A stretch of 34,600 nucleotides of DNA from an uncultured Methylococcaceae bacterium (GTDB lineage Bacteria; Pseudomonadota; Gammaproteobacteria; Methylococcales; Methylomonadaceae). The stretch lies in the NCBI GenBank assembly GCA_903863905.1, contig CAIPDT010000116.1, forward strand, positions 1 to 34,600. Reading direction: 5' to 3'. Position numbers and translations under genes: made by a program. Positions 1-34,600 of the stretch are shown piece after piece; positions within the stretch are counted from its first letter, which is position 1; each line of letters starts with the position of its first letter. The notes beneath the pieces were generated by a model, which made no database searches, was not told where the DNA came from, and saw nothing but the letters and a program-made list of their open reading frames with translations.

Positions 1-228
1 CGTCACGGTTCTGCTTGGAAAAAGGTAAAAAGCAATTGCTTCCGTCACGGTTCTGCTTGGAAAAAGGTAAAAAGCAACTGCTTCCGTCACGGTTCTGGTT
101 GGAAAAAGGTAAAAAGCAATTGCTTCCGTCACGGTTCTGGTTGGAAAAAGGTAAAAAGCAGTTACTTCCGTCACGGTTCTGCTTGGAAAAAGGTAAAAAG
201 CAGGTGCTTCCGTCACGGTTTTGGTTGC
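1..228. repeat. 42-bp tandem repeat array, five full copies plus a partial
   Basis: Full copies begin at 1, 43, 85, 127 and 169, with a partial copy from 211. Each unit reads CGTCACGGTT, a CTG(C/G)TTGG segment, AAAAAGGTAAAAAG and a short variable palindrome-like end. Copies 1 and 3 contain the perfect 12-bp palindrome AAGCAATTGCTT; the other copies carry one or two changes there. The period is a multiple of three, so one frame stays open throughout. The array touches the left edge of the window and may continue beyond it. Units abut directly with no spacers, so this is not a CRISPR array. Confidence 0.95.
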
Positions 229-266
229 GGCGGCTTTTAGACTTGAAAACAGTCGGGGGCATTTAG
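3..266 (+). CDS. Repeat-encoded open frame, partial at left edge, doubtful as a gene
   Basis: The frame is open from the window edge to a TAG at 264-266. It encodes a 14-residue repeat (approximately LEKGKKQLLPSRFC or ...W) followed by a short unique tail ending LLDLKTVGGI. No ATG or ribosome binding site is visible; the only internal start would be TTG at 15. The repeat protein is very basic and has no recognisable domain. Because the period is 42 bp, any multiple-of-three minisatellite would give such an open frame, so this may be an accident of the repeat. It could be real only if a proper start lies to the left of the window. Confidence 0.2.
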   Translation, partial: SRFCLEKGKKQLLPSRFCLEKGKKQLLPSRFWLEKGKKQLLPSRFWLEKGKKQLLPSRFCLEKGKKQVLPSRFWLRRLLDLKTVGGI

Positions 267-359
267 AAATGTAAGGTGTGTTAGAGCATTTAAAATATAC
301 TTGGGGGCGGTGCGGAGGTCACTTTAAAGCTAAAGGCGTTTACGCAGTTAAGTTAGCGT

Positions 360-788
360 TTACTTCAAATCTTGTATATGAATCAACGTGGCTTTTAAAG
401 ACGCTAACACGTCCATGAATAAGAAAATCATGGAGCTAAAAATAAACAGTACGCTTAGGATGATAAAGACCAGTAATATTTCATCGGTGGGATAACCCAT
501 AAATCTAATTAAGATAGAGCATAATAAAAACAAGCCACTGGATAGACCACTGCACAGCAAGAGCCCAAAACTCCATTTAAGTAAATGACATCGGTGCACC
601 ATAAACTCAAGTTCTTTAGTGAGTTTTACCGGGCTATCATTGTTTTTAATCTCGTCATACAGATCCCTAACTCGACCTATCGAATGCGTATACCGAGTGT
701 TTAGCGTTAACGCAAACAGCCCAATACTTGAAAATAAAACTAAAGAGCCAGTCACTAAACCGACAATATCATCCAATTGATTAACCAT
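360..788 (-). CDS. DUF2721 family membrane protein
   Basis: This 142-residue protein is a small integral inner-membrane protein of unknown function. Three hydrophobic segments are visible at about residues 9-29, 72-96 and 104-126. Between the first and second lies the basic motif NTRYTHSIGRVRDLYDEI, which matches the DUF2721 pattern of an Arg-rich loop after the first helix. Its length is normal for that family. The start ATG is at 786-788, and no strong Shine-Dalgarno sequence precedes it. It stands alone, reading toward the repeat array, with a long non-coding gap behind it. The family call rests on topology and the loop motif; no function can be inferred. Confidence 0.6.
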   Translation of the reverse strand: MVNQLDDIVGLVTGSLVLFSSIGLFALTLNTRYTHSIGRVRDLYDEIKNNDSPVKLTKELEFMVHRCHLLKWSFGLLLCSGLSSGLFLLCSILIRFMGYPTDEILLVFIILSVLFIFSSMIFLFMDVLASLKATLIHIQDLK

Positions 789-1357
789 GTGTGTGTGTTT
801 TTGTGTTTAAAGGGTTAAGTTAAAGTGAGTATAGAAACCTGCCTGAATGGCGGTGTTGAAGAATAATGGCAGCGAAGTATAACCGAACGGCAAACGATAC
901 CACCACCTTATTCTCTGAAGATTATTTACCGGCTTTTCCCTCTAACGCGATAAGACGCAATAAGATCAACGGGGTTGCAAACTGGTCGTCGATAACTTAA
1001 CTGCTATACTAATGATGATATAAATTAAGCTACTGACTTTTAAGTGTGGACTAACCGCCTTTAATTTTGTTATGATCTAGCCCATGCCCAGCTTCGATAA
1101 AAAAGGTTTCTAAGAGATGGCAGATATTCTTACTGGCCTTTCTCTTTAATCTGATATTGATAATTCACTCTTTAAAATATTCGAAGATTACGTATTCTAT
1201 TAGAATAACACCATCAATCCCCTCGTATTATCGTAACCGTTATACCAGTCAAAGAACTTATTAATCGATTCTTAAGCTTAAGCTTAGACGATTACATTTA
1301 AATTTGGAGGTTAGGACTTTATAACTTCCATGAGACACTTATAGGAGTTATATAGTT
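789..1357. other. 569-bp AT-rich intergenic region
   Basis: This gap separates the divergent DUF2721 gene and the large membrane-protein gene. It holds a 14-bp perfect palindrome TAAGCTTAAGCTTA at 1273-1286 and a short open frame at 866-1000. A good ribosome binding site (AGGAG, 1343-1347) serves the gene at 1358. The promoters of both genes should lie here, but I cannot pick a convincing -35/-10 pair. No tRNA-like or terminator-like structure was seen. Confidence 0.6.
866..1000 (+). CDS. Possible 44-codon ORF or gene remnant
   Basis: An ATG at 866 opens a frame of 44 codons ending with TAA at 998-1000. The product begins MAAKYNRTANDTTTLF and ends NGVANWSSIT; it is soluble, has no motif I recognise, and is more GC-rich than the surrounding gap. 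No clear Shine-Dalgarno sequence precedes it. It could be the leftover end of a decayed gene such as a transposase, but that is a guess. Listed because it is the only coding-like island in this gap. Confidence 0.15.
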   Translation: MAAKYNRTANDTTTLFSEDYLPAFPSNAIRRNKINGVANWSSIT

Positions 1358-4300
1358 ATGGCGGATGAAAAAAAACCCGAAAGCAGCGGCTTAACTAGCG
1401 CGGTATCTATAACGGCTGTATTAGCCCTGCTGGCTAACTTTTTTATACCCAATCAATTTCCTTTTCTTGATGATCGTCCACCAGGCGCCTCTTTATTACC
1501 TCAACAATACGAAGCCGCACAAAATATTAATACACGCCTCTGGCAAGATCCCTTCCATGGTCTAACTGCGGATGAAACAGAAACCGGCGACTCACAACTG
1601 CAGATTTATAAAGATAATCCCATCGCTGAGACAGATCAAGTGACTGTCATCGCTGTCACCTTACCGGGCAGTCCTTATCAAGAAACGATTGAAAGTAGAA
1701 TGCGCTGGCGGTATGCAATACTTTCGGCTTTGGCTAATCAGCAATATAAACCTATGGACGAGGAACATATCGGTTACTTTCAAGCATCAATACCTATCAA
1801 ACAAGAGCCAGATAAATCTAAGCCTACGACAAAAGTTGCTTTTGAGTGGTGGTCACAAGATAGGGATAAAAATAAGGGTGAGGATAAGGACAAAAAAATA
1901 TTACTCTTATGGATTAATGAATCTAGTCTTCATAAAAACCCCGCAGCTACGTTAAAAGACATACTGTGTCAAACGTCTCAGGCTAATATTATAATCAATA
2001 CGTCACTCAACGCCCCTTTTACGACTGCATCGTTAGATTCAAACGCATCAGCATTTACGTTGAAAGTGGTTTCAAATAACAATGAAAGTGTCTTAAAGGA
2101 CAGTAATACTAACCCCTTCACCTGTTATCGAACTGAGACCTCCGGCGCCGTCTTTAATTATGCAGTGCTAGGCCCAAACTCCTCAACATTGCTAGAAGAT
2201 ATGCTTAAAGAGGTTAAAAATAATAATTCTTTGGGTGTAATCCATGATAAACCTATTACCTATTATTCCGCTGCAGCAACTGCTTCAGATGAGAGTTTAT
2301 TGCCCAAGAATCTATCTAAAGAAGAGGTGAAGCATAAAACCGTTCAAACCTATTTACAGCCATCTGATTCAAATAAGACTAAGGATGCAATAACACTTTA
2401 TCGAACGACGTCTACCGATGCAAAAATGATGCAGGCAATGGCAGATGAACTGCCCTTGCATCAAATTCAGAAAACAGACACTATCGTTGTCTTATCTGAA
2501 TGGGATACTTTTTATGGTCGCTCAATCGCAGAAGCCTTTAAATCGGCTTGGGCAAATAAGCAGAACATCCAAGACACTGATCAATTAGTCAAACAATTTA
2601 GCTACATGCGAGGCTTAGATGGTAAATTGCCAGATACCAAAGAGAAAGAAACTAATTCCACCGATAAGAAAACAGAGACCAAAGAGCCCGATAAATCTGA
2701 GGCCAAGAACCGTATTGAACTCTCTGAAGGGCAATCCCAGAAAGATTATTTACGGCGTCTATCAGCTCAGATCCGTGATCTCGACAAAACGCTTATAAAC
2801 CAAGGTGACTCAAAAGGAATTACCGTAATTGGTGTATTAGGGTCTGATGTTCGAGACAAATTTATGATTTTAGAAGCATTGCGCGTGTATTTTCCACACA
2901 AACTATTTTTTACAACGGATCTAGATGCCGCCTACTACCATAATAGCAAATGGCCTCAAACACACAATCTATTAGTCGCTTCAGCCTTTGATCTTAAACT
3001 GCGCCCAGAATTACAACGCAGCATTCCCCCTTTTCGAGATAGTTACCAAACCGCATTTTTTTTGGCAACACAGATGTTGGTTAACAACATAACCATCAAT
3101 AATGATGAACAGTTAGTGCCTGAACCTATAGTGCCCAACCAGATTGAGGAGAAAAAAACCTCAATCAAGACGCCTTCTCCTCTCTTATTTGAAATTGGAC
3201 ATAATAGCCCGATACTTTTAAGAACAAATAAGGACACCAGTGAAACTGTTCTTTTTAATCCAAAATGTACTTGGAAGGAAGTTAATGGGGAATGTAAAAA
3301 TACCGTTCACCCCCCCTTCGTTAATTCCCTAAGCATCTTCACGACTAAAAATACCCCTCTAATGCTACTTTCACTACCCCTAGGTGTAGTCTTTTTATGC
3401 TTTATTAGTTCATGGTTTAGGCAGGGGCTAAAGTCAACGTATTCTTTTTGTATAGACAGACCCTGGTTCACTGTAGTCACTCTTATAGTCAGTGTTTTTA
3501 TCTGTTGGGAGGCATGGAAATATATGACTCAAATCTCACTAGAACCTTTTTATTGGTTAGAGGGGGTTAGTATCTGGCCCAGTCAATTACTGCGAGTATT
3601 AGTGGTCTTTTTTACAGGAGGTTTTTTTTATTGGGGGCATAATCACATCAAGAAAGAGTATGAAAAAGATCCTCTGATAGCAATCTTGACATCTTACATC
3701 AACTCTACACATCTGCAATTAACGAGTATATTGTTGATAGGTGATGAAAAATCGGTCAGCGCTTCCAATAATAGGTCGAAAAATTCACTGATATTGATTG
3801 TCACACCCTCTCGTAAATCCCCCCCAATGAGTTTCTATGATGTTCTTTTTATAGGTAATTGGAAAACAGATGACAAGTCGAAAGTGATCCCTGGTGCAAT
3901 ATGGGACAAGTATACTGAATCCTTGGGTTGGGATAAGCCAGCAACATCTAGCCAGTGGTTTTGGCGGATAATAATTATTGTCATGGTATTTATTTTTACT
4001 GCGGGGTTAGTCATACTGCTAACCGGTATACCGAATATTCCAACTCGTGATAATGATGCCTACAATCTGAATATTCTCATCATTGTTATAGGAATTCTTT
4101 CTACTTTATTTCTCACTATCTGGGTGGTTGAAAATGCCCGCTTATGTCACCTCCTCATTGATCATTTATCGGCCAATCCGAGCCAATGGCATAATAAGGC
4201 CTTAAATTGGGCTAGGAGAGAAAAAAAGGTGTCTGATCTCTGTGCCAATGAATGGCTGGATATTTATTTAGTCACTCAATTAACAAAAATTATGCAACCC

Positions 4301-4699
4301 TTAATATGGGGGCCTATCGTATGCATTGCACTGATGATATTGGCACGGAGTCCGATGACCGACGACTGGGACTTACCCTTGGGACTGGACATTATATTTA
4401 TCTTTATGTTGTCTTACGCAATTTCTGCGGAAATCTTTTTACAACGTGGCGCTCAACACGCTCGAAAAAAAGCAATCAATCAATTGACCGAAAAAATCAG
4501 TCATAAACGTAATGACGGAAAAGTAAATGAATGGGTCATTAAACTTATGGAGGTCGAAATTGAACGAATTAAATATTTACGTGAAGGCGCGTTCCAACCT
4601 TGGTATCAATGGCCTTTATTTCAATCACTTGGCGGCTTAAGTACGTTATGGTTAGCGTTACAATACGTCGCCGTCACATTAAATACCGGTAGTCTTTGA
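1358..4699 (+). CDS. Large multi-pass membrane protein of unknown function (1113 aa)
   Basis: I do not recognise this family by name. There is an N-terminal membrane anchor (about residues 14-31), then roughly 630 mostly hydrophilic residues, then about eight C-terminal membrane helices (near 664-684, 703-720, 742-760, 868-891, 903-923, 972-996, 1008-1026, 1086-1108). A soluble insert lies at 765-865 and a charged stretch at 1030-1080. The long soluble part looks like two alpha/beta units: VTVIAVTLPGSPYQ with LLLWINES in the first, and TIVVLSEWDTFYGR and GITVIGVLGSDVRDKF in the second. These are separated by a Lys/Glu/Thr/Asp-rich linker (about 425-455). AGGAG lies 10 nt before the ATG and an intrinsic terminator follows, so it is probably monocistronic. 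A sensory or scaffold role in the envelope is possible but not shown. Confidence 0.75.
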   Translation: MADEKKPESSGLTSAVSITAVLALLANFFIPNQFPFLDDRPPGASLLPQQYEAAQNINTRLWQDPFHGLTADETETGDSQLQIYKDNPIAETDQVTVIAVTLPGSPYQETIESRMRWRYAILSALANQQYKPMDEEHIGYFQASIPIKQEPDKSKPTTKVAFEWWSQDRDKNKGEDKDKKILLLWINESSLHKNPAATLKDILCQTSQANIIINTSLNAPFTTASLDSNASAFTLKVVSNNNESVLKDSNTNPFTCYRTETSGAVFNYAVLGPNSSTLLEDMLKEVKNNNSLGVIHDKPITYYSAAATASDESLLPKNLSKEEVKHKTVQTYLQPSDSNKTKDAITLYRTTSTDAKMMQAMADELPLHQIQKTDTIVVLSEWDTFYGRSIAEAFKSAWANKQNIQDTDQLVKQFSYMRGLDGKLPDTKEKETNSTDKKTETKEPDKSEAKNRIELSEGQSQKDYLRRLSAQIRDLDKTLINQGDSKGITVIGVLGSDVRDKFMILEALRVYFPHKLFFTTDLDAAYYHNSKWPQTHNLLVASAFDLKLRPELQRSIPPFRDSYQTAFFLATQMLVNNITINNDEQLVPEPIVPNQIEEKKTSIKTPSPLLFEIGHNSPILLRTNKDTSETVLFNPKCTWKEVNGECKNTVHPPFVNSLSIFTTKNTPLMLLSLPLGVVFLCFISSWFRQGLKSTYSFCIDRPWFTVVTLIVSVFICWEAWKYMTQISLEPFYWLEGVSIWPSQLLRVLVVFFTGGFFYWGHNHIKKEYEKDPLIAILTSYINSTHLQLTSILLIGDEKSVSASNNRSKNSLILIVTPSRKSPPMSFYDVLFIGNWKTDDKSKVIPGAIWDKYTESLGWDKPATSSQWFWRIIIIVMVFIFTAGLVILLTGIPNIPTRDNDAYNLNILIIVIGILSTLFLTIWVVENARLCHLLIDHLSANPSQWHNKALNWARREKKVSDLCANEWLDIYLVTQLTKIMQPLIWGPIVCIALMILARSPMTDDWDLPLGLDIIFIFMLSYAISAEIFLQRGAQHARKKAINQLTEKISHKRNDGKVNEWVIKLMEVEIERIKYLREGAFQPWYQWPLFQSLGGLSTLWLALQYVAVTLNTGSL

Positions 4700-4736
4700 G
4701 GACACGAAGCATCAACATACTGATGTTTCTCATACG

Positions 4737-4761
4737 AAGGGGCGATTTCATTCGCCCTTTT
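4737..4761 (+). terminator. Rho-independent terminator after the 1113-aa gene
   Basis: The stem AAGGGGCGA (4737-4745) pairs with TCGCCCTTT (4752-4760) across a 6-nt loop, with one G-T pair, and the right arm runs into TTTT. It lies 38 bp past the stop codon at 4699. The remaining 240 bp up to the response-regulator gene contain nothing I can name. Confidence 0.8.
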
Positions 4762-5000
4762 ACCCTACTCCTTGAACAATCCGTACATAGCGCTCTAAAG
4801 TAGCGTGGCATACGTTAAGGTGCATTTTAATTACCCCCCCTTAAAAGGATTTGACTGCCCACTTAGACCATGCTAGCTTATTTGAAACAGAACACACTTT
4901 GATCAGCGCCAGCAACAGATCGCCGGCTTTCTGAATAATGGGCAACTTTTATTCAAGCCGTTGCCTTCCCACACCCACAATTGATTAACTAAATCAACTT

Positions 5001-5708
5001 ATGAGAACCTCGCCTAATATCAATCACGCCAGAGTGCTTCTTGTTGAAGACCACAAAAACCTTGCCTTGGCGGTTGGAACGTATCTTGAAAGTAGTGGCT
5101 TCAGCATGGATTATGCGTATGACGGTCTCTCGGGTCTACACTTGGCCACTACTCAACGGTATGAGGCTATTATTCTGGATGTCATGCTTCCCGGTATTGA
5201 CGGCTTCGAAATATGCCGCCGCTTACGGACGGATTTACATTTGTCCACACCGATACTGATGCTGACCGCACGCGATCAACTCCAAGATAAATTAAACGGC
5301 TTTAAACAGGGTGCTGATGACTATCTTTTAAAACCCTTTGATATGCTCGAATTAGAGGCACGGATAATGGCGCTTATCCGTCGTGAACGCGGCGAACTGG
5401 ATGGTTCCGTTTACACCATACATGATTTAAGTCTTAATAATCGAACCATGCAGGTGATGCGTCAAAATCAGGCCATTCATTTATCGCCAACCTGTCTTAG
5501 AATTTTACGAATTCTGATGCGTGAATCACCCGCACTGGTCACGCGCGAACAACTCGAATATGAACTTTGGGGAGAATTATCACCGGATAGCGATACCTTA
5601 CGAAGCCATTTATATAAATTACGTAAGGCGATCGATAAGCCGTTTGATCAACCTTTGTTAGAGACACAGCAAGGCCTTGGATTTCGAATCGTGGCACCCG
5701 AGCAGTGA
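5001..5708 (+). CDS. Two-component response regulator, OmpR/PhoB type
   Basis: This 235-residue transcription factor is controlled by phosphorylation. The receiver domain (about 10-127) has the acidic pair E16-D17, the phospho-acceptor D60 in LDVMLPGIDGFE, T89 and K111 in the LLKPF motif. A winged-helix DNA-binding domain occupies about 138-233, with LRSHLYKLRKAID as the recognition-helix region. Its length is normal for the family. It converges on the histidine kinase gene at 5786-7114, its most likely partner, although the pair is not in the usual single operon. The kinase lies behind a set of lipid-modifying genes, so the regulon may concern the membrane; that is inference. No clear ribosome binding site precedes the ATG. 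Confidence 0.92.
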   Translation: MRTSPNINHARVLLVEDHKNLALAVGTYLESSGFSMDYAYDGLSGLHLATTQRYEAIILDVMLPGIDGFEICRRLRTDLHLSTPILMLTARDQLQDKLNGFKQGADDYLLKPFDMLELEARIMALIRRERGELDGSVYTIHDLSLNNRTMQVMRQNQAIHLSPTCLRILRILMRESPALVTREQLEYELWGELSPDSDTLRSHLYKLRKAIDKPFDQPLLETQQGLGFRIVAPEQ

Positions 5709-5717
5709 TAAAACGAC

Positions 5718-5759
5718 AGCGATTTATTAAACTTTAAGCGATTTATTAGACCTTAAAGT
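5718..5759. repeat. 19-bp direct duplication plus small inverted repeat between convergent genes
   Basis: The unit AGCGATTTATTA and the seven following bases occur twice in tandem (from 5718 and from 5737), differing at 2 of 19 positions. Overlapping this, ACTTTAAG (5731-5738) and CTTAAAGT (5752-5759) form a perfect 8-bp inverted repeat. It sits between the convergent regulator and kinase genes and could act as a weak two-way terminator, but the stem is AT-rich and lacks a long T-run. Confidence 0.5.
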
Positions 5760-5785
5760 CTTAACATCACCTCTCGACTGTGCTA

Positions 5786-7114
5786 CTAGTTAGTGTTAAT
5801 TTTACCCCCTAGTCTACGAGCCTTAGGGAAGACGACCGTCATCCGGGTACCTTCACCTTGCTTACTGCGTATTTTTATCTTCCAGCCATATCGATTACAT
5901 AATTGCGTGACAATAGTCAGTCCCAAACCATGCCCCGTACCGTCAGCATGAGCTCGATAAAAAGGTTCAAATACGTGCTCTAACTGTTGTTGAGTCATCC
6001 CGATTCCGGTATCCGAAATGCTAACCTGCTTGTCGTCAATGGTGATGGAAATAACACCTTCAGAGGTATAAATAAAGGCATTACGGAGTAAGTTAAAAAA
6101 CAAAATAGCCAGTACTTTTTCTGCGGCGGGTATTAATAACAAACAGTTTTGCTGTAGAGTCACGCTAATTTTATCATGGCCCATTGTTTGATTAATTTGC
6201 TCCATCAACATCATTAACAAGTCATTGATTAAGACATCCTCCTCCGGTAAGGGCGAGGACTCTTCCCGCGCTAAGAGCAACAGCGTCTCTATCAAACTCT
6301 CCATATCGCGCAAAGTATGATCAATTCTTGCTATAGACTGGTTTTCATTAGGCTGAAAGTCCTTCCGTTTTTGGAGTAATGCCAACGAACTTTTGATGAC
6401 AGCCAACGGTGTTCTCAACTCATGACTGGCATCACGCGTAAAATTCTTTTCACGCTGGATAAATTGTTCTAATCGTTCGGCAAAATGATCAAGCGCATCG
6501 ATCAGTTTAATAACATCCGTATCGGAGGTGCGTTTTAATTCATTCAAATCGAGCTGGGCTAGACTCTGTCTGCGAAAATCAAATTGCTCAACAATATAGG
6601 CCAGTTTTATCACTGGGGAAATGGCCTTTCTAGATTGCCGATACGATAACCAGGCAAAAAGATAGATCAAAAGCAATACCAGACTCAGGGGAACCACACC
6701 AAAATAAAAGGCTAAATTGGCGACCTGTTCTTCATCAAACACAAGGTACAAACGGGCGTTACCCTGATCTTCGATATAAACGATCGGTTTTCGCCCGTTA
6801 AAATCTGCACGAAAATACCCCGGTACTTTCTGTTGTAAGGGTTGAGGGATATTAGCAAAGTGATTGCCCACCGCAAGATAGCCCTTAAGATTTAAAGTGT
6901 CCGGGGTAGGAAAATTTGGATCTTGTTGATACCGCGCCCAAAAGTGATCGGCTTCACCCACGAGTGCCTGACGCACCAGTACCTTTTCGACAATTTTTTC
7001 TGCAGAAAAAACCCCTAACAAGGTTGCCAAACTAATCAACAAAATCTGGACTACGAAGACCTTGACGAGTTTGTTATGTAAGCCTTGTTTTTTCATTGTT
7101 TTGTTGTTCCACAT
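5786..7114 (-). CDS. Sensor histidine kinase
   Basis: This inner-membrane kinase is the likely partner of the regulator at 5001-5708. Numbered from an upstream in-frame TTG at 7123, membrane segments lie at about 21-40 and 137-160, enclosing a periplasmic sensing region of about 95 residues. The dimerisation/phospho-acceptor helix has HELRTPL with H234; the ATPase domain shows the N-box NLLRNAF (344-350), DTGIGM (371-376) and GHGLGL (397-402). A linker at 161-215 is the HAMP position. I chose the ATG three codons in (7114) because AGAGGA lies 11 nt upstream; ATG MKKQGLHNK six codons later is also possible. The gene is the last of a minus-strand series of lipid genes and may be co-transcribed with them. 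Confidence 0.92.
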   Translation of the reverse strand: MWNNKTMKKQGLHNKLVKVFVVQILLISLATLLGVFSAEKIVEKVLVRQALVGEADHFWARYQQDPNFPTPDTLNLKGYLAVGNHFANIPQPLQQKVPGYFRADFNGRKPIVYIEDQGNARLYLVFDEEQVANLAFYFGVVPLSLVLLLIYLFAWLSYRQSRKAISPVIKLAYIVEQFDFRRQSLAQLDLNELKRTSDTDVIKLIDALDHFAERLEQFIQREKNFTRDASHELRTPLAVIKSSLALLQKRKDFQPNENQSIARIDHTLRDMESLIETLLLLAREESSPLPEEDVLINDLLMMLMEQINQTMGHDKISVTLQQNCLLLIPAAEKVLAILFFNLLRNAFIYTSEGVISITIDDKQVSISDTGIGMTQQQLEHVFEPFYRAHADGTGHGLGLTIVTQLCNRYGWKIKIRSKQGEGTRMTVVFPKARRLGGKINTN

Positions 7115-7223
7115 CGGTGGCAAATTCCTCTTTCAGTCGCTGCTTCAATAATTTCCATATACCAAATCGAAGACTACTGTCTATCAACACGCGCTTTTCT
7201 GCCAGTGTTATCACACGCATCAT
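7074..7223 (-). CDS. Candidate 49-aa small protein overlapping the kinase start
   Basis: Two ATG codons in a row (7221-7223 and 7218-7220) open a 49-codon frame that starts 11 bp after the DUF1295 stop and ends at 7074, inside the kinase gene, overlapping it by about 40 nt. The product (MMRVITLAEKRVLIDSSLRF..., ending EQQNNEKTRLT) is charged, amphipathic, and has no membrane helix or motif I know. Its position would allow translational coupling to the kinase. The ribosome binding site (AAGAAAAGAA) is weak. It may be a real leader-type small protein or chance; conservation would decide. Confidence 0.3.
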   Translation of the reverse strand: MMRVITLAEKRVLIDSSLRFGIWKLLKQRLKEEFATDVEQQNNEKTRLT

Positions 7224-7234
7224 TGATTCTTTTC

Positions 7235-8011
7235 TTAGTCGGACTTAGATTTTGGCCACCATAGAATAAACTTTGAGGTTGTCTGTTGATATTTTCGGTA
7301 ATCTTCCCCTCGACTACGCAAGGCCTGCTGTTCTGTGAAGGGGATACCGGTCAAAAAATATAAAAAACAAAACATGACTATCGGGGCCAACCATAATTCA
7401 TATTGATAAGAGCTTCCCCAGCCCAATAAGGGATAGGCAAACCAGTGCAACCATTCAAAATAATAGTTAGGATGTCGGGAATAACGCCACCAACCCTGAC
7501 GGCAAGTTACACCGTGATGTTCAGGATTGCTTTTGAATGTGGCTAATTGCTGGTCGGCGGTTGTTTCACCGTATAAAGATAAAGCGGCCAGTATTAAGGC
7601 GGCCGCCACTAAAGCAGGCTGTGGTTGCATGTTTTGGGCAACCACCCAGAACGGTAGCGATAATAAAACAATAAACCCGGCCTGTAATATAAAGAACAAT
7701 AGAAAACCAAGCGTGGCATGCTCTTTCATCGATCTACGCATGGCTTGATATCGACCATCTTCAGATTCTGCCAACACGCGTCGTTGTAAATAAATACCTA
7801 AGCGCATAAACCAGCTAAAGGTCAGTACGCCTAAACTTAATTTTATAAGCAACGGCCCCGCACCGGTGAAAGCATAGAACACCCCAGCAAACATCATCCC
7901 ATAAGCCCAAACCACATCCACAATCCCGGCATTGACATGATTCTTTTGCCAGTTCCAAGCCAGTAGCATTGCGGCAATACTTAAGGTAACTACGGTCATC
8001 AAACTACTCAT
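7235..8011 (-). CDS. DUF1295 family membrane protein, steroid-reductase-like
   Basis: This 258-residue protein has at least six hydrophobic segments. Its C-terminal part carries SRHPNYYFEWLHWFAYPL, the signature shared by DUF1295, steroid 5-alpha-reductase and isoprenylcysteine methyltransferase-type enzymes; in that superfamily the region binds the nucleotide cofactor. It probably acts on a lipid substrate in the inner membrane. AGGAG stands 8-12 nt before the ATG. It follows the Cfa-like gene, separated by about 100 bp that hold a short frame, and DUF1295 genes recur beside cfa, DUF1365 and FAD-oxidase genes in other proteobacteria. The family call is strong; the reaction is unknown. Confidence 0.85.
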   Translation of the reverse strand: MSSLMTVVTLSIAAMLLAWNWQKNHVNAGIVDVVWAYGMMFAGVFYAFTGAGPLLIKLSLGVLTFSWFMRLGIYLQRRVLAESEDGRYQAMRRSMKEHATLGFLLFFILQAGFIVLLSLPFWVVAQNMQPQPALVAAALILAALSLYGETTADQQLATFKSNPEHHGVTCRQGWWRYSRHPNYYFEWLHWFAYPLLGWGSSYQYELWLAPIVMFCFLYFLTGIPFTEQQALRSRGEDYRKYQQTTSKFILWWPKSKSD

Positions 8012-8028
8012 GCACTTGCTCCTCTTAT

Positions 8029-8130
8029 TTAAGCTGTTTTAAATGGCTTGCCAAAGCGGTGCCGGAGCCACACTAATAACGGTACCAAACCCTGGCGCCA
8101 AACCCTCTTGATCCAGTGCTTAGACTTCAT
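8029..8130 (-). CDS. Candidate 33-aa basic peptide between cfa-like and DUF1295 genes
   Basis: An ATG at 8128-8130 overlaps the end of the Cfa-like gene by 11 nt and opens a 33-codon frame ending at 8029, just before the DUF1295 ribosome binding site. The product begins MKSKHWIKRVWRQGLVPLL and is strongly basic and Trp-rich, like a membrane-surface amphipathic helix. It has no ribosome binding site of its own, so it would need coupling to the upstream gene. It fills nearly the whole gap. It could be real, a remnant of a lost gene, or chance. Confidence 0.22.
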   Translation of the reverse strand: MKSKHWIKRVWRQGLVPLLVWLRHRFGKPFKTA

Positions 8131-9382
8131 GAAGGGGTAACCATTGTTGACGACGATTTTGCGGTTTAGCAAACAGTAACTGGACATTAGAAATCGACTT
8201 TTCTCTAAAGCCGCCTTCGCAATAGCAGAGATAAAACTCCCACATTCTAATAAACTCCTCGTTATAACCCAAGGCTCTCACCTGATGTAAAGCCGCCATA
8301 AATCTTTTTCGCCAACTATTAAGAGTTAAGGCATAGCTCTCGCCTTGGTCTTCCAGATTAATCAGGCGAAGGTCAGTACATCGTGAAGCACTGTCTATAA
8401 TGACGTTGACACACGGGATAAAACTGCCCGGAAAAATGTAGCGTTTAATAAAGTCGACACTTTTTACAGCCTGTTGATAATGCCGGTCTTCTATGGTGAT
8501 CGCTTGAATCAAGCCCAAGCCTTCTGGCTTTAATAAGGCGGCACAGTGTTTTAAATACGTATCCAGATAATGATGTCCGACCGCTTCTATCATTTCAATA
8601 GAAACCAGTTTGTCATAACGGCCTTGTAATTCACGATAGTCCTTCATCAACACGGTCACTCTGTCGGCAACACCGGCGGCGGCAATGCGTTGTTGTGCCG
8701 CGTCAAATTGCTGTTGAGAAATCGTGGTCGTGGTAATTTTACAGCCGTATTTGCTCGCGGCATACGTTGCAAAACCACCCCACCCTGTCCCTATTTCCAC
8801 GAGATGATCTTCTGGCTTTAAATCCAGTTTCTGACAAATCCGCTCCAGCTTTGCCGTCGAAGCCTCCTCAAGACTTAAGTCAGGCTGATAATAAGTCGCC
8901 GATGAATACATACCATGCTGATCAAGAAACAATTCAAACAAATCATTACCCAAATCATAATGCGCCGCGATATTTTTCCGGCTACCTTGCTGGGAATTTC
9001 GATTGGCAAAATGCCAGATCTTAAGTAATTGATTCGCCAACGTGGCCAAGCCCCCTTCCATGCTATCGAGTAAATCACGATTACGAACTAAAATCTGTAC
9101 TACTCGGCATAGATCATCGGCTTGCCACGCCTGAGCCATATAAGACTCTGCGGCACCAATGGAACCTCCGAGTGCTATTTGCTGGTAAAACCCTATATCC
9201 AACACGTCAATTCTGGCGGATAAACCATCCACGCCTTCCGACCCTAAGACATATTCACCTAAGGCATCCGAAATGATTAATACGGCATTCTCTAAGCGGG
9301 CCAGTTTATCCAGAAACGCTTTGCGAAAAAACAAATCAATGCGGGTCGGGGTTTTACTCAACGGGTTAACAACGGTGTTCAT
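8120..9382 (-). CDS. Cyclopropane-fatty-acid synthase-like methyltransferase
   Basis: This 420-residue SAM-dependent enzyme would add a methylene or methyl group to double bonds of phospholipid acyl chains at the inner membrane face. The family's AHYDLGNDLFELFLD segment lies at about 140-154 and the SAM-binding glycine motif VEIGTGWGGFA at 195-205. The lipid-site region includes QAITIEDRHY, and the C-terminal CYCEGGFREK corresponds to the conserved AGAFR region of E. coli Cfa. Length is slightly above E. coli Cfa. It lies 25 bp downstream of the DUF1365 gene. With a desaturase and an FAD oxidase in the same series, the product may be a further modified methylated or cyclopropanated acyl chain; that is inference. 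Confidence 0.92.
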   Translation of the reverse strand: MNTVVNPLSKTPTRIDLFFRKAFLDKLARLENAVLIISDALGEYVLGSEGVDGLSARIDVLDIGFYQQIALGGSIGAAESYMAQAWQADDLCRVVQILVRNRDLLDSMEGGLATLANQLLKIWHFANRNSQQGSRKNIAAHYDLGNDLFELFLDQHGMYSSATYYQPDLSLEEASTAKLERICQKLDLKPEDHLVEIGTGWGGFATYAASKYGCKITTTTISQQQFDAAQQRIAAAGVADRVTVLMKDYRELQGRYDKLVSIEMIEAVGHHYLDTYLKHCAALLKPEGLGLIQAITIEDRHYQQAVKSVDFIKRYIFPGSFIPCVNVIIDSASRCTDLRLINLEDQGESYALTLNSWRKRFMAALHQVRALGYNEEFIRMWEFYLCYCEGGFREKSISNVQLLFAKPQNRRQQWLPLHEV

Positions 9383-9407
9383 GGAAGTCTCCTGGATTTT
9401 GCTTGGA

Positions 9408-10169
9408 TTATTTTTCTGGGTGGCTATAAAAAGGAATCCCTTTTAACCACAATCGTAGGGCTTGCCAGTAAATAGACATGACCACAGATAGCGTTAAAAA
9501 TGGAAAACGTAACGGCAGATTACGCATTTCAGCAGAGGTCATTGCTTTCGATTTAAGCTGTAAAGTGGCATCAAAGCAGCAGTCATTGTCCTGTTCTAAC
9601 TGCATATTGATAGTCAGGTTTGATTCATGCAAACTGAACTGCCATCGGTAATACTGCTCCATGGGCATAAATGGGGAGACATGAAAAGCTTTGTTAAACT
9701 CAAAGCTCCATTTATGCTTTTGCGAAGACCCCTCTTCGACTTCTAGCACATAACAATATCGTTCATTCCACGGTGTGTTATTAATTTCAGCTAGAATATA
9801 ACGAGGCGACTCTGAACCCTCGGGATAACAGAAATAAAAACTGACGGGATTATAGCCAAAGCCCAGAAAACGTAAATGGGTTAACAAACAGATTCGCCCC
9901 TCAAAAAACTCCCCGTTATGTTCCTTGAGCCGATTTTTTATTGCGCTAGACAAATCGTGTCCGGTCTGACCGCCGAGATAATCCTTACGATAAAAACTAA
10001 CTAGATTAAACCGCTCAAAAGACCAAAACTGACTCATAGCCATCACCTGATCAAGTTCATCCAAATCTAGCCAGGTCATAAAGACAGGATAGTTAAAGGC
10101 GTGACTTTTAGGCATATATCGACGATGCCTAACCCAACCTTCATAAAGACGACTGTGTAATGGGGTCAT
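9408..10169 (-). CDS. DUF1365 family protein
   Basis: This 253-residue protein of unknown reaction is a near-constant partner of Cfa-like and FAD-oxidase genes. Recognisable family features are the start LHSRLYEGWVRHRRY with MTWLDLDELD, the central FGYNPVSFYFCY (about 108-119), the NNTPWNERYCYVL segment, and the FHVSPFMPM motif. Its ATG overlaps the stop of the upstream FAD oxidase by 4 nt (ATGA), so the two are translationally coupled. It probably works with those enzymes on acyl chains. The family call is firm; the biochemical role is not established as far as I know. Confidence 0.9.
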   Translation of the reverse strand: MTPLHSRLYEGWVRHRRYMPKSHAFNYPVFMTWLDLDELDQVMAMSQFWSFERFNLVSFYRKDYLGGQTGHDLSSAIKNRLKEHNGEFFEGRICLLTHLRFLGFGYNPVSFYFCYPEGSESPRYILAEINNTPWNERYCYVLEVEEGSSQKHKWSFEFNKAFHVSPFMPMEQYYRWQFSLHESNLTINMQLEQDNDCCFDATLQLKSKAMTSAEMRNLPLRFPFLTLSVVMSIYWQALRLWLKGIPFYSHPEK

Positions 10170-11407
10170 GACGGTCTGTTGATTAGTTCAATCACTTCTT
10201 GGGCACTTTTAGCGCCGTCTTCATGAAAGCCCCATCCCCAATACGCGCCAGTATAATAAGTAGAATGTTGCCCATTGATTTCTTCACGACGCTGTTGGGC
10301 GGCCAGACTGTTGATGCTGTAAACAGGGTGATGATAGATTCTTGTTTGAAGAATTTTTGCCGGATCAATACGGTCTGTACAATTAAGTGTGACCAATAGC
10401 GGTTCGGGGGCTGACAGATTTTGTAACAGATTCATATAATAAGTCACCGTACACCGAGACTGGTGTTCGCTGAATTTTAAGGCATTCCAACTTGCCCATG
10501 CTTTAGGATGCTTAGGCATTAAATTAGCGTCCGTATGTAATACCACTTCATTCTCCTGAAAAGTCATGGCCCCCAGAATCTCGACTTCATTTTGAGTCGG
10601 TTCTTCCAATAACCTTAAAGCTTGGTCGCTATGACAGGCAAAAATAACCCGATCAAACTGTTGCTGGTCTGAAGATGTCTTTACCGTAACGCCCTGATTA
10701 TTGCGACTGACCGCCGTCACGGGAGTGTTCAAGCGTAATTCACCCTGAAAACTCCGCTGAAAGGCTTGAATATACGTTGAAGACCCCCCCACAATAGTGC
10801 GCCACTCCGGCCTATCGCTGGTTTTTAACATTTGGTGATTAGCCATGAAGCTGACGAAATAACGTACCGGAAACTGCTTGACTAATTCGGCAGAACCGGA
10901 CCATAAAGCACTCCCCATAGGCAAAATATGATCATCTATAAAGGCTTCGCTATAGCGGTTGTTTTGTAAATAATCGCCCAGTGTTAACACATCATCGGTA
11001 CTGTTTAACAAGGCCGGAGCCTCTCGATAAAAACGCAGGATATCCTTGACCATGCGATAAAAGCGGGGGCTTAACAAGTTTTGGCGCTGACAAAAGAGTT
11101 TGTCCATCGTGGTGGCATTGTATTCAAGCCCGGTAAGAGCATTGGCTACACTAAAACTCATATCAGAAGGCTGAGACGTTACCCCCAAATCATGCAAGAA
11201 CTGACAGAAAAAATGATAATTATGTTCGTTGAAGACAATAAAACCGGTATCAACGGGATAATTTTGCTCTTCCAGCACGATATTATGCGTATCCGTATGA
11301 CCACCTGGATAGGGATTCGCTTCAAAAACGGTGACTTGATGCTGTTGACTTAAATAGTGAGCCGCATAAACGCCAGAAATTCCGCTGCCTACAATCGCTA
11401 TTTTCAT
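10166..11407 (-). CDS. FAD-dependent amine-oxidase-like oxidoreductase
   Basis: This 413-residue flavoprotein begins with a textbook Rossmann FAD site: MKIAIVGSGISGVYAAHYL (GSGISG, 7-12), the ribose-binding acidic residue in TVFEANPYPGGHTD, and VDTGFIVFNE. The C-terminal FAD contact region includes YTGAYWGWGFHEDG. It belongs to the NAD(P)-binding/amine oxidase superfamily seen beside cfa genes. In plants the same two activities are fused: an FAD-oxidase domain precedes the cyclopropane synthase domain. Here they are separate neighbours, which supports a shared acyl-chain pathway. It starts 5 bp after the desaturase stop and overlaps the DUF1365 gene by 4 nt. The exact substrate is unknown. 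Confidence 0.88.
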   Translation of the reverse strand: MKIAIVGSGISGVYAAHYLSQQHQVTVFEANPYPGGHTDTHNIVLEEQNYPVDTGFIVFNEHNYHFFCQFLHDLGVTSQPSDMSFSVANALTGLEYNATTMDKLFCQRQNLLSPRFYRMVKDILRFYREAPALLNSTDDVLTLGDYLQNNRYSEAFIDDHILPMGSALWSGSAELVKQFPVRYFVSFMANHQMLKTSDRPEWRTIVGGSSTYIQAFQRSFQGELRLNTPVTAVSRNNQGVTVKTSSDQQQFDRVIFACHSDQALRLLEEPTQNEVEILGAMTFQENEVVLHTDANLMPKHPKAWASWNALKFSEHQSRCTVTYYMNLLQNLSAPEPLLVTLNCTDRIDPAKILQTRIYHHPVYSINSLAAQQRREEINGQHSTYYTGAYWGWGFHEDGAKSAQEVIELINRPS

Positions 11408-11412
11408 ATATT

Positions 11413-12342
11413 TTATTCCTTTGAAACAAGGTTTAACGTTAACCTTTCAGTGGGTACTTGTTGTAAATCCCAGATTAAACCAAACAAAGACATGAGTTTT
11501 AAAAGATAGTAACTGATATCAATTTCCCACCAAAAGAAGCCTTGTCTGGCTGAGACTGGATAATGATGATGATTGTTATGCCAACCTTCGCCTAAAGAGA
11601 TCAGTGCCAAAAAGGCATTATTCCGGCTGTCATCATCGGTTTGATAGCGTTTGGAGCCCAACAAATGCGCCAAGGAATTAATTGAAAGAGTGCCATGTAT
11701 CAACACAATCGTAGAAACAAAATACCCCCATATCAACATTTGCGAGGCATTGGTATTTAGTTCGGGAAAGTAAACTTCTAGCCATTTCCCCAACCCTAAC
11801 ATAAAAAAAGCGTAAACAACGGGCACCACAATATCAAAACGATCCAGCCAACGCAGTTCTGGATATTTAATTAAATCACGCACGCAATGTTCTTGGGTTT
11901 TAAAGTTTTTAAGACAGAGAAACCAGCCCAAATGACTCCAAAAAAAACCGTGCCTTGGACTGTGAATATCTTTTTCTTTATCTGAATATAAATGATGCCG
12001 ACGGTGATGAGAGGCCCACCATATCGGCCCACGCTGGGTTGCCGTTGAACCTAACAAGGCAAACAAAAACTGACAAACCCGACTGGTTTTAAAAGCTTTA
12101 TGGGAGAAATAGCGATGATAAAATGCCGTGATAGCAAACATCCGAATAAAATACGAAAACAGGGCTACCCACAAGGCCGCGGGGCTCCAGCCGACCACAA
12201 AAACCAGCAGACAAACGACATGCATCAGAATAAACGGTATCACCCTGAGCCAATCAATGGCCTCGTCACTTTGATTGGTTTTCTTTACCGTGCTGTTATC
12301 AAACCAACTGAGTAACTTAATCAATATTGTTTTCAAAAACAT
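11413..12342 (-). CDS. Fatty acid desaturase, acyl-CoA delta-9 type
   Basis: This 309-residue di-iron membrane enzyme would introduce a double bond into acyl chains. All three histidine boxes are present: HRYFSH (76-81), HHRRHH (112-117) and HNNHHH (255-260). Hydrophobic segments at about 35-70, 90-105, 172-187 and 203-220 fit the four-helix fold. GGAG lies 9 nt before the ATG. It is the first gene of the minus-strand lipid series and is preceded by the perfect inverted repeat at 12391-12431. The double bond it makes could be the substrate of the Cfa-like enzyme downstream. The family is certain; chain length and position specificity cannot be read from sequence. Confidence 0.92.
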   Translation of the reverse strand: MFLKTILIKLLSWFDNSTVKKTNQSDEAIDWLRVIPFILMHVVCLLVFVVGWSPAALWVALFSYFIRMFAITAFYHRYFSHKAFKTSRVCQFLFALLGSTATQRGPIWWASHHRRHHLYSDKEKDIHSPRHGFFWSHLGWFLCLKNFKTQEHCVRDLIKYPELRWLDRFDIVVPVVYAFFMLGLGKWLEVYFPELNTNASQMLIWGYFVSTIVLIHGTLSINSLAHLLGSKRYQTDDDSRNNAFLALISLGEGWHNNHHHYPVSARQGFFWWEIDISYYLLKLMSLFGLIWDLQQVPTERLTLNLVSKE

Positions 12343-12390
12343 GAATAACTCCGGGAATTTAGACTTTGTATTTAATATTATTTCATGTGA

Positions 12391-12431
12391 CTGTTACGTG
12401 AACGTTTAAAATGAAAACGTTCACGTAACAG
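12391..12431. promoter_or_regulatory. Perfect 17-bp inverted repeat, candidate shared operator
   Basis: CTGTTACGTGAACGTTT (12391-12407) is repeated exactly in inverse at 12415-12431, with a 7-nt AT-rich centre. ACGT occurs four times at spacings of 6, 15 and 6 nt. It stands between the divergent desaturase (start 12342) and SnoaL-like lipoprotein (start 12479) genes and has no T-run, so it looks like a protein-binding site rather than a terminator. The GTGAAC core recalls operators of TetR-family fatty-acid regulators such as DesT, but that comparison is from memory and the regulator is not in the window. Confidence 0.8.
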
Positions 12432-12478
12432 AGCAAACACTATGTCATATTAAGCTTATAAAAAATACGAGGTTATTT

Positions 12479-13048
12479 ATGAAATATTCTTTGGTGTTAT
12501 GTTGCTTATTGGTTAGCGCTTGCTTATTGGTTACCGCTTGCAGTCCTATTGAAACAAGCTCGATACAGGAATACCTGGCTCTTGCACCGACTGAGCCAAG
12601 TGTTCAAACCAACCAACGGATACAAGCTTTCACAAAGTTATATGATCAACTGGATTCCAGTTCCGATCCTATTGATGAATCAATAACAACAACGTACGCT
12701 GAAAAATTCTATTTTAATGACACCTTAGTGACCCTCCATGACCGACAGAACTTATTGAAGTATTTAAAACAGACTCAACAAAATATTGATGCCATGAGTT
12801 TTAAAGTACTCAGTGTGCAAGACAATGGCCAGGATGCTTACGTGCGTTGGTTAATGAAAACCCAATTCAAGTTGCTTGGACAAGAGGTTGATAGCCAGTC
12901 TATCGGCTTTAGTCATTTACGCTTTAATGCGGACAACAAAATAATATTGCACCAAGACTATTGGGACAATATGCAGGGCTTTTATCAACATATACCTATT
13001 ATAGGAGGCGTATTGAGATGGATAAAAAACAGCGCAAGCCATTACTGA
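12479..13048 (+). CDS. SnoaL/NTF2-like lipoprotein
   Basis: This 189-residue protein starts with a lipoprotein signal: a hydrophobic stretch and two possible lipoboxes, LVSAC (Cys15) and LVTAC (Cys21). The mature part fits an NTF2-like cone fold, with KLYDQLDSSS near its start, FYFNDTL, then beta strands ending in SHLRFNADNKIILHQDYWDN and a basic IPIIGGVLRWIKNSAS tail. SnoaL-like proteins with this tail recur with Cfa, DUF1365 and FAD-oxidase genes. A GAGG site lies 7-10 nt before the ATG. It is read divergently from the desaturase and probably shares the inverted-repeat control. Its substrate is unknown; lipid binding near the membrane is inferred. Confidence 0.75.
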   Translation: MKYSLVLCCLLVSACLLVTACSPIETSSIQEYLALAPTEPSVQTNQRIQAFTKLYDQLDSSSDPIDESITTTYAEKFYFNDTLVTLHDRQNLLKYLKQTQQNIDAMSFKVLSVQDNGQDAYVRWLMKTQFKLLGQEVDSQSIGFSHLRFNADNKIILHQDYWDNMQGFYQHIPIIGGVLRWIKNSASHY

Positions 13049-13146
13049 AAGGCCTCCAAGATTCCGAGATTGAGTTGGCTTACCTAAATGTCTGGTTTGG
13101 CAACAAACCCTTTTCTGAAGAATTAAAAGAAACGTTACTAAAATGA
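13018..13146 (+). pseudogene. 42-codon remnant resembling the C-terminus of a chalcone-isomerase-like protein
   Basis: An AGGAGG site (13003-13008) lies 9 nt before the ATG at 13018, both inside the end of the SnoaL-like gene, and the stop overlaps the lipocalin start by 4 nt. The product ends in AYLNVWFGNKPFSEELKETL, which closely follows the usual C-terminal pattern of chalcone-isomerase-like proteins (alpha helix, then W-F/L-G-x-x-P, then L-K-x-x-L-L). Such genes commonly sit in the same lipid cluster. Only about the last 35 residues remain, so I read this as the stub left by a deletion that joined it to the preceding gene. It could still be translated as a microprotein, since its start signal and frame are intact. 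Confidence 0.5.
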
Positions 13147-13679
13147 AAAATAAAATAATCTGTTTATGCGTCGGCCTTTTTACCTCGATTATCGGCGGCT
13201 GTTCAAGTCAAAACCTGCCACCAATTAAACCGGTCGCGGAAGTCAATTTAAATGAATTTATGGGCGACTGGTATGTGATTGCGTGCATTCCCACGTTTAT
13301 AGAAACCGAAGCATACAACGCCATTGAATCTTACCAGCTCAAAAAAGACGGCAGTATCAACACGACTTTCGTTTTTAACGAAGGCAGATTTAATGGGCCT
13401 AAAAAGCGGTATAACCCACATGGATTTGTAGTTGAAAATACCAGTAATGCAGTCTGGGGCATGCAATTTATCTGGCCGTTTAAAGCTGAATATATTATTG
13501 CGTATCTTGATAAAGATTACACCAGTACCATCATTGCAAGAAATGCCAGAGACTATGTCTGGATAATGGCGCGTACACCTGTTATTTCTGACAGCCAATA
13601 CCAAGAACTAACCACAGCCGTTGCAAATCTTGGCTATGACGTGAGCAAAGTGCGAAAAGTGCCACAACAAGTGCAATAA
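13143..13679 (+). CDS. Bacterial lipocalin, Blc type, lipoprotein
   Basis: This 178-residue protein has a lipoprotein signal ending in IIGGC (Cys20), then the lipocalin first-strand motif FMGDWYVIACIP with the invariant G-x-W (G41, W43). Further landmarks are the second-strand region AIESYQLKKDGSI, WPFKAEYIIAYLDKDYT and the closing YVWIMARTP. This matches the Blc outer-membrane lipocalins that bind lysophospholipids or fatty acids. Its ATG overlaps the preceding stop by 4 nt. Placement beside acyl-chain-modifying genes suggests it handles altered lipids in the envelope; that is inference. Length is normal for the family. Confidence 0.88.
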   Translation: MKNKIICLCVGLFTSIIGGCSSQNLPPIKPVAEVNLNEFMGDWYVIACIPTFIETEAYNAIESYQLKKDGSINTTFVFNEGRFNGPKKRYNPHGFVVENTSNAVWGMQFIWPFKAEYIIAYLDKDYTSTIIARNARDYVWIMARTPVISDSQYQELTTAVANLGYDVSKVRKVPQQVQ

Positions 13680-13836
13680 TTTTTGTTTTTGTCTTGCTGA
13701 TTACATCAACGCCCTCAGGAGAAAAACCTTCAGGTACACAACCGCAACCCACATCAAGCGGTTTAACTCTAACATGCAATCTTTAATGACTATTGGAATT
13801 CAAATTGTTTTCTAAAAAAACCGAAAACTTGACCGT

Positions 13837-15426
13837 TTAAAGTATATCTAAATGCTCATAAGCCGGTAACGTCTCTATCCGTTTATCTTCCAGCGGTTTG
13901 CCGATAGTAAAGTGATACAAACTCTGAAACTGTTCATCTTTAAAGCCTAACAACTCATGAACGCTATCATCAAAATAACAACCGATGCCCGTACCTCGAT
14001 ATCCCGCTGCTTCTGCTTCTAAATACAGTACCTGCCCTATCAAACCCGTCTCCCAAAACAAGCGTCGATATAACCAAGCCGCTTCTGCCATCGTTTCACT
14101 AAATTCTGCGACCATGCCCAAACTAAAGGCACTGTCACTGGCAATGGGTTGATGACACGATACCGTTTTCGCGAACTGCCGACAATCTCCTCTATATAAT
14201 AAGTATAAGGGCAGGTCTTCCACGACCCGCTGCCACAAAAACTCGTCCAATGTCCCCGCCTTTAGTTTATCTATGGCCTCATTGTTTCTAAGTAACGCAT
14301 AAACACCCGACTCTAAACCCTCTACCCGATGTACAAAGATAAACAAATGGACTTTAGCTGGCCAGCACCACGCCTGAAAAGCCGGTGCAGTCGGCATCAC
14401 TGCCGACAGTATCCGATAAAAATCAGCCTGTGGCATTAACGCCATTTTGCCGTCAAACTGCTGGGCGCTTCGGCGTTGTCGAATAATTGACGTGGCAGTT
14501 TGAGTACACGCGATTGCCAAAGGAGGAACTGACAAAGCCTGGCACAGGGGTTCTTTGGTGCTGGGTTTGCTAGCAGCTAAAGATACGTCATCAATCACCG
14601 GCCATTTATATAAATGATAGGCACGTAAACTATCCGCTTTACCCGACCAAACACCCGCTTGAGAAGCCTCTATTAAGGACTTCATATCAAAGTCTGTGTT
14701 ATCCAGCCCGACTTTAATTCGACATAACAGATCAGGGGACTCCCCTTCTAAGGCTTTAAAATCAGCCGTGCGATTTAAGCCTAATAATTGGGCAATATCA
14801 TCATCTGAGGTTTCAGCTATCAACTCAATAGACCACCCTAACGTTACAGCGGCATACCGCAAAGCGCCAATGGCATGACCTAAATCATGCTGACAATAGC
14901 GAAACGCACGCTCACCATACTTCCACGCTTCGCGCCAATGTACGGATGACAAGCCAATGACAAGACTACTTTCTGGTGCATTGTCAGAAAACTGACAACG
15001 TTGTTCTAGGGTATGATCATGACTCACATAATGATACACACCTGCTTTAAGTGCCTCATGACCGGTACTGATTAAATACGCTTCGGTAGGATGTAAATTA
15101 CCACTCGATGGATTACAGCGCAAAGCCCAACGACTCGGCCCAAACTGTTTCCAAGCCGATAAGCCAAAAGCCAACTCTAAGAGTAAACCCATATTAGCTA
15201 AGGTTAACGGCTGTTCGGCAATGGTTTCAGGCTGATCTAAAGCCGAAAACAACACGGCTAGCTCTGCCCCCGGCTTGGGCAAGGTGAGCAGTTCACACCC
15301 CGAAAAACGCCTAAATTGATCGGGTTGATCTTCCCAATCAATCGATTCAGGGCCTTTGGCATAGCGTTCTAAGCGATGCTTGGTTCGATTATGATAGGTT
15401 AAGACTGTGGTAATTGCTGTGTTCAT
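13837..15426 (-). CDS. SagB-type double nitroreductase-domain dehydrogenase
   Basis: This 529-residue protein is built from two nitroreductase-like FMN domains. The first opens with YHNRTKHRLERYAKGP (11-26), the usual SagB family entry, followed by NPSSGNLHPTEAYLIS (105-120) and CQHDLGHAIGALRYAAVTLGW. The second begins near RQRRSAQQFDGK and ends with FWETGLIGQVLYLEAEAAGY and GIGCYFDDSVHELLGF. SagB enzymes oxidise azolines in modified peptides, but no cyclodehydratase or precursor peptide is nearby, so a different oxidation is likely. It lies 70 bp downstream of, and in the same direction as, the NifZ-like gene that diverges from the nif operon. A link to nitrogen fixation is suggested only by position. 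Confidence 0.85.
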   Translation of the reverse strand: MNTAITTVLTYHNRTKHRLERYAKGPESIDWEDQPDQFRRFSGCELLTLPKPGAELAVLFSALDQPETIAEQPLTLANMGLLLELAFGLSAWKQFGPSRWALRCNPSSGNLHPTEAYLISTGHEALKAGVYHYVSHDHTLEQRCQFSDNAPESSLVIGLSSVHWREAWKYGERAFRYCQHDLGHAIGALRYAAVTLGWSIELIAETSDDDIAQLLGLNRTADFKALEGESPDLLCRIKVGLDNTDFDMKSLIEASQAGVWSGKADSLRAYHLYKWPVIDDVSLAASKPSTKEPLCQALSVPPLAIACTQTATSIIRQRRSAQQFDGKMALMPQADFYRILSAVMPTAPAFQAWCWPAKVHLFIFVHRVEGLESGVYALLRNNEAIDKLKAGTLDEFLWQRVVEDLPLYLLYRGDCRQFAKTVSCHQPIASDSAFSLGMVAEFSETMAEAAWLYRRLFWETGLIGQVLYLEAEAAGYRGTGIGCYFDDSVHELLGFKDEQFQSLYHFTIGKPLEDKRIETLPAYEHLDIL

Positions 15427-15496
15427 AATCGTTTAATTCACCGTGATTCAGACAGTTAAAGAGGGCAAGCGTGACGGGGTTGGGTTACCTTAACAC

Positions 15497-15775
15497 TTAT
15501 TGTAAATACGGGGGCGAAACTAATTTAGGCTCAATCATTAAATCTTCAACCCAACAGCCGACTGGATTACCTAAATTCATGTCTTTATCTTCAAAGCGAA
15601 CTAAAAAAACACTGCGATTAGGCTCTTCTTCCACATATCCAATTAAGGTAATAACCCCGCGAGTGCCGGCTTCCGCAAGGACGTCTCCATCAACACCACC
15701 GGGTATTGAACCATCATCAGCAATTAAACGTGCTGCATAAACGACATCACCGATCTCTAAATCTTCTACGTTCAT
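15497..15775 (-). CDS. NifZ-like single-domain protein
   Basis: This 92-residue protein resembles one NifZ domain: DLEIGDVVYAARLIADDGSI and PGGVDGDVLAEAGTRGVI align with the G-D-x-V ... D-G-T-x-P-G ... G-x-x-G pattern of NifZ, followed by FLVRFEDKD and GCWVEDL. It is distinct from the two-domain NifZ at 21562-22041. I chose the ATG at 15775 because AGAGGA lies 7 nt upstream; an in-frame ATG nine codons earlier has no such site. It reads away from the nif operon across a 201-bp control region that contains a NifA-type site. Its role may parallel NifZ in nitrogenase P-cluster maturation, or it may serve the SagB-type enzyme next to it. Confidence 0.75.
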   Translation of the reverse strand: MNVEDLEIGDVVYAARLIADDGSIPGGVDGDVLAEAGTRGVITLIGYVEEEPNRSVFLVRFEDKDMNLGNPVGCWVEDLMIEPKLVSPPYLQ

Positions 15776-15794
15776 TTCAAATCCTCTATGATTT

Positions 15795-15810
15795 TGTAGC
15801 AAACCTTACA
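15795..15810. promoter_or_regulatory. NifA upstream activator sequence (TGT-N10-ACA)
   Basis: TGTAGCAAACCTTACA matches the NifA consensus TGT, ten bases, ACA exactly. It lies about 105 bp upstream of the sigma-54 promoter at 15916-15931, a normal distance for DNA looping, and 20 bp upstream of the NifZ-like start on the other strand, so it could in principle serve both directions. Confidence 0.75.
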
Positions 15811-15915
15811 TTGTTAGTTAATTGTGCGATTTAAACCTACCTAAAACACCTTTACTTAAAACACTTGTAAACACTAAGCACTCAAAAAACAAGCAATTAG
15901 CGCAACAAAATAAAA

Positions 15916-15931
15916 TGGCATACAGGTTGCT
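15916..15931 (+). promoter_or_regulatory. Sigma-54 (RpoN) promoter for the nif operon
   Basis: TGGCATACAGGTTGCT fits the -24/-12 consensus TGGCAC-N5-TTGC with one mismatch. The GG (15917-15918) and GC (15929-15930) are correctly spaced. Transcription should start near 15942, giving a leader of about 35 nt before the iscA ATG at 15977. Together with the TGT-N10-ACA site it indicates control by NifA under nitrogen limitation. I found no equivalent -24/-12 element facing the NifZ-like/SagB side. Confidence 0.85.
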
Positions 15932-15976
15932 ATAAGTAATAACAAGAACGATGCCACCCAGTCAGGAGAATACAGA

Positions 15977-16333
15977 ATGATTACATTAACAGAAAAAGCG
16001 GTTAACGCAGTTGGTCGCTTTATTGCCGGTTCAGAAACACCAACAGCCGGTTTACGAATCGAAGTGACCGATGGTGGATGCTCGGGTTACCAATATGGCT
16101 TAAAGCTTGAAGGTAGCCAAACTGAAGCAGATACCGTGATTGATTGCGGTGAAGTTAAAGTCTTTATTGACCCCGTTAGCTTGCCCATGCTGGACGGAAT
16201 GTCTATTGACTTTTTGGATAGCATTGAAGGCTCAGGCTTTAAATTTACCAATCCCAATGCCGCTAAAAGTTGTGCCTGTGGCACTTCATTTAATACCAAT
16301 TCCGAAGGAACTGGGTCAAAAACCTGTTCTTAA
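15977..16333 (+). CDS. iscA: Nif-type IscA / HesB Fe-S cluster protein
   Basis: This 118-residue A-type iron-sulfur carrier has the three invariant cysteines: C35 in DGGCSGYQY, and C99 and C101 in SCACGTSF. Those residues bind iron or a cluster passed to nitrogenase and other clients. The C-terminal tail after residue 106 is slightly longer than in housekeeping IscA and carries an extra cysteine (C117). AGGAG lies 8-12 nt before the ATG. It is the first gene after the sigma-54 promoter and sits 29 bp before nifU, the same arrangement as the nif-specific iscA of Azotobacter. The symbol denotes the nif-linked paralogue. Confidence 0.93.
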
Positions 16334-16362
16334 CCCCTATACCCAAACCCGAGGATAACGTC

Positions 16363-17268
16363 ATGTGGGACTATTCAGATAAAGTAAAAGAACATTTTTT
16401 TAACCCTAAAAATGCGGGTGCTGTGGCTGAAGCAAACGCCACCGGCGAAGTCGGCTCTATTAGTTGCGGTGATGCCTTAAGACTGACACTTAAGGTGGAC
16501 GATGATACCGAAGTCATTCTTGAAGCGGGTTTCCAAACGTTTGGTTGTGGCTCTGCGATTGCCTCCTCTTCTGTATTAACAGAAATGATTATCGGCATGA
16601 CCATTGATGACGCCTTAAAAGTGACGAACCAAGATATCGCGGCACAACTTGAAGGCTTACCCCCTGAAAAAATGCACTGCTCTGTCATGGGTCGTGAGGC
16701 CTTACAAGCAGCGATTGCTAATTATCGTGGTGAAGTTTGGAAAGATGACCACGAAGAAGGTGCTTTAATTTGTAAATGTTTTGCTATTGATGCCGTCATG
16801 ATTGAAGAAATGATCTGGGCCAATAAGTTACGCACCGTTGAGGATGTGACTAACTTTACTAAAGCCGGTGGCGGTTGTGCCGCTTGCCATGAAGATATTG
16901 AAGGCATTTTAGAAAAAGTCTTAGCAGAAAAAGGTGAAAAGTTTGATCCTGAGTCGGCCCCTGCCTCTAAATCTGAACCCATCGCCGCAGTTAAAGGCCC
17001 TTTAACTAACTTGCAACGCATTAAGAAAATTGAAGAAGTCTTAGAATCGCTAAGACCTGCCTTAATGGCTGACGGCGGCGACGTTGAGTTGGTTGAAGTA
17101 TTGGGCAATACCGCGTATGTAAAAATGACTGGCGCATGTAACGGTTGTCAAATGGCGGCGATGACTATTGCGGGCATTCAACAACGCTTAATGGAAGTGT
17201 TGGGTGAATTTATTAAAGTGGTTCCAGCGACTGAAATGGCTAAGTTGACCAATATTGAGGTGGCATAA
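16363..17268 (+). CDS. nifU: NifU Fe-S cluster scaffold
   Basis: This 301-residue three-domain scaffold assembles Fe-S clusters for nitrogenase from sulfur delivered by NifS. The IscU-like N-domain has C35, C62 and C106; the central ferredoxin-like domain has C137, C139, C172 and C175 (CKCF ... [10 protein letters not shown]); the C-terminal Nfu domain has C259 and C262 in GACNGCQMA. Every expected cysteine is present, and the first seven fall at the numbering I recall for Azotobacter NifU. GAGGA precedes the ATG. The stop and the nifS start overlap by one base (TAATG), so translation of the pair is coupled. It acts in the cytoplasm. Confidence 0.97.
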
Positions 17269-18476
17269 TGGCTGACATCTATTTAGACAACAATGCAACC
17301 ACTAAGGTTGACCATGAAGTTGTTGATGTCATGATCCCTTATTTTTTAGAACAATACGGCAACCCCTCGTCTATCCATAAATTTGCGGATGGCGTTGCTA
17401 GAGGCCTTAAACAAGCTCGTCAACAAGTCCAAGCACTGATTGGTTGTGAACACGACTCTGAGATTATTTTTACTTCTTGTGGGACTGAATCAAATTCAAC
17501 AGCAATTCTATCCGCCATTAAAGCTCAACCCAACAAGAAAGAAATTATCACTACGACGGTTGAGCATCCCGCTATTTTAAGTTTATGTGAACATCTTGAA
17601 AAAGAAGGTTACACCATTCATAGAATGCCTGTGGATAAAGCCGGTCGGTTAAACTTAGAGTCTTATAAAAAACTATTGTCAGATCAAGTTGCTGTTGTGT
17701 CAGTGATGTGGGCCAACAATGAAACCGGCACGATCTTTCCTGTCGCAGAAATGGCCGAACTAGCTAACGCAGCAGGCGTGATGTTTCATACCGACGCGGT
17801 ACAAGCCGTTGGTAAGATTCCCATGATGCTACAAGATACCAAAATTGATATGTTGTCGTTGTCTGGTCATAAATTACATGCACCTAAAGGCATCGGCGTT
17901 TTATATCTTCGTCGAGGCACACGTTACAGACCATTATTACGCGGTGGTCATCAAGAACGCGGTCGAAGAGCGGGTACTGAAAACTCAGCATCGATTGTTG
18001 GTCTGGGTAAAGCCTGTGAACTGGCGCTTAACTATATCGAATACGAAAACACCACCGTTAAAGAGATGCGTGATCGCTTAGAAAAAGGCATCACTGAAAG
18101 TATTCCTCATTGTTTTGTTACCGGTGATCTATATAACCGTTTACCCAATACCACGGATATCGCTTTCGAATATATTGAAGGTGAATCAATTTTGATGCTC
18201 TTAAACAAAGCAGGTATTGCGGCCTCAAGTGGTTCGGCCTGTACCTCAGGCTCTTTAGAACCTTCTCATGTGATGAGAGCGATGGACATTCCTTATACAG
18301 CGGCACACGGTACGATTCGCTTCTCTTTCTCGCGTTATAACACCATGGCAGAAGTGGATGCTGTCTTAGAAGTGATGCCAAATATTGTGGCAACCTTACG
18401 TAAATTATCACCGTATTGGGACGGTAATGGCCCCGTCGCAAACCCTGAACAAGCGTTTGCACCCACTTATTCTTAA
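17268..18476 (+). CDS. nifS: NifS cysteine desulfurase
   Basis: This 402-residue PLP enzyme takes sulfur from cysteine to give alanine and a persulfide that feeds NifU. The PLP lysine is K202 in SGHKLHAPKG and the catalytic cysteine is C325 in SSGSACTSGSLEPSHV; both numbers equal those known for Azotobacter NifS. TVEHPAIL (H100) is the conserved His over the cofactor. The length is typical. It overlaps nifU by one base and is followed after 12 bp by nifV, consistent with one operon from the sigma-54 promoter. CysE in the same operon should supply its substrate. Confidence 0.97.
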   Translation: MADIYLDNNATTKVDHEVVDVMIPYFLEQYGNPSSIHKFADGVARGLKQARQQVQALIGCEHDSEIIFTSCGTESNSTAILSAIKAQPNKKEIITTTVEHPAILSLCEHLEKEGYTIHRMPVDKAGRLNLESYKKLLSDQVAVVSVMWANNETGTIFPVAEMAELANAAGVMFHTDAVQAVGKIPMMLQDTKIDMLSLSGHKLHAPKGIGVLYLRRGTRYRPLLRGGHQERGRRAGTENSASIVGLGKACELALNYIEYENTTVKEMRDRLEKGITESIPHCFVTGDLYNRLPNTTDIAFEYIEGESILMLLNKAGIAASSGSACTSGSLEPSHVMRAMDIPYTAAHGTIRFSFSRYNTMAEVDAVLEVMPNIVATLRKLSPYWDGNGPVANPEQAFAPTYS

Positions 18477-18488
18477 CAGAAGACCGTG

Positions 18489-19613
18489 ATGAAAACTCAA
18501 GTCCGCCCTATTATTATTGACGACACCACGCTTAGGGATGGTGAACAATCTGCTGGAGTTGCTTTCTCTTTGTCAGAAAAACTGTCAATTGCCTCGCAAT
18601 TAGCGGACTTGGGGGTTCCCGAATTAGAAATTGGTATCCCAGCAATGGGAGCCATTGAACGTGAAGAAATTAAAGCAATCGCTGCACTTAATTTACCGTC
18701 CACACTGTTAGTGTGGTCTAGAATGCGTCGTGATGATTTAAAAAGTTGCTTAGGTCTTAATGTTCACAAAGTGGACCTTTCGATCTCTGCGTCTGATCAA
18801 CATATCCAACATAAATTAAAGCAGAGTCGGCAATGGGTGCTTAATACCATTAACACCTGCATTAGTGAAGCCCGAGATTTGGGCTTAAACGTGTGTATGG
18901 GAATGGAAGATGCCTCTCGTGCGGATATAGATTTTTTAATTCAAATGGCCGAAGCGGCTCAAAAATCTGGTGCAACTCGTATTCGTTTTGCAGATACGGT
19001 GGGCATCATGGAACCTTTTGGCGTCTTTGAAACGATTAAACGTTTAAGAGCGGCAACCGACCTAGAAATCGAAATGCATGCGCATGATGATTTAGGCTTG
19101 GCCACTGCTAACACCCTTGCGGCGGCAGTGGCAGGAGCCACCCACGTTAACACGACGGTTAATGGTTTGGGTGAACGTGCTGGCAATGCGGCTTTAGAAG
19201 AAGTGGTCGTTGGCTTAAAACAACTGTACGGTTTTGAAACCGGCGTTTCTTTGTACAACTTTCCGTTACTCTCTGAACAAGTCGCTACCGCGTCTGGCGA
19301 TGCCATTGGTAGTCGGAAGAGTCTTATTGGCAAGAATGTATTTAGTCATGAAGCCGGTATTCATGTCGATGGTCTTCTTAAAGATCCTTTTAATTATCAA
19401 GGTGTTGATCCTGCCATTGTAGGGCGCCGCCACCAACTTATATTGGGCAAGCATTCGGGAACTCAAGGTGTTATCCATGCGTATCAACAATTGGGCATTG
19501 TCGTTAACCGACTTCAAGCGCAGAAACTACTCACCCAAGTTAGGCAGTTTGTAAGTTTAACTAAAAGAACGCCTCAACCAGAAGAACTCAATTTATTTCA
19601 TCAAAACCTGTAA
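18489..19613 (+). CDS. nifV: NifV homocitrate synthase
   Basis: This 374-residue enzyme condenses acetyl-CoA with 2-oxoglutarate to make homocitrate, the organic ligand of FeMo-cofactor. The catalytic entry [14 protein letters not shown] is at about 11-24, and the metal-binding [15 protein letters not shown] supplies the conserved His pair. The family's second signature [15 protein letters not shown] follows, and [14 protein letters not shown] marks the C-terminal region. A GTG lies immediately before the ATG in frame; I take the ATG at 18489 as the start. It follows nifS closely and precedes a 48-codon gene. HMG-CoA-lyase-like relatives exist, but the nif context makes NifV secure. Confidence 0.95.
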
Positions 19614-19625
19614 GAGGATAACACT

Positions 19626-19772
19626 ATGAATGAGCAAACAGACCTTGAAGCCACTGAAGTAGATAGCAATAAGACATTAGAAATCCCTGATCAAGATGAT
19701 CGTTATCCGGGCACTTTTTTTAGAATCCCAGGGCGTCCCTCACTTGAAAATACCGCTTGGCAATTGAACTAA
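19626..19772 (+). CDS. 48-aa nif-operon small protein of unknown function
   Basis: AGAGGA (19613-19618) overlaps the nifV stop and lies 7 nt before the ATG, a strong start signal. The product is acidic in its first half (MNEQTDLEATEVDSNK, then DQDD) and ends in a distinctive RYPGTFFRIPGRPSLENTAW segment rich in Pro, Gly and aromatics, followed by QLN. It has no cysteine, membrane helix or known domain. It sits between nifV and cysE with no competing frame, so it is very likely expressed with the nif operon. I do not recognise the family; the structured C-terminal half suggests a binding peptide rather than an enzyme. Confidence 0.7.
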   Translation: MNEQTDLEATEVDSNKTLEIPDQDDRYPGTFFRIPGRPSLENTAWQLN

Positions 19773-19811
19773 GTAATACCCTAAAATTACCTACACTTAA
19801 CGGCAGCTAAA

Positions 19812-20603
19812 ATGGTTATAGTCATGTCAGATACTGTTAAATATTCCTTAGACACACCACTCAGCTTTTTCAAGCAGTGGCATGAAGACGTCTACTGTGT
19901 CTTTGGTAGAGATCCTGCTGCACATAATGTTTGGGAAGTTTTACTCACCTATTCGGGTGTTCATGCAGTTTTAATCCATCGTATTAGTCATCAGTTGTGG
20001 AAAGCGAATTGGAAACTATCGGCTCGCATTATATCAACAGTGGCTAAGGTGTTAACAAATGTTGAAATCCATCCGGGTGCCACGATTGGTCGCCGTTTAT
20101 TTATCGATCATGCACTGGGTGTAGTCATTGGAGAGACGACAGAAATTGGTAATGACGTCACTTTATATCATGGGGTGACCTTAGGCGGCACCACGTGGAA
20201 TAAAGAAAAACGTCATCCCACTCTCGGTCACAATGTCTTAGTCGGTTCGGGCGCTAAAATTCTCGGTGCGATTACCTTAGGTAATAATGTTCGGGTCGGT
20301 GCTAACTCGGTGGTTATTAAAGATGTTCCTCCTTGCTGTACGGTTGTGGGTATTCCTGGACGCATTATTCAGACCAAAGGCACGAAGATTCAAAACCGAC
20401 ATGGTATTGATCTTGACCATCATTTAATTCCCGATCCTGTCGGCAAAGCCATTTCATGTTTGATGGAGCGCATTGATGAACTTGAAGCGCGTCAAGCTCC
20501 AATGACTGACGCTGTCTCAGAAGAGTCTTGTGATAACTGTGACGCAGAAACTATCTGCACCCCCAAAAAAGATAGCTCAGTGAAACTGGCGGCGAGGCAT
20601 TAA
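19812..20603 (+). CDS. cysE: Serine O-acetyltransferase (CysE), nif-linked short form
   Basis: This enzyme makes O-acetylserine for cysteine synthesis, meeting the extra sulfur demand of NifS. It is 263 residues long with a short N-terminus, followed by left-handed beta-helix hexapeptides from about 84 to 184 ([36 protein letters not shown]). The catalytic D99-H100 pair lies in [13 protein letters not shown]. The tail beyond 190 is unusually long for this type and contains C240, C243 and C249 ([11 protein letters not shown]), which could bind a metal or act in redox control. The start ATG at 19812 has a weak site; an ATG four codons later is possible. Its stop overlaps the next gene by one base. 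Confidence 0.92.
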
Positions 20604-21109
20604 TGGATTTACTGGATTTCGAGGCACAAGGTCTCTATTTCGATCATCAAGAACTTCCAGAAGTTGAAAGCTTGATTGCTAAGGCCGCTGAAAATTATGC
20701 GGATGGAGAAGCAGAACTGCCCTTGTTAAGAGCCTATTTTTTAGCACCTCATTCATTAAATGTATTAGTCGCTTTAAACCGCTTCTATTATTACCAACAC
20801 CGACTGGAAGATGCCTTAGCAGCAACCCTTAAAGCTTTAGCGGTGATTAGACCGTTAGTTAATTTCCCTGAAGATTGGCGGGAGTTACAAGCCCATCATC
20901 TGAGCGAAACCCCGGCTAATTTATTAACTCAAGTAAGACTGTATTTGTTTACGTTAAAAGCGATTGGTTTTTTAAATATGCGCTTAGAGTTACTTGAAGT
21001 GAGTCAGAGTATTTTTGAAAAACTAGTGGAACTGGATAGCAAAGACCGCATCGGGGCTAAAGGTTTACTAGAGCTCGTCATTAAACGTCAAAATCACTTT
21101 GAAACTTAG
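20603..21109 (+). CDS. Helical TPR-like protein of the nif operon
   Basis: This 168-residue soluble protein is mostly alpha-helical, with helix pairs resembling tetratricopeptide repeats at about 40-72 (APHSLNVLVALNRFYYYQHR, then EDALAATLKALAV) and 122-160 (FLNMRLELLEVSQSIFEKLV, then DSKDRIGAKGLLEL). It has no cysteine and no catalytic motif that I can see. Its ATG overlaps the cysE stop by one base, so the two are coupled. I do not know a gene symbol. A protein-protein adaptor or chaperone in nitrogenase maturation is the natural inference from fold and operon, not from any direct evidence. Confidence 0.75.
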   Translation: MDLLDFEAQGLYFDHQELPEVESLIAKAAENYADGEAELPLLRAYFLAPHSLNVLVALNRFYYYQHRLEDALAATLKALAVIRPLVNFPEDWRELQAHHLSETPANLLTQVRLYLFTLKAIGFLNMRLELLEVSQSIFEKLVELDSKDRIGAKGLLELVIKRQNHFET

Positions 21110-21119
21110 GAGTATGAAC

Positions 21120-21230
21120 ATGTTAAAAGATAAAAACGCATCCTTATTAGGCTTAGTTAGCCTTACTTTATTCCTAATCTTGGTGATTTATTTGCTCACC
21201 CAAGATGTGACACTAGTCGGCCCCCTTTAA
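21120..21230 (+). CDS. 36-aa single-pass membrane microprotein in the nif operon
   Basis: AGGAG (21108-21112) overlaps the preceding stop codon and lies 7 nt before an ATG at 21120; another ATG at 21114 is too close to that site. The product starts MLKDKNASLLG, continues with one hydrophobic helix (LVSLTLFLILVIYLL) and ends TQDVTLVGPL. The charged start and polar tail predict an N-in single-pass inner-membrane peptide. It fills the gap between the TPR-like gene and nifW. I know no named family. A membrane anchor or partner for an electron-transfer or maturation component is possible. Confidence 0.6.
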   Translation: MLKDKNASLLGLVSLTLFLILVIYLLTQDVTLVGPL

Positions 21231-21250
21231 TCTAGCATTGGAGAATACTC

Positions 21251-21565
21251 ATGAGTTTTGAAGAAGAAATGGAAGAATTAGAATCCGCTGAAGACTTTTT
21301 ACAGTACTTTGAGCTGGATTATATTCAAAGTGTTGTCCACGTAAATCGTTTACATATCTTGCAACGCTTTCATAACTACTTGCAAAAAGCCAGCGATGAA
21401 ATGCCTGACTATGAACCTGCAAAACGCGCTATTTATCGGAAACTACTTGATCGGGCTTACCAAGATTTTGTGACGTCGGATGCTCAAACAGAAAAAGTGT
21501 TTAAGGTATTTTCAATGTCTGAACCTCAATCAGCCTTCGTCGCACTTGGCGATATTAAAGTATGA
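21251..21565 (+). CDS. nifW: NifW nitrogenase-stabilizing/protective protein
   Basis: This 104-residue cytoplasmic protein matches NifW: an acidic start (FEEEMEELESAEDFLQYFEL), then the conserved DYIQSVVHVNRLHILQRFHN and ARRL-like YRKLLDRAYQDFV region, with F-x-V-F near the end. NifW binds the MoFe protein and is linked to its protection from oxygen or its maturation. GGAG precedes the ATG. The end overlaps the nifZ ATG by 4 nt (ATGA), so the two are coupled, as in Azotobacter where nifW, nifZ and nifM are adjacent. Confidence 0.92.
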   Translation: MSFEEEMEELESAEDFLQYFELDYIQSVVHVNRLHILQRFHNYLQKASDEMPDYEPAKRAIYRKLLDRAYQDFVTSDAQTEKVFKVFSMSEPQSAFVALGDIKV

Positions 21566-22041
21566 AGCCCGAACGCTTTGACGAAGGTCGTTTTGAATAC
21601 GGTGAATCAGTTCGAGTCACCCGAAACGTCCGTAATGATGGCACCTATCCTGGCTTAGATGTGGGTGTTTTATTAATTCGCCGAGGCAGTGTAGGCAACG
21701 TCATTGAAGTGGGTACTTTTTTACAAGATCAAGTCATCTTTACGGTTCATTTTATAAACCATGGCCGAATGGTAGGCTGTCGTTTAGAAGAGCTAATAGG
21801 TTTTGAAGAACCTTGGAACCCAAGTCGTTTTGAATTTAGAGATCGGGTTATTTGTACCCTTGATTTAGGAGTCCAAGGTAATGTCATTGTTAAAAAAGGT
21901 GCCGAAGGAGAAGTTTACAAAGTCATTAGAGACAACGAGCTTATTCAGTACCACGTCGCTTTTGATGGCAGAACCTTACAGTTACCTGAAACAGCGCTTG
22001 CACCGGCACACCCTGAATCTTTTCATGAACCTGAGGCTTAA
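21562..22041 (+). CDS. nifZ: NifZ, two tandem NifZ domains
   Basis: NifZ helps form the second P-cluster of the MoFe protein. The first domain (about 10-75) is canonical: YGESVRVTRNVRNDGTYPG, then RRGSVGNVIEVGTFLQDQ and FTVHF. A second, more diverged copy follows at about 88-150 (FEFRDRVICTLDLGVQGNVI, KKGAEGEVYKV, YHVAFDG). The 159-residue length agrees with the longer NifZ proteins. It overlaps nifW by 4 nt and is followed directly by nifM. The window has another NifZ-like gene at 15497-15775 with a single domain. Confidence 0.95.
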   Translation: MKPERFDEGRFEYGESVRVTRNVRNDGTYPGLDVGVLLIRRGSVGNVIEVGTFLQDQVIFTVHFINHGRMVGCRLEELIGFEEPWNPSRFEFRDRVICTLDLGVQGNVIVKKGAEGEVYKVIRDNELIQYHVAFDGRTLQLPETALAPAHPESFHEPEA

Positions 22042-22042
22042 T

Positions 22043-22891
22043 ATGAACCCGCCTAAAACATCGGATTTTGTTGACCCTTATACCCTGTTAAGAACGTCTT
22101 TAGCTGTTTTTAAGAAAAAGCCATCGGATTTGCAAGAGGATCAGTTACAGCAAATTCGTCAACAAGCCTTTAATGAATTTGCGATCGAATCTCGTATTTT
22201 AAAATCACCTGAAGCGAGTTTGGTGGTTATTTCTGATCAGGAATTAGAAACATCCTATCAAGAAGTGTGTGATCGCTATACCGATGAAGACGCTTTTTTA
22301 ATTGATTTGAATAACAATCAGTTAAACCCAGAAACCCTTAAAGCGGCTCTTTATAGAGAATGCCGAGTCAATGTTATTATGGAATTGGTCGCGTCTCGCT
22401 CCCCTTCAATTAATGACGTTGAAATTGGTATTTATTACCACTTACATCCTGAACAATTTGCAAAACCCGAACTCAGAGAAGCCTGTCACTTATTTATTAG
22501 CATCAACCCAGACTACCCTGAAAACACCCGTGAAAATGCGTTAGCTAGAATACAAGAACTACGTACCAAACTACAAAAGAAACCCTATAAATTTGCTGAC
22601 TACGCTTTAAAACATTCAGAATGCCCGACTGCTTTACAAGGCGGCACCCTAGGCTTAGTGCCACGCGGAAAACTCTACCCCGAAATAGACGAGGTACTCT
22701 TTAGCCTTAAAACCGGTGAAATAAGTTCACCCGTTGAATCTGAAATTGGCTTTCATGTGGTGTTATGCAAAAAGATAGAAAGAGCCGAGACGCTCTCGTT
22801 GCAAAAAGCCACCCCTAAAATTCGTCAGTTTATGAGTCAACGGGCTCGACAAAAATGTCAACGGGCTTGGTTAGCCAACTTACCTAAGTGA
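22043..22891 (+). CDS. nifM: NifM peptidyl-prolyl isomerase
   Basis: NifM is needed to mature the nitrogenase Fe protein NifH. The 282-residue product has an N-terminal helical part and a parvulin-type PPIase domain at about 142-246 (ACHLFISINPDYP, FADYALKHSECPTALQGGTL, GLVPRGKLYPEIDEVLF, GFHVVLCKKI). I chose the ATG at 22043 because GAGG lies 6 nt upstream and it begins just after the nifZ stop; the frame is open further back inside nifZ, but that start would overlap it heavily. The short gap to clpX (15 bp) keeps it within the operon. Confidence 0.93.
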   Translation: MNPPKTSDFVDPYTLLRTSLAVFKKKPSDLQEDQLQQIRQQAFNEFAIESRILKSPEASLVVISDQELETSYQEVCDRYTDEDAFLIDLNNNQLNPETLKAALYRECRVNVIMELVASRSPSINDVEIGIYYHLHPEQFAKPELREACHLFISINPDYPENTRENALARIQELRTKLQKKPYKFADYALKHSECPTALQGGTLGLVPRGKLYPEIDEVLFSLKTGEISSPVESEIGFHVVLCKKIERAETLSLQKATPKIRQFMSQRARQKCQRAWLANLPK

Positions 22892-22906
22892 TATAAGGAT
22901 TACACT

Positions 22907-24181
22907 ATGAGTGAAAAAGAAATTAAACACTGCTCTTTTTGCGGTATCGCCCAATCCCCGACGGTGCCATTAATTGCCGGAAGTGATGGGTTCATTTGTG
23001 GTGACTGTGTCTTACTGGCCAATCAAGTGGTCAGCAATTGGAGTCGTAAAAAAGAACTCTCTGAGATGCAAGGGCCTTTACCTATTCCAGCTAAAATCAA
23101 AGAGTATCTTGATCAATATATTATTGGCCAAGACCTCGCGAAACAAATTCTGTCTGTTGCGGTTTATAACCACTACAAACGTTTAAAACATGAAGGCGGC
23201 AATGCCGGCTTAGGCGTTTACGACAAAGATGTCGAAATTGGCAAGTCTAATATTTTACTGATTGGCCCGTCAGGTACAGGTAAAACTCTTTTAGCGAGCA
23301 CCTTGGCTAAAGTTGTCGGCGTGCCTTTTGTAATCGCGGATGCCACCACCCTCACCCAAGCGGGTTATGTGGGGGACGATGTTGAAAATATTCTGGTGAG
23401 ACTCTTAGATGTCGCCGAAGGCAATATGACCAATGCTGAATGGGGCATTGTATATATCGATGAAATCGACAAGATTGCTAGAAGCCCCGAACAACAAACC
23501 GGTACTCGTGATGTTTCTGGAGAGGGTGTTCAACAAGCCCTGTTACGCTTAGTTGAAGGCTCTAATGTAAAAGTGGCGGCAAAAGGTCAACGTAACAAAG
23601 AAGGCGAAACCACTATTGATACCCGTAATATTTTGTTTATTGCCGGCGGTTCATTTCCAGGTCTTGAAAAACACGTTGAAAAACGCTTAACACCCACCAA
23701 CTCGGCGATTGGCTTTCATGCTGAAGTGAATAACGTCAATGACAAACCTGATATTGAGGCACTGTTAAATGCAACACAACCGAGTGACTTACGGAAGTTT
23801 GGCTTAATTCCAGAATTTATTGGCCGCTTCCCTATTCTTGCGCCTTTAGAACCTTTAGATACCGATGCCTTAATTAGAGTATTAACCGAACCTAAAAATG
23901 CTTTAGTTCGCCAATACCAACAATTGTTTGCTTATGAAGATGTGGAATTAAATTTTGAGCAAGATGCACTGGTTGAAATTGCTCAAAAAGCCATAGAACG
24001 TGAAACAGGCGCCCGTGGTTTAAGAAGTATCATGGAACAAATTCTCAGAAAAACCATGTTTGATATCCCGTCCCGCGATGACGTCGAAAAATGCATTATT
24101 AATGGTGAAACCGTGCGAGGAGAAGGTGACGTTAAAATAATAAAGAAAGATGAACAAAAAATCAAACAACAGGTCGGCTAA
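22907..24181 (+). CDS. clpX: ClpX-type AAA+ unfoldase, nif-cluster paralogue
   Basis: ClpX unfolds proteins and feeds them to ClpP. The 424-residue product has the zinc domain (C9, C12, C31, C34), Walker A GPSGTGKT (120-127), the pore loop GYVGDD (153-158), Walker B IVYIDEID (180-187) and the ClpP-docking loop IGF (268-270), so it should work with ClpP. The RKH pore-entrance loop is altered: where E. coli has GGRKHPQ, this protein has KGQRNKEG with a shorter loop (about 226-233), which may change substrate choice. It lies where Azotobacter has its nif-linked ClpX, which is implicated in turnover of cofactor-assembly proteins. A separate housekeeping clpX is expected elsewhere. Confidence 0.93.
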
Positions 24182-24243
24182 CAAACACCGGCTTGAACTT
24201 AACTCATTAATACAAACTATTGACCGCTGACTCAGAGAACGTT

Positions 24244-24858
24244 ATGACAACCGAAGAAACAATTCAACATCAATTAGCCACAAATCCGATTATCCTTTAT
24301 ATGAAAGGGATTCCATCCAATCCACAATGTGGCTTTTCTGGTAAGGCAGTGGGTATTTTGAATGCGACTAAGATTCCTTTTTCGTATGTTAACGTCCTCG
24401 AAGCGCCCTTCATTCGTGAGAAGTTACCTAAAATATCGCACTGGCCGACCTACCCTCAATTATTTGTAAAAGGTGAATTAGTTGGCGGCTGTGATATTTT
24501 AGAAGCCATGTCTATTGACGGCAGTTTATTACTCTTATTAGAAAGTACAATAAAGACAGAAACACACACGCATAGTGACACTATTACCAGTCAAGAAGTG
24601 ATACAACTCGTTCAAGCAGGCCTTCCAATGGCCCAAGTGATTGTGGACGGCGTTGGCTGTGATTTATTAATTACCGTAATCAGTGCTCAATTTGCTGAAC
24701 TGTCGTTAGTTAAAAAACAACAATTAGTGATGATGACCTTAATAGACGTGCTTGAATCAGGTAGACTTCATGCCGTGAGTATTAAAACGTACACACCAGA
24801 GGAGTGGCATGCCCAATCGGCAAAACCTGAACTCGGTTTATTACAAATTCAGCTTTAA
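24244..24858 (+). CDS. Monothiol glutaredoxin fused to a BolA domain
   Basis: The 204-residue protein joins two Fe-S partners normally made separately. Residues 1-105 are a Grx4-type monothiol glutaredoxin: ATNPIILYMKGIPSNPQCGF with the active CGFS at 29-32, WPTYPQLF and GGCDI. Residues 115-190 are a BolA/IbaG domain: VIVDGVGCDLLITVIS, LVKKQQLV and the C-terminal RLHAVSIKTYTPEEW with invariant H176; C139 sits in the loop that supplies a second ligand in some BolAs. Such pairs share a [2Fe-2S] cluster. I start at ATG 24244 (MTTEETIQ); an upstream in-frame TTG at 24220 is less likely. It is placed between clpX and nifF, pointing to Fe-S traffic for nitrogenase. Confidence 0.88.
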   Translation: MTTEETIQHQLATNPIILYMKGIPSNPQCGFSGKAVGILNATKIPFSYVNVLEAPFIREKLPKISHWPTYPQLFVKGELVGGCDILEAMSIDGSLLLLLESTIKTETHTHSDTITSQEVIQLVQAGLPMAQVIVDGVGCDLLITVISAQFAELSLVKKQQLVMMTLIDVLESGRLHAVSIKTYTPEEWHAQSAKPELGLLQIQL

Positions 24859-24904
24859 AGACGCTTGAACGGTTAACTCTTTAGATTCTATAAGCGAGGC
24901 TATT

Positions 24905-25441
24905 ATGGGAACTGTAGGTATATTTTTTGGAACGGATAGTGGCAATACTCGACGAGTTGCCAAAGATATTGCCACCATTCTGGGACCTTCTGTGGCCGCA
25001 AAACCCGTTAATATTCGAAATGCAACAGTAACTGACTTGTTAGCCTACGATGTATTAATTTTAGGGATTCCCACTTATGGTGATGGTCAAGTGCCCGGCT
25101 TATCCACGGGTAATGCCACTGAAAGTTGGGAGGAGTTTTTACCTACATTAATAGGCGAAGATTTTACCGGTAAAATCATTGCTATTTACGGTCTAGGCAA
25201 TCAAAAAGGCTATCCTGACGAGTTTATTGACGCGGTCTATTATTTACACGACCAATTTGACAGTTGTGGCGCCACTCTAATAGGTGCATGGCCTACTGAA
25301 GGTTATAACTTTAAGAAATCTAAAGCCGTAGAAGGTGATCATTTTTTAGGCTTGGCGTTAGATCAAGAGAATCAGAAAGACTTAACCCCATCCCGAGTCA
25401 GTGCTTGGGTTGCATCAATCGCCAGTGCTTGGGCCGCATAA
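24905..25441 (+). CDS. nifF: NifF flavodoxin
   Basis: This 178-residue long-chain flavodoxin is the probable electron donor to the nitrogenase Fe protein. The FMN phosphate loop is GTDSGNTRRVAKDIA (about 9-23). The 60s loop PTYGDGQVPG and the 90s loop YGLGNQKGYPDEF, with further signature GAWPTEGYNFKKSKAV, match NifF/FldA flavodoxins. AGCGAGG precedes the ATG. Its place after nifM-clpX-grx is as in Azotobacter. A housekeeping flavodoxin role cannot be excluded on sequence alone, but the context favours NifF. Confidence 0.92.
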   Translation: MGTVGIFFGTDSGNTRRVAKDIATILGPSVAAKPVNIRNATVTDLLAYDVLILGIPTYGDGQVPGLSTGNATESWEEFLPTLIGEDFTGKIIAIYGLGNQKGYPDEFIDAVYYLHDQFDSCGATLIGAWPTEGYNFKKSKAVEGDHFLGLALDQENQKDLTPSRVSAWVASIASAWAA

Positions 25442-25450
25442 GAACTGACT

Positions 25451-25885
25451 ATGATTGAAGAACAAGCCACTGTCGTTAAAATTGAGGGCCATGATATTTG
25501 GGTCGAAGGGACTCAAAGTAACGCCTGTGGCAGTTGTCAACAAAAAGCCTCTTGTAGCACTCAAGCACTCAGCCAGTTGTCTAAAAAGAAAGTCACACGG
25601 GTTAACAGCACGCTTGATTTACACATTGGCGACCCCGTCATTATTGCTATTGATGAAGGTTTATTATTACGGGCATCAGCCTTACTGTATTTCTTACCCT
25701 TGATCGGTCTTTTTATCGGTGCTTTTTTAGCTAATTTCTTTTTAGCCAGCAGTGATTATAAAGACATAGGGATGGCAGTCAGTGCGGTAACTGGCTTTCT
25801 TATCTGTTTATTGTTGATTCACCAATACCAAAAATCGTTGGCGCCCTGTCACTTAACTGAACCCACGGTGGTTAGAAAACTTTAA
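25451..25885 (+). CDS. RseC/MucC-like membrane protein (SoxR-reducing system family)
   Basis: This 144-residue protein has an N-terminal beta-rich domain with a cysteine cluster, C26-x2-C29-x5-C35 (ACGSCQQKASC), then two adjacent membrane helices at about 74-94 and 103-122, the RseC topology. RseC proteins are linked to the Rsx/Rnf electron-transport complex that reduces SoxR or, in diazotrophs, ferredoxin/flavodoxin. It begins 9 bp after nifF, so it is probably the last gene of the nif operon. That neighbourhood suggests a role in feeding electrons to NifF or maintaining Rnf Fe-S centres; this is inference. It converges on glnE with only 6 bp between them. Confidence 0.8.
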   Translation: MIEEQATVVKIEGHDIWVEGTQSNACGSCQQKASCSTQALSQLSKKKVTRVNSTLDLHIGDPVIIAIDEGLLLRASALLYFLPLIGLFIGAFLANFFLASSDYKDIGMAVSAVTGFLICLLLIHQYQKSLAPCHLTEPTVVRKL

Positions 25886-25891
25886 GTGCAA

Positions 25892-28786
25892 TTAAGATAG
25901 TTTTTCAGGAGGAATCTCGTTAAATAGCGTCTGCCATATTTGCTTAACGACCTCACTTAAAGCCATGACCTTGACCGTCTCCACTAAGGCTTTTTTACCT
26001 TGTAAGACTAATTGATGCCCTGTATCTCGATAGTAACAGTAGGCCTTTTTAAGTTGGTTGGCTTGTTCAAGACTGATAAATCCTACGTTTTCTAAGCCCT
26101 CCAATAATCTGATATTGTCAGTATATTGAGTTAACTCGGGCCGCGTTGATGCACTCGCTAAAACCCCCAATTGCACAATAAACTCAATATCTACGATACC
26201 ACCGGCGCTGTGTTTTAAATCAAATTGCCCCGCTGTTTTGGAGGCTAACGCCACGCGCATTTTTTCACGCATGTCGCCGACATCTGTTCTTAATAAAGCA
26301 AAGTCTCTTGGCTTTGTTAAGATCAGATGCCTAATATCTTCAAAGTGTGTTTTTAAGCGGATATCTCCGGCAATAAATCGCCCCCGAACTAAGGCTTGAT
26401 GCTCCCATGTCCATGCTTGATGCTGTAGATAGTCTTCATAAGCATTAATTTGAGTGACCAAAAGTCCCGAATGCCCATTCGGTCGTAAGCGCATATCCGT
26501 ATCATACAAAACCCCTGATAACAGTTTTGTATCTAAAATATGTCGAACTTTTAAACCTAAGCGCCCATAAAACTGATGACAAGAAATGGGTGAAGGGCCG
26601 GTTGTTAAAGCATTGCCATCCTGACAATCATAGATAAATACCAAGTCTACATCGGAACCATACGCTAATTCTAAACCACCCAACTTACCAAAACCTATCA
26701 CGGCAAAACCAGTACAACTCGACTGACTACCGGGCGGAAAACCATGCTTATCGGTTAACATTAACCACGCTCTTTCAAGTACTTGAGCAAGAATACTTTC
26801 CGCGATATAGGTTAAATAATCACTGACAATCATAATTGGAATAACATCCATGATATCGGCGGCGGCTACTTTTAACACATTAATGTGTTTAAACTGACGA
26901 AAAGTAATCATCAATTGTTCAAGATCTTGGATCTCAATAGGTGCAAGCAAGGTAGCTAATTGTTGATCTAACGCAGTCTTTTTTAATGGCTCATACAAAG
27001 AACGCGTATCTAATAACTCGTCAAATAAGATGGGATATAAGGCTAAGTATTCACAAAACCATGCACTGGCTGAAGCTAAGCGCAACAATTGCGCTAAGGC
27101 ATCTGGATTTTCGGCTAATAATGCCAGATATACGTTTCTACCAGCAACGGATTCAAATAAGCCTAGCATTCGTTTTAAGGTCACGTCCGGATCATTAACA
27201 TGCTGCAAGGCCGCCAATAATTGTGGCATTAACCGATCCAGTACTTTTGCGCCTTTAGTCGTTAAGCGTCTAATGGTTCCCGCTGTTTTAAAATGCTTAA
27301 GGGCCGATAAACTAGACTCAACCTCCTTAAAACCATACGCTCTTAAAGACGCCTGTAATTCTATTTCATCCGCCGCATGATTCCATAACTGTATACCTCG
27401 TGGATCTTGTGTCGTTTGCTTAGACACTGAAAAAACTTGGTCAAAGAGTGCATGAACACAAGCCCTGACTACATCCAGTTCTATTTTAAAACTGTCCCAA
27501 TCCGCATAATTTAACGAGTACGCTAACCGTTGCTGAACGTCTGAATACAAAGGCAAATCATGCGTTTGCTGATCATTATATTGTTGAATATGATTTTCTA
27601 CCCAGCGTAAATAACAATACGATTGGCTCAATTGTTGTGCATCTTCAGGGGTTATTAAAGTTAACTCACCTAAGCGTTTAAAGACTTCAAGCAACGGTCT
27701 GATTTGTAGGGATTTTTCATTACCGCCACGAATAAGCTGAAATGCCTGACCGATAAACTCGCACTCCCGAATCCCGCCAGGCCCTAATTTAACGTTCTCT
27801 AGCCGATCTTTACGTTTGAGTTCTTGGGTTATTTGCATCTTTAAAGACCGTAATTCTTCAAAGGCACCATAATCCAAATAACGGCGATATACAAAAGCGT
27901 TTAACATCGCCATCAACTGTGCGCCCGCTTTAAAATCACCCGCCACCTGACGGGCTTTAATCATGGCATAGCGCTCCCATTCTCTGGCTTGAGTCTGATA
28001 ATAATTCTCCATGCCTTCAAAACTCATGATCACAGGGCCACTATCGCCAAACGGTCTTAGCCGAATATCGGTACGAAAGACAAAACCGTCTACGGTAATC
28101 TCATCTAATACTTTAACTAAGCGCTGACACAATCGCGTAAAAAATTCACTGTAAGACGTTTCTTTTCTATCAGTTAAAACACCATTTTCTGGATAGGCAA
28201 AAATAAGGTCAATATCAGAAGAATAATTAAGCTCATAAGCGCCCAATTTACCCATCCCTAAAACGATAATCTGCTGAGGGCCGCCCTCAGCGAGAAGCGG
28301 TGTACCTCTTTTTTCACAGGCCTCGCGGTATAAAAATCCTAAAGCCTTTTGAATGCAAGCATCAGCTAATCTTGAGACTTCAGCTAAAGTTTCTGATAAG
28401 GGTGCCCAACCGGCTAAATCCCGCCAGGCAATTCGAACCATTTCACGGCGCCGAAAATACCGTAAGTTTTGCATGAGCTGTGCTTCACTCGTAACAACCT
28501 GTTCAGCTAAGGTTGTCTCATACTGAGAAGTAGAATACGATCTGAGCAAATCACCTGTCATCATTAAACTTTGTAATAACTCCGGTCGTCGTAAACAACT
28601 TTCAAAGACAAAAACACTTGAACACCACACCTTAACCAGAGAGGCCAATACCTCAGGAATGAGCTCAATGTTTAACGACTGTAACGTGACTTTCTCATCC
28701 CACTGTTGCAGTTGTAAGCTAACAAGAGGACGTAAATCAGCGGGTAGTTGATTAAGTTCAGGGTTCAAATGCTGAGTCAAAGACAT
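25892..28786 (-). CDS. glnE: GlnE, glutamine synthetase adenylyltransferase/adenylyl-removing enzyme
   Basis: The 964-residue bifunctional enzyme switches glutamine synthetase off by adenylylation and on by phosphorolytic removal, under PII control. Its two nucleotidyltransferase domains are clear: GMGKLGAYELNYSSDIDLIF (177-196), the adenylyl-removing half, and GFGKLGGLELAYGSDVDLVF (698-717), the adenylylating half. GPGGIRECEFIGQ and AGGIVDIEFIVQ are the conserved segments after each. Length is normal and no key residue is missing. It is transcribed toward the nif operon. Control of glutamine synthetase links naturally to nitrogen fixation, but glnE is a core gene and the adjacency may be incidental. 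Confidence 0.97.
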   Translation of the reverse strand: MSLTQHLNPELNQLPADLRPLVSLQLQQWDEKVTLQSLNIELIPEVLASLVKVWCSSVFVFESCLRRPELLQSLMMTGDLLRSYSTSQYETTLAEQVVTSEAQLMQNLRYFRRREMVRIAWRDLAGWAPLSETLAEVSRLADACIQKALGFLYREACEKRGTPLLAEGGPQQIIVLGMGKLGAYELNYSSDIDLIFAYPENGVLTDRKETSYSEFFTRLCQRLVKVLDEITVDGFVFRTDIRLRPFGDSGPVIMSFEGMENYYQTQAREWERYAMIKARQVAGDFKAGAQLMAMLNAFVYRRYLDYGAFEELRSLKMQITQELKRKDRLENVKLGPGGIRECEFIGQAFQLIRGGNEKSLQIRPLLEVFKRLGELTLITPEDAQQLSQSYCYLRWVENHIQQYNDQQTHDLPLYSDVQQRLAYSLNYADWDSFKIELDVVRACVHALFDQVFSVSKQTTQDPRGIQLWNHAADEIELQASLRAYGFKEVESSLSALKHFKTAGTIRRLTTKGAKVLDRLMPQLLAALQHVNDPDVTLKRMLGLFESVAGRNVYLALLAENPDALAQLLRLASASAWFCEYLALYPILFDELLDTRSLYEPLKKTALDQQLATLLAPIEIQDLEQLMITFRQFKHINVLKVAAADIMDVIPIMIVSDYLTYIAESILAQVLERAWLMLTDKHGFPPGSQSSCTGFAVIGFGKLGGLELAYGSDVDLVFIYDCQDGNALTTGPSPISCHQFYGRLGLKVRHILDTKLLSGVLYDTDMRLRPNGHSGLLVTQINAYEDYLQHQAWTWEHQALVRGRFIAGDIRLKTHFEDIRHLILTKPRDFALLRTDVGDMREKMRVALASKTAGQFDLKHSAGGIVDIEFIVQLGVLASASTRPELTQYTDNIRLLEGLENVGFISLEQANQLKKAYCYYRDTGHQLVLQGKKALVETVKVMALSEVVKQIWQTLFNEIPPEKLS

Positions 28787-28906
28787 AAGGGTTGTAAACC
28801 GTCAAAAAGCTTCATCATACCCAAAATAAGTACCCAATGATATGGAAGACCTATTCGTTAAACTTAACCATTAGATTAATATGTGTAAAAAGTAGTTTTA
28901 TTAATT

Positions 28907-29212
28907 TTATTTAACCAATGGATTAGTTAATCTTGCTGCGTTTACCCGATCTCGCAATTCTTTACCCACTTTAAAGTGTAATAAATATTTAGACGATAAA
29001 CTTAATGCCTGACCTGTTTTTGGATTCCGGCCTTGTCGCGCCGGATGATACTTTAAATAAAAAGCGCCAAAGCCTCTAATTTCTATTCTTTCATCTTCAC
29101 CAATCGCATCAATCATTGTTTCAAGGATACAATTAACCGCCGACTCAACAACTTCGGGTAATAAGTGCGGTTGTTTTTTTGTGAGAATTTCAATTAACTC
29201 TGACTTAATCAT
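28907..29212 (-). CDS. ihfB: Integration host factor subunit beta
   Basis: This 101-residue DNA-bending protein has the HU/IHF fold. The MIKSELIEIL start, ERIEIRGFGAFYLKYHPARQ and the RNPKTG arm tip with the intercalating proline, followed by LLHFKVGKELRDRVN, fit IHF-beta better than IHF-alpha or HU. IHF bends the DNA between NifA sites and sigma-54 promoters, so it matters for the operon upstream. Residues after about 92 form a short extra tail. It lies 120 bp from glnE in the same direction. A hairpin sits 49 bp upstream of its start and may influence its expression. Confidence 0.88.
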   Translation of the reverse strand: MIKSELIEILTKKQPHLLPEVVESAVNCILETMIDAIGEDERIEIRGFGAFYLKYHPARQGRNPKTGQALSLSSKYLLHFKVGKELRDRVNAARLTNPLVK

Positions 29213-29260
29213 GACTAGACTCCATAAATGCCTTTCTAACTATTGAGTTCTTTATACAAA

Positions 29261-29302
29261 ACTGCGGCATTTGACCTATTCAACTGTGTCATATGCCGCA
29301 GT
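29261..29302. other. Imperfect 14-bp inverted repeat upstream of ihfB
   Basis: ACTGCGGCATTTGA (29261-29274) pairs with TCATATGCCGCAGT (29289-29302) with one mismatch across a 14-nt loop. TTTTT follows on the plus strand and TTTT on the minus strand, so it could terminate transcripts in either direction. On the minus strand it stands in or before the ihfB leader, where it could act as an attenuator. Confidence 0.65.
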
Positions 29303-29403
29303 TTTTACCTATAAATCTATCTACCCTATTCACTGAAGCGCTTTACAGCACCTTATAAACAAAGCAAACCCCAATATAAAGCACTTACCATGCCATTTTT
29401 AGC

Positions 29404-29555
29404 GGCATTTTGTCACGCGACAAAATGCCACATTTTCAAACCCTTAATGACACAGTATTCTATACGCAACTCTTGAATGCGCTTCCTTTTATAAAGGATT
29501 CAAGTTTTACCTTCCTTCCTCTCGATGCGGTCAATTTATTTGACCGCTTTTTTTT
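29404..29555 (+). ncRNA. Candidate structured small RNA or leader RNA
   Basis: Three hairpins in a row lie on the plus strand: a perfect 11-bp stem with a 4-nt loop (29404-29414 with 29419-29429), a bulged stem (CTTGAA 29472-29477 with TTCAAG 29499-29504, enclosing TCCTTT with AAAGGA), and an intrinsic terminator (29527-29555). No convincing open frame with a ribosome binding site fits inside. The terminator ends 17 bp before the protease gene, so this is either a separate small RNA or a regulated leader whose terminator controls that gene. The 5' end and promoter are not defined. Class unknown. Confidence 0.4.
29527..29555 (+). terminator. Strong Rho-independent terminator upstream of the protease gene
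   Basis: GCGGTCAA (29527-29534) pairs exactly with TTGACCGC (29540-29547) over a 5-nt loop, followed by eight T residues (29548-29555). No plus-strand protein gene precedes it, so it must end either a small RNA or the leader of the downstream gene. Confidence 0.9.
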
Positions 29556-29572
29556 GGATTCTCGGAAAAATC

Positions 29573-30235
29573 ATGAAACGAAACTATCCCGCCAATACTT
29601 CTAATATCAAGCTTAATCAAAGCCTAACTAAACAAATTGCCTATCACGAAGCCGGACATGCAGCGGCCATCTATTTAAATAACAAGAAAAAGAACTTACC
29701 ACCTATTTATTTCCAAATACGCATTAAAGAACTTAACTCACCTGATAATATAATTGAAGTTCAAACGCTTAAATCAGAATCTAGCATGGCGATGATTGAA
29801 GGTGGCAGACTCATTCAGAGCTTACCGTTAACTTTATTAGAAAGTGCTTGTTTCTACTCAGCAGATCAACTTGACGCATTTAAAACGGCCTTTGAAGCCG
29901 ATATTATCAATCTATTAGTTGGGCCTTTAGCCGAAGCTAAACAAGTAGCTTTATATAACCACTCTCGTTTTAACACTGAGAATATCACTTTAGAGACACT
30001 TCACACTTATGGTGGTAGTTCTGATCTAAAAACGGTCCATGAATACCTAAGTAGTTTTATTGCAGATAGGCACTTCTATAACGAAACACTCACTAAACTT
30101 TTTAGTGAGGCGCTTGATTTTATTAATACACCTTCACATTGGTGTGCTATTGAACGTTTAGCAACATATATCTTAAGTCACGATGATGACATCATCAGTT
30201 GTGAAGACGTCATCACGCTAATCGATACCCATTAA
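29573..30235 (+). CDS. Stand-alone M41-like (FtsH-type) zinc metalloprotease domain
   Basis: The 220-residue product has the zinc motif HEAGH at 25-29 (QIAYHEAGHAAAIYL) and a later EADIINLLVGPLAEA (108-122), which resembles the FtsH region that supplies the third zinc ligand. It has no AAA+ ATPase domain and no membrane helix, so it is only the peptidase half of FtsH. The middle (about 45-105) is an insert rich in polar residues. Upstream in-frame codons run through the terminator at 29527-29555, so I take the ATG at 29573. The ribosome binding site is weak (CGGAAAAA). It could be a soluble protease needing a partner unfoldase; its substrate is unknown. Confidence 0.7.
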   Translation: MKRNYPANTSNIKLNQSLTKQIAYHEAGHAAAIYLNNKKKNLPPIYFQIRIKELNSPDNIIEVQTLKSESSMAMIEGGRLIQSLPLTLLESACFYSADQLDAFKTAFEADIINLLVGPLAEAKQVALYNHSRFNTENITLETLHTYGGSSDLKTVHEYLSSFIADRHFYNETLTKLFSEALDFINTPSHWCAIERLATYILSHDDDIISCEDVITLIDTH

Positions 30236-30275
30236 AGAGGGGTTATTTTAAATTTATATCCTACTAGAGCTCTTT

Positions 30276-32167
<1,892 letters not shown>

Positions 32168-32222
32168 TTATGGTCATTAAGCTTTAATTGATCTATCGGA
32201 TAATCATTTATTGTATCAGGGA

Positions 32223-32252
32223 TTGATCACACTGATATTTGTAAAATATAAC
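32223..32252 (+). promoter_or_regulatory. Possible sigma-70 promoter for the MlaC-like gene
   Basis: TTGATC (32223-32228) and TATAAC (32247-32252) are separated by 18 bp, a fair -35/-10 match, 28 bp before the ATG at 32281. Assigned by eye in AT-rich DNA, so uncertain. Confidence 0.35.
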
Positions 32253-32280
32253 ATACATGAGTTTAATTTTAGAGGGCTAT

Positions 32281-32916
32281 ATGAACGTTAGACGCTACAC
32301 TTTGTTTGGTTTTTTTGCAATTTTATTGGCTTTAATATCCGTTGCACCCGTTATTGCAGCTGATTTATTGCCACCCCAGAAAGCCATTGAAACCGCTTCC
32401 TCCAAATTGCAACAAAAAATGAAAGACAAAGCCTTTATTAAAGACTTTTCAAAAGTTAATACCTTTGTTAATGAAGCCATCCTGCCCAGCACTGATTTTG
32501 ATAAAATTTCTTCTTTAGTATTAGGTAAACTTTGGAAAACAGCAACACCTGAAGAACGTGAACGCTTTAAACACGAATTTCAAACCCTATTGGTGAGAAC
32601 CTATTCACGTGCTTTCGTTGAATTTAAAGACTGGTCAATTCACTACCTGCCTATCGAAATGGAAGCAGATGCGACTAAAGTTATCGTAAAAACAGAAGTC
32701 TTACAACCCGGCCTTAAACCCGTAGCGGTTGATTATCGTATGTCACTCCACGAAGGTGATTGGAAAGCATACGACATTATGATTGAAGGTGTTAGTTTAG
32801 TGACCAACTATAGAACTACATTTACCACTGAAGTTCAAACAAAAGGCTCACTCAGCGCCGTCATTGATGGACTTGCTAAACGTAATACTGAAGCCTTAGC
32901 GGCAAAAAACTCTTAA
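32281..32916 (+). CDS. MlaC/Ttg2D-like periplasmic phospholipid-binding protein
   Basis: This 211-residue secreted protein has a signal peptide (NVRRYTLFGFFAILLALISV, cleavage near VIA-AD at 26-27), followed by the Tol_Tol_Ttg2 fold: conserved INxAVLPxxDF-like AILPSTDFDKISSLVLG, then KTATPEERERFKHEFQTLLV and FRVDYRM-like VDYRMSLHEGDWKAYDI with IEGVSLVTNYR. MlaC carries phospholipids between outer and inner membranes. No mlaF, mlaE, mlaD or mlaB is nearby, so it is an orphan copy or belongs to another lipid pathway, for example a hopanoid-associated relative. AGAGGG precedes the ATG at 32281. Confidence 0.88.
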   Translation: MNVRRYTLFGFFAILLALISVAPVIAADLLPPQKAIETASSKLQQKMKDKAFIKDFSKVNTFVNEAILPSTDFDKISSLVLGKLWKTATPEERERFKHEFQTLLVRTYSRAFVEFKDWSIHYLPIEMEADATKVIVKTEVLQPGLKPVAVDYRMSLHEGDWKAYDIMIEGVSLVTNYRTTFTTEVQTKGSLSAVIDGLAKRNTEALAAKNS

Positions 32917-33012
32917 TAAAAAAAGAAGGACAGTTATTTTATGATGAGGCCTAGGCGGCTAATCATCCCACAAAATAAAATCTTTTGATTCATCGCATTA
33001 AGTCATGCCCCT

Positions 33013-33046
33013 GAAGAAGCTTTGGTTTATATATTAAAGCTTCTTC
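33013..33046. other. Perfect 11-bp hairpin, first of a pair
   Basis: GAAGAAGCTTT (33013-33023) pairs exactly with AAAGCTTCTTC (33036-33046) over a 12-nt AT-rich loop. No T-run follows on either strand. It is immediately followed by a second hairpin. Lies in the 242-bp gap between the MlaC-like gene and cmoB. Confidence 0.75.
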
Positions 33047-33084
33047 CTAAAAATACAACCCTCTATGACGGTCTGTATTTTTAG
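33047..33084. terminator. Perfect 11-bp hairpin with T-rich right arm, second of a pair
   Basis: CTAAAAATACA (33047-33057) pairs exactly with TGTATTTTTAG (33074-33084) over a 16-nt loop. The right arm itself contains TTTTT. It directly abuts the first hairpin. The pair may terminate the MlaC-like transcript, but the AU-rich stem is weak, so the terminator reading is tentative. Confidence 0.4.
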
Positions 33085-33158
33085 ATCCTTAAGAGCCCAC
33101 CTTTCAAGATCGCGTTCTTTTATAACAGACCAATTAAATTAACTTATTTCCTCACCAA

Positions 33159-34133
33159 ATGATTGATTATAATCCTCTTTATAATGCCTTAATCGAAGCC
33201 AAAGCAGAATCATGGGCTGAAATACTACCACAACAACTAGCAGCCGCATTTGATACCACTAAACATGGATCCCTCAATGAATGGCATAACATTATTGATA
33301 ACCTGCCTCTCTTAATAACGAATCATCGGGTATTATCAACGGACAGTATCCACATTGGCGAAAAAAACCAATTATCACTCGAAGATCAAGCGAATTTAAA
33401 AATTCAACTAAAAGGTCTGCACCCTTGGCGAAAAGGGCCTTATGAATTATTTGGCATACACATTGATACAGAATGGCGTTCCGATTGGAAATGGAATCGT
33501 CTAAAAGATCATATTACCCCTCTTGATCATCGCTTAGTTTTAGATGTGGGCTGTGGGAACGGTTATCACTGTTGGCGGATGTTAGGTGCTGGGGCGAAAA
33601 TGGTTATTGGCATAGATCCAATGCTACTTAACGTATTACAATTCCAACTGATTAGAAAACTCTATGGCGAAGCTCCTGTCTATGTTTTACCTTTAGGTAT
33701 AGAAGACATGCCTTATGGCCTAAAAACTTTTGATACCGTATTTTCAATGGGTGTACTGTATCATCGTCGCTCTCCCATAGACCATTTATTAGAATTGCGT
33801 GATTGTTTACAACCTAAAGGCGAATTGATCCTAGAAACTCTTGTTATTGAGGGTAAAGAAGGCCAAGTCTTATTACCCGAAGATCGCTATGCTAAAATGC
33901 GGAACGTTTGGTTTCTACCTACGTGTGAGACCCTAGTCAATTGGCTGAAACGCTGCGGCTTTATAAATATTCGTATCGTTGATGTGTCCGTCACGACTAT
34001 TGAGGAACAACGAAGTACTGAATGGATGCAATTTCATTCTCTCAAAGATTTTTTAGATCCAGAAAACCATTATCTCACCTGTGAAGGACTGCCTGCACCT
34101 AAACGAGCTATTATCATTGCAAACGTTCCTTAA
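33159..34133 (+). CDS. cmoB: CmoB, tRNA U34 carboxymethyltransferase
   Basis: CmoB uses carboxy-SAM to turn 5-hydroxyuridine at tRNA position 34 into cmo5U, widening codon reading. The 324-residue product has the family motif LHPWRKGPYELFGIHIDTEW (87-106), the SAM-type motif VLDVGCGNGYHCWRML (127-142), GIDPMLLNVLQF and SMGVLYHRRSPIDHL. The C-terminal FLDPENHYLTCEGLPAPKRA is also typical. The carboxy-SAM producer cmoA, often adjacent, is not in the window. No strong ribosome binding site precedes the ATG. Length matches the family. Confidence 0.95.
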   Translation: MIDYNPLYNALIEAKAESWAEILPQQLAAAFDTTKHGSLNEWHNIIDNLPLLITNHRVLSTDSIHIGEKNQLSLEDQANLKIQLKGLHPWRKGPYELFGIHIDTEWRSDWKWNRLKDHITPLDHRLVLDVGCGNGYHCWRMLGAGAKMVIGIDPMLLNVLQFQLIRKLYGEAPVYVLPLGIEDMPYGLKTFDTVFSMGVLYHRRSPIDHLLELRDCLQPKGELILETLVIEGKEGQVLLPEDRYAKMRNVWFLPTCETLVNWLKRCGFINIRIVDVSVTTIEEQRSTEWMQFHSLKDFLDPENHYLTCEGLPAPKRAIIIANVP

Positions 34134-34316
34134 TTTAACTAAATGAATCATAAGAACTTTTTATCTTCTAAGAATTTATTTTCATCTTTATGAAAAATAA
34201 AGCCGGTTTCACCTTGTCTTCTCAAAATTCTCAACTAGACTCATTGAGGAATAGAAAGTTATAGAGCCTCTATAATCTTCTATTTTGGACCCTCCATTTA
34301 ATCTAAAGGAAAAGAC

Positions 34317-34600
34317 ATGAAAAAATTAATGCTATTCATATTGTTCTTATTGGCTACAAATGCAATAGCAACACCCGTTAATGTTAATACCGCTGATGCC
34401 AAAGCGATTTCTGATGCTTTAAACGGCATTGGAATGAAAAAAGCCGAAGCTATTATTAAATACCGAACAGAAAAAGGTCTATTTAATACGATCGAAGACC
34501 TAAGAAATGTTAAGGGGATTGGACAAAAAACATTGGATAAAAACAAACAAGATATTCTACTAACTGATACTCCAACCCTAGAAACACCCCCCGTTATTAC
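34317..34600 (+). CDS. ComEA-like helix-hairpin-helix protein, cut by window end
   Basis: AAGGA (34306-34310) precedes an ATG at 34317. The product begins with a signal peptide (KKLMLFILFLLATNAIA, cleavage near AIA-TP), followed by VNVNTADAKAISDALNGIG, AEAIIKYRTEKGLFNTIEDL and VKGIGQKTLDKNK, a tandem helix-hairpin-helix DNA-binding unit of about 60 residues. This matches short periplasmic ComEA proteins that bind incoming DNA in natural transformation or act as general periplasmic DNA-binding proteins. The frame is still open at the right edge, in a Thr/Pro-rich tail. An AT-rich gap of 183 bp separates it from cmoB. Confidence 0.85.
   Translation, partial: MKKLMLFILFLLATNAIATPVNVNTADAKAISDALNGIGMKKAEAIIKYRTEKGLFNTIEDLRNVKGIGQKTLDKNKQDILLTDTPTLETPPVI

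Follow-up and report, generated by a model that had tools for sequence, protein, structure and literature searches.

Results

The window analysed here, i.e. the whole 34,600-nucleotide stretch of contig CAIPDT010000116.1 from an uncultured Methylococcaceae bacterium (GCA_903863905.1), belongs to an assembly of 2.79 Mb that we compared with 34 further genomes of the same genus (35 in all). A stretch dense in inverted repeats lies between a divergent IHF-beta-like gene on its left and, on the plus strand, the gene for a 220-aa putative metalloprotease of the HEAGH (M41-like) type (29573..30235), homologs of which are found in 33 of the 35 genomes. The window also holds a run of nif-like genes at 15977-22891, which we take to be NifU/NifS/NifV-like genes and their neighbours; the labels 'phasin' and MmoX are, like the nif names, putative.

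All four inverted repeats that a preliminary description of this DNA had reported were recovered by a repeat search between 29258 and 29555, at 29258-29275/29288-29305 (18 nt, 94%), 29404-29414/29419-29429 (11 nt, 100%), 29472-29478/29498-29504 (7 nt, 100%; in the folding analysis the base of one longer hairpin) and 29527-29534/29540-29547 (8 nt, 100%). The GC stem and eight Ts described immediately before the protease start codon are likewise present, with the T run at 29548-29555 ending 17 nt from the ATG at 29573. The four repeats fall into three kinds of element: the first is a palindrome lying upstream, the second a DNA operator, and the last two are hairpins of a single RNA. A terminator scan detected the site at 29527-29555, and because 3 kb yielded 3 sites where 2.2 +/- 1.3 would be expected, the scan by itself is no evidence. 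An open reading frame spans the region (29410-29604, 64 aa, TTG start); we judge a protein-coding role unlikely from the many small insertions and deletions among relatives, which argue against a conserved protein here.

The upstream palindrome (29258-29305, no strand assigned) lies between the IHF-beta-like gene and the operator, promoter and RNA module, outside the predicted RNA. A co-linear counterpart (GTGTCATATGCC) of its right arm (GTGTCATATGCCGCAGTTTTT) is found at a similar place upstream of the module in three relatives (L012, L014, L021), similar sequence occurs at one gene junction in four others (L300-L303), and a full palindrome of this kind was refound only in L304 and L306. It may be a terminator or a binding site.

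A pattern search of loci yielded 29 non-identical copies of the module, 28 of which were kept; L022, which has the operator, was dropped as its RNA part could not be aligned. The operator unit consists of two abutting 15-bp boxes (GCGNCA-N3-TGYCRC) beside a -35/-10 promoter, all on the plus strand. Box 1 (GCGGCATTTTGTCAC, 29402..29416) has a mean information content of 1.56 bits over the 28 aligned loci and one mismatch to the RegR motif GNGRCRTTNNGNCGC, whereas box 2 (GCGACAAAATGCCAC, 29417..29431; 1.76 bits over the same loci) fits that motif exactly on its minus strand. Of the 29 aligned copies, most have the sequence ATGCCA (29390..29395) upstream of box 1, and the rsmA-linked copy L002 lacks it; it is possibly a further half-site. 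The -35 element TTTTCA (29433..29438) occurs in 25 of the 28 loci (mean 1.86 bits) and is followed, in the window copy after 17 nt, by the -10 element TATTCT (29456..29461; mean 1.45 bits), which has the form TAnnnT in 28/28. Information is low in the -35/-10 spacer (0.50 bits), the 5 nt after the -10 element (0.41 bits) and the terminator loop (0.33 bits), and the distance from operator start to RNA start is 65 nt (20 copies) or 66 nt (8 copies) in all 28 loci. In sequence terms, this conservation pattern is the footprint of a predicted promoter and short RNA gene. Since the central repeat (29404-29429) lies upstream of the -35 and -10 elements, its most plausible interpretation is a DNA operator; its conservation as two direct 15-bp boxes also led us to set aside an RNA hairpin. 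At up to two mismatches the tandem operator occurs in 31 of the 35 genomes, compared with none in every one of the 35 when the pattern is read backwards, and the only two such sites in the genome of the window both precede copies of the small RNA. The RNA has a predicted promoter of its own with a regulator-type box at a fixed distance, the arrangement looked for in a small RNA controlled by a two-component system.

The predicted transcript of about 89 nt (29467..29555, plus strand) scores 65.5 bits (E 5.4e-9 in the genome) with R1, a covariance model built from the 28 aligned copies, this copy being itself among those 28. It comprises a 5' stem-loop (29472..29504), a CU-rich linker that is unpaired in the fold and contains CCUUCCUUCCUCUC (29507..29526; mean 1.26 bits), a terminator stem-loop on which repeat search, terminator scan and folding agree (29527..29547), and the T8 tract (29548..29555), at which sequence and terminator scan place the predicted RNA 3' end. 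The fold of 29467-29555 has a free energy of -20.8 kcal/mol compared with -10.2 +/- 2.45 for shuffled sequences (z -4.3; none of 200 shuffles as low); nine relatives folded likewise gave z from -1.4 to -5.9, with z above -2 in 2 of the 10 folded copies.

The preliminary description had named covariation among relatives as a check on its reading, and covariation is what we found. Matches from 86 hand-chosen loci were realigned to give 103 rows and 77 distinct sequences; over the latter, 95.2% of cells are paired and 13 of 14 base pairs have two-sided compensatory changes (5/5 model pairs in the 5' stem-loop, 8/9 in the terminator stem). No shuffle out of 500 scored as high, and sliding the partners out of register lowered pairing to 30-45% of cells. 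Fitting the alignment to the structure of the model favours that structure; the two-sided changes and the contrast with slid partners are large despite this.

R1 matches (E <= 0.001) are found at 77 places in 32 of the 35 genomes, two of them in the genome of the window (that in the window, and a second that follows rsmA on contig C89). In a sample of the order, 144 of 251 genomes and 25 of 48 genera have matches, and all 144 belong to one family. Records titled Methylomonas koyamae and Methylobacter luteus are also among those with R1 matches. In tandem arrays, which range from two to four copies, the spacing is 170-180 nt. Whereas 29 of the 77 copies in the genus precede a same-strand protease match, the other 48 have none within 120 nt downstream. 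In nine fetched loci (L125, L126, L131, L132, L135, L136, L137, L147 and L148) the RNA follows rsmA, and the genes downstream of rsmA-linked copies vary. Parts of the intergenic stretch retain about 80-90% DNA identity in relatives, while the protease is about 40-55% identical.

A shorter form of the RNA lies upstream of a gene for a 225-aa protein, to which Pfam assigned no family, in divergent orientation to either an sMMO-type hydroxylase gene (L129, L133, L142) or a cytochrome gene pair (L127, L130, L134, L139); Pfam was run on the hydroxylase of L129 (which matches PF02332) and the cytochrome pair of L127 alone. Pairs of tandem operators flank the short form at L129:5707-5909, L127:5198-5401 and L133:4723-4939. 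The two elements also occur apart: R1-positive loci L149 and L150 have no operator at up to two mismatches, and at L140:4530-5002 and L141:5549-5997 the operator precedes a gene for a 109-aa protein with no R1 match, the L141 protein having a weak EexN-family match below the cut-off.

In the protease itself, HEAGH is invariant in 10 of 10 aligned proteins; the match of the 220-aa protein to Pfam M41 is weak and below the cut-off (E 0.013). Genomes of the genus have from none (G003, G015) to four places with a member of this family, and 30 of the 59 places have no R1 match. In 20 of the 29 linked copies, those in which the protease match begins at residue 1, it starts 13-21 positions past the end of the RNA match, a gap that leaves little room for a separate protease promoter, and read-through of the terminator into the protease gene is possible at the locus described here. 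On a protease tree of 54 rows, 3 of which have too little upstream sequence to score, the presence or absence of the operator requires 3 changes compared with 7.6 in shuffles, and operator and protease occur together in 43 of the 51 scorable rows; because many rows were fetched via the operator or the RNA, the tree shows clustering and the latter figure is not a frequency, and the label is too strict, in that at least one row scored as lacking the operator (L199) carries it.

The operator boxes resemble the motif of a redox response regulator, RegR, as quoted in the available text of PMC5506826: in 14 of the 28 loci at least one box fits with no mismatch, and in the other 14 with one, while the backwards-read control, an easy one, gives 8-10 mismatches. 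An exact scan for the tandem operator in a genome collection gave at least 119 stretches, and the 80 of these that were listed and used comprise, judged by record title, about 30 loci from Methylococcales methanotrophs, about 23 from Nitrosomonadales or near relatives, and a remainder from marine Gammaproteobacteria, six Alphaproteobacteria and others; two (L224, L228) resemble GC-rich repeats. Among these 80 loci, 13 have RegA or RegB homologs and in 11 the operator lies within about 250 bp of the start of a regB-like match. For six RegA/RegB-type proteins from five loci, and for RegA and RegB of the genome of the window, the best NCBIfam model is ActR/PrrA/RegA or ActS/PrrB/RegB, although all the proteins scored fall below the equivalog cut-offs (the window genome's RegA, for one, reaches 191 of the 250 bits required). 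This RegA (contig C79) is 58% identical to RegA of L206, and the response regulator of L206 has a further match to 1umq, a photosynthetic apparatus regulatory protein by name, which we take to be PrrA. The genome of the window encodes RegB and RegA homologs and carries boxes that fit the motif.

A single box (GCGACAATATGTCAC) precedes the regB-regA pair of this genome by about 65 nt, counted to the RegB match start, and one lies about 140-150 nt before that start in L282 and L283; none was found near regB in L281, L284 and L285 (3 of 6 genus loci). RegA matches (E <= 1e-45) occur in 32 of the 35 genomes. Three RNA-bearing genomes (G004, G005, G023) have neither RegA nor RegB at ortholog strength; all are fragmented assemblies, one of them rated 100% complete, and they may reflect assembly gaps or a different regulator. 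In G016 and G027, RegA is present with no R1 match. An earlier idea that the promoter belongs to a PEP-CTERM/PrsR system was dropped once the regB neighbours emerged. In Nitrosomonadales and marine Gammaproteobacteria the tandem operator precedes genes for TonB receptors, MoeB-like proteins and outer-membrane proteins (L151-L230, identified mostly by eye), and a wide regulon behind the operator is possible.

Discussion

The promoter and operator footprint, the RNA structure and the copies are established at the level of sequence comparison, and on this basis we conclude that 29402-29555 is a conserved, multicopy, predicted small RNA gene, a new family of a known kind. No Rfam 15 family reached its gathering score in the window, and a tRNA was the only match in 10 loci with relatives. 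Twelve Rfam candidates at E <= 5, including HrrF, RNA-OUT, LhrC and AniS, all fell far under their cut-offs; sub-threshold matches overlapping 29398-29574 scored 13-20 bits against cut-offs of 41-110. Titles in the literature on small RNAs together with RegA/RegB or in methanotrophs, for which journal coverage was incomplete, included none on this RNA. The layout, with a stem-loop, an unpaired linker and a terminator with a U-tract in a genome that encodes hfq, fits an Hfq-dependent small RNA acting in trans, and this RNA is probably Hfq-dependent.

The preliminary description had proposed either a small RNA or a leader with a riboswitch or attenuator. Its small RNA is well supported, in comparative terms, by the promoter footprint, the covariation, the tandem copies and the differing downstream genes. 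The riboswitch did not hold up: instead of a conserved aptamer before one class of gene there are two simple hairpins, and 48 of the 77 genus copies lack a protease match within 120 nt. As only 29 precede the HEAGH gene and others lie after rsmA, often in tandem, or beside the 225-aa gene, a multicopy small RNA is the better reading. The same facts bear on a leader that acts only in cis, in which the terminator would be an attenuator of the HEAGH gene and no RNA would act in trans. Such a leader would account for the 29 copies just upstream of a same-strand protease match and for the way in which the operator tracks the protease in several branches of the tree (43/51 scorable rows; 3 versus 7.6 changes), but it leaves without a role the copies with no protease nearby and those after rsmA with their varying downstream genes, and fits poorly with the 30 of 59 protease places without an R1 match; we consider it quite improbable. 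Several palindromes and several copies per genome are also what a dispersed palindromic DNA repeat (REP- or MITE-like) with no RNA function would produce. However, compensatory changes in both RNA stems, the TAnnnT element in 28/28 loci at fixed spacing and the recurrence of copies beside rsmA in nine fetched loci leave this explanation with hardly any likelihood.

That the small RNA gene is real but a different regulator, not RegA, binds its operator is unlikely, if less so than either of these. Such a regulator would explain the three genomes in which the RNA occurs and neither RegA nor RegB reaches ortholog strength, the published RegA motifs are degenerate in the available parts of PMC4263372 and PMC5506826 (ChIP-seq gave no strong PrrA consensus in the former; no RegA motif could be predicted in Acidithiobacillus in the latter), and a metal regulator would also suit the position of the operator before TonB-receptor genes elsewhere (two confirmed by Pfam, others by eye). 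Against this, 11 of the 80 listed operators adjoin a regB-like gene, the boxes fit the RegR motif and a single box lies near the regB of the same genome. These observations support RegA indirectly as the protein that binds the tandem boxes, and the RNA gene is probably under RegB/RegA control.

Combining these data, we suggest a model for the small RNA gene at 29402-29555 that, taken as a whole, we hold to be likely. A response regulator of the RegA/PrrA/RoxR type would bind the two tandem boxes and switch on the sigma-70-type promoter just downstream of them once the RegB kinase detects that the cell is reduced or short of oxygen; we infer that the RNA is expressed and that RegA activates rather than represses it. 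The resulting RNA of about 89 nt would end at the terminator and, together with Hfq, its unpaired CU-rich linker would pair with purine-rich ribosome-binding sites, lowering translation of the target mRNAs; the CU-rich first-hairpin loop of other copies may likewise pair with targets. At the locus described here some transcripts would pass the terminator and supply the HEAGH gene. Hfq binding, the targets and read-through are predictions of the model.

More tentatively, RegB/RegA could act largely through the multicopy RNA, in the manner of GacA acting via RsmY/RsmZ, and the RNA would then be the missing link to genes that depend on RegA and are unbound by it; it may also tie redox state to methane oxidation, a thought suggested by the presence of the same operator between the 225-aa gene and the sMMO-type hydroxylase gene in some relatives. 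We regard this extension as doubtful. If the model is correct, a small RNA found across much of a single family of aerobic methanotrophs is tied to a redox two-component system whose activity in Methylomonas was shown recently (PMC13274454, available text). The model offers a defined predicted transcript, promoter and operator for examination in cultured relatives, and a clear tandem RegA-type box in a field in which RegA motifs have been hard to define, as the available parts of PMC4263372 and PMC5506826 indicate.

One of the closest known systems is the regulon that RegB/RegA controls in Methylomonas sp. DH-1, a methanotroph of the Gammaproteobacteria that shares this two-component system. 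According to the available text of PMC13274454, RegB/RegA is active in this strain, deleting regA impairs growth on methanol, the feo promoter is bound by RegA as a reported direct target, and the tbdr and tonB promoters are RegA-dependent with no appreciable RegA binding and are probably affected indirectly. Given genes that are RegA-dependent yet unbound, a RegA-controlled small RNA would be one possible route to such indirect effects. The DH-1 study differs from ours in that a term search of its main text returned neither 'sRNA' nor 'small RNA' nor 'motif'. FnrS of E. coli, mentioned in the available text of PMC4263372, is similarly a small RNA under an oxygen/redox regulator; its regulator is FNR, and in the loci analysed here no Rfam family except a tRNA reached threshold. 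The sibling small RNAs of Neisseria, which we compared through Rfam alone, are likewise paralogous small RNAs in one genome. LhrC of Listeria monocytogenes (RF00616), a host from a different phylum, is by score a different family, the window reaching 17.8 bits with its model against a gathering score of 110. In the available text of PMC4132741, LhrC depends for its expression on a two-component system that is LisRK instead of RegB/RegA, and yet LhrC resembles the predicted RNA in having several copies (lhrC1-4 together at one locus, lhrC5 at another) and a CU-rich single-stranded stretch between stem-loops, which in LhrC is predicted to block the Shine-Dalgarno sequence.
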